Shown here one piece after another: positions 1 through 64,000 of a stretch of 64,000 nt of DNA. This DNA comes from Natronolimnohabitans sp. A-GB9 (GTDB taxonomy: Archaea > Halobacteriota > Halobacteria > Halobacteriales > Natrialbaceae): the NCBI RefSeq assembly GCF_030848565.1, contig NZ_JAVDDV010000018.1, positions 1 through 64,000 of the forward strand. The letters are read 5' to 3'. The notes under the pieces are model-generated. The model searched no databases. It had not been told where the DNA came from and worked only from the letters and a program-made list of their open reading frames with translations. Within the stretch, counting starts at the first letter, position 1. Every line of letters starts with the position of its first letter. A program made the position numbers and the translations under genes.

Positions 1-65
1 AGTACCGTTCCAACCGTCGACTGCAGGGTCGAACCGGCTTGCGGCGACGGATTCGACCCAACAGT

Positions 66-263
66 TCAGGCTTGGACCGCCACTAGTTCCCACCGATCGC
101 CACACGGGGTCGCGATCAACGGACCGTGATGACAGGAGACCGTATGAATCGCGCTGTCCGGTAGTATGACGACAACCGACCCACCTTGCAGACGGATGGC
201 CGGCGTCGGGTACTCCGATCGTCCGTTCGCGGAGACGATCACCCGATAGCCACAGAACGCCAT
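66..263 (-). CDS. hypothetical small protein
   Basis: A 65-residue open frame at the window edge. I chose the internal ATG at 263; a GTG at 320 would add 19 residues. The product begins MAFCGYRV and contains a short hydrophobic stretch (GGSVVVILPD) and four cysteines. I recognise no family. It lies downstream of the CoA-transferase gene on the same strand, about 100 bp away. It could be a real small haloarchaeal protein or chance coding. Confidence 0.3.
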   Translation of the reverse strand: MAFCGYRVIVSANGRSEYPTPAIRLQGGSVVVILPDSAIHTVSCHHGPLIATPCGDRWELVAVQA

Positions 264-361
264 CTCGATAGCGGTATCTAAGAGTACAGCTACGATGGCC
301 AACGTGAGGGAATGTGACACGACGGGTGACAGTTACGCGAGCTCCCGAAACTCCGACCCCA

Positions 362-1594
362 TCAAACGATTCCGTCGGCTCTCAGTCGTTCGATTTCCCG
401 TTCCGAGTAGCCGAGATCGGCGAGTAGTTCGTCCGTGTGTTCGCCGAGTTCGGGCGGATGCTGACGGACCGTTGCTGGCGTCCGCGAGAGATTCATCGGA
501 CTTCCCGGCATGTCGATCGCTCCGACGGATGGATGGTCGACTTGTTGGTGCATGTCGCGAGCCTCGACCTGTGGATGGGAGAAGACGTCTTCCATATCCG
601 AGACCGCCCGAGCAGGAACGTCGTGATCCTCGAGCAGCGCCACGAGCGGCTCCGTCCGGTAGTCGGCGAGTTCGGCCTCGAGTATCTCGTCGAGTTGGTC
701 ACGGTGTTCGACCCGATCGGTGTTCGTCTCGAAGCGTTCGTCTTCGAGCAGGTCGTCTCGATCGATCGCGAGACAGAAGTTTCGCCAAATTTTCTCCGAG
801 GCCGCCGCTACGACGACGTAGCCGTCTCGAGTGGGGAAGGCCTGATACGGCGCGATCGTCGGGTGTTTGCTCCCCATTCGTTTGGGTGATTCACCCGTCG
901 CGAAGTAGTAACTGGCCATGTACGACATCCAGGCGACCTGTCCATCGAAGAGACTGACGTCGACTTTCTGGCCGCCACCCTGCAGCTCGCGGTGGAACAA
1001 CGCGGCCAAGATCGCCTGCGTGGCGTACATCCCGGCACCGATATCCGCAATCGCAACACCGACCCGAACGGGAGGACCGTTTTCCTCTCCGGTGATGCTC
1101 ATCATTCCGCCCTCTGCCTGCATGATCAGATCGTAGGCCGGTTTGTCGGCGTACGGACCCCACTCGCCGTACCCGGTGAGCGAACAGTACACCAGGTCCG
1201 GATTGTCGGCAGCCAGCTCCTCGTAGCCGAGCCCCCACTCCTCGAGCGTGCCAACTCGGAAATTCTCGACGAAGACGTCGGCGTCGCTTACGAGCTCGCC
1301 CAGGAGTTCGCGTCCGTGTTCCTCCTTGAGGTTTAGCGTGACCGAGCGTTTGTTTCGGTTGACGCTGGCGTAGTAGGCACTTACGCCGTCGTCGCCTTCA
1401 CCGTCGAACTGTGGTGGGTACCACCCGCGAGTCTGGTCGCCGCCGTCCGGTCGTTCGACTTTGATCACGTCGGCGCCCAGATCAGCCAACTGCATCGTAC
1501 AGAACGGACCGACGAGAACTCGTGATGCGTCGACGACAGTGATTCCTTCTAGCGGTCCGCTATCTTCGTCCGGCTCCCGTGCTTCTCCAACCAT
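362..1594 (-). CDS. CaiB/BaiF family (class III) CoA-transferase
   Basis: Predicted to move CoA between acyl groups through an aspartyl-CoA intermediate. The 410-residue length is normal for the family. The N-terminal signature (GITVVDASRVLVGPFCTMQL, residues 18-37) and the ADVIKVERP segment are typical, and the likely catalytic aspartate is D155 in AYDLIMQAEGG. The gene starts 9 bp after the stop of the acyl-CoA dehydrogenase and is surely cotranscribed with it. That partner resembles glutaryl-CoA dehydrogenase, and both animals (SUGCT) and proteobacteria pair a class III CoA-transferase with that enzyme. Succinyl-CoA:glutarate CoA-transferase is therefore the best guess. The substrate cannot be read from sequence alone; formyl-, carnitine- or methylsuccinyl-type acids remain possible. 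Confidence 0.85.
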   Translation of the reverse strand: MVGEAREPDEDSGPLEGITVVDASRVLVGPFCTMQLADLGADVIKVERPDGGDQTRGWYPPQFDGEGDDGVSAYYASVNRNKRSVTLNLKEEHGRELLGELVSDADVFVENFRVGTLEEWGLGYEELAADNPDLVYCSLTGYGEWGPYADKPAYDLIMQAEGGMMSITGEENGPPVRVGVAIADIGAGMYATQAILAALFHRELQGGGQKVDVSLFDGQVAWMSYMASYYFATGESPKRMGSKHPTIAPYQAFPTRDGYVVVAAASEKIWRNFCLAIDRDDLLEDERFETNTDRVEHRDQLDEILEAELADYRTEPLVALLEDHDVPARAVSDMEDVFSHPQVEARDMHQQVDHPSVGAIDMPGSPMNLSRTPATVRQHPPELGEHTDELLADLGYSEREIERLRADGIV

Positions 1595-1603
1595 TCTCGG
1601 AAC

Positions 1604-2767
1604 TCACTCGTAGGCAGGAATGCCGGTGAGGTCCTCGCCGATGATCAGTGTGTGGATGTCGTGTGTTCCCTCGTACGTGTAGACGGTCTCGAGGTTCGCC
1701 ATGTGGCGCATCGGCGAGTAGTCGCTGGTGATACCGTTGCCACCGAGCATTTCGCGGGCGACTCGAGCCTGGTTGCGGGCCATTCGCACGTTGTTGCGTT
1801 TGGCCATCGAGATATGTTGTGGCTGGAGGTCACCGCGTTCTTTGAGGTCTGCGAGCCGGTGTGCGAGCAACTGGGCGAGCGTGATCTGGGTCGCCATCTC
1901 CGCGAGCTTTTGCTGTTGGAGCTGGAATCGGCCGATCGGACCGCCGAACTGCTCGCGGTCTTTCGCGTACTGGCGTGCCGTCTCGAAACAGTCTCGAGCG
2001 GCGCCGATGGCGCCCCAGGCGATCCCATAGCGGGCCTGTGAGAGACACGACAGCGGCCCCTTCATGCCCTCGACGCCGGGCAGGACGTTTTCTTCGGGGA
2101 CGTGGACGTCGTTGAGGCCGATCTCGCCCGTGATAGACGCTCGAAGCGAGAGTTTCTCGGTGATCTTGTTCGTACTGACACCGTCACGGTCGGTCTCGAC
2201 GAGGAAGCCCCGTACTGGGTTCTCCTCGGCCGAGCGGTCACGCGCCCAGACGACGGCGACGTCGGCGATCGGGGAGTTCGTGATCCACGTCTTCGAGCCG
2301 TTTAACACGTAGCCGTCGCCGTCACGTTCGGCTCTCGTCTCCATCGCCGAGGGATTCGAGCCGTGTTCGGGTTCCGTAAGACCGAAACAGCCGACGGCCT
2401 CACCGGCGCCGAGTTTCGGGAGCCACTCCTCTTTCTGTGCGTCGCTCCCGAAGGTGTGGATCGGGTACATTACGAGCGCACCCTGGACGGAGGCCATCGA
2501 TCGGAGCCCCGAGTCACACGCCTCGAGTTCCTGCATCAGTAGTCCGTAGGCAGTCTCGGAGACGTTGGGTGAGCCATAGCCCTCGAGGTTCGGCGCGTAA
2601 AAGCCCAGCTCGCCCATTTCGGAAATCAGCTCCGTCGGGAACGTCCCCTCCTCGTAGTGTTCGTCGATGTCCGGACGGACGCGTTCGTCGACGAACTCGC
2701 GAGCGGTATCGCGGATGAGTTGTTCCTCTTGATCCAGATCCGCTTCTAGATCGACGTAATCGAGCAT
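1604..2767 (-). CDS. gcdH: glutaryl-CoA dehydrogenase-like acyl-CoA dehydrogenase
   Basis: A 387-residue FAD flavoenzyme of the acyl-CoA dehydrogenase superfamily. Domains in order: N-terminal helical domain, middle beta domain (CFGLTEPEHGSNPS ... KTWITNSPIAD), C-terminal four-helix domain. Two features point to the glutaryl-CoA branch: the arginine in CDSGLRS near residue 89, which in characterised enzymes contacts the distal carboxylate, and the catalytic glutamate in TYEGTHDIH (E366). I start at the ATG at 2767; a longer frame to 2881 carries a non-haloarchaeal-looking leader and runs through the promoter. A TATA-like box sits about 40 bp upstream. Electrons would go to ETF, encoded elsewhere in the window. 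The product would be crotonyl-CoA plus CO2. Confidence 0.85.
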   Translation of the reverse strand: MLDYVDLEADLDQEEQLIRDTAREFVDERVRPDIDEHYEEGTFPTELISEMGELGFYAPNLEGYGSPNVSETAYGLLMQELEACDSGLRSMASVQGALVMYPIHTFGSDAQKEEWLPKLGAGEAVGCFGLTEPEHGSNPSAMETRAERDGDGYVLNGSKTWITNSPIADVAVVWARDRSAEENPVRGFLVETDRDGVSTNKITEKLSLRASITGEIGLNDVHVPEENVLPGVEGMKGPLSCLSQARYGIAWGAIGAARDCFETARQYAKDREQFGGPIGRFQLQQQKLAEMATQITLAQLLAHRLADLKERGDLQPQHISMAKRNNVRMARNQARVAREMLGGNGITSDYSPMRHMANLETVYTYEGTHDIHTLIIGEDLTGIPAYE

Positions 2768-2805
2768 ACGTTCTATCGTATAAACAGCAGTGTAATAACC
2801 TTTTG

Positions 2806-2815
2806 TATTATATAT
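2806..2815 (-). promoter_or_regulatory. TATA-like box of the acyl-CoA dehydrogenase/CoA-transferase operon
   Basis: On the minus strand this reads ATATATAATA inside an AT-rich stretch, roughly 40 bp before the ATG at 2767. It predicts a start of transcription about 15 bp upstream of the coding region, the short-leader arrangement usual in haloarchaea. Confidence 0.55.
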
Positions 2816-2970
2816 GTGAACAGTATCGTGTTGTTCAGAACGAGACCGACATGAACGGAACGAACGAGTAGTGGACGGCATCCGTATCGATGGTCGAAAC
2901 CGTCGATGGCTGCGACCGACACGTCACACGGGCCCCTAACGCTCAGCCGACGATTCGTCGAGACGACGAC

Positions 2971-3741
2971 TCACATATACGTGAGTTTGAGTTCGATCTC
3001 GTTTACCGCACCGAGGAGGAGATCGGATATCTCCTCTCTAAAGTACTCTCCAGTCAATCGCTTGGCGGGGCCTGCAACGGAGACTGCCCCGTACGTCCGT
3101 CCTTCGACGACGATCGGTGCCCCGATCGCACGAATCTGTGCGTGTGATTCTCGATCGTTGAAGGCAACACCCCGTTCGCGGATCGTCTCGAGTTCGTCTA
3201 GCAGCTGCTCGCGTGACGTTATCGTCTGTTCGGTCGCGGCAGGAAGGCCGCACGAGTCCAGAATTTCGTTTACTCGCTCGTCCGGTAGGTGTGCGAGAAT
3301 CGCTTTTCCTGCCGAGAGCGAGTGCAACAACTTCTGTTTGCCAACCCAGGAGTTCGTCGGAACACCACGCTCGCCGGTCAGTCGCTCGATGTACACGGCA
3401 CGATCGTGTTCTTCGACGACGAGGTTTACCGCCTCGTCGGTCTCGGTTACCAACTGCTGGAGCGCTGGTTTCGAAACCTCGAGCAGTTCTTGATAGTAGT
3501 CTTTGGCCCGCATTCCGTGGTCGAGAAACGTCAACGCCAGGTAGTAGCCGTCGTCTCTTTCGACGACGTAGCCGTGTTCTTGGAGCGTCGAGAGGTGATC
3601 GTGTGCGGTGCTGTTTGCAATTCCAACGGATTCGGCGAGCTCTGTCAACCGCACGGGCTGTTCGTCGTGAATCGTTTCGATGATATCGAAGGCTGTTTCC
3701 GTCGCTTTGATTCCCCCGTTCCCTCCGAGCTCGGTTGGCAT
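2971..3741 (-). CDS. IclR family transcriptional regulator
   Basis: A 256-residue regulator with an N-terminal winged helix (about residues 12-70: TAFDIIETIHDEQPVRLTEL, then ANSTAHDHLSTLQEHGYV) and a C-terminal IclR effector-binding domain (LSAGKAILAHLPDERV, GAVSVAGPAKRLTGE). I use the ATG at 3741 in preference to a GTG three codons upstream. It is encoded just upstream of, and in the same direction as, the glutarate-type module, separated by about 200 bp with a separate promoter, so control of that module is likely. A perfect inverted repeat upstream (3859-3877) is a candidate for autoregulation. The effector is unknown, plausibly a pathway acid. Confidence 0.88.
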   Translation of the reverse strand: MPTELGGNGGIKATETAFDIIETIHDEQPVRLTELAESVGIANSTAHDHLSTLQEHGYVVERDDGYYLALTFLDHGMRAKDYYQELLEVSKPALQQLVTETDEAVNLVVEEHDRAVYIERLTGERGVPTNSWVGKQKLLHSLSAGKAILAHLPDERVNEILDSCGLPAATEQTITSREQLLDELETIRERGVAFNDRESHAQIRAIGAPIVVEGRTYGAVSVAGPAKRLTGEYFREEISDLLLGAVNEIELKLTYM

Positions 3742-3858
3742 CTCTAGCACAATCGACGAACAATTGCCTCATAGCTCTTTCCATCCAGTGATATCTGATC
3801 TATTCGTCGTGAGCAACTCCTCCCAGTGATCGCCTTGAAATACTACGATAGCCAACTG

Positions 3859-3877
3859 ATTTCGGTGCTACCGAAAT
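3859..3877. promoter_or_regulatory. perfect inverted repeat, candidate IclR operator
   Basis: ATTTCGGT-gct-ACCGAAAT: two perfect 8-bp arms with a 3-bp spacer, about 120 bp before the IclR start. IclR proteins bind short palindromes of this kind near their own genes. No second copy was noticed at the 9.1-kb IclR locus. Confidence 0.4.
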
Positions 3878-5107
3878 ATTAGATTCTGTCCGATACGCTA
3901 TTTCATTCCGACACCTCGAGACTGCGAAGAGGATAAAAAACCTAGCATTATGGATATTACTGAGAGGTGCCGGGCCTGTAGAGTCGGGAGCAGGTGTACT
4001 AACACACTCAATACTGGAGTTACTACCAGTTACACGTACTATCGAACTTCTTTAATAACTAATACGACCACTACTGGTGGTGATCAGCAATCGCTGTAAT
4101 GTATCTATCGACTGCATCCGTGCTGAAGAGGCATCTAACTCGGTGACTGAGGTAGCTGACCCTCTTTCGGTAAGAGCGAACTCGATTCCTTTCTATCAAG
4201 TTATTCTCAGTGAGTGCATTCGAAGATAGAATAATAGTAGCACATATTTTAAATGAATGCGATCGTTATGGTGTAGGTTTGATGTTTTGCTTCGAGAGTG
4301 GAACGATAACTATCATTTAACAGATAATAGTTAGTCACCTGACGCTTTCTGAGTGGCAGTGATCTGTCGCACGTCACCAATAGAGTTACATTAGTATTAT
4401 TGTAAATCAAAGCGGATACCATCCAGTAGTGGGAGATGAGAGACGAACGGACCGTAGCGTAGTTTATGATAGCCACTGACCGTCACTGCACACCCGATCG
4501 CCCTGGGGAGTGCGGGTCTCGCTTCGGTGGTCGCATCGACCAGGAACTGGGGAGCGGGGACCGACGCGACCGTAGCCATGCGACCGGTGTGGGAACAGTT
4601 TGGTTCTATCGATCCTCAGCCCAGCTCAGCGAGTGCTACGCGACGGATTCGATGCAACACGGGACGAGAGTGGGTGGCAATCTTTCAAGACGTTTATCGT
4701 TTTGCTTTACGCAATCAGGTAGCTGCGCTGGGAGAGACAAGCGGCGTCAGTTGATCAGCACGGTCTCATCGAAGAACCCGGTACAGAGATGTCGACTGTT
4801 CGATAGTCTGGACCAGTCGACGTCCACGAAAGCAAGTCTCTCGCGTGGTCTGTCAATATATTGCTTTTCCGACAAACGAGTCGTCCCGGGATATAATTGT
4901 CGAGAGTCCGACAATGCTACTGGCTACTGGTCTTGAATATACGGTACAATTGACTTCGCTCGAGGGAAAATATCGAGGTGGCGTTCGCTGGACGATGTGG
5001 CACCGATCCCGCAGTTGCGTTCTCCATAGTAGTTGGTAGCAGGACTTCGTTAATCAATGTGGGCCGTGAAACTCACGTTCAATGTAGGTGAAACAGAGCA
5101 AGCAACG
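3878..5107. other. long intergenic region, no supportable gene
   Basis: About 1.2 kb of mostly lower-GC DNA. The short open frames inside (for example plus-strand 4466-4936) are rich in S, R and C, lack the acidic bias of local proteins and resemble no family I know. A minus-strand stretch around 4095-4220 translates to a vaguely helix-turn-helix-like peptide without a start and may be gene debris. I see no RNA gene. Confidence 0.4.
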
Positions 5108-5266
5108 TTAAAAACCCATGATTTCAAACACCACAATATAGGAAATTAGCCCGAAGAGAGCGGTGGCACCCATCCAGACAGCAACTATTAGAGCTGCCTG
5201 TTTTCCTGTCATATTCTCTCCTTCGAGGAGTTCATTAAGTTGTGACAGCAAGTCATCAAGTCCCAT
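5108..5266 (-). CDS. small single-span membrane protein (52 aa)
   Basis: Begins MGLDDLLSQLNELLEGEN, an acidic amphipathic N-terminus, followed by one hydrophobic segment (about residues 25-48, AALIVAVWMGATALFGLISY and on) and ends FEIMGF. The acidic head plus single transmembrane helix and the clean ATG and stop make it look like a genuine small haloarchaeal membrane protein even though it stands alone in an otherwise gene-poor gap. Function unknown. There is no obvious Shine-Dalgarno site, so it may be leaderless. Confidence 0.55.
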   Translation of the reverse strand: MGLDDLLSQLNELLEGENMTGKQAALIVAVWMGATALFGLISYIVVFEIMGF

Positions 5267-5593
5267 GATCAGATGTTAATTGGGAATGAAGAAAAAGTCG
5301 TCGATGGCTGCGGCTATCGGACTGCCTGCGCCCAACGTTGATCGAGTTTGGTTCGACTACGCGGCCGAAACTCGATCGAAAAGTTCCATACCCTCACAAT
5401 GAGTGTCGACCGCTTCCATACGTGAGCAGTCGGACGAGCGTCACCGAGTGCTTTGAACTGATTGCACATTACTATGAACACCGTTGTCACACCAATCACG
5501 TGACAGACAGATTCCAACGCTGGTACGAAACTAAACAGTACCTGTCGTAATTTTGTGAAACTCGAGCACTGAGAGCTCGAACAGAGCCGAAAA

Positions 5594-6067
5594 CTATCGC
5601 CGTTCGAAAAACGCTGTCGTATCTATTGTCCCAGCATCGATCATCTCGAGTCGGCGGCCTTTCGTCCGATAGATCTCCGCGATCAGCTGCTCGAGGGCGG
5701 TGACGACCTCCAGAAACGATCCATCGAGCGTCACACACACTGGCGGATCGATCAGGAGCTGAAGATCCGACTTGAATTCGATCCGCAACGTGTACTCGTC
5801 GCTCTCGACGGGGGTGAGCTCCGCCATCAGAAACGGTGGATTTGAGAGAGTGAGGTGTTCGTCTCGAAGCTCGACGTATTCGGGGGCGTCCTCGGGTGGC
5901 GGCGCCTCTCCGAGCGTGTAGTCACCTAACTGTCTCGCGAGGTCTTCGTCACCGACTGGCGACATATCCTGTACTACCGTTTCGAGCGTGACGGCGAGAA
6001 AACGCTCCTCTCGCTCTCCGTCGAACACTCGGTTGTCGTTCGGTAACGCGTCGAAAGCGTTTGTCAC
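5594..6067 (-). CDS. hypothetical haloarchaeal protein
   Basis: A 157-residue acidic soluble protein starting at GTG (6067), the only plausible start. It is rich in D and E and ends TIDTTAFFERR. The middle (EYVELRDEHLTLSNPPFLMA, then EYTLRIEFKSDLQLLIDPP) suggests an alpha/beta fold with several strands, but I do not recognise a family. The gene lies downstream of the GcvT-like gene on the same strand with a 160-bp gap, so membership in that operon is uncertain. Confidence 0.6.
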   Translation of the reverse strand: MTNAFDALPNDNRVFDGEREERFLAVTLETVVQDMSPVGDEDLARQLGDYTLGEAPPPEDAPEYVELRDEHLTLSNPPFLMAELTPVESDEYTLRIEFKSDLQLLIDPPVCVTLDGSFLEVVTALEQLIAEIYRTKGRRLEMIDAGTIDTTAFFERR

Positions 6068-6227
6068 TAGTTGAATAGATCAACTGCGATCGGGTTAAGC
6101 GTTGCCCGCTGAAGAAAGACGGGTCTCGGTCTTCCGTCCACGCTATCGTAGCCACTGGACCGATGTCCACGCCGATTGCAACGTCGGCGGACGACCGGAT
6201 GGCAAACGCGAGTACGGGTGCGTCAGT

Positions 6228-7421
6228 TCATCCGCTGCTCCGTACTCGTTCGTACTCCGGATCGAACAACGGTTCCTCCTGGACGGTCCCGGAGTGTCGG
6301 CTTCCATCGATCTCGATCTCGATCTCGACGTTCGAGCCCGGTTCGGTAAACTCGATCGGTACATACGCGTATGCGATGCTCTCGTCGACCGAGTAGCCGT
6401 ATGCGGTTCTGACGGTTTCGGCGACGACCTCGTCGTCGGTGAGAACGGGCTGCCCGATGTCCGGATGAACTGTCCTATCGTCCATCGTAATACACGCTAT
6501 CTTTCGGTCGATTCCGTCTGCCTCGGCCTGCTCGAGAGCGGCTTTGCCGACGAACTCCGTATCCATGTCGACCCAGCGCTCGAGTCCGGCCTCGAACGGA
6601 TCGTACTCGGGACCGATATCGAACCCGAGAAATCGGTTCCCTTTCTCGACACCCATCGTATCGAGCGCGCCAAATCCCATCGGGACGGCGTCTTGCTCTT
6701 TGCCGCTCTTCCAGAGTTCGTCCCACAGTTCAGAGACGTAGCCCATGGTCGTCCAGAGTTCCCAGCCCAGTTCACCGACGTACGATACCCGCTGTGCGGT
6801 AACCGGGATGCCGGAGATTTCGAACTGCTGGCTGGTGAAGTACGGAAACGAATCGGTGGAGAGATCGGCTTCTGTGAGTGGCTGGACGACTTCTCGAGCG
6901 GCCGGTCCCCAGACACCGATACACGCGTACGCATCGTCGAGGTTCGTGACTGAAACGTCCGCTGGCGCACGGTTTGCTATCCACTGTGTGACCTCCGAAG
7001 CGGTGGCACCGCCGAACGCGACGACGAAATACCGTTCGTCAGCCAGACGCGTCACGACGACGTCCGCCAAGATCCCGCCTTCTTCGTCGAGAATTAGCGT
7101 ATACCGAGCCTGTCCGACGTCCCTGGACATGTCGTTGCTACAGAGCTCCTGGACGAAATCGGGAGCGGACGAGCCAGCGATCTCGATCGGTGCCAACGAC
7201 GTCAAGTCACAGAGGCCGGCGGTTTCACGAACGGCCTTGTGTTCGATGCCGATCGACTCGTGTTCATCGACGTGGCTCGGAGTATCGAACCGATCGACCC
7301 GACGTTCGTTCGCTTCGAAGTAAAACGGGGCCTCCCAGTTGCTGGTTTCATACGAAACCATCCCGTGTTCTTTTAGCTGGTTGTACATCGGACTTCGGCG
7401 GCTTGTCATGATCTCTGACAT
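6228..7421 (-). CDS. GcvT-like aminomethyltransferase (folate-dependent demethylase partner), copy 1
   Basis: A 397-residue protein of the GCV_T fold: folate-binding N-terminal domain and C-terminal GCV_T_C barrel (about residues 305-390, ending QEEPLFDPEYERVR). The aspartate that assists one-carbon transfer in T-protein and dimethylglycine oxidase is present (D97 in CSNDMSRDVGQARYT), as is GGILADVVVTRL. It follows the DAO-family gene (7486-8685) on the same strand 64 bp downstream, so the pair looks like a dimethylglycine/sarcosine dehydrogenase split into its two domains. It would capture formaldehyde-level carbon as 5,10-methylene-THF. No P- or H-protein genes are nearby, so a role in the glycine cleavage system is unlikely. 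Confidence 0.85.
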   Translation of the reverse strand: MSEIMTSRRSPMYNQLKEHGMVSYETSNWEAPFYFEANERRVDRFDTPSHVDEHESIGIEHKAVRETAGLCDLTSLAPIEIAGSSAPDFVQELCSNDMSRDVGQARYTLILDEEGGILADVVVTRLADERYFVVAFGGATASEVTQWIANRAPADVSVTNLDDAYACIGVWGPAAREVVQPLTEADLSTDSFPYFTSQQFEISGIPVTAQRVSYVGELGWELWTTMGYVSELWDELWKSGKEQDAVPMGFGALDTMGVEKGNRFLGFDIGPEYDPFEAGLERWVDMDTEFVGKAALEQAEADGIDRKIACITMDDRTVHPDIGQPVLTDDEVVAETVRTAYGYSVDESIAYAYVPIEFTEPGSNVEIEIEIDGSRHSGTVQEEPLFDPEYERVRSSG

Positions 7422-7485
7422 AATCGAATCAGTGGGTCTGCTATCGATAAATAATCGATACGTGGGCTGCTATCCGGTGTGATTT

Positions 7486-8685
7486 CTACGCGGGCCAGTC
7501 TTTTATCCAGTCGTAGTCGAAGTCGAGGGCCGTATCCTCGAACCGATCGGCCTGGAACGACTCCAGACTCCAGGGACAGTCGTCGCCCTCTACCAGCGAC
7601 TTCATCGCGGTCGCATACGCTGGCGCTAACGATACCCCACCGTACATTCCGTCGGCGATCACCAGGCCACTGGGATCGTCGAGTTCGTCGATAACGGGAT
7701 ACGCGTCGGGGGTGATCGAAACCCCATCCGGACAGAGGTGTTCGCTGCCGCTCATATACTGGATATCGTCGGGTTCCAGCCACTGGATACTCTCGGGCAG
7801 ATACTCCGCGATCTCCAGTCTATACTCCTCGGGTGGGTCTCGGGGTGGTTCGGTACGGGTTATCCCCTGCTCTTCTTGACCGTCGATCCAGTACTCGCCA
7901 CCGGAGATGAAGAGGTTGCCACCGGTCTCCGGACGCCACCAGAACAGTCCCGGCCCGGCCTGTGGGAAGTCTTTGGGGATATCCCTGTTCGGGAGTCGGA
8001 TCCGGACGTTCGAGTACGTGAACGTCTTCGTCGGAATATCGACGAAGTCAGACACCAACTCTCGAGTGAACGGGCCTGCGGTAACGATGACGTGCGATGC
8101 GGTGATCGTCTCTTCACCGTCTACCTCCACACCGGTTACCTCACCATCGTCGACCAGGATGTCGGTGACTTCCGTATGTGTTCGTACCTCTGCACCACGT
8201 TCCTCTGCATCGTCGGCGAGTGTCGTGACGTACGTGTGTGGGTCGGTGTATCCTGCCCGTTCGTCGACGATCGCCCCGTACTTATCGTCGAGAACCAACG
8301 TATCCGGCCACTCCGATTCGATCTCGTCGTTGCTCCAGTAGTTGATGTGATCTACGTCGAGCGCGTCCGTCCGTTCCTGCCATGCCTCCTTCTCTTCTTC
8401 CGACTGGAGATACCGAATGAACGGGGACGGATTGAACTCGAAGTTGCCAGTTCCATCGAACTCCTCGAAGAAGTCGTGCATGATTTCATCGGCCTCCGTG
8501 ACCGGGTGTTGACCGATGAAAAACCACCAGTCCGAGATGATTCCGGCGGCGTGACCGCCCGCGCCGCGCGCGATTTGCCCTTTCTCGAGGAGGAGTACGT
8601 CGTGTTCGGGTGCCAGTTCTCGAGCCGTACAACTACCTAGCGCCCCGGCTCCGACGACGACCACATCGTGATCTGCAGTGGACAT
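7486..8685 (-). CDS. DAO-family FAD oxidoreductase (dimethylglycine/sarcosine dehydrogenase-like), copy 1
   Basis: A 399-residue FAD-dependent amine oxidoreductase. The dinucleotide fold is at the N-terminus (VVVVGAGALGS, G12-G17; LLLEKGQIARG), and the C-terminal FAD-closing segment reads GLVIADGMYGGVSLAP. GGHAAGI (H45) aligns by eye with the histidine that carries covalent FAD in dimethylglycine and sarcosine dehydrogenases. The ATG at 8685 is preferred to a TTG at 8697. It is cotranscribed with the GcvT-like gene downstream; the two together correspond to one fused enzyme in animals and many bacteria. The substrate may be dimethylglycine, sarcosine or another N-methylated compound. Electrons probably go to the ETF encoded at 13.7-15.4 kb. 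Confidence 0.85.
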   Translation of the reverse strand: MSTADHDVVVVGAGALGSCTARELAPEHDVLLLEKGQIARGAGGHAAGIISDWWFFIGQHPVTEADEIMHDFFEEFDGTGNFEFNPSPFIRYLQSEEEKEAWQERTDALDVDHINYWSNDEIESEWPDTLVLDDKYGAIVDERAGYTDPHTYVTTLADDAEERGAEVRTHTEVTDILVDDGEVTGVEVDGEETITASHVIVTAGPFTRELVSDFVDIPTKTFTYSNVRIRLPNRDIPKDFPQAGPGLFWWRPETGGNLFISGGEYWIDGQEEQGITRTEPPRDPPEEYRLEIAEYLPESIQWLEPDDIQYMSGSEHLCPDGVSITPDAYPVIDELDDPSGLVIADGMYGGVSLAPAYATAMKSLVEGDDCPWSLESFQADRFEDTALDFDYDWIKDWPA

Positions 8686-9110
8686 ACGGGTCAACAATCT
8701 TTGGCATAGCGCTTAAGCCTTGTGGTGAGTTACCAAACATCTCGATGCGTGTGCTGGTGACCCTCCGTTTTCGAGACGCCTCGACGACAATCGACTCGGC
8801 CGCTCGTCGATTACTTAAAAACGAATCGATAGTCGCTATTATTTAGTAGTCCTTTCCGGTCGATCACCGTGCGATCAGCAACCTATTACAGATGTACGAG
8901 TGTAATGTACTGGTTCCGGTATCGATCGAACTGTTGGAATATCGGAACTATTACAGCCATATAGCTGTATTAGTAAATGGCTTGGACCGATCTATTCCGC
9001 ATTCGGAAGTTTTTGGCCACTGAGTTCGCGCTCATCGAACTGTGATTACTGTTACCATAAGACACCTAGGATGCTGAATACTTATGCCCTTGCATGAGAG
9101 TAACTATCAT
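8686..9110. promoter_or_regulatory. divergent control region between DAO gene and IclR gene
   Basis: A 425-bp AT-richer region that must hold promoters for both directions. On the minus strand a CTTAAG element lies about 27 bp before the DAO start. On the plus strand the sequence ATACTTATG at about 9078-9086 would be a well placed TATA-like box for a leaderless message starting at 9111. GTTCCG and CGGAAC half-sites occur around 8910-8946. No coding sequence is seen. Confidence 0.45.
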
Positions 9111-9908
9111 ATGTGCTCGAAAGCGAAAACACCCGAACGATCGATCCGAATCATCGAAGCGATACGGAACCGCGACGGTGCGAATCTAGAGGAGTTAGAC
9201 GACACCCTGGAGATCTCTCGGAGTACGATTCACAGGCATCTCCAGACGCTGATCGAGCACGGTTACATCACTCGAGAGGGCGAGCACTATCATATCGGCC
9301 TCAAGTTCCTAAATCTCGGAGAGTACGCGCGGTCGCGGAAGTGTGGATATCGACTCGTCGAAGACGCGATCTACGAACTGCACGAAGAAGTAAACGAGGA
9401 GTGTGAGTTCATCGTCGAGAACGCTGGACGGGGGATTCTGGTGTACGAATCGTATCATTCGGAGAGTCGATACGAAGGAAATAACGCCGCGACTTTTAAA
9501 GACTCGGCTACCGTCGGTACGTACTTCCGGCTTCACAATCACGCAGCAGGGAAAGCGATCCTCGCTGGGCTCTCCGACGAGCGGATCGAGGAGATCGTCG
9601 AGCAGTGGGGGCTTCCATCGAGAACGGACCGAACGATCACGTCCAGAGACGAACTCCGGGGCGAGCTCGACGCGATCCGAGAACAGGGGACCGCGTACTC
9701 GGACGAGGAGTTCGCCAGGGGGTTGCGAGAAGTAGCACGTTGTGTAAACGACCCCCTCGGAAACTGCGTCGGTGCCCTCGCCGTTATCGGTCCGACCTAC
9801 CGAATGACCGACTCGAAGTTCACCCGAGAAATACCCGCCCTGCTCGAGGACCACGTCACTACCCTCGAGGCGAAAATCGAATCGGAGTATCTCGACGATC
9901 TCAGATAA
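9111..9908 (+). CDS. IclR family transcriptional regulator
   Basis: A 265-residue IclR protein: winged helix at the N-terminus (SIRIIEAIRNRDGANLEEL ... RSTIHRHLQTLIEHGYI) and effector domain (AAGKAILAGLSDERIEEIVE, GALAVIGPTYRMTDSKFTRE). I take the ATG at 9111 (MCSKAKTPERS) because a TATA-like element lies about 30 bp before it; an ATG at 9084 would add nine residues. It is divergent from the first DAO-GcvT pair and close to the second, so it is the natural candidate to control the demethylation block. It resembles the 3-kb IclR only at family level. Confidence 0.88.
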   Translation: MCSKAKTPERSIRIIEAIRNRDGANLEELDDTLEISRSTIHRHLQTLIEHGYITREGEHYHIGLKFLNLGEYARSRKCGYRLVEDAIYELHEEVNEECEFIVENAGRGILVYESYHSESRYEGNNAATFKDSATVGTYFRLHNHAAGKAILAGLSDERIEEIVEQWGLPSRTDRTITSRDELRGELDAIREQGTAYSDEEFARGLREVARCVNDPLGNCVGALAVIGPTYRMTDSKFTREIPALLEDHVTTLEAKIESEYLDDLR

Positions 9909-9998
9909 CGCGTTTTCATCGCTCGTTGCTCTGTCATCGAAAAGCGCTCGGCGTCGGAACGGAGAAACCAGTGTCGTCGGCTCGATCGGACGAATCGA

Positions 9999-10685
9999 TT
10001 ATCGACGGCTCTCGAAGTGATCGATAATCGTCGCTCCTTCCAAGTACGGAATATCGTTGCGTTCAGCGTACGTGCGCGCGGCGGTCGGTGACAGTGCTCG
10101 TTTGGTTTCGTCGTCGAGCATCTCACAGACGACAGCCGCTGGTTCTCGGTCAGCAGCGGCGGCGAGTGTAATGGCGAGTTCCGTGTGGCCGCGTCGATCG
10201 GCAAGCAGGTTCGGTGCGGCCTTCAGGAGATGGATGTGGCCGGGGATGCGAAACTGCTCGCTGAAGTTCGTCGTGCCCGGTGCTGTTGCAACCGAACCGA
10301 GCTCGGAAATCGTAAGCGCACGATCTTCGTCGGTAATACCGGTGAACGTCTCGCGGTGGTTTACCGTCAATGAGAACGACGACCGGTCGTCGTACTCGAG
10401 GTCGTGGTCTCTCACGGCAGGATGCTCGAGGGTGTCCTGGGCGAAGGGGAGATCGAACGCTTCGGCGACATCGTACCCGAGAGCGACGCAGACGAGTCCA
10501 CCCGCATCGTTTCGCATCCGTGTAACGTCCATCGGCGTCACGTCACTTGCAGGGTATACCAGATCCGTTTCTCCCTCCCGGTCTGCCGCGTCGTGAATAC
10601 AGACTGGATTTCCGTTTCGGAACGCGGCGACCGCTCGTTCGAACGTATGCTTCTGATCGTGTCGTATCGAATCGTTTCGGGACAT
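9999..10685 (-). CDS. ribB: 3,4-dihydroxy-2-butanone 4-phosphate synthase
   Basis: RibB converts ribulose 5-phosphate to the four-carbon precursor of riboflavin plus formate. The 228-residue single-domain form has the acidic metal-binding loop DREGETDLVYPA (residues 35-46) and the RRGHTEL motif that places the phosphate. The N-terminus HTFERAVAAFRNGNPVCIHD is typical of archaeal RibB. It sits inside a group of flavoprotein genes (two DAO enzymes, ETF), so a flavin-supply role is inferred. It faces the second DAO gene across a 370-bp divergent region with a perfect 14-bp palindrome. No fused GTP cyclohydrolase II domain is present. Confidence 0.9.
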   Translation of the reverse strand: MSRNDSIRHDQKHTFERAVAAFRNGNPVCIHDAADREGETDLVYPASDVTPMDVTRMRNDAGGLVCVALGYDVAEAFDLPFAQDTLEHPAVRDHDLEYDDRSSFSLTVNHRETFTGITDEDRALTISELGSVATAPGTTNFSEQFRIPGHIHLLKAAPNLLADRRGHTELAITLAAAADREPAAVVCEMLDDETKRALSPTAARTYAERNDIPYLEGATIIDHFESRR

Positions 10686-10874
10686 TGGTCGTTATGTGTT
10701 CTCCGCTGGTGGTAGGCTTTCTCCGCTATCGGTTCGTTTGCAGTGTCGATGTGGTGTCTGCGTTCTTCGTGTGACGGTCGACCGGTATCCTCTGTGTTGG
10801 AGGCGCCGTCTCTGCACTCCCACACTGCGCTCTATCATCAGGGTGGATAATAATCGTTCCGAATCTGGAGAGCA

Positions 10875-10888
10875 TAACGATATCGTTA
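10875..10888. promoter_or_regulatory. perfect 14-bp palindrome in divergent ribB/DAO region
   Basis: TAACGATATCGTTA, fully symmetric, lies 190 bp upstream of ribB and 170 bp upstream of the second DAO gene in a 370-bp stretch with no coding sequence. It is a candidate operator for a dimeric regulator such as the nearby IclR protein. I noticed no second copy. Confidence 0.35.
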
Positions 10889-11057
10889 CGGAGATGCGGT
10901 CACTGTCGCCGTGTTGCGTGTTGTCTGCCGTCGATGGTAGACGTATCCGAATCGGGGGCTGCCAGTATAGTTTCTCATCCGGCGATCAGTGCCGACGACA
11001 GATCAACGTTCCAACGGTAGTTTTTAGTAACAGCTCCGTGTATTGGCATGTTGTAGC

Positions 11058-12281
11058 ATGACAGATTACGATGTCATCGTCATCGGATCGGGAGTCTCGG
11101 GACTCTCGTCTGCATGGCACATGGCAGAAGATCACGACGTGTTAGTCATCGATGCAGACGCTATCGGAAACGGTACGTCGAGCCGTGCTTCGGGCGTGAT
11201 CATGACGCCGATCGATTACCCCGAGTGGCCGGAGTGGACCCAACACGCCGTCGAGTGGTTCGAGAAGTTGGATGGAAGAGGGGTTCTCGACTATACCGAA
11301 CGCGAGTACGTCCGCGGTGTTCGCCCCGAAGAAGTCGAGGGTGCTGAGGAAGTCGCAGAGCGAGACGAGTGGGTTACGCTTCGCGATCCAGACGACTACT
11401 ACAAGTGGGACGACACGTTCGACGAGGACTCACCGTACGAAAAGGTGCTCGTCTGGGACGAGTATACCGGATATCTCGACGTCGATCAGTGGCTTCCGAC
11501 GCTACAACACATGTGCGTGAAACGCGGCGTCGAATTCCGACCCGACACCACCGTCGAGGAAGTGCGCGTCGAGGGTGGCGAAGTCGTCGGTGTCGAAACG
11601 GAGTACCGAACGGTCGATGCCGACGCCGTCGTCGCCGCGGCGGGATCCGGAACCCGGCCGCTACTCGAGGACGTACTTCCGTTACCGATCAGGAAGTTCG
11701 TCTGGAACGTCGCGTATCTCGACATCGGACTGCCGGACGATTATCCGATGGGCGGCGACGCACAGGAGGAGATCTACTGGCGGCCGACCCGCGACAATCA
11801 GTTGCTCATCGGTATCGAACACCACTACGGCGAGGAGGACCGGCCCCGAGAACGCCGTGAACAGGACGACAGAGGAGACCAGGAAGCCGAGCCCGACGGG
11901 ATTCGAAGCGACCACCACATGGAAGTCGGCCCTGGACTCGAACAGTTGCTAAACGAGGACGTACCGAACCTCCTCAATCACGTCGAAACTGCGGACGACG
12001 CCGTTCGGTGGGAGGTCTGTCCGATGGCGGACTCGACGACGCCGGACGCAAAGCCCATCATCGACGCTCCCGAGGAAGGACCCGACGATCTGGTGGTTGC
12101 CGCGGGCTTCCACGGTGCAGGGGTGATGGCGACGAAAAGCATCGGTGCCGCCGTCAGGTCGTACCTCACAGACGACGAGTGTCCGTTCCCGCGTGACCCG
12201 ATGAAACTCGATCGGTTCGACACCCGCGACACCGACTTCGAGTTCGCGCCGATGACCTCGTGGCAAGAACACATGAAGTGA
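11058..12281 (+). CDS. DAO-family FAD oxidoreductase, copy 2
   Basis: A 407-residue flavin amine oxidoreductase starting at ATG 11058 (MTDYDVIVIGSGVSG; FAD loop G10-G15). The C-terminal segment LVVAAGFHGAGVMATKSIG closes the FAD site. Unlike copy 1, the position of the covalent-flavin histidine reads SSRASGVIM (R43), so FAD is probably bound non-covalently here. A charged insertion rich in R, E and D (about residues 260-300) is unusual. It is followed after 149 bp by a GcvT-like gene, repeating the arrangement of copy 1 on the opposite strand. Its substrate is presumably a different N-methyl compound from that of copy 1, for example the next intermediate of the same pathway. Confidence 0.82.
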   Translation: MTDYDVIVIGSGVSGLSSAWHMAEDHDVLVIDADAIGNGTSSRASGVIMTPIDYPEWPEWTQHAVEWFEKLDGRGVLDYTEREYVRGVRPEEVEGAEEVAERDEWVTLRDPDDYYKWDDTFDEDSPYEKVLVWDEYTGYLDVDQWLPTLQHMCVKRGVEFRPDTTVEEVRVEGGEVVGVETEYRTVDADAVVAAAGSGTRPLLEDVLPLPIRKFVWNVAYLDIGLPDDYPMGGDAQEEIYWRPTRDNQLLIGIEHHYGEEDRPRERREQDDRGDQEAEPDGIRSDHHMEVGPGLEQLLNEDVPNLLNHVETADDAVRWEVCPMADSTTPDAKPIIDAPEEGPDDLVVAAGFHGAGVMATKSIGAAVRSYLTDDECPFPRDPMKLDRFDTRDTDFEFAPMTSWQEHMK

Positions 12282-12430
12282 CCGACCGGCGGACGAAGCG
12301 GAGAACGACAGGTGTCTGAGCGGAGACTCGAGGGTCGAGTCCGGACCGAAACTCGGCGTCCATCCGACGAGTCGTCGCTGGCTGCCGCCGCCCTCTCCTC
12401 GTTTGCGATCCGCCCGCACCAGACCTGCGA

Positions 12431-13630
12431 ATGAGTGACCCGATAACGATGACAAACGAAATCACACCTCGACGAACTCCCGTCTACAACGAGCATCAAG
12501 AGCTCGGTGGGGTAGTGACCGAACCCCTCTGTGGATGGGAGCTTCCACAGTATTACGAGCTAAACGAGGACCGAAGCGACGAATACGACCTCCCGGACCA
12601 TCTCGAGGAATCGAGCGCCGTCGGTGTCGAGACTCTGGCGACCCGGGAGCGTGTCGGTATCTCGGACGTGACCGTGCTCGCCCCGATAGCGATCACCGGA
12701 CCGTCCGCACCCGACTTCGTTCAGCGCGCTTTCACAAACGACATGGACATCGACGTCGGTCAGGTGCGATACACGCTCATGATCGACGACGAGGGGGAGA
12801 ACATGGGAGACCTCGTCGTCACTCGCCTGGACGACGAGCGATATTTCGCGTCCACGCTCGGCGGGGAGGTAATCGACGAGCAGACGGCGTGGTTGCGCGC
12901 TAACGCACCCGACGACGTATCGATCACCAACCTCGACGACGGCTATACGAACCTCAGTATCTGGGGGCCAAACGCTGATGACGTCGTCCCGCCCCTGACG
13001 GATGCCGATATGTCACGCGACGGTTTCCCGTATTACACCAGTAAGCAGATCGACGTCGCTGGTGTCCCCGCTGTCGCGATCCGTATCTCCTACGTTGGTG
13101 AGTTCGGCTGGGAGCTGTGGACACGTCCGGGCCACCAAGCCCAACTCTGGGAGGCGCTCTGGGCGGAAGGACAGGACCAGGATATGATTCCGTTGGGCCT
13201 CGATGCACTGCTCAGGATGGGTCTCGAAAAGGGATACCGGCTGCCGGGATACGACATGGGTCCCGAGAACACGCCGTTCGAGGCCAACCTCGACTTTACC
13301 GTAGCGATGGACACCGAGTTCATCGGCAAGGAGTCTCTCGAGCGCGCACTCGACGACGGAATCGATCAACGACTCGCCTGTATGACGATGGACGACGACG
13401 TGCTTCCCGCTATCGGGGAGTCCGTATTCGTCGACGGTGACGCTATCGGGGAGGTCAATCGGAACGGCTACGGCTACTCGGTAGGAGAAAACATCGCTAT
13501 GGCATATCTCCCTGACGAGTACACCGATTCGGGGACGACCGTCTCGGTCGAGGCCGGCGGCGAGCGGTATTCTGCCACTGTCCGTGACGAGCCGCTGTTC
13601 GATCCGGGCGGTGATCGAATGCGGGAGTGA
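12431..13630 (+). CDS. GcvT-like aminomethyltransferase, copy 2
   Basis: A 399-residue GCV_T protein, full-length paralogue of the 6228-7421 product. The catalytic-type aspartate is kept (D104 in FTNDMDIDVGQVRYT), but the following loop reads GENMGDLVVTRL instead of the usual GGI-type turn, a possible specificity difference. The C-terminal barrel contains MGLEKGYRLPGYDMG and ends DEPLFDPGGDRMRE. It follows the copy 2 DAO gene and lies 51 bp before etfB, whose own TATA box is in that gap. Role: transfer of the one-carbon unit released by its DAO partner to tetrahydrofolate. Confidence 0.84.
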   Translation: MSDPITMTNEITPRRTPVYNEHQELGGVVTEPLCGWELPQYYELNEDRSDEYDLPDHLEESSAVGVETLATRERVGISDVTVLAPIAITGPSAPDFVQRAFTNDMDIDVGQVRYTLMIDDEGENMGDLVVTRLDDERYFASTLGGEVIDEQTAWLRANAPDDVSITNLDDGYTNLSIWGPNADDVVPPLTDADMSRDGFPYYTSKQIDVAGVPAVAIRISYVGEFGWELWTRPGHQAQLWEALWAEGQDQDMIPLGLDALLRMGLEKGYRLPGYDMGPENTPFEANLDFTVAMDTEFIGKESLERALDDGIDQRLACMTMDDDVLPAIGESVFVDGDAIGEVNRNGYGYSVGENIAMAYLPDEYTDSGTTVSVEAGGERYSATVRDEPLFDPGGDRMRE

Positions 13631-13650
13631 GATCCCACGGCGGGCAAAGA

Positions 13651-13660
13651 TTTATATATT
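13651..13660 (+). promoter_or_regulatory. TATA box of the etfBA-fhs operon
   Basis: TTTATATATT centred about 27 bp before the ATG of etfB at 13682. The spacing predicts transcription starting at or within a few bases of the start codon, that is, a leaderless message. It gives the ETF-Fhs operon its own promoter although it follows the GcvT-like gene closely. Confidence 0.65.
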
Positions 13661-13681
13661 GATTTTACATCATTATTTTGT

Positions 13682-14476
13682 ATGAAGGCCCTAGTATCGG
13701 TAGCGGAGGTAGCGGAACTGGGAGACGACTTCGAGATCGATGGCCTCACGATCGACGAGCGGTACCTCGGATACAGCCTCAACGAGTGGGACGATTATGC
13801 CATCGAAGAGGCCGTTACGTTGTCCGAAGCGGACGTCGTCGACGAGGTCGTCGTCGTCACGATCGGTCCTGAACGGTCCGAACAGACGATTCGTGAAGCG
13901 CTCGCGAAAGGGGCAGATCGAGCTATCCGTATCTGGGACGACGCCGTAGCGAACGTCGACGCCCTCATGCCCGAAATGAAGACGCGAATTCTGGCGTCGG
14001 TAGTCGAGGCCGAAGAACCCGACATCGTATTTACAGGCGTTCAGTCCGACGACGACGCCTGGGGGGCAACGGGCGTTGCACTCGCGGAAGAGATCGACTT
14101 CGGGTGGGCGGCCGTCGTCACGGAACTCGATCTGGAACCCGACGACGGCGTCGCACACGTTCGCCGTGAGCTCGAAGGTGGCCTCGAGGAGGTCACTGCC
14201 GTCGAATTACCGGCCGTCATCACGATCCAGACGGGGATCAATCAACCACGATATGCCAGTCTCCGGGGGATCCGTCAGGCTCAACAAAAAGAACTCGCAG
14301 TCAAATCACTGGACGACCTCGGGCTGAACGAGAGCGTACTCGACAGTGAGTTGGCGCTAACGGAGTTGTACGAACCCGAGACCGAAAGCGAGACGACGAT
14401 CTGGGACGGCGAACCCGACGAGACGGCGGCGGAGCTCGCTTCTTTCCTCCGTGAAACGGAGGTGATCGAATCATGA
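13682..14476 (+). CDS. etfB: electron transfer flavoprotein beta subunit
   Basis: A 264-residue ETF beta (FixA family) subunit. The N-terminus MKALVSVAEVAELG and the AMP-site region (ALAKGADRAIRIWDD; DIVFTGVQSDDDAWGATG) are characteristic, and the C-terminal half has GINQPRYASLRGIRQAQQKE, the segment that docks on partners. With EtfA it carries electrons from acyl-CoA, dimethylglycine and sarcosine dehydrogenases to the quinone pool through ETF-quinone oxidoreductase, which is not encoded in this window. It overlaps etfA by four bases. The position right after two DAO-GcvT pairs suggests a dedicated ETF for N-demethylation, though the 1.6-kb dehydrogenase could use it too. Confidence 0.92.
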   Translation: MKALVSVAEVAELGDDFEIDGLTIDERYLGYSLNEWDDYAIEEAVTLSEADVVDEVVVVTIGPERSEQTIREALAKGADRAIRIWDDAVANVDALMPEMKTRILASVVEAEEPDIVFTGVQSDDDAWGATGVALAEEIDFGWAAVVTELDLEPDDGVAHVRRELEGGLEEVTAVELPAVITIQTGINQPRYASLRGIRQAQQKELAVKSLDDLGLNESVLDSELALTELYEPETESETTIWDGEPDETAAELASFLRETEVIES

Positions 14477-15426
14477 GCGACACGCTGGTCGTCGCCGAAC
14501 ATCGACGCGGTGAACTCGAGGACATCAGTTACGAACTCATCACGGCAGGTCGCGAACTCGCCGATGCGATGGACGGCGACCTCCACGTGGCGGTCATCAA
14601 CGGTGACGTCGACAGCCACGCCGAACAACTCGATCGGGATGGTGTCGATACCATCCACACCGTCGACTACGGCAAGGGGTTCAACCACGATGTGTACACA
14701 CAGGCCGTCACGGAGCTGGCCGATTCGCTCAGCCCTCGTACGGTGTTGATACCGCATACGGCCACCGGAATGGACTACGCGCCGGCGGTCGCGAACGCGC
14801 TCGATAACCCGTTAGTAACCGACGCTATCGATCTGCAGTACGACGAGGAGTTGACCGTCGCCCGTGAGATGTACAGTTCGAAACTCGAGAGTGTCATCGC
14901 GACTGATAGCACACAGGCGGTCGTCACCGTTCGACCGGCCGAGTGGCCACCGACCGAGAGCGACGGCAGTGCGGCGATCGATGCGTTCGAAGCCGAGATC
15001 GACGAGGCAGCGATCACGTCGACCGTGACGGGATTCGAGGAGACCGTCGGCGGAGACATCGACATCAGCGAGGCGGATTTCATCGTCTCCGTCGGCCGAG
15101 GGATCGAAGACGAGGAGAACCTCGAGCTGATCGAACGGCTTTGTGACGTTACGGGTGCGACCCTCGCCGCGTCCCGTCCGATCTGTGACAACGAGTGGCT
15201 CTCGAAGGGCCGGCAGGTCGGTCAATCCGGAAAGGACGTCACGCCGGACGTCTACGTCGCGATCGGTATTTCGGGTGCCGTCCAACACGTCTCGGGGATG
15301 AAGAACTCGGAGCGGATCGTCGCGATCAACAACGATTCGACTGCACCGATCTTCGATATCGCGGATTACGGCATCGTCGGTGACCTCTTCGAGGTCGTGC
15401 CTGCGCTCATCGAGGAGGTCGAGTGA
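14473..15426 (+). CDS. etfA: electron transfer flavoprotein alpha subunit
   Basis: A 317-residue ETF alpha (FixB) subunit: N-terminal Rossmann-like domain and the C-terminal FAD domain from about residue 190, with SKGRQVGQSGKDVTPDVYVA and GISGAVQHVSGMKNSERIVA, the FAD-binding signature. The start ATG overlaps the end of etfB (ATGA), showing translational coupling. The stop is six bases before the fhs start, so the three genes form one operon. Non-bifurcating ETF is expected, since no extra flavin or FeS partner is nearby. Confidence 0.92.
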   Translation: MSDTLVVAEHRRGELEDISYELITAGRELADAMDGDLHVAVINGDVDSHAEQLDRDGVDTIHTVDYGKGFNHDVYTQAVTELADSLSPRTVLIPHTATGMDYAPAVANALDNPLVTDAIDLQYDEELTVAREMYSSKLESVIATDSTQAVVTVRPAEWPPTESDGSAAIDAFEAEIDEAAITSTVTGFEETVGGDIDISEADFIVSVGRGIEDEENLELIERLCDVTGATLAASRPICDNEWLSKGRQVGQSGKDVTPDVYVAIGISGAVQHVSGMKNSERIVAINNDSTAPIFDIADYGIVGDLFEVVPALIEEVE

Positions 15427-15432
15427 CCGACG

Positions 15433-17163
15433 ATGAGTTCGGAAAACGAGGCTGACGGACCGATGCCGACCGACTACGAGATCGCACAGTCGGTCGATAC
15501 GGAACCGATCTGGGATATCGTCGAACCGTACGGACTCGAACTGGACGATCTCCAGTACTATGGGGAACACGTGGCGAAGATCGACCGCGACGCCGTCGAC
15601 AGGCTCCAGCGCGAGGCGAGCCAACGGGACCGAAACCTGGTGTTGGTGACCGGGATGACACCGACACCGAAAGGCGAAGGGAAGACCGTCACCACGGTCG
15701 GACTCGGCCAGACGCTTACCCACCTCGGGGAAGACGCCGTCGTCGCGATCCGTGAGCCGTCTCTCGGGCCGACGTTCGGAGTCAAAGGCGGAGCGGCTGG
15801 CGGTGGCTACTCGCAGGTGCTTCCGATGGAGGATATCAATCTCCACTTCACCGGCGACCTTCATGCCCTCACGTCGGCACACAATCTCATCTCGACGATG
15901 CTCGACGCCCACATTACGAACGGCAACGAGCTGAATATCGACGTCAACAACGTCGAGTGGCCGCGTGCGATCGACATGAACGACCGCGTGCTGCGTGAGA
16001 CGACCGTCGGTCTCGGGGGTGAGACCGGTGGTATCCCGCGGGAGGGTGGATTCATCTTGACCGCCGCTTCGGAGCTGATGGCCGTTCTCTGTCTCGCGAC
16101 GGACCTCGAGGACCTCAAGGAGCGTATCGCGAGAATTATCGTCGCGTACGACGACGACGATACGCCGGTCACGGTCGACGATATCGACGCGACCGGTGCG
16201 GTAACGATCCTCCTTCGAGATGCCATCAAGCCGAACCTCGTCCAGACGATCGAAGGGACACCGGCGTTCGTCCACGGCGGTCCGTTCGCGAACATCGCCC
16301 ACGGCACCAACTCACTGATCGCCGATAAGGCAGCGTTCGGAATGGGTGACTACCTCGTCACTGAGGCCGGATTCGGCTCGGATCTGGGTGCCGAGAAGTT
16401 CAACGATATCGTCTGCCGACTCGGGGATATGACGCCGAACGTGATGGTTCTCGTCGCTTCGATCCGTGCACTCAAATACCACGGAAAGGACATGTGGCCG
16501 GTCGACTACGATGAACTGGACGAACCGGACGTCGACGCCGTCGAACGTGGCTTCGAAAATCTCGACAAACACGTCGATAACCTCCGGAAGTTCGGTGTCC
16601 CGGTCGTCGTCGCGATCAATCGGTTTCCTGGCGATACCGACGAGGAAGTCCAGACCGTCCTCGACCACTGTCGTGACGATCTCGACGTCCGGGTAGCGGA
16701 ATCGAACGTCTTCCGAGAGGGAAGCGAGGGCGGTCTCGAACTCGCCGAACACGTCAGAGACGTAGCCGAGGAAAGCGACGAAGAGCAGTGGACGCCCCTC
16801 TATAGTCAGGACGATAGCATCAAAGAGAAGATCCACACGGTCGCGACCGAGATCTACGGAGCCGATACCGTCAAATACACCGGTAGCGCGGAGGACGATA
16901 TCGAGCGGATGCGAAAGCTGGGATTCGCAGACGTTCCGATCTGCCTGTCGAAGACCTTCCACTCGATCACCGACGATGCCAGCGTCAAGGGCGCACCCGA
17001 TGGCGGGTGGCAACTGGAGGTCACGGAAGTGTATCCCTCTGCTGGGGCAGGATTCCTCGTCGTCCTCACTGGTGACGTCTTACAGCTTCCGGGTCTGCCA
17101 GCCGACCCGGCGGCTGCTCACATGGATATCGACGCGGACGGTACGATCTCTGGCCTCTTCTGA
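15433..17163 (+). CDS. fhs: formate--tetrahydrofolate ligase
   Basis: A 576-residue formyl-THF synthetase, full length for the family. It interconverts formate, THF and ATP with 10-formyl-THF, ADP and phosphate. The P-loop-like motif TPTPKGEGKT spans residues 76-85. Further signatures are EPSLGPTFGVKGGAAGGG, FTGDLHALTSAHNL and FVHGGPFANIAHGTNS. It is cotranscribed with etfBA. Run towards formate, it would recover ATP from the one-carbon units released by the demethylases; it also makes formyl-THF for biosynthesis. Its 3' end overlaps the oppositely oriented cyclohydrolase gene by 46 bp. Confidence 0.95.
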   Translation: MSSENEADGPMPTDYEIAQSVDTEPIWDIVEPYGLELDDLQYYGEHVAKIDRDAVDRLQREASQRDRNLVLVTGMTPTPKGEGKTVTTVGLGQTLTHLGEDAVVAIREPSLGPTFGVKGGAAGGGYSQVLPMEDINLHFTGDLHALTSAHNLISTMLDAHITNGNELNIDVNNVEWPRAIDMNDRVLRETTVGLGGETGGIPREGGFILTAASELMAVLCLATDLEDLKERIARIIVAYDDDDTPVTVDDIDATGAVTILLRDAIKPNLVQTIEGTPAFVHGGPFANIAHGTNSLIADKAAFGMGDYLVTEAGFGSDLGAEKFNDIVCRLGDMTPNVMVLVASIRALKYHGKDMWPVDYDELDEPDVDAVERGFENLDKHVDNLRKFGVPVVVAINRFPGDTDEEVQTVLDHCRDDLDVRVAESNVFREGSEGGLELAEHVRDVAEESDEEQWTPLYSQDDSIKEKIHTVATEIYGADTVKYTGSAEDDIERMRKLGFADVPICLSKTFHSITDDASVKGAPDGGWQLEVTEVYPSAGAGFLVVLTGDVLQLPGLPADPAAAHMDIDADGTISGLF

Positions 17164-17738
17164 GCGCTACCGAACGTCTTCGATCGCTCTTCCAGCGCTG
17201 TGGCCAGCGTTTCGTCCTCGATCGAGTCGAGATTGTATCGTACGGTGTGAACTGACGCACGGAGTGCAGACTGGGCGAGAAACGCACCGGTTCCCGCATC
17301 CGGAACGGCGTTTCGACTCCCAGTTGCTGTCACAGTAGTCGCGTAGCTGATTACGTCGTGGCATCCTTCTGCTATCTCGAGTGGGACCCGAGCGGTGCGT
17401 TCCAAAGCCTCCTCGAGCGATTCAGCGTGGTCTCCGTCGTTCGGCGTCTCGACTGCGGCCTGTACCTCGTCGACGGCCGCCGCGTCTGCATCTGCGAGCT
17501 CGAGTAGACGATACCGGACGTCCGCGAGTTCGTCTTGGATAGCGGTCAGTTCCGGCTCAACGTCGGTGCAATCGTCGGTTCTGCTCGTGTGGGTTCTGCT
17601 CGTGTGAATACACGTCATCTCACACAGAGCTGCACCGGCAGCACCGCTGACGGCAGCGACTGCCCCGCCACTGGGAGACACCTCGTTAGCGGCCACGTTC
17701 TCGAGGAACGTACCGACGGACTGGTCGACGATGGTCAT
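17118..17738 (-). CDS. fchA: methenyl-THF cyclohydrolase (FTCD_C/FchA family)
   Basis: A 206-residue all-helical protein of the formiminotransferase-cyclodeaminase C-terminal family. MTIVDQSVGTFLENVAANEV, then SPSGGAVAAVSGAAGAALC, matches the P-(G)GGS-type folate loop. The family opens 5,10-methenyl-THF to 10-formyl-THF, or acts as cyclodeaminase when fused to a formiminotransferase; no such fusion exists here, and fhs lies beside it, so cyclohydrolase is the better call. I start at ATG 17738; the frame continues upstream without typical codons. A histidine/threonine/arginine-rich insert (THTSRTHTSR) after the first helix is unusual. The end runs 46 bp into fhs on the other strand. folD is not seen. 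Confidence 0.78.
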   Translation of the reverse strand: MTIVDQSVGTFLENVAANEVSPSGGAVAAVSGAAGAALCEMTCIHTSRTHTSRTDDCTDVEPELTAIQDELADVRYRLLELADADAAAVDEVQAAVETPNDGDHAESLEEALERTARVPLEIAEGCHDVISYATTVTATGSRNAVPDAGTGAFLAQSALRASVHTVRYNLDSIEDETLATALEERSKTFGSAQKRPEIVPSASISM

Positions 17739-17895
17739 AGATTCCGTTTCGATAGCGTTCGTCCGTCTCGTTCGTGTCTGAGATACCAAGCGCCGTGTCT
17801 TCGGGGACGACTGATACCGATCGCGGTCGTCAGTTCTGATATCGTTTGCCAGCCGAGTGATGGACGACAAATCGTGATCCGAGGCTCGGTTCTCG

Positions 17896-18525
17896 TCACG
17901 GTCGTTGATCGGGTATCGACCCCTGAAACTGACGCCACTCTCGCTCGCTAAGGTCGCCAATCCGCTCTCTGGTCGTTGTCTCCGTTTCGACCTCCACGCC
18001 ACGCATGGCTTCACACATGTGTGACGCAGTAATTTCTACGGCAACGGCTTCGGCATCGAGTTCTTCAGCTAGACCGGCAGCGATGTCACGTGTCAACGCT
18101 TCTTGTGTCGTTACCCGTCGTGACTGCCAGCGGATGTATCTGACGAGCTTCGAGAGCCCGACCATCTCCGTATCCGGGAGATACGCCACGTGTGCGACCC
18201 CGCGGAACGGAAGCAAATGATGCTTACAGAGGCTGTTTACGGGAATTCCCGTTTTGGTAACGAGCCCATCGCCTCGAGTCTCGAACGTTCGCATCTCGGG
18301 CTTTTCTCCGGCACGCATTCCAACAGTCAACGTCTCGAGGACGTCCGGAACGCGACGCTGCCACGTATCGGTGACGTCGTCAGTGGTCGGGTCCATGCCG
18401 ACGGCCTCGAGCAGCAGTTTTGTCCCCTCGCGGGCTTTCTGCTCGTCGAAAGACGTCGATCCGGTCGTTGCATCTCCGATGATAGCCGTGTGCTGAGAAC
18501 CCGTTCGCTGATTCTCCGAACCCAT
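17896..18525 (-). CDS. folE: GTP cyclohydrolase I
   Basis: A 209-residue type I enzyme that opens GTP to dihydroneopterin triphosphate, the first step of folate biosynthesis. Zinc ligands of the family are visible: C100 and H103 in CKHHLLPF, and C171 in ASHMCEAMRG. The N-terminus includes the helix SFDEQKAREGTKLLLEAVG. Start chosen at ATG 18525 (MGSENQRT); a longer frame upstream carries the promoter. It is upstream of fchA on the same strand with a 157-bp gap. Many archaea use the unrelated MptA instead, so a bacterial-type FolE inside a folate block is noteworthy. Confidence 0.9.
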   Translation of the reverse strand: MGSENQRTGSQHTAIIGDATTGSTSFDEQKAREGTKLLLEAVGMDPTTDDVTDTWQRRVPDVLETLTVGMRAGEKPEMRTFETRGDGLVTKTGIPVNSLCKHHLLPFRGVAHVAYLPDTEMVGLSKLVRYIRWQSRRVTTQEALTRDIAAGLAEELDAEAVAVEITASHMCEAMRGVEVETETTTRERIGDLSEREWRQFQGSIPDQRP

Positions 18526-18835
18526 TACCCTGATGTACGGGAATCTGCCAGATAAAACTACTGTCAGTACCGCAATTGGGGTTGAACGCTCTACGGATAT
18601 GCTATCACCGGTGTGCTCGAGCCGTCCAGTGTTGTAGTTACAACTGAAACTGTTCTCCCACCATCGCACGGTTCACGGATCGCGTCGAACCGCGCTCCCG
18701 TCGTGCGATCGGGGCGCACTGGCGTTCAATGGCTACTATAGCGTTTTGCTTATGATTTCCAGCGATGTAAACAAAACAATCAGCACGAATGACCCAAAGC
18801 GTTAAGAGTCGTTCTGTTGTTTGTGGTTGTGTACC

Positions 18836-19279
18836 ATGGCAGAAGAACAGCAACAGCCGACGAGTGAAGAGCTCGTCACTCAGTTCATCGAAGACGTATG
18901 GAGTCAGGGCAATCTCGAGGCCGCAGACGAGATCGTCGCCGAGGAGTACGTCGAGCACGACCCCGCATTGCCCGAACCGATCCACGGACGCGAGGCGTTC
19001 AAGGAAAACGTCGCCGGATTTCGCGAGGCGTTAGCTGGCCTCGAAAAGGACATCGAGGAGATAATCGTCGATGACGACTCGGTTGCTGTCCACTATACGT
19101 TTACCGGCACTCACGAAGCGGAGCTCTGGGGCACGGAGCCGACCGGACAGGAGGTAACCCAGGAGGGCGTGTTCTTTTTCGAGATCGATGATACCCAGAT
19201 CACCGAAGCGACCCACCTCTGGAACGCCTATGGGCTCCTCCAAGAGATCGATGCGATTCCGGAGTCACCAGGTTGGTGA
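18836..19279 (+). CDS. SnoaL-like/ester cyclase family protein
   Basis: A 147-residue NTF2-fold protein. EELVTQFIEDVWSQGNLEAA, DEIVAEEYVEHDP and GREAFKENVAGFREALAG are the usual helix-helix pattern, with the later IDDTQITEATHLWNAYGLLQ ending. Such proteins are small cyclases, hydrolases or ligand binders; the substrate cannot be inferred. ATG 18836 is preferred to an in-frame start five codons upstream. It is monocistronic and divergent from folE. It is very acidic, typical of a cytoplasmic haloarchaeal protein. Confidence 0.8.
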   Translation: MAEEQQQPTSEELVTQFIEDVWSQGNLEAADEIVAEEYVEHDPALPEPIHGREAFKENVAGFREALAGLEKDIEEIIVDDDSVAVHYTFTGTHEAELWGTEPTGQEVTQEGVFFFEIDDTQITEATHLWNAYGLLQEIDAIPESPGW

Positions 19280-19955
19280 CCGTCCCCGACCCATGCCCCG
19301 AGTCACACCCAATCGGCCAACCGAGAGATTCGACTGAACGGCAGTACACACTCGATCGACGGACGGTATCGTGATCGGTGTGTGGAAATCGGTTCAGTTG
19401 TTACTATCTCACTATCAGACTTGTCTAACTTCGTATCCCGACTGCTGGTTGCCGTCGAGCGGCCGTTGGGGGTGTTGTATGTTGTAGTCGTGTGCCGAAT
19501 ATACAACTTACAACAGTCCGTATGACGCGATCGAACTGATCTGGGGCTTTCCTCGAGTGTGGTCCGGGACAGCCGGCCAGTTTCGCTACCGATGAGAAGC
19601 GCAGTACTGGGTCGATCGTGTTTCCTCACTTGTACTGTGGAAACTCACTGCTCGGAGCGCCACCTGTCATCAAAAACCTGTGACGTTGTCCATTGAGTTC
19701 GAACATCAAGGTTGTATTATATTGACAATGCCAAACCCATCAGTATCGATGTCTTTTCTCGACGGTGCCCGTAACTATTCTAACATTGACGTATCTGGAA
19801 CGACAGCAGATAGAGTATATGCCTGGCTATATCGCTCGGCGAGAACCAAACGGTCCAGTCGGGCGTGCGAACGTCGGTTCCTGTTTAGAGTATTCTTCGA
19901 GGAGACCAGATCGATCACTCGGATCTACAACAGGGGCCCGACGTCAGACCAACTC
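19280..19955. other. gene-free stretch
   Basis: Roughly 680 bp with only short frames lacking haloarchaeal composition. Around 19501 it holds one copy of a short TACAAC-AGTCCGTATG motif that recurs near 25.1 and 31.8 kb. No gene supported. Confidence 0.4.
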
Positions 19956-19980
19956 AACTGGTGACGTTTTATGAGGTACT
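19956..19980. repeat. orphan end of an ISH3-type element
   Basis: The 25 bases from AACTGGTGA to GAGGTACT match the right terminus of the element at 54181-55526 at about 22 of 25 positions. No transposase frame is left beside it, so it is a solitary scar. Confidence 0.55.
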
Positions 19981-20081
19981 GAAATTTCATTCCAGATCCG
20001 AGAGAGGATTCACTCCCTTTTGATTCGAAAGTTAACCTCCGTCTTCACTCGAGGGTCTCGTCGACGCCTTTACTCTCCGAG

Positions 20082-20255
20082 CACATCTTCTCGAAGATCA
20101 AACAGAACCTCTTCTGGACGTTCATCTACAACGCCCTGGCGATCCCGATTACCTTCTTCGGTCTGCTCCATCCGGTGATTGCGGTGATCGCGATGTTCCC
20201 CTCGAGTCTGTCGGTCATTACGAACTCCGCTCACCTGGGCTTCCTCGAGCTGTAG
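20082..20255 (+). pseudogene. C-terminal remnant of a heavy-metal P-type ATPase (CopA-like)
   Basis: The frame reads HIFSKIKQNLFWTFIYNALA ... AMFPSSLSVITNSAHLGFLEL and then a stop. The KIKQNLFW and SLSVITNS segments are the last cytoplasmic/membrane part of copper-type P1B ATPases. Only about 57 residues remain; the actuator, P-domain and metal-binding parts are absent, and no start is present. It sits directly after the ISH3-type scar at 19956-19980, which suggests that IS-linked deletion removed the rest. Confidence 0.7.
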
Positions 20256-20348
20256 CTGGCCAGTTCGATCATCTGGAGACAACGAAGCACTTCCACCCTC
20301 CATAACCTGCTGGACGGATTGCCACGACGGTAGTTTGTGCGAAAGACG

Positions 20349-20996
20349 TCAACCGAACTCTCGTTTCCGCTCTGGCCCGTTCAGAAACCACTTGACGAGC
20401 TTCGTTTCGCCCCGACGCATCACTGTACTCGCCGTTGCCTTGTCGACGTTTGCTTCTTCTGCGAGTTCTGTAAGCGTACACTCGCGTGGGACTTCGTAGT
20501 AACCCTGGCGAATCCCCAACTCGAGCAGTTCGCGCTGACGGTCGGTTAGTAGCGACTCCGTGTCGGTCCCACTAACGAGCGATTGCAACTCGTAGGTCGC
20601 ACCCAGTGAGTCGAGCACTGATCGCAACTGTTCGAGTTCCGCACGGGTGCCGGTTAGATCGAACTCGAACCAGCCGTTGCGAGCGATCACTGGAAACTCG
20701 ATCGGGAGTGCCGTCAGATCGACGAACTCGTAGAGTGCGGTGTCCGTCAACTCGTACTTCGCGAGGGCGCGTTCGCCTGTCGATTCGAGCACTTCGAGGC
20801 GATCGATCGACGGATGCGACCGAAACGTCTCGATTGGAGCTTCCGGATCGTCAGTGACGATCTCCCCGAGTTCGATCGCCGTCTCGTCCCTCCGATAGCC
20901 CGAGAGAAGATCGAACGTCGCGTCGGGATGTTGCTCCGAAATCTCGCGTATCCACACTCCCTCGGGGAGTTGAATGCGAAACTGCGCACTGATCAC
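20349..20996 (-). CDS. HTH-10 (bacterio-opsin activator, Bat-like) regulator
   Basis: A 215-residue regulator with an N-terminal Bat-like sensor-type domain and a C-terminal HTH-10 domain: LLTDRQRELLELGIRQGYYE, VPRECTLTELAEEANVDKAT, STVMRRGETKLVKWFLNGPE. The GTG at 20996 gives the family's usual start (MISAQFRIQLPEGVWIREIS) and length. Longer upstream frames are not protein-like. The gene is alone; candidates for control are the membrane protease genes just upstream or the lost metal transporter downstream. No PAS or GAF extension is present. Confidence 0.85.
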   Translation of the reverse strand: MISAQFRIQLPEGVWIREISEQHPDATFDLLSGYRRDETAIELGEIVTDDPEAPIETFRSHPSIDRLEVLESTGERALAKYELTDTALYEFVDLTALPIEFPVIARNGWFEFDLTGTRAELEQLRSVLDSLGATYELQSLVSGTDTESLLTDRQRELLELGIRQGYYEVPRECTLTELAEEANVDKATASTVMRRGETKLVKWFLNGPERKREFG

Positions 20997-21375
20997 GGCT
21001 CGGCTCCGACAACGTCGGTTCGTCTCGACTCGAGTGGTCGACGTCTTTCGTGTGTGTTCTGTGACCAGTGTTCGGTGTTCGGTGAAACTAACATGTTGGA
21101 ATGACTGGAAAGTTACACTCCAGATCATATGAATGTGATGACCCGCACAAACGAACAGCAGGGAATGTACCGAAAAGCGGGTCACCGCCGAGACGGCCCA
21201 CAGAACAGCGAGCATAGCCAAAACCCAGCGGTCCTATTGGAGCAGGCGCCCGAGTAATTCGATGGACCATTCGCTCTCGTTCGAGAGTTGAGGGGATACC
21301 CTCTGTAACTGGTCTTGAATAGACAACGAGGAAAAGTAGGGATTCGTCGGCTTCGGTGCGATTGCATCGAGTCGT

Positions 21376-22260
21376 TCACTGCTGTGCATCGGTTTCCATC
21401 TCGGATGTACTGGATCGGTTTGCCGGAACGCCCCCAGTGTGTTCCGTGTCGGGGATCGATTCTCGGTTCGTCAGCTTCCGGCCACCGTAGACGGCTACGA
21501 CGAGTACTGCGAGGACCAGCATTGCGATGGATCGCGACGCACCGAGAAGAAACGGAAATTCGGCGATATCCAGGTCGGCCTCGTACGGGTAGAGCACCAG
21601 TGTGGTGTTGAAGACGCCGTGAAACAGTGTCGCTATCAGCACGCTTCCACCAGTGCTGTTGTAGAGCCAAGTGAACAGTATCGAGATCGTAAATGTGTCT
21701 ATCAGATAGATCAGCGGCCCCATCTGCGCTTGGTACGAGTCAGGCTGGAAAAAGAGCGGAAGATGCCAAAGCGCCCAGAAAAAGCCAATAATGAGGCTGG
21801 CCATCAACGCGTTGTACCGGTCTTGAAGCCGGGGGAGTGCGAATCCGCGCCAGCCCAGTTCCTCTCCAAGACCCGCATACAGGATCTGAAAGACCAGAAA
21901 GAAGAGAACGATCCACGCCCGCTCTGGAAGGACGCCTAGGTCGGGTTCGTAGCCGGTCAGGACAGCATATATCGCCGTCGAGGCGCCGACGAAGACGACG
22001 GGGAACCCGACCAGTACGATCAGGTACCAGCGGCCGTCGACCCGCCAGATGAAGAGCTGTCCTCCCCACCGACGGAGGCTTCCGCCGGTAGCCCACGTAA
22101 GAACTGCCGCAGCGAGTAACGGGCCAAACACCCCGAGCGCGATTGGTGGGGAACCGACGGCGAATTCGACACCGTAGATCGTCCACGAGACCGCGATAGT
22201 GAGGACGAAAAAGAGCGCAACCTGGTGTGATCGAGTAAACGCTTGTAGATCCGCTTTCAT
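21376..22260 (-). CDS. CPBP family intramembrane metalloprotease
   Basis: A 294-residue protein with about eight membrane segments and the three CPBP/Abi motifs: EELGWRG (E133, E134), FWALWHLP (H166) and HGVFN (H214, N218). Members include Rce1-type CaaX proteases and bacteriocin-immunity proteins. The C-terminal tail after the last helix is polar and threonine/serine rich (TNRESIPDTEHTGGVPANRS). It is divergent, across 445 bp, from an operon that holds a second CPBP gene with an internal deletion. The target is unknown. Confidence 0.85.
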   Translation of the reverse strand: MKADLQAFTRSHQVALFFVLTIAVSWTIYGVEFAVGSPPIALGVFGPLLAAAVLTWATGGSLRRWGGQLFIWRVDGRWYLIVLVGFPVVFVGASTAIYAVLTGYEPDLGVLPERAWIVLFFLVFQILYAGLGEELGWRGFALPRLQDRYNALMASLIIGFFWALWHLPLFFQPDSYQAQMGPLIYLIDTFTISILFTWLYNSTGGSVLIATLFHGVFNTTLVLYPYEADLDIAEFPFLLGASRSIAMLVLAVLVVAVYGGRKLTNRESIPDTEHTGGVPANRSSTSEMETDAQQ

Positions 22261-22705
22261 GGATATTTCTCCGTGGCGTCTATCACGTCACCCGTAGACA
22301 GCGCAACGCCGTCCACTCTCGTGCAAGGAGACGCGCGTGCACATCCGCAGCTACCGATCTTGACGCGTGTCCTTGCCAGTATCGTTAGCGCAATAGTTGT
22401 CACAGTCACACAATCGGTGGAGAAATCAATAAACCCCAGTTATGGAAAGGAATACTAATACTTCATAGGAAAATTACAATAGTATTGTTCAATAGGTTAT
22501 TATCACGTGAAACCGAAACTGTCCTACTTCCACATGTTCATATACAGTTATTTATCCACAATCACGGGTTCTCTTGTAATATAGTAACACCTGAAACTGT
22601 TTGCACATCGATCGCACAGCTTCGTGTGATTGGCTCGTAGTAACTTTCAGTGGCTACTATCGGAATAACGGCGGTGCTTTTCAGTCAATCCGTACAAGCA
22701 GTACT
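22261..22705. promoter_or_regulatory. divergent intergenic region
   Basis: 445 bp between the CPBP gene and the beta-lactamase-fold gene, falling to low GC at about 22430-22600. It must contain both promoters. TTCATATACAG and TTATTTATCC tracts are seen, but no single box stands out. No coding sequence. Confidence 0.4.
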
Positions 22706-24211
22706 ATGACACTGGATCGCTCGGAAACCGCCTCTACTACTCGCCGTGGGTTGCTCGCCGTTCCTCTCGTTGGAGCAGTCGGCGCTCTCTCCGGGCAGTT
22801 CGGGGCTGTCATAAGAGAAGTATCAGCCGACGAGCCGCTCTCGACGCACCTCGACGAGCACGTTCCGGACTTGCTCGACCGATACGACGTGCCGGGGGCG
22901 TCGATCGCCGTGGTCGAGGACGGCGAGGTGACCTGGAGCGGCGCCTACGGCAGCGCTTCCCCCGCGGAAGGACGCCCGATGAGCGAGGACACCCCGTTCC
23001 GGGTGCAATCCATCACGAAGTCGATCACTGCATGGGCGGTGTTGAAGCTCGTCGAGCAGGATGAGATCGCACTCGACGAGCCAGTTGGCCAGCACCTCAC
23101 GAGCTGGGAGCGTCCGGACGCCGAGTATTCGTGGGAGGCGGTTACCGTACGGCGAGTACTCAGCCACAGTGGCGGGTTGCCAGCGGGCGTATACGAGGGC
23201 GTCCCACTGGACGAAGAGCCGCCGTCGCTCCGGGAGGCGCTGTCCGGAAACGCGGGCGGGCCGGCGGCTCGACCGACCGACGAACCCGGCGAGTTCCGGT
23301 ACTCGAATCCCGGTTACGCGCTGTTGGAACTCCTAATCGAGGACGTTACGGGGCAGGACTTCACGGCGTACATAAACGAAGAAATTCTGGAGCCGCTGGG
23401 AATGGACGGAGCCACCTTCGATACAACCGAACGACTCCGTTCGGAGTTGGCGACGGAGCACTTCGTTGATGGAACACCGGTCCCTCTGTCACACGGTCCC
23501 GCTAAAGCCCCCAGTGCACTGTACGCGACCGCCGAAGATATTGCCCGCTTCGTCGCCGCTGGCACGGAGGCGAGTGGGGAACCGGTGGGGCGGGGCGTGC
23601 TCGCTCCAGACAGCGTCGCCGAGATCTACGCTCCGACTGTCGGAGCGACTGGGTTCTACAGCCTCGCAAGCGACGGCGCGGGGCTCGGTCACTTCGTCGA
23701 AACGCTCTCCGACGGGGAGCGAGCGGTGATGAACGGCGGACAGGGCGCCGGCTCGTGGCACTGGTTCCATACCACCCCCGGGACCGGTGACGGTATCGTC
23801 GTCCTCACGAACAGTGAACGGAGTGTGCAGCTTATCGCCGACGTCGTCGAGGTGTGGTCGGACCGAAGCGGTCTCCCTGCCGTGTCACTGACGCGTGCGA
23901 GGCGATGGATCCGCCTCCCAGTCTGGATTCTCGTCGGCGTTGCGGCCGGTCTCGCTCTCCGACTCGGGTATGGAGTCGTCGCGGGGACGCGAACGTTCGC
24001 CCCGCTATCCGACCGCGACCGCACCGCTCGTGCAGTCCTTGGCGGCCTCGCAGTCGTAACGTTCGGGCTCTGGTGGGCCCTCGGTCGGGAAACCGTCGCG
24101 TTCTTCCTGCCCGTGATCGCCGAGTGGGTTGGACTGGCGCTGTCGGCAGTCGTCGTTCTACTGTTGGTGACGGTCCTGTTTCCCAAAACAGACAGAGGTG
24201 AATCGACGTGA
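22706..24211 (+). CDS. exported serine hydrolase, beta-lactamase class C/penicillin-binding fold
   Basis: A 501-residue protein starting at ATG 22706. The N-terminus STTRRGLLAVPLVGAVGALS has a twin-arginine signal. The serine hydrolase domain (about residues 45-390) has S102-x-x-K105 in VQSITKS, the YSN motif at 199-201 and HSGGLPAG. The C-terminal 110 residues hold three or four membrane helices. Haloarchaea lack peptidoglycan, so it is more likely an esterase or peptidase than a beta-lactamase; the active site would face outside. The downstream CPBP gene overlaps its stop by four bases, so the two are translationally coupled. Confidence 0.83.
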   Translation: MTLDRSETASTTRRGLLAVPLVGAVGALSGQFGAVIREVSADEPLSTHLDEHVPDLLDRYDVPGASIAVVEDGEVTWSGAYGSASPAEGRPMSEDTPFRVQSITKSITAWAVLKLVEQDEIALDEPVGQHLTSWERPDAEYSWEAVTVRRVLSHSGGLPAGVYEGVPLDEEPPSLREALSGNAGGPAARPTDEPGEFRYSNPGYALLELLIEDVTGQDFTAYINEEILEPLGMDGATFDTTERLRSELATEHFVDGTPVPLSHGPAKAPSALYATAEDIARFVAAGTEASGEPVGRGVLAPDSVAEIYAPTVGATGFYSLASDGAGLGHFVETLSDGERAVMNGGQGAGSWHWFHTTPGTGDGIVVLTNSERSVQLIADVVEVWSDRSGLPAVSLTRARRWIRLPVWILVGVAAGLALRLGYGVVAGTRTFAPLSDRDRTARAVLGGLAVVTFGLWWALGRETVAFFLPVIAEWVGLALSAVVVLLLVTVLFPKTDRGEST

Positions 24212-24948
24212 CCAACGACAGCGCTGGCGACGAAACGGCAAGCGAGACGTCGACCATCTCCCTCGTCGCGTCCCCGGACGTGGATCCGGAGTTCTTCGAG
24301 TACTCGAATCCGTGGCAGTTTTTCGCCATCGCGTTTGGCGTCTCGTACCTCTTTTGGATACCACTGATCGCACTCGAATACGACCCATTCGTAATGCCGG
24401 GGGTGATTCTGTTTGCCGCCGGCGGACTCGGCGTTCCAGGTGCAGCGATCTTCTTGCTCTTCTGGGTCGCCGAGGAGAGACACCGGCGTGACTACTGGCG
24501 ACGACTCGTCGATGTTCGGCGGATCGGTCTACGCTGGTATGCCGTGATCTTCCTGCTCGTTCCGACCCTGAACGGCCTGGCACTACTACTGGGCGTCCTG
24601 GCCGGCGACACGGTTCCGGCGTTCGAGCGAGCTGCCGAGTTGGCTGCCGATCCGGTATCGATTCTCCCGTACGTGGTTTTCATGTTGATGTTCGGCCCAT
24701 TGCCGGAAGAACTGGGGTGGCGCGGATACGCACTCGACGGGCTCCAGGCGCGCTGGAACGCGTTAGGGGCGAGCCTGATCCTCGGCGTCGTCTGGGCCGC
24801 TTGGCACGTCCCGCTGTTTTTCATGATGGGAACCTACCAGGCCGAGTTGGGCGTGCTGACGCTGCTAGTAGTCGTCGGCGTGGTGTACGGCTATGGATCG
24901 AAGACGCTAACCCGACGCTGTCCGGCGCAATCGGACAGAACAGAGTGA
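24208..24948 (+). CDS. CPBP family membrane protein lacking the C-terminal HxxxN motif
   Basis: A 246-residue membrane protein with GTG start overlapping the upstream gene. The motifs EELGWRG (E167, E168) and VWAAWHVP (H200) are present. After PLFFMMGTYQAELGV the sequence jumps to LTLLVVVGVVYGYGSKTLTR, which corresponds to the final helix of the paralogue at 21376-22260. About 70 residues, including the HxxxN metal ligand pair, are missing. The frame is kept, so a shortened protein could be made but is probably not a working protease. It is coupled to the serine hydrolase gene. Confidence 0.78.
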   Translation: MTNDSAGDETASETSTISLVASPDVDPEFFEYSNPWQFFAIAFGVSYLFWIPLIALEYDPFVMPGVILFAAGGLGVPGAAIFLLFWVAEERHRRDYWRRLVDVRRIGLRWYAVIFLLVPTLNGLALLLGVLAGDTVPAFERAAELAADPVSILPYVVFMLMFGPLPEELGWRGYALDGLQARWNALGASLILGVVWAAWHVPLFFMMGTYQAELGVLTLLVVVGVVYGYGSKTLTRRCPAQSDRTE

Positions 24949-25079
24949 CTACCGCCATCGGCTCTTCGGAAGGCCGACAGACCTCGGAAACACACCAGCG
25001 GGCGACGCAGCCATTCGACGTCTGCGTGATCGTCTCCCGTCTCTGGAGTAACCGACCACTCTCCAGCCGATCCGGATCG

Positions 25080-25182
25080 TACTGTCCGACAGTATGACTA
25101 CAGTAGACCGTATGCAGAACTATCGTGAGCGTTCGCTGCTCCTATCCGGTGAACCCGCTTCAGTGGCTACTGTCCGGCAGTA
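25080..25182. repeat. two copies of a short palindrome (TACTGTC-S-GRCAGTA)
   Basis: 25080-25094 is a perfect palindrome, TACTGTC-c-GACAGTA; 25168-25182 reads TACTGTCCGGCAGTA. Two more versions flank the 3' side of the MoaD-like gene (26548-26562 and 26640-26654). Four copies within 1.6 kb of otherwise unrelated DNA suggest a dispersed regulatory site or miniature repeat. Confidence 0.5.
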
Positions 25183-25222
25183 TAGTTGCGACGGAGACGA
25201 GGAAACGAGAGAGCGGATTTCG

Positions 25223-25321
25223 ATGAGACCATCGGCACAACCCGCAGAAATCGCGGCCGCAGTCGCGTACCTGTTCTCGTCTTTTTCATCCGTGAACGAC
25301 GGATCCGTGAACCGCCCCGGA
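25223..25321 (+). pseudogene. possible C-terminal remnant of a short-chain dehydrogenase
   Basis: The frame reads QPAEIAAAVAYLFSSFSSVN followed by DGSVNR. This is close to the conserved late SDR segment (QPEEIA-AVAFLASDEAS-FVTG). Nothing recognisable precedes it, and the glycine-rich ending is missing. Reading as gene debris is a judgement by eye. Confidence 0.35.
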
Positions 25322-26145
25322 GTCAAGCCCCGAGGCACTCGGCCTGTCTTTTCTGTAGATCCCTGCGATCTACTCTTCGGCGAACGTATTCGTACTCGTT
25401 ACACTCATACGAACGTAATATAATTTATAAAAGAACTGTAGCTGGCGGCGAAGTGTTTGAACAACTGTCACACGTCGAGGGACAGAACGGCTGGTGGTTC
25501 CCGCTGGGAAATATCCCGTCACGAACGACAGGTGCCTGGAGCGCGTATCATTGAGCTACCCACGACTGAAGTCCTGTCTCTTACCCACAACTGGAGCCGC
25601 TGTCGTGAGTGAACAAGATCGAGGAATGCAACCGAAACTCCCGGTTTTCACGGGCACAGTCACTCTCGAGGAGTGATTTCGTCGATCTCGCCTCCCGGTG
25701 TTCATCCACCCCAACCACTGGCATCATCGCTCGAATGCTCACTTCGACGAGTGGGGCGAGAAGCGTTTCGAGCCTGGAAACGCCTCGCCGATCGCCACGA
25801 GTGTACTTCGTTCGTGTGCGCGTCGACCCGAGATACCACGGATAATCGGACACCAACGCCGCTCTCGAGGACCTCGAACGGGGGTTCTCGAATCCAGTTC
25901 CTTCGAGTCCGTCTAATCCAGGACTGACCACGGAGATCCGCCGAGTAAACGGCAGTGTACACCCGACCGGACAGACGGGCGTGCGGGTCGGATGTGAGCG
26001 ACGTGCGTGAGATCCGTGACGTGGCGGGGACCGACGTGGTCTGGGAATGGCTGCGATCGGTATCCACGTACTCCCTCGATCGGAGCCGTCTCGAGACAAA
26101 CATGTTCGGGAAGGGTCTTTCTTTGATCGAGCGAGTACTAGCGAT
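25322..26145. other. decayed or non-coding stretch
   Basis: About 820 bp before the MoaD-like gene. Short frames only. Around 25555 the sequence GAGCTACCCACGACTGAAGT resembles the right end of IS200/IS605-type TnpB elements. Around 25700-25800 a plus-strand peptide (HHRSNAHFDEWGEKRFEPG) looks protein-like but has no start or continuation. Best read as remnants. Confidence 0.35.
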
Positions 26146-26547
26146 ATGAGTAGCATGACTTCCACGACTCGCGATCAGGCGACCACTACGACGACCGTCG
26201 ACGTCCGTTGTACTGGTCACGTTCGTGACGCGATCGGTACGCACGAACTCGAGTTCACGTTCGGGGGAACCACGCTAAAGGATTTCCTGATGGCGTTCTT
26301 CGAGGAGTACGACGTCGAGGACCTCCTGATCGCCGAGACAGAAGCCGATGCGACGGCACCGGGATGGGCGCCGACGCCGGACGAACTCCCCGGTACGTGG
26401 CGGAAGAACCCGGAAGGTGAACAGACGAGACCGTTCGCTCGCGTCTGTATAAACGGGCGATTCAACGAACACTACGATGGATTCGATACCGAACTCGAGA
26501 ACGGTGACAGGGTCGCACTGATCAAACCGTTCATGTTCTGCGTTTGA
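26146..26547 (+). CDS. MoaD/ThiS-like (ubiquitin-like fold) protein
   Basis: A 133-residue protein with the beta-grasp pattern: ELEFTFGGTTLKDFLMAFFE near the N-terminus and FARVCINGRFNEHYDGFDTE, LENGDRVALIKPF at the end. A 30-40-residue insertion (PGWAPTPDELPGTWRKNPEG) separates the halves. It ends FMFCV and lacks the diglycine needed by sulfur carriers and SAMP modifiers, so carrier activity is doubtful. Similar proteins occur with archaeal tungsten aldehyde oxidoreductases, but none is seen here. Short palindromes lie just downstream. Confidence 0.65.
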   Translation: MSSMTSTTRDQATTTTTVDVRCTGHVRDAIGTHELEFTFGGTTLKDFLMAFFEEYDVEDLLIAETEADATAPGWAPTPDELPGTWRKNPEGEQTRPFARVCINGRFNEHYDGFDTELENGDRVALIKPFMFCV

Positions 26548-26654
26548 TACTGTCGGACAGCACGAGTCATTGTCGGCCACACGACTGCGGCCGTCGTCGC
26601 CGGTGACGGCCGTGAATTCGCGACCGACGGCTCACTGACTGCTGTCCAGCAGTA
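26548..26654. repeat. two copies of a short palindrome
   Basis: 26548-26562 reads TACTGTCGGACAGCA and begins just after the stop codon of the MoaD-like gene; 26640-26654 reads TGCTGTCCAGCAGTA, a symmetrical variant, about 70 bp before the E1 alpha start. Same consensus as the pair at 25080-25182. Confidence 0.5.
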
Positions 26655-26685
26655 TGAGCAACGTCTGTGTGGGTGTCCATAGCAC

Positions 26686-26692
26686 ATATATT
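26686..26692 (+). promoter_or_regulatory. TATA-like box of the 2-oxoacid/acetoin dehydrogenase operon
   Basis: ATATATT about 32 bp before the ATG at 26721, giving a leader of only a few bases. It lies just downstream of one of the TGCTGTC-type palindromes, which is therefore placed where an upstream activator or repressor could act. Confidence 0.5.
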
Positions 26693-26720
26693 GATTGCCG
26701 TCGTAGATCTATGTTACCGC

Positions 26721-27764
26721 ATGGCAAATTACAATCTCGAGAGTTCGGAGGGACGAGTAGAGGCGTTGCGCCGGATGCTGCTGATCCGAGCGTTCGACGA
26801 GGAGGCGGGGGATAGATTCGCGGACGGAGAAATACCTGGGTTCGTCCACCTCTATATCGGCGAGGAGGCAGTCGGTGTCGGCACCTGCGCAGCCCTGGAC
26901 CCCGACGACTACATCGCGAGCACCCACCGGGGACACGGCCACTGCATCGCGAAAGGACTCGATCCGAAGTACATGATGGCCGAACTGTACGGCAAGGCCG
27001 AAGGCTACTGTAACGGGAAAGGCGGCTCGATGCACATCGCGGACGTCGATGCCGGCATGCTCGGCGCAAACGGGATCGTCGGCGCAGGCCCGCCGCTAGC
27101 GACGGGTGCGGCGTTGTCGATCGACTACGACGACCGCGACCAGATCGCCGTCAGCTTCCTCGGGGATGGCGCGGTCGCGCAGGGCCAAGTCCACGAGGCG
27201 ATGAACCTCGCAGCGACGTGGGACCTGCCGGTTGTGTTCGTCGTCGAGAACAACCAGTACGGTGAGGGGACGCCGGTCGAGGACCAGCACAACGTCGACA
27301 ATCTGAGTGACACGGCCCAGGCGTACGACATTCCGGGGCTGACCGTCGATGGGATGGACGTCACCGCAGTCGCCGAGGCCGTCGACGAAGCCAGATCGCG
27401 AGCGCGAAACGGGAACGGTCCGACGCTCGTGGAAGCCGAGACCTACCGGTATCGCGGCCACTACGAAGGGGACGAAGAACCGTACCGCGACGAGGCAGAG
27501 ATCGAGCGCTGGAAAGACCGAGATCCGATCGACTCGTTCACGGAACGATTGATCGACCGGGACGAACTGACCGAAGCGGAGTTCGAGGAGCTACAAACCG
27601 AAGTCGAGGCGAAAATTCAGGACGCTGTCGACTACGCCCAGGACGCCACGCCGCCGGAGCCACACGAGGCCTACGACGACATGTTCGGCGAAATACCGCC
27701 GGAGATCGAACGATTCGCGACTGCCGCTCGAACCGACGGGGGAACCCCAGGAGGTGACCGATAA
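26721..27764 (+). CDS. acoA: thiamine-dependent 2-oxoacid/acetoin dehydrogenase E1 alpha subunit
   Basis: A 347-residue E1 alpha. Thiamine diphosphate is bound by the G148-D149-G150 ... E176-N177-N178 motif (FLGDGAVAQGQVHEAMN ... VVFVVENNQYGEG). THRGHGHCIAKG and GKGGSMHIAD are family hallmarks. Start at ATG 26721, close behind a TATA-like box. The next gene begins within its stop codon (TAATG). The presence of an AcoX-type protein in the operon favours acetoin dehydrogenase (acetoin to acetaldehyde plus acetyl-CoA), but pyruvate or a branched 2-oxoacid cannot be excluded by sequence. Confidence 0.88.
   Translation: MANYNLESSEGRVEALRRMLLIRAFDEEAGDRFADGEIPGFVHLYIGEEAVGVGTCAALDPDDYIASTHRGHGHCIAKGLDPKYMMAELYGKAEGYCNGKGGSMHIADVDAGMLGANGIVGAGPPLATGAALSIDYDDRDQIAVSFLGDGAVAQGQVHEAMNLAATWDLPVVFVVENNQYGEGTPVEDQHNVDNLSDTAQAYDIPGLTVDGMDVTAVAEAVDEARSRARNGNGPTLVEAETYRYRGHYEGDEEPYRDEAEIERWKDRDPIDSFTERLIDRDELTEAEFEELQTEVEAKIQDAVDYAQDATPPEPHEAYDDMFGEIPPEIERFATAARTDGGTPGGDR
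27749..27757 (+). promoter_or_regulatory. strong Shine-Dalgarno site for E1 beta
   Basis: AGGAGGTGA lies six bases before the ATG at 27764, inside the last codons of E1 alpha. It is one of the few clear ribosome sites in the window and confirms the start of an internal operon gene. Confidence 0.7.
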
Positions 27765-28777
27765 TGACTGCACAGGTCGAACGCGAACTCGAGACCGAAA
27801 CGGAGGAACTGACCGTCAGAGAGGCGATCCGCCAGGCGCTGCGGGAGGAACTCGAGCGCGACGAGGACGTCTTCCTCATCGGCGAGGACATCGGCGAGTT
27901 TGGCGGTGTCCTCGAGGTGACCGGCGACCTCTACGAGGAGTTCGGCGACGAACGGATCAAGGACACGCCGATCAGCGAGGCCGGCTTCACCGGCGCCGCG
28001 ACGGGCGCGGCAGCGACCGGGACGCGGCCGGTCGTGGAACTGATGTTCTCGGACTTCAGCGGCGTCGCGATGGAACAGATCATGAACCAGATGGCGAAGA
28101 TGCGTTATATGTTCGGCGGGAAGGCCGAGATGCCGGTCACCGTCCGGACGACCGAGGGCGGCGGCATGGGTGCCGCAAGCCAGCACTCGGGGACGGTCCA
28201 CACCTGGATGGCTCATTTCCCCGGCCTGAAAGCCGTCGCACCCGGAACCGCCGCGGCCGCGAAAGGGTTGACGAAAGCCGCGATCCGGTCGAACGACCCG
28301 GTTTTCGTCTTCGAGAACAAGATGATCTACGAGCAGACCGGGCAGGTTCCGACCGACGAAGATTATACCGCCCCGATCGGTGAGGCGGCGATCGAACGCG
28401 AGGGCGACGACGTCACCGTCGTCGCTACCCAGCGACTCGTCGGCGAGAGCCTTCAGACCGCCGAAAGCATCGCGGACGAGTTCGGTCTCGAGGTCGAAGT
28501 GATCGATCCGCGATCGCTGTATCCGCTAGACACCGAGACGATCGTCGAGAGCGTCCGCAAGACCGGGCGGCTGATCGTCGCCGACGAGAGCCCGCTCTCC
28601 TACGGTACCCACGCCGAGATCGTCGCGCGGGTCCAAGAAGAGGCGTTCTTTAGCCTCGACGCGCCGATTCAGCGGGTCGGAACCCCGGACACGCACATGC
28701 CGTTTAGTCCACCGCTCGAGAACGAGGTCCTGCCCGACGGGGACGACGTGCGGGCGGCGATCGAGCGGATCTCGTAG
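27764..28777 (+). CDS. acoB: 2-oxoacid/acetoin dehydrogenase E1 beta subunit
   Basis: A 337-residue E1 beta with the transketolase pyrimidine domain (LTVREAIRQALREELERDED; GEDIGEFGGV) and the C-terminal transketolase domain (VEVIDPRSLYPLDTETIVES, ending FSPPLENEVLPD). It forms the alpha2-beta2 E1 with the upstream product. It overlaps E1 alpha by one base and is followed by the acoX-like gene starting two bases after its stop, so the three are one tight operon. The acyltransferase partner is on the opposite strand 1.2 kb downstream. Confidence 0.9.
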   Translation: MTAQVERELETETEELTVREAIRQALREELERDEDVFLIGEDIGEFGGVLEVTGDLYEEFGDERIKDTPISEAGFTGAATGAAATGTRPVVELMFSDFSGVAMEQIMNQMAKMRYMFGGKAEMPVTVRTTEGGGMGAASQHSGTVHTWMAHFPGLKAVAPGTAAAAKGLTKAAIRSNDPVFVFENKMIYEQTGQVPTDEDYTAPIGEAAIEREGDDVTVVATQRLVGESLQTAESIADEFGLEVEVIDPRSLYPLDTETIVESVRKTGRLIVADESPLSYGTHAEIVARVQEEAFFSLDAPIQRVGTPDTHMPFSPPLENEVLPDGDDVRAAIERIS

Positions 28778-28778
28778 C

Positions 28779-29882
28779 GTGGCGTCGTCCGATTCCGACT
28801 CCAGTGCGGACTCCGAGTCCGACCGCGATCCCGATTCGGATCGGGCCCGCGTCGGGCTCGTCGTCAACCCGGCCGCAGGCAGGGACGTCCGCCGACTCAC
28901 CGGCGGAGCGAGCGTCGTCGACAACTACGCGAAACGCCGCATCGCCGAGTGCGTCCTCGAGGGGCTGACGGTCGCTGCCGACGGGATCGAGGTAGCCGCG
29001 ATGCCGTCCCGGGCCGGCATCGCCCGCGACGCTCTAGCGGAGTCTGACGTTGCCGCCGACGCGTTCCCGGCGGAGATCCTCGAGATGACTCTCGAGGGGT
29101 CGGCGGCCGACACCCGAACTGCAGCGGCTCGCTTCCGTGAGGAGACAGACACCATCGTCGTCCTCGGCGGCGACGGAACGACACGAGACGTGGCGCTCGA
29201 GAGCGGTTCGGTGCCGATCGTCGCAGTTGCGACGGGGACGAACACCGTCGTTCCGTCGCCGGTTGACGGGACTCTCGCGGGCGTCGCGGCTGGCCTCGTT
29301 GCGACGGGCGCGGTACCGGCAGACGACGTAACGACACGACATGGAACGGTCGAAGCGACGGTTCGATCCTCCGGAACAGCCGACGGGAGTCGACTAACTG
29401 CGCTCGTCTCGGCCGAAATATCGTCACGGTCGTTCGTCGGTACACGTGCCCTGCTCGATCCTGCCGATCTACGGGGCGGCGTCGTCTCTCGTGCACATCC
29501 GGGCGACGTCGGTCTGTCGGCGGTCGCCGGCGCGGTCATGTCCGAACCCGTGGTCGGCGACGATCCCGGCGGTGTCGCCGTCCGACTCGACGATCCCGAC
29601 ACAGCCGAACGGACCGTCCGAGCGGTCGTCGCACCCGGCGTCCTCGCGACGGTCGGCGTCGAGTCGTGGGAGCGACTCGAGCCCGGCGACTCGGTCTTGT
29701 TCGAGGTCCCCGACGGCGTTGTCGGAGCCGATGGTGAGCGCGAACTCGAGACCACTGACGCGACGGTCGAACTGTGCCCACTCAAGGCGGGACCGCGACT
29801 CGTCGACGTCGAGCGGACACTCGCAGTCGGAGCGCGACGTGGCGGATTCGACGTCGAGACAGCGTCTTCGGCACGGGAGTAG
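28779..29882 (+). CDS. acoX: AcoX-like ATP-NAD kinase family protein
   Basis: A 367-residue protein with the NAD-kinase fold: GLVVNPAAGRDVRRLTGGAS at the N-terminus and the nucleotide motif VVLGGDGTTRDVA around residue 127. A GTG start follows the E1 beta stop. The first 23 residues are a low-complexity run of S, D and E. AcoX proteins are encoded in bacterial acetoin operons, and their exact role is unclear. Here it is the best evidence that the operon handles acetoin. NAD phosphorylation is possible, as the GGDGT motif is intact. Confidence 0.8.
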   Translation: MASSDSDSSADSESDRDPDSDRARVGLVVNPAAGRDVRRLTGGASVVDNYAKRRIAECVLEGLTVAADGIEVAAMPSRAGIARDALAESDVAADAFPAEILEMTLEGSAADTRTAAARFREETDTIVVLGGDGTTRDVALESGSVPIVAVATGTNTVVPSPVDGTLAGVAAGLVATGAVPADDVTTRHGTVEATVRSSGTADGSRLTALVSAEISSRSFVGTRALLDPADLRGGVVSRAHPGDVGLSAVAGAVMSEPVVGDDPGGVAVRLDDPDTAERTVRAVVAPGVLATVGVESWERLEPGDSVLFEVPDGVVGADGERELETTDATVELCPLKAGPRLVDVERTLAVGARRGGFDVETASSARE

Positions 29883-29963
29883 TTGCGACTCGAAACTCGA
29901 GACTGTAGAATCGAGCGCAGGAACTGCAGGCCGAGGAAACGGATCGACCTGTCCGTCTGGATG

Positions 29964-31655
29964 TTACTGACGGTCCCACGAAAGGTCCAGTTCCAGATCC
30001 TCCCGAAGCAACTGCGAGACGTGACAGCCCCGCTCGCCGAGTTCGACGATCCGTTCGACGGTCTCGTCGTCCGCGTCGGTCTCGAGGTGGATCGTCGCCT
30101 CGATCGATTCCACCGAGCCGTGCTCGGGGTCGGCATCAGTCGTCACCGAGATCTCCCCGATCTCGGCGTCGCGCTTCTTGGCCTGGTAGCGCGTGCTCAG
30201 GGAGAGACAGGAGGCGAGTCCGCCGAGGAAGACGTCGACGGGCGTCGGACCGGTTTCGGTGCCGCCGCTGTCTTCGGGTTCGTCGTACTGCCACTCGAAA
30301 GACCCCGCGTCGATCCGGCCGTGCATGCCGTCGGGATTCGTCGCGGTGACGGTGCGTCCGGGCATCTCCTCCTCGCTTTCCCCTCGCTCTCGTCCGCTCC
30401 GGTCGATGTCCGCTGGCAGCAGATCCCACGGCTCCTCGAGGTTGTCGACGAGCGTCCCGAGGAAACGGGCAGCGTCGGCGCCGTCGACGACGCGGTGGTC
30501 GAACGAAAGGTCGAGCGGGAGATGGCGGCGCCACTCGAGGGCCTCGCCGCCGGCTTCGCTGCCCCCGCCGCGCACCGGTCGCTCTTCGACCGCGTCGACT
30601 CCCAGTATCGCGACCTGCGGCGGGTTGATGACCGGATCGAACGATTCGACCCCGAGCACACCGAGGTTCGTCACCGTGAACGTCCCACCGCGCAGGTCGT
30701 CCATCGTGTACTCTCCGCCCAGAGCGTCGTCGACGAGAGTGCGACGCTCTTCGGAGAGTTCGGACAGCGATTTCGATTCGACGTCGCGCAGCACCGGCGC
30801 GATCAACCCCTGTTCGACGTCGACCGCGATCCCGAGGTTGTGTTCCTCCCAGATGCGGTGGGTATCGTCCTCGAAGGTGGCGTTGAACGCGGGATGGTCC
30901 TCGAGCGTCGCCGACACCGCGAGCAAGAGCACGTCTTGAACGGAGACGTCGGCCTCGAGGGCGTCGTCTGCGGCATCGACAGCAGCAAACAGGTCCTCGG
31001 CGTCGGCCTCGCGATGAACGGTCACGTGGACGGCCTCGCGGTAGCTTTCGCTCAGCCGCGAAGCGATCGTTTGACGCATGCCGTCGAACGGGCGTTCTTC
31101 AGCGAGCGTTCTGCCACCGGCTGCCGCCACTGCTCCGGCCGCTTCTTCGGCTGTGGCTTCTACGTCCTCTTCCGTGATCGCGCCCTGATAGCCCGTTCCT
31201 TCGACGGTCGTAAGATCCACGCCGAGCTCCTCTGCGCGCTTTCGCGCGCGTGGGGAGACACGCATGTCATCGCTCGTCGTGCTGGTTTCGGCGCCACCGC
31301 CAGCGGCGTCGCCGCCCCCTGTCTCAGGCTCGGCCTCTGTGGGTTTCTCGGCGTCGGCTGCTTTTTCCCCTTCGAGGTCCGCCTTCGCTTCCGCCTCGAG
31401 ATCGTCGATTTCCGCGTCGGTCGGCGCGACGATCCCGATCGGCGTCCCGGGTGGTACCGCTTCTCCCTCCTCGAGATAGGTGCGCCGGAGGACGCCGTCC
31501 TCCCTGGCTTCGACTTCCCCGACGCTCTTCTCGGACTCGACTTCGGCGACCAACTCCCCTTCTTCGACGGACTCCTGTTTCTCGACGTGCCACTCGAGAA
31601 GAACTCCACGTTCCATCTCGAGACCGAGTTTCGGCATCCGAATGATGTACGCCAT
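29964..31655 (-). CDS. 2-oxoacid dehydrogenase E2 acyltransferase fused to a C-terminal OsmC domain
   Basis: A 563-residue fusion. In order: lipoyl domain (1-78; lipoyl lysine K43 in VESEKSVGE), an acidic alanine/glutamate linker, peripheral subunit-binding domain (131-167, VSPRARKRAEELGVDL), catalytic acyltransferase domain (about 187-415; H387 and D391 in FDHRVVDGAD) and an OsmC/Ohr domain (431-563) with both redox cysteines, C483 (GGLASCLSL) and C544 (ERGCHVS). ATG 31655 starts the lipoyl domain directly. It is convergent with the E1/AcoX operon, and no E3 gene is near. OsmC-type peroxidases are known to be re-reduced by lipoyl groups of E2 proteins, so the fusion links the two halves of that reaction in one chain. 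Confidence 0.88.
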   Translation of the reverse strand: MAYIIRMPKLGLEMERGVLLEWHVEKQESVEEGELVAEVESEKSVGEVEAREDGVLRRTYLEEGEAVPPGTPIGIVAPTDAEIDDLEAEAKADLEGEKAADAEKPTEAEPETGGGDAAGGGAETSTTSDDMRVSPRARKRAEELGVDLTTVEGTGYQGAITEEDVEATAEEAAGAVAAAGGRTLAEERPFDGMRQTIASRLSESYREAVHVTVHREADAEDLFAAVDAADDALEADVSVQDVLLLAVSATLEDHPAFNATFEDDTHRIWEEHNLGIAVDVEQGLIAPVLRDVESKSLSELSEERRTLVDDALGGEYTMDDLRGGTFTVTNLGVLGVESFDPVINPPQVAILGVDAVEERPVRGGGSEAGGEALEWRRHLPLDLSFDHRVVDGADAARFLGTLVDNLEEPWDLLPADIDRSGRERGESEEEMPGRTVTATNPDGMHGRIDAGSFEWQYDEPEDSGGTETGPTPVDVFLGGLASCLSLSTRYQAKKRDAEIGEISVTTDADPEHGSVESIEATIHLETDADDETVERIVELGERGCHVSQLLREDLELDLSWDRQ

Positions 31656-31894
31656 AATATCACACACGAGAAATGTGGTGTAAAAGCTATCGGCAAACCG
31701 AACCCCAAGTGGTCGTGTTGTCGTGGTCGCTTGCCGTAGCCTCATCTGATCTCGAGACAGTTACCGCCGATCGCTAGATCCGGGGTCGGCGGTCGGCAGT
31801 AGTTGACTACAGCAGTCCGTATGAAAAGAACCGGTCGACACGAGACATGCGCCCTGTATCCATCGGGCCGAGAGAGACGGGAGGAGCGGTCGGA
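31656..31894. promoter_or_regulatory. promoter-side gap before the E2 gene
   Basis: A 239-bp gap upstream of the E2-OsmC start and downstream of the FAD oxidase gene. It contains one copy of the short motif ACTACAGCAGTCCGTATG (about 31806-31823), related to sequences at 19.5 and 25.1 kb. No coding sequence. Confidence 0.4.
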
Positions 31895-33307
31895 TCACTC
31901 CATCGTCGGCTCGGTGTTCTGATTTGAGCTGAAGAAGCTTGTCGGATCGTACTCGCCTTTTAGCGCGACCAGCCGGTCGTATGCATCGCCGAACGTCGTT
32001 TCTAGCATCTCGTCGCTGTCCTCGTAGAATCCCGGGAAGTTGAGATACACCGAGCCGTCGGAGAACTGCCGCATGTCATCCAGACAGTCGCGTGCCCACG
32101 CTATGTTCGTCTCATCTTGCCCGGGGACCTCCCAGTTTGCCTCCACGCCGAGGAGATACGGGGCCTCCCGACCGGCGAAGGCGCTTTCCTCGAGACCGAC
32201 GTCGGTGATCGTACCACCCAATGGCCAGACGTCGACCGTCGAGAGCGGTGACGGGGCCGCCTCCGCCCACTCGATACTGCGGTCGATGACATCGTCGGAG
32301 AGCGATTCGAGATACAACGATTTCCAGTAGTATCGCATGCCGTCGGGATAGTCTTCGTCGAACAGTTGTTGGAATTCCGTGTAGGGAATTTTGCCGCTGA
32401 AGTCCGCCAGTGGCTCGCCTAGCTCCCGCAGTGGCTCGATAACGGTTTCACCTTCTTCAGGTGCGTCCGCGTACATCCCCAGTATGGCGATCTTGAACTC
32501 GTCGACCACGTCTGCTGGGAAGAGTTCCTCTTCGGGGAACACTCCCGAGGAAACGAGTGTAGTGAGCTCGTTCGGTGCCGACTCCTCGTAGTCTCGGAAT
32601 GCACGCAGCACCTCTACAGCGAGATCCCCAGGATAGACCACAAATCCGGTGGCCACCTCTGGCCCAACCGAATGCAGGTCAAACTCGAATCCCGTCACGA
32701 TCCCGAATGTGCCACCGCCGCCGCGTAGCCCCCAGAAGAGTTCCTCGTTCTGGTCTTCGCTGGCGGTGCGGTGCTCGCCATCCGCGGTGACGATATCGAC
32801 GGACGCGAGGTTGTCACAGCTCAATCCGTATTTGTTCCGGAGATGACCGATCCCTCCGCCGAGGGTGAGCCCTGCGACCCCAGTATCAGAGACGACTCCG
32901 AGGGGTGTTGCCAGTCCGAACGCCTGCGTCTCGTGGTCGACATCGCCCAGCGTTGCACCTGCCTGAACCCACGCAGTCCGTTCGTCGGGGTCCACCCAGA
33001 CACCGTTCATCTCTGAGAGATCGATAACCATCCCGTCGTCGCAGACTGCGCTTCCAGCCACGTTGTGACCGCCGCTCCGAACTGCCACGAGGAGGTCGTT
33101 CTCTCGGGCGAAATTCACCGCACTGATGACGTCGGCGGTTCCCGAACAATAGGCGATTATGACGGGATACTTCTCGATCATCCCGTTCCACACCTCTCGG
33201 GCATCGTCGTAGCCATCATCGTCGGGGAGTACTACCTCACCGTAGAATCGCTCCGTCAGATCCTGGATGACGTCTTCTGAAACTGATGATGGTGTTGCGT
33301 TGGCCAT
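31895..33307 (-). CDS. FAD-binding oxidoreductase with berberine-bridge (BBE) domain
   Basis: A 470-residue FAD-linked oxidase. The PCMH-type FAD domain has VAVRSGGHNVAGSAV, where H81 is the expected covalent flavin ligand, and TLGGGIGHLRNKYGLSCDNL. The usual second anchor (Cys in a CPTVG-like loop) is absent; the loop reads TPLGVVSDTGVAG, so attachment should be through one bond. The C-terminus LKGEYDPTSFFSSNQN is the BBE motif. Start at ATG 33307. Relatives oxidise sugars or alcohols with O2 as acceptor; the substrate here is unknown. It stands alone between the E2 gene and an insertion sequence. Confidence 0.85.
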   Translation of the reverse strand: MANATPSSVSEDVIQDLTERFYGEVVLPDDDGYDDAREVWNGMIEKYPVIIAYCSGTADVISAVNFARENDLLVAVRSGGHNVAGSAVCDDGMVIDLSEMNGVWVDPDERTAWVQAGATLGDVDHETQAFGLATPLGVVSDTGVAGLTLGGGIGHLRNKYGLSCDNLASVDIVTADGEHRTASEDQNEELFWGLRGGGGTFGIVTGFEFDLHSVGPEVATGFVVYPGDLAVEVLRAFRDYEESAPNELTTLVSSGVFPEEELFPADVVDEFKIAILGMYADAPEEGETVIEPLRELGEPLADFSGKIPYTEFQQLFDEDYPDGMRYYWKSLYLESLSDDVIDRSIEWAEAAPSPLSTVDVWPLGGTITDVGLEESAFAGREAPYLLGVEANWEVPGQDETNIAWARDCLDDMRQFSDGSVYLNFPGFYEDSDEMLETTFGDAYDRLVALKGEYDPTSFFSSNQNTEPTME

Positions 33308-33642
33308 GGGATGGTCTACCCTATGTGGGATAGTCACATAGCGTCACTCCGTGACGAATCTGCAAGCGTTGACGGAGAGCCAGTCGATGAAGAGATACAG
33401 TAACAGTACGCGCTAATCCTTGGTTCGTTGCACATGCATTTCCTTTGCAACGATTAACCATAATATCGGTACTTCCCGAAGGTCGCTTCGTGAGCGGTGC
33501 TGAGTCATGGGAAACTGGAGCAAACGCTGGTGTGGTAGCTGAGTGAAGGACGAAATAGAGTTCACAGGTGAAGGAACCCGCGGTAAGAAGGCTGAGATCC
33601 GCTGTTCTAGGCGAATGCTGTTGCTCACCAGACCTTGCCCAA

Positions 33643-33670
33643 GGCCGCGGGCTGGCGTCAGCCCGCGGCC
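33643..33670. terminator. GC-rich hairpin at the transposase 3' end
   Basis: Perfect 12-bp stem GGCCGCGGGCTG / CAGCCCGCGGCC with loop GCGT. It includes the transposase stop codon (33658-33660). It may end transcription or shield the element from outside transcription. No T-tract follows. Confidence 0.45.
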
Positions 33671-34848
33671 GATGCGTACGCTTCTGGCACACCGACGCCG
33701 TTCATCTCAATCTCCCATGTTCGCTCTAACTCTTCCTCTAACGCGTGTCTGATCCAGTCAGAGAAGGTCTTGAACGTGAATTCCTCGGGCAGGTCGCGCC
33801 CGCCCCGCCGTGGGCGGGCGACGACCGCCCATCGAAGCACAAGCCAGAGGTTCTCCAACAGGAATCCAACCAGAACGAACGCAAAGCGGATGATTGGGTC
33901 TTGTGTCGTCGTTACCACCCGTGCTTGGCGGAATACACGGTAGCTTGTCTCGATTGCTGACCGTTTTCGGTAGAGTCGTTCGACTTGCTTCGGCGTGCGA
34001 TCGGCCAGATCGCACGCCACATAACCTCGAACGACTTCGCCGCTTTTCCCGCGATCTCCGGCGTGATAGGAGACAGCGACCGCGAGCGGGAATTTTAGTT
34101 CCCGCTCGCGGCCTTTGTACATCCGATAGGTCGTCATGTACGAGCGGTGCGTATCCAGCTTCTTCCTCATGCGCTTGCCCTTCTTTTGGACGGGTACGAC
34201 AGTCGCAGCAATCTCCCGCGAACGACGCAGGATACGTTCGTTGTAGAAGCCACGATCAGCCAAGAGCAGCTCTATCTCGAAGGGATAGGCTTCGACGCGG
34301 TCGAGGACGCGCTCGACCGCGTCGGCCTCCTTCTCGTCACTCCGGACGTACGTCATGGCCAACGTCACCGGCTTCCCGTTCGAGACGAGATACGCGGTAC
34401 AGTACCGGTGACACGTCGTTGTTCCGTCTTTCGCGTGCATGCGACAGAGTTCACCTTCTTGATCGGCGTACGTTCCGTGATAGGGGTTATCGACGAAGTC
34501 GATGGAGACGATCCTCGACCGATCAGGGTCGAGGATCGTCATCGCTACCTCCCGAAGAAGGTGGTTAGCAACCCGCTCAAGCCACTCCCGGTTGAGCGTA
34601 TGGAGCCAATCCATGACAGTATCATCACAGGGTGCGTTATCGTTGTCCTTGCACGTCTCCCAGATGGATGTCTGGTTGACTGCTGCAAGAATGACAACAG
34701 CCCAGATATCGCCGGGATCGAGGGGCGACCCCTCGATCCCTGGCAAAGGGAGCTGACGGATGACGTCTTCCGCTAAATCTTTCACATCCGAGTCCGAAAG
34801 AACACCGTCTGGCTGAGGGATCTTGAACACATTCACACAGCCAGACAT
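33658..34848 (-). CDS. ISH3-family-like DDE transposase
   Basis: A 396-residue transposase with the DDE pattern: first aspartate around SIDFVDNPYHGTY, second in LLADRGFYNERIL, glutamate in KRSAIETSYRVFRQARV. Layout matches the broken element at 54181-55526 (same LxDRGFY and RRGGR motifs) but the sequences are quite diverged, so they are different members. The frame is open throughout and the element ends are present, so it may be active. Its 3' end forms a strong hairpin. Confidence 0.8.
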   Translation of the reverse strand: MSGCVNVFKIPQPDGVLSDSDVKDLAEDVIRQLPLPGIEGSPLDPGDIWAVVILAAVNQTSIWETCKDNDNAPCDDTVMDWLHTLNREWLERVANHLLREVAMTILDPDRSRIVSIDFVDNPYHGTYADQEGELCRMHAKDGTTTCHRYCTAYLVSNGKPVTLAMTYVRSDEKEADAVERVLDRVEAYPFEIELLLADRGFYNERILRRSREIAATVVPVQKKGKRMRKKLDTHRSYMTTYRMYKGRERELKFPLAVAVSYHAGDRGKSGEVVRGYVACDLADRTPKQVERLYRKRSAIETSYRVFRQARVVTTTQDPIIRFAFVLVGFLLENLWLVLRWAVVARPRRGGRDLPEEFTFKTFSDWIRHALEEELERTWEIEMNGVGVPEAYASAAG

Positions 34849-34904
34849 CTTCCTAATCAGACCAACGCTTTAGCTTCAGCTCTCACACCAGTCGGGAAGT
34901 ACCG

Positions 34905-35232
34905 TAGACGGCTTTGCGACACAACTGTTCTTTATCTAATTACTTTCACGAAAAGAGGAGTGCTAGACACTAGATACGTGCCTGACGTTCTCTAGGAGAT
35001 GATTTCCATATGCAACCAACTACTTTTCCACTTCTCTGATTGGCGGGTCCTGTCCATTAGCTGGACGGGAATTTTGTATAGCGGTATAATATTTACAGAC
35101 CGTCGTATTAGCGGATATCTTCGCATACATTGTCTGTGACTCCTGAATTCGGCGCTGAGAATTTACTTGGCTAAACACCAGTTTGACCAAGTAGATTTAC
35201 TAGGGTCGAAGCTGTACCCCAAAGTGAGAATC
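34905..35232. promoter_or_regulatory. AT-rich region upstream of the integrase
   Basis: 328 bp of low GC. TATAGCGGTATAATATTTAC around 35078-35097 is a plausible promoter core. Attachment-site core repeats could lie here, but I find no direct repeat shared with the distal side of the mobile region. Confidence 0.4.
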
Positions 35233-36354
35233 ATGGATTCAGGAAATTCGGGGGATACGACCACTTCCCGAGGCCGCAACCCCCAGGGTTTGTCCGTCGA
35301 AGACATGGTCGACCGCTACCTCAACTACGGGCTCGAGTCCGGTGGGAGTCGCGCCGCGATGAAACCCGTCCTCGAGTCGTTCGTCGAGTTTTGTGATGCC
35401 AAGGGAATCGAGTCCGTCGGCGACCTCACCTCGAGTGACCTGCGAACCTACGGCTTCGAACTCCGCAAGCGCCACGACGCCGAGGAGATCGCCGGGTCGA
35501 CGGCGAATACCTATTTCCAGTACGTCCGGGCGTTCCTCTCGTTTTGCGTGCGGGACGAACAACTCGACACGAACCCCGCTGACACCGAACGCGCCGAAGA
35601 GTTCCTTCCAGAGGACAAGCCCGTCCGTGACACCCAGGTGTGGAAACCCAAACAGCGCAAACGGCTCGTCGCCTACGCGACCGAGCGTGTCGAGATGGCA
35701 CTCGAGGAGACGATCGACGTCCCGCGAGAACGCGCCTACCGAGATCGGACGATCGTCGTCTTGCTCGCCGAACTCGGGGTTCGTGGCGCGGAACTTTTTC
35801 GAGACCGCAACGACGACGAGCGCAACGGCCTTCGGTGGAGTGACGTCGACCTCGAGCGCGGTCGAATGCTCGTGTACGGCAAGTCTCGGGAGTACGACCC
35901 CGTGGGGTTGACCGAGGCTGCTTACGACGCCCTCGAGCGCCTCCAGCGTGTTCAAGAGCCACCGATCGACGACTGGCCTGTGTTCCCGACTGAACACGCC
36001 GCAAGCAAGTACAGCGCCGTCGAAGACGCCACGGGCGAACGGCCCGAACCCGGCAGCGACATCGACGCGATTTGTCGCGAGAAGGGCATTGCCCCGCCAG
36101 CGATCACCAAAGAGGCCGGTCGACAACTCATGCGACAGTTGACCGAGGAAGCGGGGATCGAACTCGAGGGCGACGCCGAGTACCTACAACCACACGGGGC
36201 GCGGCGAGCACTCGGGGCGGAATTGTACGAAAAGGGCCACTCAGAGCTTGCACAGTCGGCACTCCGGCACAAGTCCATCGAGACGACACACGAGGCTTAT
36301 ACCGACATCCAGGCCGAAGACGTGGCGAAGGATATTGACGAGATTCGGGAGTAG
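35233..36354 (+). CDS. tyrosine recombinase/integrase
   Basis: A 373-residue XerC/D-like phage-type integrase. SAM-like core-binding domain at residues 20-115; catalytic domain with R184 (GVRGAELFR), H321-x-x-R324 (PHGARRALG), H346 and nucleophile Y356 (THEAYTDIQ). ATG 35233 follows an AT-rich promoter; a longer frame starts at 35167. It is the only complete integrase and marks one side of the mobile region; a paralogue of about 75% identity, cut at its 5' end, lies at 49354-50124. It is expected to mediate site-specific integration or excision of this element. Confidence 0.88.
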   Translation: MDSGNSGDTTTSRGRNPQGLSVEDMVDRYLNYGLESGGSRAAMKPVLESFVEFCDAKGIESVGDLTSSDLRTYGFELRKRHDAEEIAGSTANTYFQYVRAFLSFCVRDEQLDTNPADTERAEEFLPEDKPVRDTQVWKPKQRKRLVAYATERVEMALEETIDVPRERAYRDRTIVVLLAELGVRGAELFRDRNDDERNGLRWSDVDLERGRMLVYGKSREYDPVGLTEAAYDALERLQRVQEPPIDDWPVFPTEHAASKYSAVEDATGERPEPGSDIDAICREKGIAPPAITKEAGRQLMRQLTEEAGIELEGDAEYLQPHGARRALGAELYEKGHSELAQSALRHKSIETTHEAYTDIQAEDVAKDIDEIRE

Positions 36355-36362
36355 ACGTCTGT

Positions 36363-36812
36363 CTAGATTCCGTCTTCATTGCGAACTGTAATATCTCCTA
36401 GGTTCTTGTAGTGTTCCCACTCGCCAGTCATGGCCCTCGCGATCCCATCTTGGTATCGAGAGAGCGAAACCTCGTTGTAGTCTTTGCGGCCGTCAAGATC
36501 CTCGGTTATGTTTGGCCGTGTCTTCGGCGTCGGCATTTTACACCTATGTTCATCGATTCTGAGGATGTGAAGGTGATCGATCGGCGAGTCGTTGAAGTAC
36601 ACACGGAACTGCCAAATTTCCGTATCCTCGCTGTGATGATATCGGTCAACCCACGTGTGCTTGTAATCCATTCGGGCATCGCGACCACCGTATCGTTCGA
36701 TCCGAAGTCGAGGGTCTGGGGAATAGACATACGTTTGCGGATCATCGAAGAACTCCCACTCGGTTCCGCTACACTCAAGAATCATCTTCTTGAGTTCGTC
36801 TATCGATGGCAT
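36363..36812 (-). CDS. hypothetical protein
   Basis: A 149-residue protein from ATG 36812 (MPSIDELKKMILECSGTEWE); a GTG-type start 20 codons upstream is less likely. It is rich in charged and aromatic residues (YHHSEDTEIWQFRVYFND, HLHILRIDEHRC). I recognise no domain. It is convergent with the integrase, with an 8-bp gap between stops. Accessory genes of unknown function beside integrases are common. Confidence 0.5.
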   Translation of the reverse strand: MPSIDELKKMILECSGTEWEFFDDPQTYVYSPDPRLRIERYGGRDARMDYKHTWVDRYHHSEDTEIWQFRVYFNDSPIDHLHILRIDEHRCKMPTPKTRPNITEDLDGRKDYNEVSLSRYQDGIARAMTGEWEHYKNLGDITVRNEDGI

Positions 36813-36890
36813 GTCTCGTGGTAGGTCGGCACGAATGCAAATATGTTTCGTGGAAAGATATTTATCACACACTCAAATACTGCTACAACA

Positions 36891-37116
36891 GTATTCTCAC
36901 CGACACCGTGAATGGTCTCCGAACCCTCGCGGCCAGCACTCAAAGTACCCCGAGTACCGCACAGCCCATCCGCTTGAGGTCGTAGGGAACCCTCGGGAGA
37001 AACCCCGAGATGACAGTTTGTGCTACAGTCTCGAGTGCCGAAAGGATTCTGGTAGCGGAGAGGACACCCCGCCACGGAGTCGAACCGTGGAACTACCGAT
37101 CAGGGCGAGAGAATGA
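36891..37116 (+). pseudogene. C-terminal fragment of an unidentified protein
   Basis: The frame HREWSPNPRGQHSKYPEYRT ... GNPREKPRDDSLCYSLECRK runs to a stop at 37116 with GC-ending codons and looks protein-like, but has no convincing start. It overlaps the divergent promoter side of the hypothetical gene at 36812. Function unknown; it may be the tail of a DNA-binding or phage-type protein. Confidence 0.35.
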
Positions 37117-37186
37117 GTAACCGAGGACGACAGCCAATCTTATCATGCGAAAGAATGACATTCCTGGGTGAGCCATAGATCAGATA

Positions 37187-37214
37187 CCGCGGGGTTGTGG
37201 GGGCTACCCCGCGG
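37187..37214. terminator. stem-loop, possible terminator
   Basis: CCGCGGGGT / ACCCCGCGG, 9-bp perfect stem with a 10-base G-rich loop, followed by CCCTTTTACC. It lies between the gene fragment ending at 37116 and the IS scar at 37261. Confidence 0.4.
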
Positions 37215-37260
37215 GAAGGGTACCCTTTTACCGAACGCACAGACAGCACTACTGCACGCG

Positions 37261-37310
37261 CCATTGGTCTTTAGTTAAGCTCAATAGTAATACTTGGCTA
37301 TGGATTATGC
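37261..37310 (-). repeat. ~50-bp IS end (scar A)
   Basis: Reverse complement closely matches 50901-50950 (about 43 of 51 positions), sharing GCATAAT at one side and GCTTARCTAAAGACCAATGG at the other. Partial copies flank the miniature element at 49141-49353. It abuts the truncated end of the ISH6-type transposase. Confidence 0.6.
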
Positions 37311-38194
37311 TTACCAGTATTAGGGACGAGAAGGAGCGAAAAGGTACCGTCCTTCCACAGCTTGTATCCAAGCGTTCGACCGACATGAACGAGATCGAGC
37401 TGATGAGATCGATAGCTGGTCTCGAAGGCGTCGACGAGGGATTCCTCGGCGTCACTGACGACCGTCGCGTCGTCAGTGATCGCCTCGTTCTCTTCGAGAT
37501 CTTCTGCTGTATCGTCCCACGGTTCGTTGACATTGACGTCTAAGAGCGTGGTTTCCGCGTTGTCTTCGGTGATCTGTCCGAGAGTGACGTTGACGTCGTG
37601 GTACGTGCAGTGATCGTCCTGGCTATGACACTTCGTTCCGTCAGGAACGACAGTGTCTGCATTCGTCCCAGAAAGGCGATCACGAACGAAGTCACCGAGT
37701 TTGCTGCCGTACTCACGGACTCGGCGGTTGATCGTCGTTCTCGAAGGCATCGGAGTGAAGCCGTCGCCGTGGGCGACGGCATCACGAAAGCTGAGCGACG
37801 TAGCGAGTTCGGTACTCTGGAGCGAAATATCCTCTTGATAGATGCGCTGCCCGTCGAATTTGACGAGGTCTTCGAGAGGGCGGAAGTAGGTAGGGTTGTC
37901 ACCGGTGGCAGCGGTATCTTTGACGTGATGAAGGGTGAATTCGTGCTCTCCTGCGGTTGTCACAGCTGTTCGTGTTGAGGTTCCGGCGCGCTGGAAACGG
38001 CAATCGCCGTTTCCGCGCGCGTGTTTCTCCCCACAGTACGCCTCGACGAGGCGCTCGTCGAGGCTTTTGACAAGCTCCTCGAGGATCGTCGCCTCGAGGT
38101 GATGCTCTGTGAGAGATTCAGCGAGAGTGGCAAGCGGTAGCGTTTTGTCTAAGTCGATGCTAACCGTAACTTGCGCGTCGATTGTGGCGTGCAT
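37298..38194 (-). pseudogene. truncated ISH6-family transposase
   Basis: The first 283 or so residues look like an ISH6-type transposase: MHATIDAQVTVSIDLDKTLP, LVEAYCGEKHARGNGDCRFQ, and the zinc-like DGTKCHSQDDHCTYHD region. After LGYKLWKDGTFSL the family sequence stops, and ten unrelated residues lead to a stop codon. The missing C-terminal third held part of the catalytic core, so the protein is inactive. The cut coincides with IS scar A. The upstream side keeps the element's terminal repeat at 38251-38278. Confidence 0.75.
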
Positions 38195-38709
38195 GGGTCA
38201 CTTCGGGGTGGATACCAGAGGTGACCCTGTTTCCACAGGAGTCAGTTACGACTCTAGACGAGTTTGGGACACGACCAAAAATTTCAGGCGCAGCTGACGA
38301 TATAGCTATTAACGCTGGTGTGATGATCATAGACGCACAGGAGCTATTAATCGAAATCGCTGCTGCAGCTCATGATCAACTCCCCCGAAGTGACTTTTGG
38401 GACTTTATGCGGAACATAAATCCCAACTTTGCAAGTACCGTTCTCGATCTAGCGGATGCCGGTGTGTTCGATGAACTTGCAGATTCCAATTTCGGATGTG
38501 CTGGCTGTATTGCCATTGTTGCTCTCTCAACCGCAGTTGCGATTTCATTTGGAGCATCGGCTATTTGTGGAGCGATGATTTCGACGGTCATTTTCGCGGC
38601 TACTTGTGGGTTCTTCGTGGCCGAATTGATCGGCTATATTGATGATGCAGGCCAAATCACTCAAACTGGAGCGGAAGGGTTCTGTGGGTCAGTCGCCGGA
38701 GTTTGCTGA
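38182..38709 (+). CDS. halocin C8-like domain protein, 5' end replaced by IS DNA
   Basis: The last 72 residues resemble mature halocin C8: FGCAGCIAIVALSTAV, SAICGAMIS, AATCGFF, and the ending EGFCGSVAGVC, with hydrophobic glycine-rich spacing. Six cysteines remain against ten in halocin C8. About 55 acidic residues precede it (IIDAQELLIEIAAAAHDQLP, FASTVLDLADAGVFDELADS), probably part of the pro-region. Codons before about 38281 are IS terminal sequence, so the original start and Tat signal are lost; translation could begin at GTG 38321 or ATG 38324, giving an unexported product. AT-richer than neighbours. The membrane protein after it may confer immunity. Confidence 0.6.
   Translation: MWRAWVTSGWIPEVTLFPQESVTTLDEFGTRPKISGAADDIAINAGVMIIDAQELLIEIAAAAHDQLPRSDFWDFMRNINPNFASTVLDLADAGVFDELADSNFGCAGCIAIVALSTAVAISFGASAICGAMISTVIFAATCGFFVAELIGYIDDAGQITQTGAEGFCGSVAGVC
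38251..38278. repeat. ISH6-type terminal sequence, copy 1
   Basis: 28 bp containing CTAGACGAGTTTG, matching 51311-51338 at 26 of 28 positions. It lies just upstream of the truncated transposase start and directly before the halocin-like coding sequence, which it cuts. Confidence 0.6.
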
Positions 38710-38793
38710 CGTAGTATAACCTATTATATCGGTCGTTTTATTTGGGATGAAGAATACTTGAAGGTAGTAGGGTCATACCTATAGCAAAAGATC

Positions 38794-40029
38794 ATGCAAC
38801 GAAATCAGCTACTGCTACTAATTCTGTTAGTAGCGAACGTATCGATTCTCGCTGGTATCCCTGCTTTTGGTTGGTCGCCAATCAGTGTGGCTGCTCTCTT
38901 CGCGATCGATGCAATTCTTGCTGTCACCCGGACTACGATTGAAAAAACATTTGTTGGCCACCCCCCAGACAAGACTGGCCTTCATGCCTACAGCTTTCCG
39001 ATTGGGGGCCACCTAATCAACAAGCGTGGTTGCTACAGACTGCCATTTGTTCCTGTGAATATTTATCCACAAAATTTCCCGTACGTGATTCGATCTCTGT
39101 TCATCATGGCCTTTCTCGGAATCTTCACTCTTGGTGCTTACTATTCCAACGGGATACCTGTTGGGCGGCCCGCCACCGGGGGCTTCGACTCCAGCCTCAC
39201 GGTAATTATTCTGTTACTTGTCGCCAAACACGCTGCTATCGTCGCTTGGTGGGCGTCAGACGGTATCTACGAACGGGCATCCGTGGGGACTATCCGTCCT
39301 CGAGAACGGTTGCTCGCCACAGTCGTCGGTCTTTTCGCTTTCGGATTCATTTCGATTACGTCCTCGGAAACCGTTGCTGTTGCCGTTCTTATCGTACTAA
39401 TCCCCAAACTCTTGTTTGATTTACGTGAAGCTGGCATCGGTCCTTCGCATCTCACGTTCAATCCGAATTGTGAGAGGCAGGTTGAAAGAATTTTGATGCC
39501 AACAACCAATCCTTACGCCGTTTTCCATACTGACCGACGGTCATTGACGTCTGCGACGCTCATTCTGGCAACTCCATTGTTTGTATTGGTTTTTGGGCCG
39601 CTAGTGTTCAGCTTTCTGGCTGGCGTGACTCTTTCCCTAATCGGGCTCAACAATAGTTCGTGGGGTTGGATCGCTGTGACTGCAACTACGATAGCGGTCG
39701 TCTATGGTGGAGCTGTCTTGGTCCAATGGATTAAATACGGTAATGTCGAGTACCGTGTCTACGATGACACTCTCATCGCCTACGACACTCACCTCCGTGC
39801 CGTCCAATGGCGAATCCCGCTCGAGGAGATTTCGTCCACATCCGCAGAACATAGCTTTTTCACACTTATTACTCCGTTTTGTAACCCAAATATCCATGTT
39901 GAGTATCGTGGTGACGGTCCACCTGCTAATAACTACCTTCAGGAAATGGATCTGAAACGGATCCCCTACCTAGAAAACCCTGAAAAGATGAGTTCTGTAC
40001 TAACTGATCACTACTTTTCGCAGAGATGA
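38794..40029 (+). CDS. polytopic membrane protein next to halocin-like gene
   Basis: A 411-residue protein with about eight hydrophobic segments and a soluble loop rich in P, H and C (VGHPPDKTGLHAYSFPIGGH, CYRLPFVPVNIYPQNF) after the second helix. The last 95 residues (VEYRVYDDTLIAYDTHLRAV, QWRIPLEEISS) look like a bacterial PH-like domain. I recognise no enzyme motif. It lies 84 bp after the halocin-like gene on the same strand, shares its lower GC, and is followed by an IS701-type element. Immunity or export for the halocin is a context inference only. The start ATG is preceded by an AT-rich promoter-like stretch, so it may have its own promoter. Confidence 0.65.
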   Translation: MQRNQLLLLILLVANVSILAGIPAFGWSPISVAALFAIDAILAVTRTTIEKTFVGHPPDKTGLHAYSFPIGGHLINKRGCYRLPFVPVNIYPQNFPYVIRSLFIMAFLGIFTLGAYYSNGIPVGRPATGGFDSSLTVIILLLVAKHAAIVAWWASDGIYERASVGTIRPRERLLATVVGLFAFGFISITSSETVAVAVLIVLIPKLLFDLREAGIGPSHLTFNPNCERQVERILMPTTNPYAVFHTDRRSLTSATLILATPLFVLVFGPLVFSFLAGVTLSLIGLNNSSWGWIAVTATTIAVVYGGAVLVQWIKYGNVEYRVYDDTLIAYDTHLRAVQWRIPLEEISSTSAEHSFFTLITPFCNPNIHVEYRGDGPPANNYLQEMDLKRIPYLENPEKMSSVLTDHYFSQR

Positions 40030-40058
40030 TAGCAGAATCCGTGAAGATGACAGAGTAT

Positions 40059-41334
40059 CTCAACTTTGCACGTTAGCGTCAGCGGTTGAGTAAACGAAGA
40101 GGTGGTCGATCTCTTCCATAAGGTCATCGACGCCACGATCATCGTTGTCTCGAACCCATGAGAGAAGATTGTACACGGCTTTCTTCAGGGAGTGTTCGAG
40201 GTTCGCTCGAAGCGATGACGCTTTCGAGCGAACCGTCCCCAAGGCGCTCGACTCAGAATCAAGACGAACGAGACTGTAGGCAGCCATCAGAAGGTGCCAG
40301 TGCCGACTGGCACCTTCGTTAATCTGCATCTCGCAGTCCCCTAGGCCGAGACCCTGCTTCGAGTCCTCGAAGAACGTCTCGATGCGCCATCGCATCCCGT
40401 AGGAGCGGATCACGTGCTCGGTCGGTGCGTCGATTTTGTTCGTAGCGAGGTACTTGACCGGGTTCTCTTCATCTTCGTCGGTCTCTTTCTCGGCGATGAC
40501 CAGCTTCACGTCTCCCAACTGGGAGACGGGAAGCTTCTTCGTCCAGATGTGGTGGTGTCGTCAGCGACATCGCGCTCGTCCGTGTCGATGCGCTCTGCAA
40601 GCGCATCGACGCGGATCGCTTCGCCGCCGTAGGTCGCCTGTCGATTGCTCCGGAGCGGGCCGATCCAGTCCTTGTCGTAGGCTTCGATGTGTTCGGGAAG
40701 GCCAGAGTCGTGAGCGAGCCACGAGTCGAAGAGGTAGGTGTCCGCAGGTACACCTACCTCTTCTTCGAGTTCGGTGATGATCTCGCGGGCGAGATCGTAC
40801 TTGGTGTCGTGGTCTTGGTCGTTCTCGTCTTGCTGTTCGTAGAGGCGGAAAGTGAGCGGATAGGCGGTTTTGTCGTCAGCGTAGAACGCGTAGATGAGGT
40901 CTTGGTCCCAGACAGTGTCGCCTTCAGCGTGATCGTAGAAGTGGCCGACGCCGGGGACTTCGTCCCCGGCTTTCTCGGTGATCGTGTCGTCGAGGATGAT
41001 GTAGCCGTCCTGTGACCAGCGCGTTTCACCGTGTTTCTGAAGCTCTTCGAGGCGTTCGTGGTTGAACTCCTGTTCGTCCCAGTCGTACTCGGTGAGGAAC
41101 TTGTTGAGGTCGCGTTTCCCCTGAGCTGGAAGGACTTCGCGTGCGATACCCGCCACGGTCTTGTTGCTGGCCGCAACAAGACCGGTGGCGTAGGTTTTCG
41201 CGTGATGACGTTGTGCTGGTGACAGCGACTCGAACTCGTCGAACACGCGCGTACACGACAAGAAGTCTGTAATCGGCATCATCCGTCCTTGCCACCGCCT
41301 ACGTCACGCTCCTACTTCAACGTGCAAAGTTGAG
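40059..41334. mobile_element. IS701-family-like insertion sequence, inactivated
   Basis: Inverted termini CTCAACTTTGCACGTT at 40059-40074 and its complement at 41319-41334; the transposase stop codon lies in the left one. About 1.28 kb. The single gene is frameshifted. No exact target duplication was seen. Confidence 0.7.
40060..41282 (-). pseudogene. frameshifted IS701-type transposase
   Basis: Two frames together give a full IS4/IS701-class transposase: residues from MMPITDFLSCTRVFDEFESL to about ERDVADDTT in the first frame (40506-41282) and GDVKLVIAEKETDEDEENPV to the end in the second (40060-40518). At about 40535-40545 a CA dinucleotide extra copy in a CACCAC tract shifts the frame; removing it restores DTTIWTKKLP-like reading. 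DDE-type motifs occur on both sides (YIILDDTITEKAG; MRWRIETFFEDSKQGLGLGD). Slippage decoding cannot be ruled out, but simple inactivation is likelier. Confidence 0.75.
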
Positions 41335-41767
41335 TACCTCAAGTTAATCTGGGGATGACTCTCGAGTGGATCAAGAACGTATGTTGGCAGGTCTGGAGCT
41401 GGTGGCTTTGCTTGACCGTTGCTCATAGTTACCCCACAAGGATTCGACTGCATCAATCTGTGGGGAAATCGAGTAGATATTCTGTCTCAAAACATCTAAA
41501 AATATGAATTTCATTTAATCCTTATAATCTCCTGATCGCTAGTAAAAGTAAGCATCCGATTCACTAGTTTCACAATACATTTAAGAAATACAGAAGATAT
41601 TTACTCGGTCTCAATAGACCAACTCTCGGTAATCAAATGCGAAACACACTGAATAGAGAGAAATTCTTTTCTCCGACACAGCCCAGCGAAAGTATTTCTA
41701 GGGATAGCACCGCCTTCGCTGACCCATGTCACGATTCTGATCGACATTACTTCAGGCGTATCTGTCC
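41335..41767. promoter_or_regulatory. AT-rich region before the secretion operon
   Basis: 433 bp of low GC with no coding frame. Several TATA-like tracts occur (for example ATAATCTCC and ACATTTAAGAAATAC at 41525-41590). It should contain the promoter of the operon beginning at 41768. Confidence 0.4.
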
Positions 41768-42178
41768 ATGACAACGGAGAATCAAAGCCCAGACGAGCAG
41801 AGTGACTCGAGTGCCCTCAGACAGCGAGTTCTGCGTAGTGGGGTTGCAGCCTTCGTTATGCTCTCGATCGTTGCCGTTGATCCTGTTCTTGCACAGGACA
41901 GTGTCGTCTGTGATGCAGAAGGGCTACCAGATATGATCTCTGGGTTCTTCCAAATCACGACCGCTCTCGGTATCATGGGTTTGGTCGTCGTGTGGCAGGC
42001 TGATTCACTCGTTGAGATGTTCACGATGAATATCGAGCAAAAAAAGAGCCTCAAACAGCACAAGCGAGCAGCGCTGAAGTCTGCGGTTATTCTCGTAATC
42101 CTTGGGCCGCTGTATACGGTCGCTGGCGCTGCGATGGGGCTTCCACTCGCGGAGTGTGTCAACCTCGTGCCGTGGTAA
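41768..42178 (+). CDS. VirB2/TrbC-like pilin-type small membrane protein
   Basis: 136 residues: polar N-terminus, signal-like hydrophobic segment ending VAVDPVLAQDSV (about residues 22-46), then two more membrane helices (FFQITTALGIMGLVVVWQAD; AALKSAVILVILGPLYTVAG) separated by a lysine/glutamine loop (NIEQKKSLKQHKRA). This layout resembles VirB2/TrbC pilin subunits. It is first in a run of overlapping genes leading to VirB4-type ATPases, which supports that role. It has no recognisable motif beyond topology. Confidence 0.6.
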   Translation: MTTENQSPDEQSDSSALRQRVLRSGVAAFVMLSIVAVDPVLAQDSVVCDAEGLPDMISGFFQITTALGIMGLVVVWQADSLVEMFTMNIEQKKSLKQHKRAALKSAVILVILGPLYTVAGAAMGLPLAECVNLVPW

Positions 42179-42210
42179 TCTCAGAACACTTGCAGCGATA
42201 ATCACAGTCC

Positions 42211-43905
42211 GTGCATCAGAAGACCTCCGTCGTGGTTGCTGTTGTCGCTCTTGCTGTCGTTACGCTCGCGTTCGCTGGTGTGGCTGTGAGTGCTGAGAAT
42301 CCACCACGACCGGGAACCGACGAGAGTGATTTGGACGTCAATGAGACGGCGACGCTGTGGTCGAAGGCTCCGAACGAATGTCTCAGCGAGGCCGAGTACG
42401 CAGAGCGCTATGACGAATCGCGAACAGCCATGCAGGAACTCGGAGACTGCACGGATCTAACGTTCAAAGAGCCACCAGACACGGCCGAACGTTGGACAGC
42501 ATACGATTACGAGTCACTCGAGGGCGGTGACACGGAGACGTCGGTCTATCCCACGCATGCAGATATCACAGACTCAGTACTCATCGCCGATGCCCATGCA
42601 ACGACGTTCGCAATTCAGCCATCGACCCGAACACATCTTGACGCCAACGAGACGGTTCACTACATCGCCCCAGAAGGCACACTGCGAGGATTTGTCGATT
42701 ATCGAGTCCGTCTCGATAGTAACTCGTCAGTCCAAAACCACGGTATCGACGAAGTCCGTCTCCTGCGCGATGACGACGTCATCGAGGCCGTTGGAGGTAC
42801 GCAGACACCCACCTTCGAGTATGCGTTTGACCACGGTGGGTCGGCAACGCTCACACTCGAGGCGGATATCAGTGCTCGAGTCGAGCAAGATCTCGGAAAC
42901 GAAACAGAGGTAGTCACTGATCAAGTAACCGTTTCTCAGGATCTTGACGTCGAAGTCTACGATCTGCAGGCCACGGTCTATCATGCATCGTATCCGAACG
43001 GCGACAGCGGAGTTGCGATCTACCAGGATCAACCGTGGCACGGCTACACGCTTTCAGACGATGGTGAAGCCAGGGTCCGTGGTGTGTGGCGATACTACAC
43101 CGCTCGCGACACCGGCTGGGACGAACTCACTCACTCGGCTCGAGCGAGCAGAGAGACGGTCAACTCTGATTCACTCCCAGTGTACGTCCACGCGTACCCG
43201 TCCGAATTAGGCCCGCGAACAGAACCAATTCGAGACGGGCCGAATATCCTCGAGGTATGGGGAACAGAGAGTTCCTCGCCTGAGCCGGCGATTCATGAGA
43301 ACGTCGATATCGAGGTGGTTTCTGAGGCCTACACGCGATCGGACGGACTTGCCCTTCGCTACGAGGACATCGATCGGGATGCAATCGCTGTTGATGGGAT
43401 CGTTCGCGGTGTCTCCGCAGACATCGTCGAACCCGATGGTGGCTCAGAACGAGAGATCCGTGAGAGCGATCTCTCCGTTGAGATCATCGAATCGAATGCC
43501 ACCGCTGTGACGCTCCAGGTCGAACTTCGTGACACAGAGACGGGAGCGCCGATCATGCTCGAGAACCTGTTTGATCTCCCACGATTCTCACTTATTGGTC
43601 ACCAATCGCGCCAGGGCTACATCACGATTGGAGATCAGCAGGTCCGAACGGACATCACCGGTACTGCTGAGGTGACCGTCACCCAGCCCGGAATCTACAC
43701 CGCAGAGTATCACCCCGGATCGTGGCGGTCACACAGCCCAGCATACCTCGGTGATACTGCTACAGAGACGTGGCATCCGTTGGCGACGCCGACAGGCTGG
43801 TTCACGCTCTTAGTCGACGTTGTTCGTTATGCACTCCCGTTTGCAGTCGCGCTGTACGCTGCCAAGCGAATTGGCACTTTTCTACAAATGAGAGATACGT
43901 TATGA
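42211..43905 (+). CDS. large exported, membrane-anchored surface protein of the secretion operon
   Basis: 564 residues from a GTG start. Sec-type signal at 7-28 (VVVAVVALAVVTLAFAGVAV), then a long acidic, beta-rich extracellular region with repeats of the VRLDSNSSVQNHG / SATLTLEADISARV kind (Ig-like or Big-like by eye), and one C-terminal helix (FTLLVVDVV-like, about 530-550). It overlaps the next gene (ATGA). Similar proteins accompany haloarchaeal conjugation-type ATPases and may contact recipient cells or build the outer part of the apparatus. The specific role is unknown. Confidence 0.6.
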   Translation: MHQKTSVVVAVVALAVVTLAFAGVAVSAENPPRPGTDESDLDVNETATLWSKAPNECLSEAEYAERYDESRTAMQELGDCTDLTFKEPPDTAERWTAYDYESLEGGDTETSVYPTHADITDSVLIADAHATTFAIQPSTRTHLDANETVHYIAPEGTLRGFVDYRVRLDSNSSVQNHGIDEVRLLRDDDVIEAVGGTQTPTFEYAFDHGGSATLTLEADISARVEQDLGNETEVVTDQVTVSQDLDVEVYDLQATVYHASYPNGDSGVAIYQDQPWHGYTLSDDGEARVRGVWRYYTARDTGWDELTHSARASRETVNSDSLPVYVHAYPSELGPRTEPIRDGPNILEVWGTESSSPEPAIHENVDIEVVSEAYTRSDGLALRYEDIDRDAIAVDGIVRGVSADIVEPDGGSEREIRESDLSVEIIESNATAVTLQVELRDTETGAPIMLENLFDLPRFSLIGHQSRQGYITIGDQQVRTDITGTAEVTVTQPGIYTAEYHPGSWRSHSPAYLGDTATETWHPLATPTGWFTLLVDVVRYALPFAVALYAAKRIGTFLQMRDTL

Positions 43906-44738
43906 CAAATAAACAGAACACGATACACAGACGCACAGCTCTTGGAAGTATCCTTGCCGGGATCACCACCGGACTCGCTGGCTGCACCAGTTCGGGCGAT
44001 GGCGGTGACGACAGGTCAGCTGACGGTGCTGGAGATGTTATCCAGAGCGTCGATGTTGACGGACTCGAACTGGTGATCGAACTCGAGCGAGACGCGATCG
44101 ACCAACTCAACGTCGTTGACCCCTCTGGCGAGCTATTTGCCAAGAGAGCGATTGAATCAGGGGTGTCTCACACGACCATCGAGGTTGGAACGGACTATCC
44201 ACCAGGTGAGTACGAACTCCTCGGTATCAACGACGACGAGACAGTCGAGACAGTACAGGTTTCGCTTGAACCGGACCTCGAGTTAACGGAGTTCCGGTTG
44301 GCCAGAGAGTATCCCGAGGAGATGTACGAGGGTGCGAGTGACTTCCGTACGGAATCGGAGGCGATACTGTCTGTGACGAATCGAGGAACTGGACCAACTG
44401 CAGCTACCGCGCTTCGGTTCGAAGGTGATGTCCCGTTCCCATCACCTGAGAGCTACGATGAGGCGGGCGAGAGTGGGATCTACGATCCAGAGAACGACTT
44501 TGGATCGGATGCAGAGGCAGTAAATCTCCATGCAGGGGAGACAGTCCTGATATACAGTAACGCTCTACCCTTTTCGTCAGTGAACACACGATCGAAATGC
44601 GATTCGGTTGGTCAGGACGGTCAGTTCACCGTTCGTCTCTCTACAAGCCATGACATAAATCTCGCTTTTGACTACGTTATCCACTATTTCGCTACTGCTC
44701 CCGATGATTGTGAGATAGAAATTGAGAGGTCCTCGTAA
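43902..44738 (+). CDS. Tat-exported lipoprotein of the secretion operon
   Basis: 278 residues from ATG 43902, overlapping the previous stop. HRRTALGSILAGITTGLAGC is a twin-arginine signal ending in a lipobox, so the mature protein starts with a lipidated cysteine followed by an acidic S/G/D linker. The body has two beta-rich parts (LVIELERDAIDQLNVVDPSG; ATALRFEGDVPFPSPESYDE) and two late cysteines. It is coupled to the VirB6-like gene by a TAATG overlap. It could be a VirB7-like structural lipoprotein by position; there is no sequence proof. Confidence 0.65.
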   Translation: MTNKQNTIHRRTALGSILAGITTGLAGCTSSGDGGDDRSADGAGDVIQSVDVDGLELVIELERDAIDQLNVVDPSGELFAKRAIESGVSHTTIEVGTDYPPGEYELLGINDDETVETVQVSLEPDLELTEFRLAREYPEEMYEGASDFRTESEAILSVTNRGTGPTAATALRFEGDVPFPSPESYDEAGESGIYDPENDFGSDAEAVNLHAGETVLIYSNALPFSSVNTRSKCDSVGQDGQFTVRLSTSHDINLAFDYVIHYFATAPDDCEIEIERSS

Positions 44739-45880
44739 TGTCGTGGTCACTCTCGGATATCGGGATCAAGTGGTTCGAAGACGCAGTTGACAAGCTCATC
44801 GAATGGTTTCAGGAGGGGTTGACAGATGGATATGAAGCCGTAACAGCACAAGTTTTCGGCACGCCAACACCAGAGACGGATGGTGCCTTCGTGTTCGGTC
44901 AGCCGTCGAACACACCGTGGGAAGAGATTCACAGCAACCTCGTTGCTGGGGAGATCATGCTCGTTTCCCTGTTGTTGCTCGTGATGTGTGTCCAGGGAAG
45001 GCATACGATCCGAATCTTCAATATCGGAAGTGCGTACGAGACGCGAAAGGCCAAGCGCAGTGCTTGGACGGGTGCGTTCCTAATTGTAACGTGGTATTGG
45101 ATCGCTGTGTTAGCTCTCTATCTCGTTGATGGCTTCACTATTGCTCTCCTTCCGGATGTCTCGACAGTAACGAACACTATGGTCAACCTGCTCGAATTGA
45201 GCGTATCGAACCCAGCTCTTGCGCTCTTTCTTACAGGGGTCGGTGCTATGGCAATGTGGATCTTGCAGGCGCTGTTCTTCCTTCGGGAGATTCTGTTGTA
45301 CATCTTGATTTACGCCATCCCGATCGGTATCGCGCTGGCCTACGGAAACCTCCCCGTCGTATCGCACATCGCCCGCACAGTCTGCATGAAGTTCGTACCA
45401 CTCGCAATCATGCCGCTCCCAGTAGCACTGCTGTTCAAAGGCTACGAACTGCTCTTCAGCGAGGGAACTGACTCGGCGTTAATTCCAGATAGTTCGTTCC
45501 TGAGCTACCTTATCGCGGTTACGCTGCCACTCCTTTCGATCCTCATCGTCTGGAAGCTGTTCAAGTACGCCAGTCCGATGACCACGAAGATCATCGGAGC
45601 GACGACCAAGGGTGCAGTAACAGCTGGCGCAGCCGTTGGGGCCGGTGTTGTTGCAGGCCCTGCTGCCGCAGCCACGACTGCGGCGTGGGGACCGAAAGCA
45701 GCTGCTGGCTATACGGCTGCGTCAAAGATGCGCCAAGGCGGTGGCTCATCCCAACAGTCTGGAAACTCGAGCGGCGGCAGCGGAGGACGAACCGACCACG
45801 ACAACGTTGCGACAGACGCGTACGGCCAGGAAGGCGTCCCGGCGTACCGTCGCACCGAGAACGATCCGGGGTACTACTGA
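44738..45880 (+). CDS. VirB6/TrbL-like polytopic membrane protein
   Basis: 380 residues with five or six membrane helices between about 70 and 290 (EIMLVSLLLLVMCVQGRHTI; AFLIVTWYWIAVLALYLVDG; EILLYILIYAIPIGIALAYG; SYLIAVTLPLLSILIVWKLF) and an alanine/glycine-rich then S/G/Q-rich C-terminal tail. This is the usual pattern of VirB6/TrbL channel components. The N-terminal 65 residues are amphipathic. It is embedded in the overlapping operon immediately before the VirB3/VirB4-like genes. Confidence 0.68.
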   Translation: MSWSLSDIGIKWFEDAVDKLIEWFQEGLTDGYEAVTAQVFGTPTPETDGAFVFGQPSNTPWEEIHSNLVAGEIMLVSLLLLVMCVQGRHTIRIFNIGSAYETRKAKRSAWTGAFLIVTWYWIAVLALYLVDGFTIALLPDVSTVTNTMVNLLELSVSNPALALFLTGVGAMAMWILQALFFLREILLYILIYAIPIGIALAYGNLPVVSHIARTVCMKFVPLAIMPLPVALLFKGYELLFSEGTDSALIPDSSFLSYLIAVTLPLLSILIVWKLFKYASPMTTKIIGATTKGAVTAGAAVGAGVVAGPAAAATTAAWGPKAAAGYTAASKMRQGGGSSQQSGNSSGGSGGRTDHDNVATDAYGQEGVPAYRRTENDPGYY

Positions 45881-46981
45881 ATGACGCAAGATCACGATGC
45901 AGCTGGCCGTCGAATCATGGACGAACTGGGTGAAGAGAGTCGCATACCGATCTTGAATATCGAGGAAGGAGATGTCTATGTGCTCCTTGGCTTCCCGATC
46001 GCTGGCCTCCTCTTTGGTGGCCTCACAGGGCTCGATGGTGCGATCTTACCGTTCGTCTTACTCGGTGTCGTCCTTGGTGGGTCGATCGTCTACGCGTCAC
46101 CCAATCATCTCCCGGCGTCGACGTGGCTGGGGGACGTCTACCGCCACTACTGCAAGCGGCCTCGGTTTACGTACAGCACGGAGGCCACAGCAGACTCCAC
46201 CGAAGCGAGTACCGAAGGCGGGCTTGTGAGCTACACGCCGTTCAAACCGGACGAACGAACACAAGATCTCACGAACATCAAGCGAGCGTGGCCTGGTGCC
46301 GGTGCAATCGAGCGCTCGGATGGCGCGATGGAAGCCTACCTCGAGATTGATCCCGGGAACATGGACTTCGCGATGTCCGGCGACTGGGCCCAGATCCAAC
46401 AACTCGGCGAAGAATTCGCGAACAAAGAACTCGACTTCACACTCAAATTCCACGCCACAACGCGGTCTTTCCCGGTCGAGAAACTGATCGACAGGATCGA
46501 TGGGCGGCTCACCGACAGTGACGTCAAGCAGAATCCGATCTTCAAAGAACTACTCGAGGAGTATCGCGAGCAACGTCCGCGAGACCTCGAGGGGACCCAG
46601 CAGGTACGGTATTTCATCGGCGTCGAAGTCGACCCCTTCGAGGTCTACGACCGGTATCAGGACGAACAATCTCCTGCAGAGAAGCTCACCTCGTTTCCGG
46701 TGGTTGGCTTCCTGTTCAACCCGTTCGTGACCCGTCGCAACGACATGACCGACGCGGAGATTCGAGCCGCGATGTTCGAGAAACTCGAGAACCGCTGCCA
46801 CGGTCTCCAGACGGAGTTCATTCAGAAGGCATCAGGGTGGTCTGCCCACCGGTTGACGACGGTCGAACTGTTCGTCCTCTCGATGGACTTCTGGAACGGC
46901 GAGGAACACGAGTACGATGACGGCGCGGATGCAATCCGTGATCATCCAACGGTTGACCACCAACGGAGGGTCGATCAATGA
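45881..46981 (+). CDS. VirB3/PrgI-like membrane protein with VirB4-type N-terminal region
   Basis: 366 residues: two adjacent helices (VYVLLGFPIAGLLFGGLTGL, ILPFVLLGVVLGGSIVYASP) as in VirB3/PrgI, then a soluble region (YTPFKPDERTQDLTNIKRAW ... LEIDPGNMDFAMSGDWAQIQ ... FTLKFHATTRSFPVEKLIDR) like the N-terminal part of VirB4/TraC ATPases, without a Walker motif. Begins right after the VirB6-like stop and overlaps the VirB4 gene by four bases. It probably couples the channel to the ATPase. Confidence 0.68.
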   Translation: MTQDHDAAGRRIMDELGEESRIPILNIEEGDVYVLLGFPIAGLLFGGLTGLDGAILPFVLLGVVLGGSIVYASPNHLPASTWLGDVYRHYCKRPRFTYSTEATADSTEASTEGGLVSYTPFKPDERTQDLTNIKRAWPGAGAIERSDGAMEAYLEIDPGNMDFAMSGDWAQIQQLGEEFANKELDFTLKFHATTRSFPVEKLIDRIDGRLTDSDVKQNPIFKELLEEYREQRPRDLEGTQQVRYFIGVEVDPFEVYDRYQDEQSPAEKLTSFPVVGFLFNPFVTRRNDMTDAEIRAAMFEKLENRCHGLQTEFIQKASGWSAHRLTTVELFVLSMDFWNGEEHEYDDGADAIRDHPTVDHQRRVDQ

Positions 46982-48744
46982 TCGATATGCTCCCGCTTTC
47001 GATTGTTGAGCAGGTCCAGGGGTCGCTTCCTGACTCAGAAACTCAGGCCGGACTCGCCGTCTACATTGGGGTGACAGCATTGGTCACGCTACTTGTGAAG
47101 ATCGCATGGGACTACTGGCGAGCCGAAGACGTCGAAGAAGTCGAGTTGATCGATCTTCTCGAGGAAACGACCGTGGAAGACGGTCTCGAGGAAGGTCAGG
47201 TCCTCGACGATATCGCTGAACAGCATCAACACGTCATCGCACCGGCGGCGATCGAGTGGGATACACGGACCGCTCGAGTCGGTGATCAGTGGACCTCCAC
47301 ACTCTACATCGCGGACTATCCGGATTACCCGAAAGACGGCTATCTGACCGAACTCTTCGAGCTCACGGACGTCGAGTTCGATCTGACGGTCCATATCACC
47401 CCGAAGAGCCAGCAGCAAGCTCGAGACGAACTCCAGCGAGTGGCTGACGACCTCCAGGCCGATGCTGATCTCGAGAGTACAGTCCGTGGGAGCTATCTTC
47501 AGGAGCGAGCCAACGAGGCGCTGTCGACGTACAAAAGCGTCGAAAATGGAAGTCGGGTGTTCGAGCAAGGCATGTTCATCACGGTTCGAGCGGAGTCATG
47601 TGACGAACTTCGTGACGCCGTCCGGACAGTTCGGAGCCGGCTTCGTGAGCAACCCGCTGGACTCTCGCCGAAGACGGCCATCTGTAAGCAAGACCTCGCT
47701 ATCCAAGCTGCAGCCCCGATCGGCCCCAACCCGTTCGGTCGAGAGGCCACAGCACTCGGCGGTGCGGTCGGTGCGTTGCTCGCGTCGCCACACAACGCCA
47801 CGATCCTCGAGGATGGCGGCGTCGAGTTCGGCGTGCACTGGAAGAACCAGAGCCCGGTCGTCATCGATCCGTTCGCTCGAGAGAACGGTTATGCGATGTT
47901 CACGATCGGCGACCCTGGTTCTGGGAAATCGTTCGGCTCGAAGCAGAACTTCATCCGCTCGATCGAACAAAGCGAGGATCGAATTGGGATCATCCTCGAG
48001 CCACTCAATAACTGGGCCGGCGTCGCTGAAGCCCTCGGTGGTGAGCGAATCACAATCGGCGGGGAGATGGGATTGAACCCACTCGAGATCAAGCCGACTC
48101 CCGAGCGCGTTCAGCGGGCGATGGGGAAGGACGCCAGCCCATATCGCGAAAAGCTCGATAGCGTGATGAGCTTCCTCTCGAACTACTTCGCACTCCGGGG
48201 AATCACACTCGGTGACCGCCGCACGACGTTGGAGACTGCGATTGAGCGTGCATATTCACGCAACGGAATCACCGACGATATCGCGACTCATCATAACGAG
48301 AGCCCGACGATGCGGGACGTCCTCGATATCCTCGAGGAGATGGTCGAGACGCCGACGGAGTACGTCGTACGGACAGACGAAGAAGCGACGAAGATCGGCG
48401 AAGACGCGACGTGGCTTATCGATCAGTTGCGTCCGTTCGCGGAAGACGGCCGGTACGAGAATCTGGGCCGAGAGACAGAGTTCGACATCCGCGACGAGAA
48501 GGTAATCTATCTCGACCTCGCCCAGCAGGAAGGAAGTCTCGGTGGGAGCACGAGTCTCGTCACCACCTCGACGGGATGGACCGCGAGTGGGCCAACGAGT
48601 TCGGCCTCAACTCGGCACAGATGCGCTTCGTCCAGGAGGCCGTTCCCGGCAACGACCGGACGGGCTATTCGGAGGCACTCGTTGGTGTCGACGGTGAGTG
48701 GCGGGGAATCGAAGTTCGAGCAATGGAAGACGAGACGGCTGTGA
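46978..48744 (+). pseudogene. VirB4/TraC-type conjugation ATPase, internally deleted and frameshifted
   Basis: An N-terminal membrane segment (residues 25-42), VirB4 domain, and Walker A GDPGSGKSFGSKQ around residue 316 are intact up to VIYLDLAQQEGSLGGSTSLV (about residue 527). Then the frame leaves the family and ends in 60 basic, serine-rich residues. The true continuation HHLDGMDREW appears in another frame from 48561. Between these points an intact VirB4 would have Walker B and the arginine-finger region, which are missing; a deletion of roughly 80-110 codons plus frame change is inferred. ATP hydrolysis should be lost, which would disable the whole secretion system. Confidence 0.75.
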
Positions 48745-48908
48745 TCGACTTCGATCCGAAAGCACAGTCTCAGACTGAGTTACCAGGCCGTTCAGCAGAC
48801 ACAATCTCAGAGCTATCTATGAATACTGATCCAGCAACCACACACCACGTATCGACTCCACCACAGACCGATGGCGGTAAGCACGGAGGTGAACCGGACG
48901 ATGAGTAA
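48561..48908 (+). pseudogene. C-terminal remnant of the VirB4 ATPase in another frame
   Basis: Starting HHLDGMDREWANEFGLNSAQ, then MRFVQEAVPGNDRTGYSEAL, this is the VirB4 C-terminal domain and a polar tail ending KHGGEPDDE. It has no start of its own and joins the upstream part at about 48556-48563. The tail overlaps the next gene's ATG by eight bases, showing that the original operon coupling is still visible. Confidence 0.7.
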
Positions 48909-49152
48909 CAACGAATATCTGAAGATCACACCGTCGTCCGAACCCATTCATCGAACGGACGTTCCAGCTACGTTGGAGAGCCTTCACAAACTCTCGAACC
49001 CAGCGTCGACGAGCTTTTGGAACCGGGCGGATCCACGGGTAGACACTGCACCACCGACGTTCGAGTTCCTCGTCGTCTCTACGGGACCTGACGAGCCAGT
49101 CGAATTCTACTATGGGATTGACCAGGAGGCACACGCATCCGTCTTTAGCTAA
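48901..49152 (+). pseudogene. N-terminal fragment of a second conjugation-type ATPase (HerA/VirD4-like)
   Basis: 83 residues: MSNNEYLKITPSSEPIHRTD ... PPTFEFLVVSTGPDEPVEFY, then YGIDQEAHASVFS and a stop. The PxFEFLxVS-GPDEPVEFYYG segment is familiar from N-termini of haloarchaeal HerA/VirB4-type ATPases. The stop codon and last residues are supplied by the miniature element starting at 49141. The rest of the gene, including all motor motifs, is gone. Confidence 0.6.
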
Positions 49153-49353
49153 TACTCAGAGTAATACCGAATAACACCGTTTTGGAGGTGGATTTCGTCA
49201 TCATACGACCGCTGCGGGGCGAAAAAGCAGTCTCTGCATTATCTGTACTGTTGACTCTCAGCCGCATCAGCGGTTAAGCCGCTAGATTCGTTCGACTAAT
49301 ACCATTAAGCATAATTTCGCCACGGAGTATAACCAGCAGTCTTAGCTAAAGAC
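49141..49353. mobile_element. ~213-bp miniature inverted-repeat element
   Basis: Left end GTCTTTAGCTAA (49141-49152) and right end TTAGCTAAAGAC (49342-49353) are perfect inverted repeats; similarity may extend a few bases outwards. The interior has no gene and contains GCATAAT as in the ~50-bp scars at 37261 and 50901. Left flank is an ATPase gene cut mid-codon run; right flank is an integrase cut at its middle. Different genes on the two sides mean the element is a recombination junction, not a simple insertion. Confidence 0.65.
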
Positions 49354-50124
49354 GAATGGTCCGCCGAGGAGTTCCTTCCCGAACCAACGTCGACGTCGGA
49401 CACCCAGTTTTGGACCCGCGAGCACCGCACCCGCATTCTCGAGTACGTCGACGAACGGATCCGCATGGCCCGCGAGGACCGAATCGACGTGCCGGTCGAA
49501 CGCGCCTACCGCGACCGAACCATCGTCGTGTTGCTCGCGGAACTCGGACTCCGCGGGGCCGAATGCTTTCGCGACCCGAACGACGATCGTCGCGACGGCC
49601 TGCGGTGGGATGACGTCGATCTCGAGCGCGGCCGACTCGAGGTGTTCGGCAAGTCCCGCGAACGCGAACCAGTCGGGCTCACCGAGGGTGCCCACGACGC
49701 ACTGGATCGACTCGCACGGGTGCAAGAGCCGCCGATCGACGACTGGCCGCTGTTCCCGACCGATCATGCCGCGAGCAAGTACGACGCCGTCGAGGCCGCG
49801 ACGGGCGATCGCCCCACACCCGGCAGCGATATCGATTCGATTCTCCGGGATCGGGAGGTCGCGCCGCCGTCGATCACGAAAGAAGCCGGCCGCCAGATCA
49901 TGCGCCAACTCACCGACGAGGCCGGGATCGAACTCGAGGGCGATGCGGAGTATCTTCAACCCCACGGTGCTCGGCGAGCACTCGGGGCTGAATTGTACGA
50001 GCAAGGCCACTCGGAGTTAGCACAGAAGGCGCTACGGCACAACTCCATTGAGACGACCCACAACGCCTACAGCGATATCCAGGCTGAAGACGTCGCCGAG
50101 TCGATCGACGAAATTCGAAAGTAA
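49354..50124 (+). pseudogene. 5'-truncated tyrosine recombinase
   Basis: The frame is open from within the miniature element and encodes SAEEFLPEPTSTSDTQFWTR onward, equal to residue ~121 to the end of the integrase at 35233-36354. The catalytic residues R (GLRGAECFR), H/R (PHGARRALG) and Y (THNAYSDIQ) are kept; the core-binding domain is gone. Identity to the complete paralogue is roughly 75% by eye, so it comes from a related but separate element. An internal ATG at 49465 might give a shorter protein, unlikely to recombine DNA. Confidence 0.8.
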
Positions 50125-50412
50125 GAGTTGTACGAGCCTGTCATAGAATACGTCTCACACCCTCTACCCGGCGATTATACGATCCCCATTTCGTGCGTAA
50201 CCCAGTGAGTCTAGTCAATATCAATTTTCTTTTAGAACCAAGAGTGTGAATGATGATCGTTGAGAACCACTGTATGACACTCTCGACGGTGTCGTCGTCG
50301 AACCTCTGGGGGCACCAATAAAATTCCACACCTAGTTTAACAAACACTGCTAAAAGTATTGTGTGAAATATAACAACCCTTTTTATGTGGTAGCATCTAA
50401 GTTAGCAATACA

Positions 50413-50565
50413 ATGGTATTCACTTGCTCAAACTGTGACGAAGAGTTCGAAACCGCAGCAGCACTTACACAGCACCTTCCACTCCACCACAACACCTGCG
50501 GCGTCTGTAGCGAGGGATTCGACGACACAGAGTCGCTGCGTGAACACGTCCACGCCTCGCACTAA
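50413..50565 (+). CDS. tandem C2H2-like zinc-finger mini-protein (50 aa)
   Basis: Two fingers in 50 residues: C-x2-C (CSNCDEEF) with H-x4-H (HLPLHH), then C-x2-C (CGVCSEGF) with HVHASH at the end. The pattern is clear, the composition acidic, and ATG and stop are clean; an AT-rich promoter-like stretch lies just upstream. Such small zinc-finger proteins are widespread in haloarchaea as regulators, but the target is unknown. It stands between the truncated integrase and an IS630-type remnant and seems to be the only intact gene there. Confidence 0.7.
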   Translation: MVFTCSNCDEEFETAAALTQHLPLHHNTCGVCSEGFDDTESLREHVHASH

Positions 50566-50596
50566 CTGGACTGTCCGCTTTTCCCGCTTTTCATAC

Positions 50597-50797
50597 TCAA
50601 GGACATAAGTACGTGAAGACTTTCGGCGGTTCGATGTCTTCAAGCGCGGTCAGTGCGGCCTCCTGAAGTTCATCCAGCGTGTCGAACAGGCGGTTGCCGA
50701 GTGCTTGATTGAGTCGTCGCCAGCACTCTTCCACGGGGTTCAGCGCCGGTGAACCCCGTGGAAGGTAACACAGTCTGCCCAAATTCCACCCTCTCAA
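50597..50797 (-). pseudogene. C-terminal remnant of an IS630-family transposase
   Basis: LPRGSPALNPVEECWRRLNQ, then ALGNRLFDTLDELQEAAL, is the final catalytic segment of IS630-type (DDE_3) transposases, with the glutamate in NPVEECW. Upstream coding (to about 50880) continues only in another frame, and the first two thirds are absent. Not functional. Confidence 0.7.
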
Positions 50798-50900
50798 ATC
50801 GGCTATGAGTCGAAAATAGCGCTTTTGAGGAGAACGTACCGGCCGATATTGGCAACACCAGAGTCCGCGCCATGACTCTTCCCGTGTCTGATAGTGGTGT

Positions 50901-50950
50901 GCATAATCTAGAAGCTAATATTACTACTGAGCTTAGCTAAAGACCAATGG
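50901..50950 (+). repeat. ~50-bp IS end (scar C)
   Basis: Matches scar A at 37261-37310 in inverted orientation (about 43 of 51 positions) with GCATAATC on the left and CTTAGCTAAAGACCAATGG on the right. It is probably a terminus of the IS630-type element on its left. It abuts the cut 5' end of another transposase remnant. Confidence 0.6.
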
Positions 50951-50951
50951 G

Positions 50952-51317
50952 CTGGAAACCTTCGTACCCGGTCCACTGCCGGTAATTCATGCCATCTATC
51001 AGGACTGTGGATTAGTTGAAGTAATTGATGAGGTCGTTGAATGGGATCTGGAGCAGGCAGACATCTCTCCTGGGTTGCTAACTGCTGGTCTCGTGATGAA
51101 TTTCCTGACCGAAGGAGAGCCGATGGAGTGGTCTGCGTCACTTCTGCATCTTGGCTACGTCGGTACGCTATTCGAATCTGGGGACTCAAGCCAACGCTTT
51201 CGAAACGAGTATTCAAACCAGACCCCGCTCACTCTCGCCGACGAACTGCTCGAGCGATCAGCCAAAACAGTCATGACAATGGAGGTGTCAGCTGACGCTA
51301 CCAGAGGCGAACTCTAG
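50952..51317 (+). pseudogene. N-terminal remnant of a DUF4277/IS1634-like transposase
   Basis: The frame reads ETFVPGPLPVIHAIYQDCGL VEVIDEVVEW-type sequence and LLTAGLVMNFLTEGEPMEWS, typical of the N-terminal DUF4277 region of IS1634-class transposases. No ATG is in frame because scar C cuts the start, and the family match ends at about residue 80. The frame closes inside the ISH6-type terminal sequence at 51311-51338. Confidence 0.55.
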
Positions 51318-51338
51318 ACGAGTTTGTGACAGGACCAA
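51311..51338. repeat. ISH6-type terminal sequence, copy 2
   Basis: 28 bp with CTAGACGAGTTTG, 26 of 28 identical to 38251-38278 and in the same orientation, ending only about 15 bp before the HtpX-like start codon. It must have replaced the native promoter of that gene. Confidence 0.6.
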
Positions 51339-51353
51339 TAAGCTATGTCGCTG

Positions 51354-52574
51354 ATGCCGGACCGACGCCTCCAGGCCCGTATCGTTGCCGCTCTTGCGCT
51401 GGTAGTTGGCGTCAACCTCCTTGTTCTCTCGGTGTTCGTCTGGAGCGGCCACCGAATGCTGTCCGCGAGCGGCCGCGGAGTTGGTCTCGAACCTGGGTTC
51501 CCAGCCACCCTCGGAACAGTGCTGGTCGGTGCAGTCGCTCTCGTGGTCGTACAGGCACACTATGGCTCGCGGACGGCTATCTCCGGACTTGATCTCGAGC
51601 TGATCGATGGTGACGGTCCGCAAAACGTTGGCGCTCGAGTTCGACGACTGGCGAAGCAAGCTGATGTTCCGGTTCCATCGGTCGCCGTCATCGACTCCGA
51701 CGACCCGAACTGTTTCACCGTCGGCACCGGACGTTCTCCGACAATCGTGGTCACAATGGGGCTACTTGAGGCGCTCGAAGACAACGAGCTTGATGCAGCG
51801 CTGGCTCACGAGATTGCTCACCTCGTGAATCGGGACCTGACGGTCGTCAGTGCCGCTACCGCGATCGTTGCAATCGGTGACCGGCTGCTCGAACGCGAAC
51901 GTACGATTCGGGGGGTACTCGTCGCGATGGTCATGTTCGTCGCCAGGCTAGGGCCCGCCTTCGGACTGATGCTCTTTCCCCTCCTCGTTATCCCGTTTGT
52001 TGTGATTACAATGGGCTTTTTGATCGTAGGCCCCGTTGCCCGACTGCTACTCGGAATAAATGCAATTACGCTCGGGCTCTTCGCAAAGATTCGCGAGTAT
52101 GCCGCCGATCGTGGTGCGAGCCAACTCGTCGGCGATCCGGCTGCGGTTGCAAGCGCCCTCGAGACGCTCGACGGAAGCGATCGTCCGAAACGAGACGCAC
52201 GATTGGACGCGAGCGCAACGCTCGGAATCGTCCCCCAGTCGCTCTCGGTTACCTGTTCGGACGATGAACCCGGCGAAGAAAGTTGGTTCGAACGCTTTTT
52301 TGTCGGCCAGTTCGATATGTGGCGGGAGAACGTCTCGGAGTTCGGCAATCGGCAGTCCGAAAACAGATCCAATCAACAGTGGTCATCCAACTGCGACGCC
52401 GCGGGTGACAACAGCAAATCGAAGTCATGGGTCGTCGAACCGTTTGTAAAACCCGCTGTCAACGCAATACGAGATCCAATCCGGCAAGTATTAATGTGGC
52501 GGCCTGCGACACATCCCTCAACCAGCGCGCGGATTAAGCGGTTGCGAACGCTCGATGGGCGCCGTCGCAATTGA
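51354..52574 (+). CDS. M48 family (HtpX-like) membrane metalloprotease
   Basis: 406 residues (ATG 51354; another ATG at 51345). Two N-terminal helices (about 9-32 and 52-68), zinc motif HEIAH (H152, E153, H156) preceded by LLEALEDNELDAALA, two further helices (about 185-240), and the third ligand region REYAADRGASQL. The C-terminal 130 residues are polar and hold a Q/S/N-rich stretch. HtpX proteases degrade misfolded membrane proteins. The IS terminus directly upstream means expression, if any, uses a new promoter. Confidence 0.85.
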   Translation: MPDRRLQARIVAALALVVGVNLLVLSVFVWSGHRMLSASGRGVGLEPGFPATLGTVLVGAVALVVVQAHYGSRTAISGLDLELIDGDGPQNVGARVRRLAKQADVPVPSVAVIDSDDPNCFTVGTGRSPTIVVTMGLLEALEDNELDAALAHEIAHLVNRDLTVVSAATAIVAIGDRLLERERTIRGVLVAMVMFVARLGPAFGLMLFPLLVIPFVVITMGFLIVGPVARLLLGINAITLGLFAKIREYAADRGASQLVGDPAAVASALETLDGSDRPKRDARLDASATLGIVPQSLSVTCSDDEPGEESWFERFFVGQFDMWRENVSEFGNRQSENRSNQQWSSNCDAAGDNSKSKSWVVEPFVKPAVNAIRDPIRQVLMWRPATHPSTSARIKRLRTLDGRRRN

Positions 52575-52591
52575 CTGACGCTGTCTTGCGT

Positions 52592-52789
52592 TCAACAAGG
52601 CATAAACTGTTCCACTCGATCTGGTTCCATTCCGGATTTCTCTACGATCAGGTCTTCGTAGTTCTCGACTTCGTCGTGAACAAACGCTGGCGTCAGGAGA
52701 TCCGGCTCAAGTGTAACGATGAGTTCCCGCGTTTTCGAATCTGCGATGAGTGCAGAGATGACGACGTTGGCGTCGATGACCAGCTTCAT
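52592..52789 (-). pseudogene. truncated PIN-domain (VapC-type) toxin
   Basis: 65 residues beginning MKLVIDANVVISALIADSKT, with the first catalytic aspartate of PIN ribonucleases (D6) and TPAFVHDEVENYEDLI. Family members run to about 130-150 residues with three further acidic residues; these are missing. ATG 52789. Upstream on the same strand is the tail of its presumed antitoxin. Confidence 0.6.
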
Positions 52790-52798
52790 TCGTCGATT

Positions 52799-52880
52799 CT
52801 ACGCCGATTTTTCTTCGACGCGCTTGCGTCCACGTTCGTTGATCTTGTCGTAGAGATTGTTGAGTGCCGATTTGTACAGT
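52799..52880 (-). pseudogene. C-terminal remnant of the presumed antitoxin
   Basis: Reads QLYKSALNNLYDKINERGRK, then RVEEKSA and a stop, ten bases before the PIN start. The short spacing and direction fit an antitoxin-toxin operon. Everything before QLYK is replaced by the TnpB-type element end. Confidence 0.45.
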
Positions 52881-52918
52881 TGACATCCTCCCCGCACTGA
52901 AGCGTGGGGATTCCCGAA
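52879..52918. repeat. IS200/IS605 (TnpB-type) right-end remnant
   Basis: TTGACATCCTCCCCGCACTG, then AAGCGTGGGGATTCCCG, can fold as CCCCGC / GCGTGGGG. This is the familiar right-end hairpin of haloarchaeal IS605/IS1341 elements. No tnpB remains. Confidence 0.55.
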
Positions 52919-52935
52919 CGTTGAGATATTAGAGC

Positions 52936-53286
52936 GTGTCATAGAATCGTTCGCAACGATCAGTAGAGATGCAAACTGCTCGCTTCGCTCGCAGTTTCTG
53001 AATCGGCCGGCGCAGTGTTCGAGACGCGCGACAGCGCGTCTCTCTGCGGTACGGCGAAGGCACCGCGAGCGTAGTGAGCGGTAACTGAGCCGTCTGTACT
53101 GACCGATCTTCCCGTTCGCAGATCAAGCTAAATCTCGTGCCACCTTCGCGCCCTCTATTCAGCACGCCGCGAAGAACGTCTATCGAAGCTGGCAGAATCG
53201 TTGGTGTTCAATATGCAGACCTACCTAACGTCTGGTTCGACCACACGATTGTTGAAATAAATACCTCGGCAAGAGTTCTATGACAC
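52936..53286. mobile_element. ~350-bp segment with 11-bp inverted ends
   Basis: GTGTCATAGAA at 52936-52946 and TTCTATGACAC at 53276-53286. A partial third copy (TGTCATAGAAT) is at 50139-50149. No credible gene inside; frames are R/S/C rich. Probably a miniature or internally deleted IS. Confidence 0.45.
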
Positions 53287-53316
53287 CTTCCGAGATAAGC
53301 AAGAATCACCACCGTA

Positions 53317-54084
53317 TTACTTCACGTCGTCAACCCAATCTGGTTTTTCAACTGTGGTTGAATCAATGCCAATGTAACTTGTCGAAGTATACGTCTCCTC
53401 TTCTTCACCAGATTCAGTATAAACATACTCGCTAAAACGGATAAACCCGTCCTCATGGATTTTAACGGTTCCTTCCAGAGTTAGATATTGGTCATCATCT
53501 GGCTCTTCGGCCTCGTAAACAAGGAGTCTTCCATCTGTTTCATTATCTTCCTCAACCCAGTGGTCCGACACATCCATGGAAGACATCAGGACCTTATGTT
53601 CGATATAGTTCGCGTGAACAAGGGGATCAATAAAAAACTCCTCACCTAGCTCTGTGAGGCGTTTATCTGCTTCACCTTCTTCACTCTCGCTTTCAACACG
53701 TGTGTATTGGTCGCCGACATCAAATTCAGTGTAGGTTTCTGAACGGGTTCCATCTACCGTTCTCTCAGAATATCGGACTTCTTCATCAAAGTCAAGTCCA
53801 ACGGTATTGTTTACATTTTCGCTATTCCGTTCCATTCTCTTATATTTGAGATTAGAAACTCCACCTACCATAACAGGTGTCGAGTTGAAGAATTCATCTG
53901 CATCGAGGTTTCCATCAGACAGTCCTGCAGGATAATCTTCTTCAGATAGTTCTGATTCTTCAGGCTCTCCTTCATCTTCTCCGTTTCCCCCATCTTCTCC
54001 GTTGTCAAACATACCGAGACAACCAGAGAGGCTGATAACTGTAGCGCCACCAAGTGTCGAAAAGAGGTTTCTCCTTGAAACCAT
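53317..54084 (-). CDS. Tat-exported acidic lipoprotein
   Basis: 255 residues: VSRRNLFSTLGGATVISLSG with twin arginine, then lipobox cysteine (SGCLG), and a long D/E/G linker. The mature domain has alternating polar beta-strand-like stretches (VRYSERTVDGTRSETYTEFD; ISTSYIG-type) and ends TTVEKPDWVDDVK. It resembles haloarchaeal lipoproteins related to LolA/outer-lipid-carrier-like domains only vaguely; no function assigned. Codon use is markedly AT-richer than most genes here, suggesting recent transfer. It lies between two mobile remnants. Confidence 0.7.
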   Translation of the reverse strand: MVSRRNLFSTLGGATVISLSGCLGMFDNGEDGGNGEDEGEPEESELSEEDYPAGLSDGNLDADEFFNSTPVMVGGVSNLKYKRMERNSENVNNTVGLDFDEEVRYSERTVDGTRSETYTEFDVGDQYTRVESESEEGEADKRLTELGEEFFIDPLVHANYIEHKVLMSSMDVSDHWVEEDNETDGRLLVYEAEEPDDDQYLTLEGTVKIHEDGFIRFSEYVYTESGEEEETYTSTSYIGIDSTTVEKPDWVDDVK

Positions 54085-54180
54085 ATGGATACAACATTTA
54101 CTACATTATTTGAACATGTTGATGTGATTTGAAATCGAAGTTGAGGTCTCGCGGTGTGACGAGTGGGGTTCCCAAGAGTC

Positions 54181-55526
54181 AGTACTTCACAAAGCCGGTT
54201 AGTTAGAACGTCTGCTTGCTGAAGATGTGTCCAAACACCAGCAGCAAACAGACAGTGAAATACACGAAGACCAGCTCCTTAACTTCCTCGTCAACCGACT
54301 CGACGAGGAAGTTCTCTGAACCTCGCCAACAACGCTGAAATCGACCCAGAGGACATCTACGAGGTCCTCGTCGGCGCAACCGCCGACGGGACCTTGATCT
54401 CGACGCTATGCAACTCCAGTGAAAACTCGCCATCTGCAAACACGATCCTCTATCACCTGCGGACGAAGTTCGAGCCGGAACGGCTCGAACGAGTCGCTAA
54501 CACACTCCTTCGGCAGGAGATCGTCGAACTGCTCCCCGAGCAGGTGGAGGTCTGTGCAGACCTTCTCCTGCGACCCTACTACGGTGACGAAGACGACACA
54601 GACGACCTCTACCACTCGGAAGCAAAGCGAGGAACCACTTCGTTCCACGCCTACGCCACGCTCTACGCACGCGTGCGGAACAAACACTACACGCTGGCGG
54701 TGCGCCGTCTCAAAGACGGCGACACCGCCAGCAGTGTCCTCGCTGAGTTCCTCGGTGTGCTTGACGGCCTTGACACCGAGGTCAAGGCCGTCTACCTTGA
54801 TCGCGGATTCTACGACAGCAAGTGTCTCACGCTGCTTCAGGCGCACAACTACGCCTACGTCGTCCCGATCATCCGGTGGGGTGAGGCGATTCAGCAGGAA
54901 CTCTCGGAAGGGTGGAGTCGCGTCATCCAACATGACTTGACAGGGAAACTCGACGGTCACAGTTGAACCGTCGAGTTTCCCGTCTACATCGACTGTACGT
55001 ACCTGAATGGACGATATGACGAGCAGGGCGTGGCGCGTCACGGCTACGCCGCTGACGCGCCGTTCATCGAGACACCACGCGACGCTCGATACCACTACAG
55101 CAAACGCTTCGGCATCGAGTTGAGCTATCGCTTGTCCGAGCAAGCGATAGCGACGACAACGACGCGAGACGCGACGGTCAGACTGCTGTACGTCGTAGTG
55201 AGTCTGCTTCTACAGAACGTTTGGCGGTATCTGCACTACGAATACGTGGCGACGCCTCGCCGAGGCGGGCGTCGCCTCTGGTGGTGGCCATACAAGGAGT
55301 TCGTCAACATGGTTCGCCGGGCTGCGTGGACGGCCCTCGCGGTGCGTCGGGCCGTCCCCGCAAACCGGCCACCTGACGACCGGTTCCACCGGTAGTCACT
55401 GACCAGGACCGCCGCCGACAGCGACAGCTCCGTCTCCGATTAGTGTTGTTCAACCGCTATCGACGACTCATCACGACAGAACAGGTGACTCAGGTCAGGC
55501 TAACTGGTGATGCTTTGTGAGGTACT
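54181..55526. mobile_element. ISH3-family element, inactivated (1346 bp)
   Basis: Inverted ends AGTACTTCACAAAGC (54181) and complement of AGTACCTCACAAAGC (ending 55526), flanked by GAGTC and GATTC, a near-perfect 5-bp target duplication. Its transposase has one frameshift and one nonsense codon. Confidence 0.8.
54227..55395 (+). pseudogene. ISH3-family transposase with frameshift and nonsense mutation
   Basis: From GTG 54227 the frame SKHQQQTDSEIHEDQLLNFL, then VNRLDEEVL, hits a stop at about 54318; the next part (NLANNAEIDPEDIYEVLVGA onward) is in another frame. At GKLDGHS (about 54966) a TGA replaces the expected TGG tryptophan codon, and the same frame then continues through AADAPFIETPRDARYHYSKR to PPDDRFHR. 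Catalytic motifs YLDRGFYDSK and the RFGIELSYRL glutamate are still present. Two separate lesions make it a clear pseudogene, though a recent one. Confidence 0.85.
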
Positions 55527-55646
55527 GATTCTATTGATGTTCCCGCTGTTTCAGGGCTCAGCATAGCTCACAGATCGGCGTTCGAGAAGTACCGAATCCA
55601 CTTCTCAAGAGTAAATACTTATCAGCCTTCGTATTAATTTGCGAGC

Positions 55647-56318
55647 ATGGAGGTCGCGCTCCTGTCGGATATCCACGCGAACTTGCCGGCTCTCGAAGCT
55701 GTACTCGACGACTGTCCACCAGTCGACGAAGTGGTCTGTGCCGGCGACATCGTCGGGTACAATCCGTGGCCTGCTGAATGTGTCAAGCGTGTCCGAGAAA
55801 TCGCAGCGGTGACCGTCCAAGGTAATCACGATCGAGCTATCGAGACGCCTGAGCAATACGCAGGCAATCCCATGGCAAAGGCCGGCCTCGAATACGCAGA
55901 AGCCGAACTCAGCGACGACCAGTTGACGTGGCTTGACTCACTTCCCCCACGAACCGCATTCGCCGGAGACAGGTTTCAGCTGGTCCACAGTCATCCGGAC
56001 CCGGAGGAGGTTGGGACGTATGTTCTACCTATGGACTTCCCGAAAATGCGACCGTATCTCGACGGTCACGAAGGAATCGTCCTTGGACACACCCACGTTC
56101 AGCACAAAGCGACGATCGACGGCCGCGTGATAGTCAACCCAGGAAGCATCGGTCAACCCCGTGATGGAAACCCCACTGCAGCCTACGCGATTCTCGATAC
56201 CGAAGCCAACGATGTCGAACTCCGGCGCGTCGAGTACGACGTCAACGCCGTTATATCGAAGATCGAAGCACTTGATCTCCCGAACCGAACTGGCACACGG
56301 CTGCTCGATGGCTCCTGA
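55647..56318 (+). CDS. metallophosphoesterase (YfcE/MJ0936-like)
   Basis: 223 residues. The two-metal site is complete: D8-x-H10 in LLSDIHANLPALEAV, GDIVGYNPWP, GNHDRA, HSHPDPEE and GHTHVQH. The small size and lack of extra domains match the YfcE/MJ0936 group, phosphodiesterases with broad in vitro activity. Cytoplasmic and acidic. It starts at the first ATG after an AT-rich promoter-like stretch (TAAATACTTATC). The SIMPL gene follows after 84 bp on the same strand, but shared function is not obvious. Confidence 0.88.
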   Translation: MEVALLSDIHANLPALEAVLDDCPPVDEVVCAGDIVGYNPWPAECVKRVREIAAVTVQGNHDRAIETPEQYAGNPMAKAGLEYAEAELSDDQLTWLDSLPPRTAFAGDRFQLVHSHPDPEEVGTYVLPMDFPKMRPYLDGHEGIVLGHTHVQHKATIDGRVIVNPGSIGQPRDGNPTAAYAILDTEANDVELRRVEYDVNAVISKIEALDLPNRTGTRLLDGS

Positions 56319-56402
56319 CAGAACCAATTACCGACCGATCCATGGATGTGTTCACGAGCAGAAGGCGAAAAGAGTAAGAGTCCACTTTGTCGTGCCAAAC
56401 TC

Positions 56403-57026
56403 ATGACCCAACGAACGATCACTACGACTGCAACAGGCCGAACCGAGGAGCAGCCAACGAACGCAACTGTCGAGATAACCGCGGAGGGCTACGCCGAATC
56501 AGCGACGGGTGCTCACGCGACAGTCACGGATCGTGCCCAAACGATCGTCCGTGAACTCGTTGGCGGACCCATTACCGAAGACCAAATCAGAGCAACGTCC
56601 CACCGCGTTGAGCCGCCGGATCAACAGTTCGAGCCAGCTGAGCCAGATAAGTACCGTGGCACTCGAGAGTTAGCTGTCAATTGTCAACCCGACCGTGTCA
56701 CAGAGGTCGCGACGGTCGCTATGGAAGCTGGAGGGACTATTTTGAACGCTCAATTCGAACTCCCAGATGAGAGGGTTGCAGCACTTCGAAACGATGCTGT
56801 TGCGGATGCGGTCGTCCGTGCAAGAACACGTGCCGAACGGATCGCCTCCACTGAAGGCGGAACCGTCGGTGACGTGGTGGCTGTGACGACTGCTGGAACA
56901 GACGACGGTGGAATGCAGTCGATCGTCGAAGATGCGTTGGACAGTTGTTTCGACACCGACTTCCAGCCCTCGTCTGTGGTCGTTACCGAAGCGGTTGAGG
57001 CTACGTTCGAACTCGACGAGTCGTGA
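56403..57026 (+). CDS. SIMPL domain (DUF541) protein
   Basis: 207 residues from ATG 56403. ITTTATGRTEEQPTNATVEI is the conserved first strand pair of the SIMPL/DUF541 family, and AVADAVVRARTRAERIASTE GG-type helix plus late strands complete it. No signal peptide is seen, unlike many bacterial members (E. coli YggE), so this one should be cytoplasmic. The family is linked to stress responses and signalling, without a known reaction. Confidence 0.8.
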   Translation: MTQRTITTTATGRTEEQPTNATVEITAEGYAESATGAHATVTDRAQTIVRELVGGPITEDQIRATSHRVEPPDQQFEPAEPDKYRGTRELAVNCQPDRVTEVATVAMEAGGTILNAQFELPDERVAALRNDAVADAVVRARTRAERIASTEGGTVGDVVAVTTAGTDDGGMQSIVEDALDSCFDTDFQPSSVVVTEAVEATFELDES

Positions 57027-57032
57027 GAGTCG

Positions 57033-57200
57033 TCAGTAAGAGATCCTCAGAAGGTAGTCCGCAAGCGACTGTTCGACGTCGGTGACCGGCACCAGCGTCT
57101 TCAGCGGGCGGAGTTCGTTCACGATCACGGTCCGAATCTGTTCCTCGAGTTCGGTCTCGTCGGCGTCGACGAGTCGGCGGTGCTGTCGCGGGAGAGTGGG
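57033..57200 (-). pseudogene. C-terminal gene fragment, family not recognised
   Basis: Minus-strand frame RRLVDADETELEEQIRTVIV, then NELRPLKTLVPVTDVEQSLA DYLLRISY-type ending and a stop. Acidic and protein-like with GC-ending codons, but no start within reach. Probably the tail of a deleted gene convergent with the SIMPL gene. Confidence 0.35.
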
Positions 57201-57420
57201 TAGTCGCTGTCGACTGGCTGCATTCTGGGTGATCTCTCGAGGGACGTGATCTCCGTTCTCCGCTGCGTTACCCTTGGGCGACTACGCGACTACCATTTAT
57301 CGTGCTGGCGACGTCACACGTCGATCAGCGCACGCACTGTCTCTCGGCTGGCATCCTCTAAGCGACTGCGGCTGCACTGCTCGAGTTGTTCGCGGGAACA
57401 GCGTGCGGAAACGGTGGCGA

Positions 57421-57861
57421 CTACTGCTCGATGATATCTACCTCGGCTACAGTCGCCCGCAGCGATCTCATCCGATTAGCTACTGCTGTTCCGAGCAGGT
57501 ACACCGTAGTCGATACGGACGTCTGGTGTGCTCGGTGATTCCGGTGGGCAACCCCGTTCCAGTCAACAACGTGGATGTTTGCCATTTCGCCGGAGAACCG
57601 GAACCGCATCACGCCAGCTTCGACTGTGCCTTCTGCAGCGTGATCTGTGACGACTGTTGCTTCCTCGAGCGGGTTGGCACCGACAAGTTCGATATCGCCG
57701 TTGACAGTGATTTCGTAGTTCGATGGCACGCCTTTCCCCCACGATGGTAACGAAATGTGGAAGCGTGTCGTCAGTCCCAACTCCAATGGGGCTATTCTGC
57801 CGTCATAAGTCTTTTCCGAAAAATCATAGAAATAGCTGAACGGACAATACGAGCGAAACAC
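57421..57861 (-). pseudogene. remnant of a secreted-protein beta-rich domain
   Basis: The central part NYEITVNGDIELVGANPLEE ... GTVEAGVMRFRFSGEMANIH resembles a C-terminal module common in haloarchaeal secreted polysaccharide-active proteins (VTVSGEIE ... FRFSGEI pattern). The C-terminal 50 residues and the first 20 do not fit, and there is no convincing start, so I read it as decayed. Confidence 0.4.
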
Positions 57862-57882
57862 CTCGGCTTATACATCCACGTA

Positions 57883-58145
57883 CTAATTTTCCCACTCACG
57901 CCGTTCTTCAATCGCTTCTAACCCTGTGTCGGTAATGGCGTAGTAGTTCGTCCGCCGATCGAGTTGCCCTTTCTCAGTCAGCTCCTTATTGACGAGTGTG
58001 TCGAGATTCGGGTAAAGACGGCCGTGATTAATCACCGTGCTGTAGTATACCTCGATTTCATCCTTGACGTCCTAGTCGGACGGCTGATCGGCCCTGGCGA
58101 TTACGTACAGCAGGTCGCGTTGAAAGCTGGTGAGGTCGTTATCAC
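57883..58145 (-). pseudogene. PadR-family regulator with nonsense codon and lost start
   Basis: NDLTSFQRDLLYVIARADQP SD-stop-DVKDEIEVYYSTVINHGRLY PNLDTLVNKELTEKGQLDRR TNYYAITDTGLEAIEERREW EN is the typical short haloarchaeal PadR winged helix. A TAG at 58072-58074 interrupts it after residue ~20 and no start codon precedes NDLTSFQ in frame. Small haloarchaeal PadR regulators are about 90 residues, so almost the whole gene is present but dead. Confidence 0.65.
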
Positions 58146-58317
58146 ACGTGAGCCTTCAATGGAACTGTATTTCATTTTCCGAATTCACTCATATGACACA
58201 TAGTAGGAACATAACATCCTACAGAATGTACGGTCTCAAAGGTACTGTCGGTTTGGCACCCCCGCTGGTGTCTATACGCTGCGTGACTAGTGAGGTCACC
58301 GTGTGCTATAGTAATGT

Positions 58318-58602
58318 GTGAAATGTCCAATTCCTAGCACTCATCTGATTGCTGATCCAGGAGTTATGGATGTAGTCGACTCGTATTTTGAGGGTGTAAA
58401 ACGACTTTTCGATCAGGTTTCAATCGATATAGTCGAACTGATCGCTCAATCTAAATCGAGTGAGGGTAGTCAGATAGTTGTATCCATTGACGAGAAGCAT
58501 AGTTTCGGAGATATCGTGTTTCCCGGTCAATCTATGAAGGAATGCAGCGTCTGGGTCAGTTCCTTTCCGTCCGAAGACTGTGACTTCGAGAATCAACTGT
58601 GA
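58318..58602 (+). CDS. hypothetical protein, uncertain
   Basis: 94 residues from a GTG. MDVVDSYFEGVKRLFDQVSI DIVELIAQ-type helix then VVSIDEKHSFGDIVFPGQSM, a strand-rich end with KECSVWVSSFPSEDCDFE. Composition is less acidic than neighbours and the surroundings are decayed, so it may be a gene remnant; an internal ATG (58366) would shorten it. No family recognised. Confidence 0.35.
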   Translation: MKCPIPSTHLIADPGVMDVVDSYFEGVKRLFDQVSIDIVELIAQSKSSEGSQIVVSIDEKHSFGDIVFPGQSMKECSVWVSSFPSEDCDFENQL

Positions 58603-59325
58603 GTTTAGTAGAATTGCAGTGTGTTCCCAAGATCAGTCGACGCCGATATTGATGGATATATTTCACTTTCACAGACTCTACCAACCAGTTATGACAGCAG
58701 AAGGCAACAGGATGGACTTCACAGTGGACCCCATGCTTAAGAGTCATATTCGATGTCTGCTGCTTGGTCATATCGCGTCCGCTGAATGTGTCCTATGACA
58801 CAGTACCGAAATTAGTCCGTGCTAAACACCTATGAGCCGGATAACCTAGAATTACAAAGGTACTATTGTAACTAAAGATCTCGTTCCTTTGTGACCCAGG
58901 ACATAATTATGAAAGTGAAAATATCAGTCTATAGAACAATAATTTTGACATAAATAGCGCATTATTCATATATGTATATTTCGAATTTTCCCCTTTAGGT
59001 GTCTATCGCTGCCGGACCACTTCTAATACTCGAATCTGCGTTTAGGTATTGAAAACAGTGACTGACTGGTTCACTTCATAAATACCATCGGAACGTCCTA
59101 TCGATGTGAGAGCTAAAGTGGTAATCTCATAAGCAAGGTATCAACCATAGGGGAAAGAGCAATCCAGTTTGAGTGGCTTTCAATATATTCTAACTTTAAT
59201 GTAAATGAACTAATCATATCATGTCTGATAGTATCTATTCCGCTCCACAATACAAAAATCCAACCAGATTATGATGAAGAAAGTGAGGCCGAACGTATTT
59301 ATCCGTGGAGAGCAATTTCTTGGAC
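58603..59325. other. AT-rich gene-free region
   Basis: About 720 bp, clearly lower in GC than coding DNA, with no frame of typical composition. GTATTTATCC near 59296-59305 is a plausible TATA-like box for the gene at 59326. Confidence 0.45.
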
Positions 59326-60111
59326 ATGTCTGTTGACGAGACGACACGCGACAAGCTCGCTGCGTCACTATACGAAGCACAGCAAACTGGTGAACCGATT
59401 GGTCGCCTCACGTTGGAGCATGATCTGAGTATCGAGGATGCATACGATGTCCAGTCGCGGCTCATCGACTTCCACGTCGAGAAGGGAGCCACTATTGTCG
59501 GCCACAAGGTCGGTCTAACTAGTGAGGCAATTCAAGAGCAACTTGGCGTCGATGAACCGGATTTCGGCCGGCTGCTGGACACGATGTTCGTCGATGGCCG
59601 AACAGTTCCCGTCGGCGAACTCGTCGAACCTCGAGTCGAACCGGAGGTCGGATTCATACTCGATGAGGCGCTTGAGGCACCGGTCACTTATCTCGACGTG
59701 CTCTCAACAACTCGATCCATTGTACCGGTTATCGAAGTAATTGACAGCCGAGTAACCGACTGGGACATTCAAATTCAGGATACAATCGCCGACAACGCGT
59801 CGTCGGCGCTGTATGTCACTGGGGACCAGACCAACAATGTCGAAGATATCGACCTCTCACTGGAGGGAGTGAAACTGTATCGCAACGGTACTCTTGAGTC
59901 GTCCGGCGTTGGTGCAGCGGTTCTTGGACATCCAGCTCGTGCCGTCGCTTGGCTGGTGAATACGCTCGATGACCTTGACGAACAACTTAAGCAAGGTGAA
60001 TTGATTTTGAGTGGATCATTCACGCCCGCTATTGATATTTCCGAGGGTGATGTCATCACCACTGAGTTCGGCTCGATTGGTTCAGTTACGTTCCGGGCTG
60101 ACGGCACATAG
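59326..60111 (+). CDS. 2-keto-4-pentenoate hydratase/4-oxalocrotonate decarboxylase family protein, copy 1
   Basis: 261 residues from ATG 59326. Family hallmarks: AYDVQSRLIDF, GHKVGLTSEAIQEQLGVDEP, the metal-binding ERVEPEVGF-type segment (VEPRVEPEVGFILDEALEAP), VPVIEVIDSRVTDWDIQIQD and GHPARAVAWLVN. Members hydrate 2-hydroxypenta-2,4-dienoate or decarboxylate 4-oxalocrotonate; these two activities belong to homologous proteins that form a complex in the meta-cleavage pathway. A second family member lies 0.8 kb away on the other strand, followed by an aldehyde dehydrogenase, which fits that pathway. Confidence 0.85.
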   Translation: MSVDETTRDKLAASLYEAQQTGEPIGRLTLEHDLSIEDAYDVQSRLIDFHVEKGATIVGHKVGLTSEAIQEQLGVDEPDFGRLLDTMFVDGRTVPVGELVEPRVEPEVGFILDEALEAPVTYLDVLSTTRSIVPVIEVIDSRVTDWDIQIQDTIADNASSALYVTGDQTNNVEDIDLSLEGVKLYRNGTLESSGVGAAVLGHPARAVAWLVNTLDDLDEQLKQGELILSGSFTPAIDISEGDVITTEFGSIGSVTFRADGT

Positions 60112-60893
60112 CTGGTGTAACAAATTGCTCTAGTAGTTCGCTCGAAACCACCGACTTGTTTTCAAAGTTAGTTGCTTTGGGTGAAATACTCCTAATTGAG
60201 TATTTATATTTAACGAAAAGAAGGGTAGTGACAGTTCATCACGGGGACTGGGCACATGGGAAAATTAATAGATTGACTTTGACGCACACAACCGTGTGTA
60301 GCTTACGACTAAGAACTCAACTATGGGATCGTGACCGCAGCGTAGATCATTCGAGAAGTACGACGATCACACCTCTCTAGAATGGCTGGTACAGAGAATA
60401 ATATATTTCTTCTTTCTGAGAGCGAAATTTTGTACACGGTAACAGTGTAATCTACCAGATCGGCTTCATCGTATTACCGAGGCAATATATTCGAAGCTTC
60501 GCTTGCCAGTCCTAAGAGCAATTTCTGTAGGTCCTGTATTGGATCGCCAAACTCGAGTACCACTTCGACAATTAGTACGAGATCAACTACGATGTTTGGA
60601 TTCTATATGATCTTATGTCCATGTGAATTAATATATAGACCTACAACTCTGGGATGACCGACAGCAAATCAGCATCGCTGTCGCCAAGTATACGAATGTC
60701 GATCGCTACCTATGTTTTGATACTGGAAATAGATGTTTACATCAAATAATATTACACTCCCGAGTCAACTCTACAGCGCACACGAAGGCACCAGGCCCAG
60801 AGTATATGATGGAATTCCTCACTAAAGGTCCGCGCTGATCAGGAGATGCGAATATTAGTTCAATTAAAAAACACAAGGGTCGACAGTATTCAG
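60112..60893. other. AT-rich gene-free region between hydratase genes
   Basis: 782 bp between the 3' ends of the two convergent hydratase-family genes. A minus-strand peptide near 60475-60600 (VLEFGDPIQDLQKLLLGLAS) is hydrophobic and protein-like but follows a stop without a start. Otherwise nothing. Confidence 0.4.
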
Positions 60894-61673
60894 TTATTCG
60901 GCCCGGAGCTCAATAGAGCCGATATTACTGAACTCGATATGATACACATCTTCTGGCTCAATGTCGATTGCGGCTGATATCCCGCCGGTCATCACTAGCT
61001 CGCCTGCCTCAAGGTGTTCATCGACATCGGCGAGACGATTGGCGAGCCACGACACGGCGCGTGCGGGATGGCCCATGATATCGGCACCGACACCGGTCGC
61101 TTCAACTTCTCCGTTGACAGAAACGACGACGCTCTCCATAGCGAGATCGATGTCGGTTACATCGCGGAACGTTTCGCCGACAAATACGCGGCCGGCGGAG
61201 GTATTGTCGGCAATAACGTCTTGTGCACTTGGGATCGACCAGCCGGCGTACCGGCTCTCGAGAATTTCGACAACGGGAACGACCGCACGGGTTGCGTCCA
61301 GTACATCCCTCGTCGCTACTGGGGGGGTAACGTCCTTGTTCAGAACGAGACCAATCTCAGCTTCGATCCGCGGAGCGATCATCTCGTCCGTCGGAATTGT
61401 CCGGTCTTGGAGAACGGTGTCCTCGGAGACGTAGCCGAAGATCGGCTCCTGTATCCCGAGTTGTTCCTGCTTGGCTTCGCTGACCAGCCCGAGTTTGTGT
61501 CCTGTGATTTCACCGTTACCTACGAGCCGGTCGACGAGCCGTGACTGGATTTCGTAAGCCTCGTCGACAGAGAATGGTTCGGTCTCAGTCAGCGGTTCGA
61601 TCGGCGAACTTGACTCAATCGCCGTATGGAGCTTTTCTGCGAAGTTATCCTTGTTCGATCGACTAAGTGTCAT
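60894..61673 (-). CDS. 2-keto-4-pentenoate hydratase/4-oxalocrotonate decarboxylase family protein, copy 2
   Basis: 259 residues with the same framework as copy 1: AYEIQSRLVDRLVGNGEITG, HKLGLVSEAKQEQLGIQEPI, APRIEAEIGLVLNKDVTPPV, VPVVEILESRYAGWSIPSAQ, GHPARAVSWLANRL. Identity to copy 1 is roughly 40% by eye, so they are old paralogues likely to have distinct reactions (hydratase versus decarboxylase). The gene is convergent with copy 1 and divergent from the glyoxalase-like gene, with a 157-bp control region between. Confidence 0.85.
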   Translation of the reverse strand: MTLSRSNKDNFAEKLHTAIESSSPIEPLTETEPFSVDEAYEIQSRLVDRLVGNGEITGHKLGLVSEAKQEQLGIQEPIFGYVSEDTVLQDRTIPTDEMIAPRIEAEIGLVLNKDVTPPVATRDVLDATRAVVPVVEILESRYAGWSIPSAQDVIADNTSAGRVFVGETFRDVTDIDLAMESVVVSVNGEVEATGVGADIMGHPARAVSWLANRLADVDEHLEAGELVMTGGISAAIDIEPEDVYHIEFSNIGSIELRAE

Positions 61674-61830
61674 CGAGTACCCATTCCAGGACTTGTTACT
61701 TAATAATACCGCTCAATGTACGTATTGTTTCTCGCAGGTGTAACGTCGGGACGATTCAGTCTCGATTCGCTTCCGGCTGAATAGTGTGACTATCGGAGAT
61801 TTTATGCACTTGAAAGTGACACAATTGCTC

Positions 61831-62205
61831 ATGGATGTAATCCATAGCGCAATTTGGGTATCCGATATTGATGAGACGCTGTCGTTTTATGTCGATGTGC
61901 TTGGTCTTGAGAAAACCCGAGAGTTCGAAAGCGGTGACGGTGCGAAGAACGTGTACGTCGCGGGGGATAGTGAGATAGAGCTTCAGTTCAAGTACCATCC
62001 GGATCGCGAACTACCCGAGCCGTCCGGGTTCGATCACGTTGCGGTTTCCGTTGACGACACGGATGCCGAACTTGAGCGAATTGTCGAAGAAACCGACTGT
62101 CCTATTCGTCGAGGACCGCTTACCTCCGATGGAGCGAACGCTCGCGTCGCGTTTATTGAGGACCCAGACGGATATGGAATCGAACTTGTTGAAGAGTTCG
62201 ATTGA
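61831..62205 (+). CDS. VOC superfamily protein, glyoxalase I-like
   Basis: 124 residues from ATG 61831 (MDVIHSAIWVSDIDETLSFY). One paired beta-alpha-beta-beta-beta module set as in glyoxalase I. The metal ligands H5, E50 (SEIELQF), H69 (FDHVAVSV) and E119 (DGYGIELVEE) match the H-E-H-E set of bacterial Ni-type glyoxalase I. An extradiol dioxygenase would usually be about 300 residues, so ring cleavage is unlikely although the context is catabolic. It precedes the aldehyde dehydrogenase by 89 bp on the same strand. Confidence 0.82.
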   Translation: MDVIHSAIWVSDIDETLSFYVDVLGLEKTREFESGDGAKNVYVAGDSEIELQFKYHPDRELPEPSGFDHVAVSVDDTDAELERIVEETDCPIRRGPLTSDGANARVAFIEDPDGYGIELVEEFD

Positions 62206-62294
62206 CGGGACATACCGGCCCCCATTCAAAATGAGATCGGAACGGGCTACCGGCACCGATATTTTTTTGATTGTAGAAAGTATAATACGATGTG

Positions 62295-63779
62295 ATGGCT
62301 CAGCAAGACACAGCCGAAGATATTTCCATCGACGCGTCGTGGAACGCACTCTACATCGACGGCGAGTGGGTAGACCCCGGAAACAGGGACAAGATCGACA
62401 TACAAAACCCCGCAACCCGTGAGACGGTCACAACTGTCCCGGCGGCTACCGTTGAGGACGTCGATCGGGCGTTCGAGGCAGCGACGCGCGCCCAGACCGA
62501 GTGGGCGGAGACAACGCCTGATGAACGTGCAACGGTCGTTAGACGCACGGCGGACCTGATTGATGAGTACGAAGATGAGATTCGCGAGATATTGGCCGTC
62601 GAGAGCGGTGCGGCAAAGCCCCGCCAGGACATCGAACACGGAGGTACCGTCACTTTCGTCCACGATGCCGCCTCCTTCGCTTTCCGTTCCTCGGGCGGGC
62701 ACAACCAGTCGAAGATTCCTGGAAAGGAGAATATTATCCAGCGAGAGCCCGTGGGCGTCGTTGGCGTCATCTCGCCGTGGAATGTTCCGCTAAAGCTCTC
62801 GATCCGAGCGGTTGCGCCTGCGATTGCCTTGGGTAACAGTGTCGTTCTCAAGCCCGCGTGTGAAACGTCAATCTCCGGTGGGCTCCTCCTTGCCAAGCTA
62901 TTCGAGTTGGCAGGACTGCCTGACGGCGTCCTCAATGTCGTACCTGGCGACGGCTCCGTGGCCGGCGATCGAGTGGCGTCTAATCCGAACGGTGACGTCA
63001 TTGCTTTCACTGGTTCAACACCGGTCGGAAAGCAGGTCGGTCAAAACGCGATCGAGCACTTCGCGTTCCCTGCACTCGAACTCGGCGGTAACAATCCCCA
63101 TGTCGTCCTTGAAGATGCCGACCTTGATCACGCCATCGACGGCGGGGTTTTTGGCTCTTTCTGGAATCAAGGCCAGGTATGTATATCAATTAACCGACAT
63201 CTCGTTCACGAGTCAATCTACGATGAGTACGTCGACCGACTCGCAACGCGGGCCGCCGAACTCGAGATCGGAGATCCGCTTGACGACGACGTCGAGATCG
63301 GACCGATTATCAACGAGGTACAGCGTGACGAGATTATTGACTATATTGAGAACACGGTTGCAGAGGGTGCGACTCTCGAAGTGGGTGGCAATACCGACGG
63401 CCTGTTCGTTGAACCGACCGTCCTCAGCGGCGTCACCAACGATATGAGTGCTGCGTGTAACGAGCACTTTGGTCCTGTTGCACCAGTTATCCCATTCAGC
63501 AACGACGAGGAAGCCGTCGAACTCGCAAATGCGACCGAGTACGGGCTTGCGGCGTCTGTTCACTCTACTGATCGTGGCCGCGCGCGTGATGTTGCCGACC
63601 GCATTAAGGCCGGAATGGTCCATATCAACGACCAGACCGTCAATGTCGAACCTCACGTCCCATTCGGTGGAATGAAAGATTCTGGAATGGGGCGATATAA
63701 CGGCAAGTGGCTCATTGACGAACTCACTCAGACCAAGTGGACGTCAATCCAGCGCGAGCCAAGAGAGTACCTCTTGTAG
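62295..63779 (+). CDS. NAD(P)-dependent aldehyde dehydrogenase
   Basis: 494 residues, full length, ATG 62295. NAD site FTGSTPVGKQVGQNA, general base glutamate in LELGGNNPHVVLEDADLDHA, catalytic cysteine in FWNQGQVCISINR, and PFGGMKDSGMGR at the end. With the two hydratase/decarboxylase-family genes nearby it could be a 2-hydroxymuconic (or carboxymethyl-hydroxymuconic) semialdehyde dehydrogenase. Benzaldehyde- and salicylaldehyde-type enzymes are close alternatives. A TATAATAC element at about 62281 sits immediately before the start. Confidence 0.88.
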   Translation: MAQQDTAEDISIDASWNALYIDGEWVDPGNRDKIDIQNPATRETVTTVPAATVEDVDRAFEAATRAQTEWAETTPDERATVVRRTADLIDEYEDEIREILAVESGAAKPRQDIEHGGTVTFVHDAASFAFRSSGGHNQSKIPGKENIIQREPVGVVGVISPWNVPLKLSIRAVAPAIALGNSVVLKPACETSISGGLLLAKLFELAGLPDGVLNVVPGDGSVAGDRVASNPNGDVIAFTGSTPVGKQVGQNAIEHFAFPALELGGNNPHVVLEDADLDHAIDGGVFGSFWNQGQVCISINRHLVHESIYDEYVDRLATRAAELEIGDPLDDDVEIGPIINEVQRDEIIDYIENTVAEGATLEVGGNTDGLFVEPTVLSGVTNDMSAACNEHFGPVAPVIPFSNDEEAVELANATEYGLAASVHSTDRGRARDVADRIKAGMVHINDQTVNVEPHVPFGGMKDSGMGRYNGKWLIDELTQTKWTSIQREPREYLL

Positions 63780-64000
63780 GGTATCGATCCGGCAGTTGTG
63801 ACAGCAGCGGTAGGCCTCTTAGTGATAGCTTGCGCTTTCGGTGAGAAACATCGAATTGAGAAATATTGTATAGTTGATATTTTGTCTGTCGCAGATTTCG
63901 ATCCCACCATAGTTCGTTATCAGCATACCAACTGGCAGATAGGCGGTGTTACTTGTTTCAACCACTACGGTCGAGCGTGTCAACACCACACCAAAAGTAC
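63780..64000. other. 3' flank, no gene seen
   Basis: 221 bp after the aldehyde dehydrogenase stop. Mixed composition and no credible frame; a gene may begin beyond the window. Confidence 0.4.

What the first reader, a model, noticed from the sequence alone, without database searches (positions are those of the whole stretch)
29964..31655. E2 acyltransferase fused to an OsmC/Ohr-type peroxidase domain
One chain carries lipoyl (K43), E1/E3-binding, acyltransferase (H387, D391) and OsmC (C483, C544) domains. OsmC/Ohr peroxidases are established to draw electrons from lipoylated proteins. A fusion to E2 would let the swinging lipoyl arm serve both acetyl transfer and hydroperoxide removal. No E3 gene is adjacent, so the OsmC domain might even be an alternative outlet for reduced lipoyl groups.
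Basis: partly seen in the sequence, partly recalled or inferred. Interest (0 to 1): 0.82.

Follow-up and report, generated by a model that had tools for sequence, protein, structure and literature searches.

The report
Dehydrogenase-complex core enzyme carrying OsmC domain
In many salt-loving archaea, one protein joins the core enzyme of a pyruvate-dehydrogenase-like complex to a small cysteine-based redox enzyme, and evolution has since separated the two halves in both directions, so the redox half evidently has its own job and does not need its attached lipoyl arm.

Summary
The fusion is real. Window 29964-31655, minus strand, encodes 563 aa: lipoyl domain (K43), E3-binding domain, live acyltransferase core (H387/D391), then an OsmC domain (C483/C544). 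It faces E1-alpha, E1-beta and an AcoX/NAD-kinase-like gene, an acetoin-dehydrogenase-like set. It is not an artefact: 47 distinct fused proteins were collected across several families of Halobacteriales, and the acyltransferase tree favours one ancient fusion with two or three later OsmC losses. I found no description of it in the open papers searched.

The OsmC domain lacks the catalytic Arg and Glu of proven Ohr/OsmC peroxidases, the uncharacterised YhfA-like condition, so 'peroxidase' is unproven. At least five lineages lost the acyltransferase core and the lipoyl lysine yet kept both OsmC cysteines, so the in-chain arm is dispensable for whatever OsmC does. The 'substitute for missing E3' idea fails: live complexes of this type without OsmC also lack a nearby E3 (0 of 20, against 1 of 37 with it), and the genome has a true E3 elsewhere.

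Most likely it is an acetoin-type E2 carrying a semi-autonomous two-cysteine redox enzyme that can use, but does not require, its own lipoyl arm. The substrate, perhaps hydroperoxides, is unknown.

The parts
29964..31655 (-). E2-OsmC fusion gene, 563 aa
31434..31643 (-). lipoyl domain (residues 5-74); lipoyl lysine K43, codon 31527-31529
   Evidence: Pfam PF00364; lysine kept in 46 of 47 fused proteins with a live core
31158..31262 (-). E3/E1-binding domain (residues 132-166)
   Evidence: Pfam PF02817
30417..31100 (-). acyltransferase core (residues 186-413), DHRVVDG motif with H387 and D391
   Evidence: Pfam PF00198
29967..30365 (-). OsmC domain (residues 431-563), C483 and C544; YhfA-like, without the Ohr Arg/Glu pair
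   Evidence: Pfam PF02566
26721..27764 (+). E1-alpha subunit (thiamine diphosphate enzyme)
   Evidence: PF00676, NCBIfam TIGR03182 378.7 bits (cut-off 393.85)
27764..28777 (+). E1-beta subunit
   Evidence: PF02779/PF02780, NF006667 over cut-off
28779..29882 (+). AcoX-like (NAD-kinase-like) protein, convergent with the E2-OsmC gene
   Evidence: PF01513; same gene order in 79 haloarchaeal loci

Best explanation
The gene encodes a working E2 (dihydrolipoyl acyltransferase) of an acetoin-dehydrogenase-like complex with an OsmC-fold, two-cysteine redox enzyme joined to the end of its core. Proposed working: E1 loads an acyl group onto the lipoyl arm (K43), the E2 core passes it to CoA, and the reduced arm is re-oxidised by the E3 shared with the PDH cluster. 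Separately, C483 of the OsmC domain reduces an oxidised substrate, C544 closes the disulfide, and a dihydrolipoyl group reduces it again. That group may be this arm or the arm of another E2. Docking on the E2 core puts the redox enzyme beside lipoyl arms but does not make it depend on the one in its own chain. Shown by sequence: all domains and residues, the conserved gene neighbourhood, an ancient fusion, and separability of the two halves in both directions. Inferred: reduction by lipoyl groups, and a hydroperoxide as substrate (my estimate about 0.4).
For: Domains and residues. 46 of 47 fused proteins keep the lipoyl lysine, and all 47 have a live-core motif. C483 and C544 are invariant in 69 of 69 E2-linked OsmC domains. 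The E1a-E1b-AcoX/E2 gene order is conserved in 79 loci; 37 carry the fused OsmC and all 37 have a live core. The acyltransferase tree, with PDH-type E2s as outgroup, needs 4 changes, which I read as one gain plus losses. The core-less lipoyl-OsmC form arose at least 5 times with both cysteines kept and the lysine lost. 11 of 12 such genomes also lack AcoX, whereas all 12 fused or split genomes tested have it. OsmC evolves under purifying selection there (dN/dS 0.15-0.42). Intermediate stages exist: L127 (AcoX in fragments, E2-OsmC intact) and L074 (lipoyl and E3-binding domains gone, core and OsmC kept). A true E3 is encoded elsewhere in the genome. Literature: Ohr and OsmC are reduced by lipoylated proteins (PMC4486171, PMC8945050).
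Against: No biochemical evidence exists for this subgroup. It lacks the Arg/Glu pair that makes Ohr a fast peroxidase, and PMC4069020 excepts the YhfA class from the peroxidases. Retention without a lipoyl lysine could mean the electrons never come from lipoyl groups. OsmC was lost from at least two clades that keep a live E2, so the complex does not need it. Deep branches of the OsmC tree are weakly supported.
Confidence: 0.5

Rival explanations
1. One reading: OsmC is a hydroperoxide reductase driven by the swinging lipoyl arm of its own chain, and the fusion exists for that coupling.
For: Ohr and OsmC are reduced by lipoylated E2/E3 (PMC4486171, PMC8945050); lipoyl domain and OsmC share a chain in dozens of species.
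Against: OsmC persists with both cysteines after loss of the lipoyl lysine in 12 genomes, at least 5 independent events. The catalytic Arg/Glu pair is absent.
Confidence: 0.2
2. OsmC is an outlet for reduced lipoyl groups that replaces the missing E3.
For: No E3 within about 9.5 kb in 40 of 41 OsmC-bearing loci; taken over all loci, E3 is commoner where OsmC is absent (7 of 38, Fisher p 0.025, not corrected for relatedness).
Against: All 7 of those E3 genes belong to loci with a degenerate acyltransferase. Among live complexes E3 is absent with OsmC (36 of 37) and without it (20 of 20), p = 1. The genome has a lipoamide dehydrogenase above its model cut-off, and the E3-binding domain is intact.
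Confidence: 0.05
3. OsmC is a redox sensor or regulator: under oxidants its disulfide blocks or tunes the E2 complex rather than turning over a substrate.
For: Fused OsmC occurs only with live cores (37 of 37); it has conserved cysteines without the canonical peroxidase residues.
Against: OsmC is kept under purifying selection after the core and E1/AcoX are gone, when nothing is left to regulate in the chain.
Confidence: 0.15
4. OsmC handles a by-product of the reaction or repairs damaged thiols or acyl-lipoyl groups, not peroxides.
For: Presence in an acetoin-type locus; absence of the Ohr Arg/Glu pair and a clade-specific Arg (R542) beside C544 in 66 of 69 sequences.
Against: No known OsmC-fold enzyme does this to my knowledge; core-less forms persist without the complex.
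Confidence: 0.1

Closest known systems
Acetoin dehydrogenase / 2-oxoacid dehydrogenase complexes, E2 component
   Same: Lipoyl, E3-binding and acyltransferase domains in standard order with standard catalytic motif; E1-alpha, E1-beta and an AcoX-like gene next door. Haloferax HVO_0669/0668 are 54%/47% identical to Bacillus AcoA/AcoB (PMC8305020); that the window's E1 is their orthologue is inferred.
   Different: Carries a C-terminal OsmC domain; the gene is convergent with E1/AcoX; no E3 in the locus; substrate untested.
Ohr and OsmC lipoyl-dependent peroxidases
   Same: OsmC fold, two conserved cysteines in the expected places; the class is reduced by lipoylated E2/E3 (PMC4486171, PMC8945050).
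   Different: Separate proteins there; this domain lacks the catalytic Arg and Glu and falls far below the Ohr model cut-off.
YhfA-like OsmC proteins (E. coli YhfA, PDB 1ml8; archaeal Ta0195, PDB 2onf)
   Same: Two cysteines without the Arg/Glu pair (for YhfA, PMC8945050); close structural match.
   Different: Stand-alone, function uninvestigated (PMC8945050); here joined to an E2 core, with clade-specific R434 and R542.
Alpha/beta hydrolase-OsmC fusions (PDB 9wo1)
   Same: Another enzyme fused N-terminally to an OsmC domain.
   Different: Different partner enzyme; no lipoyl domain was reported in the matches here.

Membership tests
2-oxoacid dehydrogenase E2 | lipoyl domain with lipoylatable lysine | tested here: met
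   PF00364; K43 in ESEKSVGEV
2-oxoacid dehydrogenase E2 | peripheral subunit (E3) binding domain | tested here: met
   PF02817 residues 132-166
2-oxoacid dehydrogenase E2 | acyltransferase core with DHRxxDG | tested here: met
   PF00198 222 bits; FDHRVVDGA
2-oxoacid dehydrogenase E2 | multimeric core and lipoylation in the cell | not testable with these tools
   needs biochemistry
acetoin dehydrogenase | E1-alpha, E1-beta and AcoX-like gene in one locus | tested here: met
   window; 79 loci; AcoX described as predicted NAD kinase in aco clusters (PMC9676059)
acetoin dehydrogenase | E1 specific for acetoin | tested here: inconclusive
   E1-alpha TIGR03182 378.7 bits, cut-off 393.85; no acetoin E1 sequence was compared directly
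OsmC superfamily (PF02566) | profile, fold and two conserved cysteines | tested here: met
Ohr peroxidase subfamily | TIGR03561 above cut-off | tested here: not met
   22.9 bits against 88.85
Ohr/OsmC peroxidases | catalytic Arg and Glu near the peroxidatic Cys | tested here: not met
   positions are M444 and V473; Arg in 4 of 69 and Glu in 0 of 69 E2-linked sequences
YhfA-like OsmC class | both cysteines without the Arg/Glu pair | tested here: met
   definition from PMC8945050
YhfA-like OsmC class | structurally nearer YhfA than Ohr | tested here: inconclusive
   1ml8 Z 15.4, Ohr 13-15; TM 0.84 against mostly 0.65-0.79
lipoyl-dependent peroxidase (function) | hydroperoxide reduction driven by dihydrolipoyl groups | not testable with these tools
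   needs an enzyme assay

The most novel reading that the evidence does not exclude
A YhfA-like OsmC enzyme, a class without known activity, does its chemistry as a built-in redox unit of an archaeal dehydrogenase complex, using lipoyl arms (own or foreign) to reduce a so far unknown substrate, and is so useful that it is repeatedly rescued when the complex decays.
Probability: 0.35. Interest if true: 0.75.

Novelty: new variant of a known kind. Interest (0 to 1): 0.55.

Why it matters
Ohr and OsmC are known to take electrons from lipoylated E2 and E3 as separate proteins. Here that link, or something like it, is built into one chain and kept over the diversification of several haloarchaeal families. 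The natural variants (fused, split, core lost, lipoyl lysine lost, OsmC lost) make two questions directly testable in tractable haloarchaea: what YhfA-like OsmC proteins do, and whether they need lipoyl groups.

Tried and rejected
Sequencing artefact: rejected (dozens of independent genomes). OsmC as a substitute for E3: tested by a table of 79 loci and rejected for live complexes. Fusion outside Halobacteriales: in 393 genomes drawn from the phylum no match scored like the E2-linked group (which scores over 80 bits) outside the order; plasmid records showed none among the best 40. This does not exclude bacteria in general. Literature: six searches bearing on the fusion found no description of it; most subscription papers are not held. 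A paper on archaeal lipoylation sorts lipoyl proteins by domain without mention of OsmC (PMC3904984). A first regular expression for the lipoyl lysine hit the wrong motif and was replaced.

Full report
WHAT IS THERE. The window lies in a haloarchaeal genome (G000, 4.3 Mb). The gene runs on the minus strand from 31655 to 29964 and encodes 563 residues. Pfam finds a lipoyl domain, an E3-binding domain, a 2-oxoacid dehydrogenase acyltransferase core and an OsmC domain, in that order, all over their cut-offs. AlphaFold2 gives confident models of the full chain (pLDDT 84) and of the OsmC domain (92). The latter matches OsmC-fold structures, with Ta0195 (2onf), M. pneumoniae OsmC (1lql) and E. coli YhfA (1ml8) at the top and Ohr proteins close behind.

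SURROUNDINGS. On the plus strand, facing the gene, are E1-alpha (26721-27764), E1-beta (27764-28777) and an NAD-kinase-like protein (28779-29882). The last corresponds by position and family to AcoX of acetoin clusters, described as a predicted NAD kinase (PMC9676059). The E1 substrate is not shown. The genome has one other acyltransferase E2, in a cluster with a dihydrolipoyl dehydrogenase that passes its NCBIfam cut-off with 530 bits. E3 is therefore available in trans.

IS IT CHANCE OR ARTEFACT? No. Within the family, many genomes hold the same fusion with roughly 60-90% identity over the OsmC domain. In 392 genomes of the order further fusions occur in four other families. In all, 47 distinct fused proteins with a live core were collected; 46 have the lipoyl lysine. 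The two OsmC cysteines are invariant in 69 of 69 E2-linked OsmC sequences. Domain-wise dN/dS between the window and relatives is 0.12-0.18 for OsmC and 0.14-0.23 for the core.

HISTORY. A tree of acyltransferase cores, with PDH-type E2s as the outgroup, needs four changes of the label 'fused'. With the root on the PDH side this reads as one gain at the base of this haloarchaeal E2 group and later losses in an f6 clade, an f17/f5/f4 clade and perhaps L146, whose branch is long. Some joints near the base are weakly supported.

FOUR ARRANGEMENTS. (1) Fused, live core, next to E1a-E1b-AcoX: 37 of 79 AcoX loci. (2) The same locus, live core, no OsmC: 20. (3) The same locus, core with the catalytic His replaced, no OsmC: 18. 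(4) The same as (3) with a separate OsmC gene beside E1-alpha: 4. In addition, 12 genomes encode short proteins (about 220-340 aa open frames) that are a degenerate lipoyl domain plus OsmC, without the core, away from E1 genes. In these the lipoyl lysine is gone and both OsmC cysteines are kept. On the OsmC tree they need 6 changes, at least 5 forced by well supported branches, so the core was lost repeatedly. Of the 12 genomes 11 have no AcoX; the twelfth, G055, has an AcoX locus with a degenerate core elsewhere. All 12 fused or split genomes tested have AcoX. L127 shows AcoX in fragments and no E1 nearby beside an intact E2-OsmC. L074 has lost the lipoyl lysine and the E3-binding domain but keeps core and OsmC. 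These look like stages of one process: the complex decays and OsmC stays.

CAVEAT ON THE REMNANTS. In the core-less genes the lipoyl remnant has pN/pS of 0.42-0.58, against 0.18-0.47 for OsmC; short stretches upstream of the presumed start give 0.57-1.76. Translation could also begin at the conserved Met at the OsmC start. I therefore claim constraint for OsmC only.

WHICH OSMC? The proven peroxidases Ohr and OsmC have a catalytic Arg and Glu (XfOhr Arg19 and Glu51, PMC5962072). In the profile alignment to Ohr structures these fall on M444 and V473. Across 69 E2-linked sequences Arg is found 4 times at the first position and Glu never at the second. Asp/Glu at the neighbouring D474 is conserved, as are R434 and R542 (66 of 69 each); R542, two residues before C544, is mostly absent from other haloarchaeal OsmC proteins. 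Two cysteines without the Arg/Glu pair is what sets the YhfA class apart; its activity is uninvestigated (PMC8945050) and PMC4069020 excepts it from the peroxidases.

MECHANISM. Established elsewhere: oxidised Ohr and OsmC are reduced by lipoylated E2/E3 (PMC4486171, PMC8945050), and Ohr has been crystallised with dihydrolipoamide (6ebg and 6ebd). A lipoyl carrier joined to an OsmC domain makes that link plausible. The core-less forms show that the arm in the same chain is not required. OsmC loss from E2s shows that the complex does not require OsmC. I therefore favour a semi-autonomous redox enzyme held on the E2 core, able to use lipoyl groups of its own or of other E2s. The substrate is open; hydroperoxides are the first candidate.

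E3 REPLACEMENT. The idea that OsmC stands in for a missing E3 was tested. Over all loci E3 within about 9.5 kb is rarer with OsmC (1 of 41) than without (7 of 38; p 0.025), but all 7 lie in loci with a degenerate core. Among live complexes the figures are 1 of 37 and 0 of 20. The single E3 with OsmC belongs to a neighbouring PDH cluster. The idea is not supported.

NOVELTY. I found no account of the fusion in the open-access library. It may still stand in domain-architecture databases. I rate it a new variant of a known kind.

Noticed in passing
L060:7784-9280(-), L142:5686-7044(+), L143, L144, L145 and others: 22 AcoX-type loci have an E2 whose acyltransferase core has lost the catalytic His (e.g. 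TYDTRAIG for FDHRVVDG), with E3-binding repeats and, in 20 of the 22, a recognisable lipoyl lysine motif (two frames appear incomplete). What takes the acyl group there is unexplained.
   Followed up: partly
L077, L079, L063-L068, L078, L115, L116, L121: Short lipoyl-OsmC proteins without acyltransferase core; lipoyl lysine lost, OsmC cysteines kept.
   Followed up: yes
L070:5542-7668(-): E1-alpha and E1-beta in one 709-residue open frame next to a divergent E2-OsmC fusion.
   Followed up: no
L127:2358-3295 (G085): AcoX broken into three overlapping open-frame pieces beside an intact E2-OsmC gene, probably a pseudogene.
   Followed up: partly
L017 (G073): Lipoyl domain and core-OsmC lie in different frames, a frameshift or sequencing error.
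   Followed up: no
window 31895-33337 (-): Berberine-bridge-like FAD oxidase upstream of the E2-OsmC gene; within about 9.5 kb of AcoX only one other of the 79 loci has a relative.
   Followed up: partly
window 33658-34848 (-) and 35167-36354 (+): DDE transposase and phage-type integrase near the locus.
   Followed up: no
window 26047-26547 (+): ThiS/MoaD-like protein just upstream of E1-alpha.
   Followed up: no
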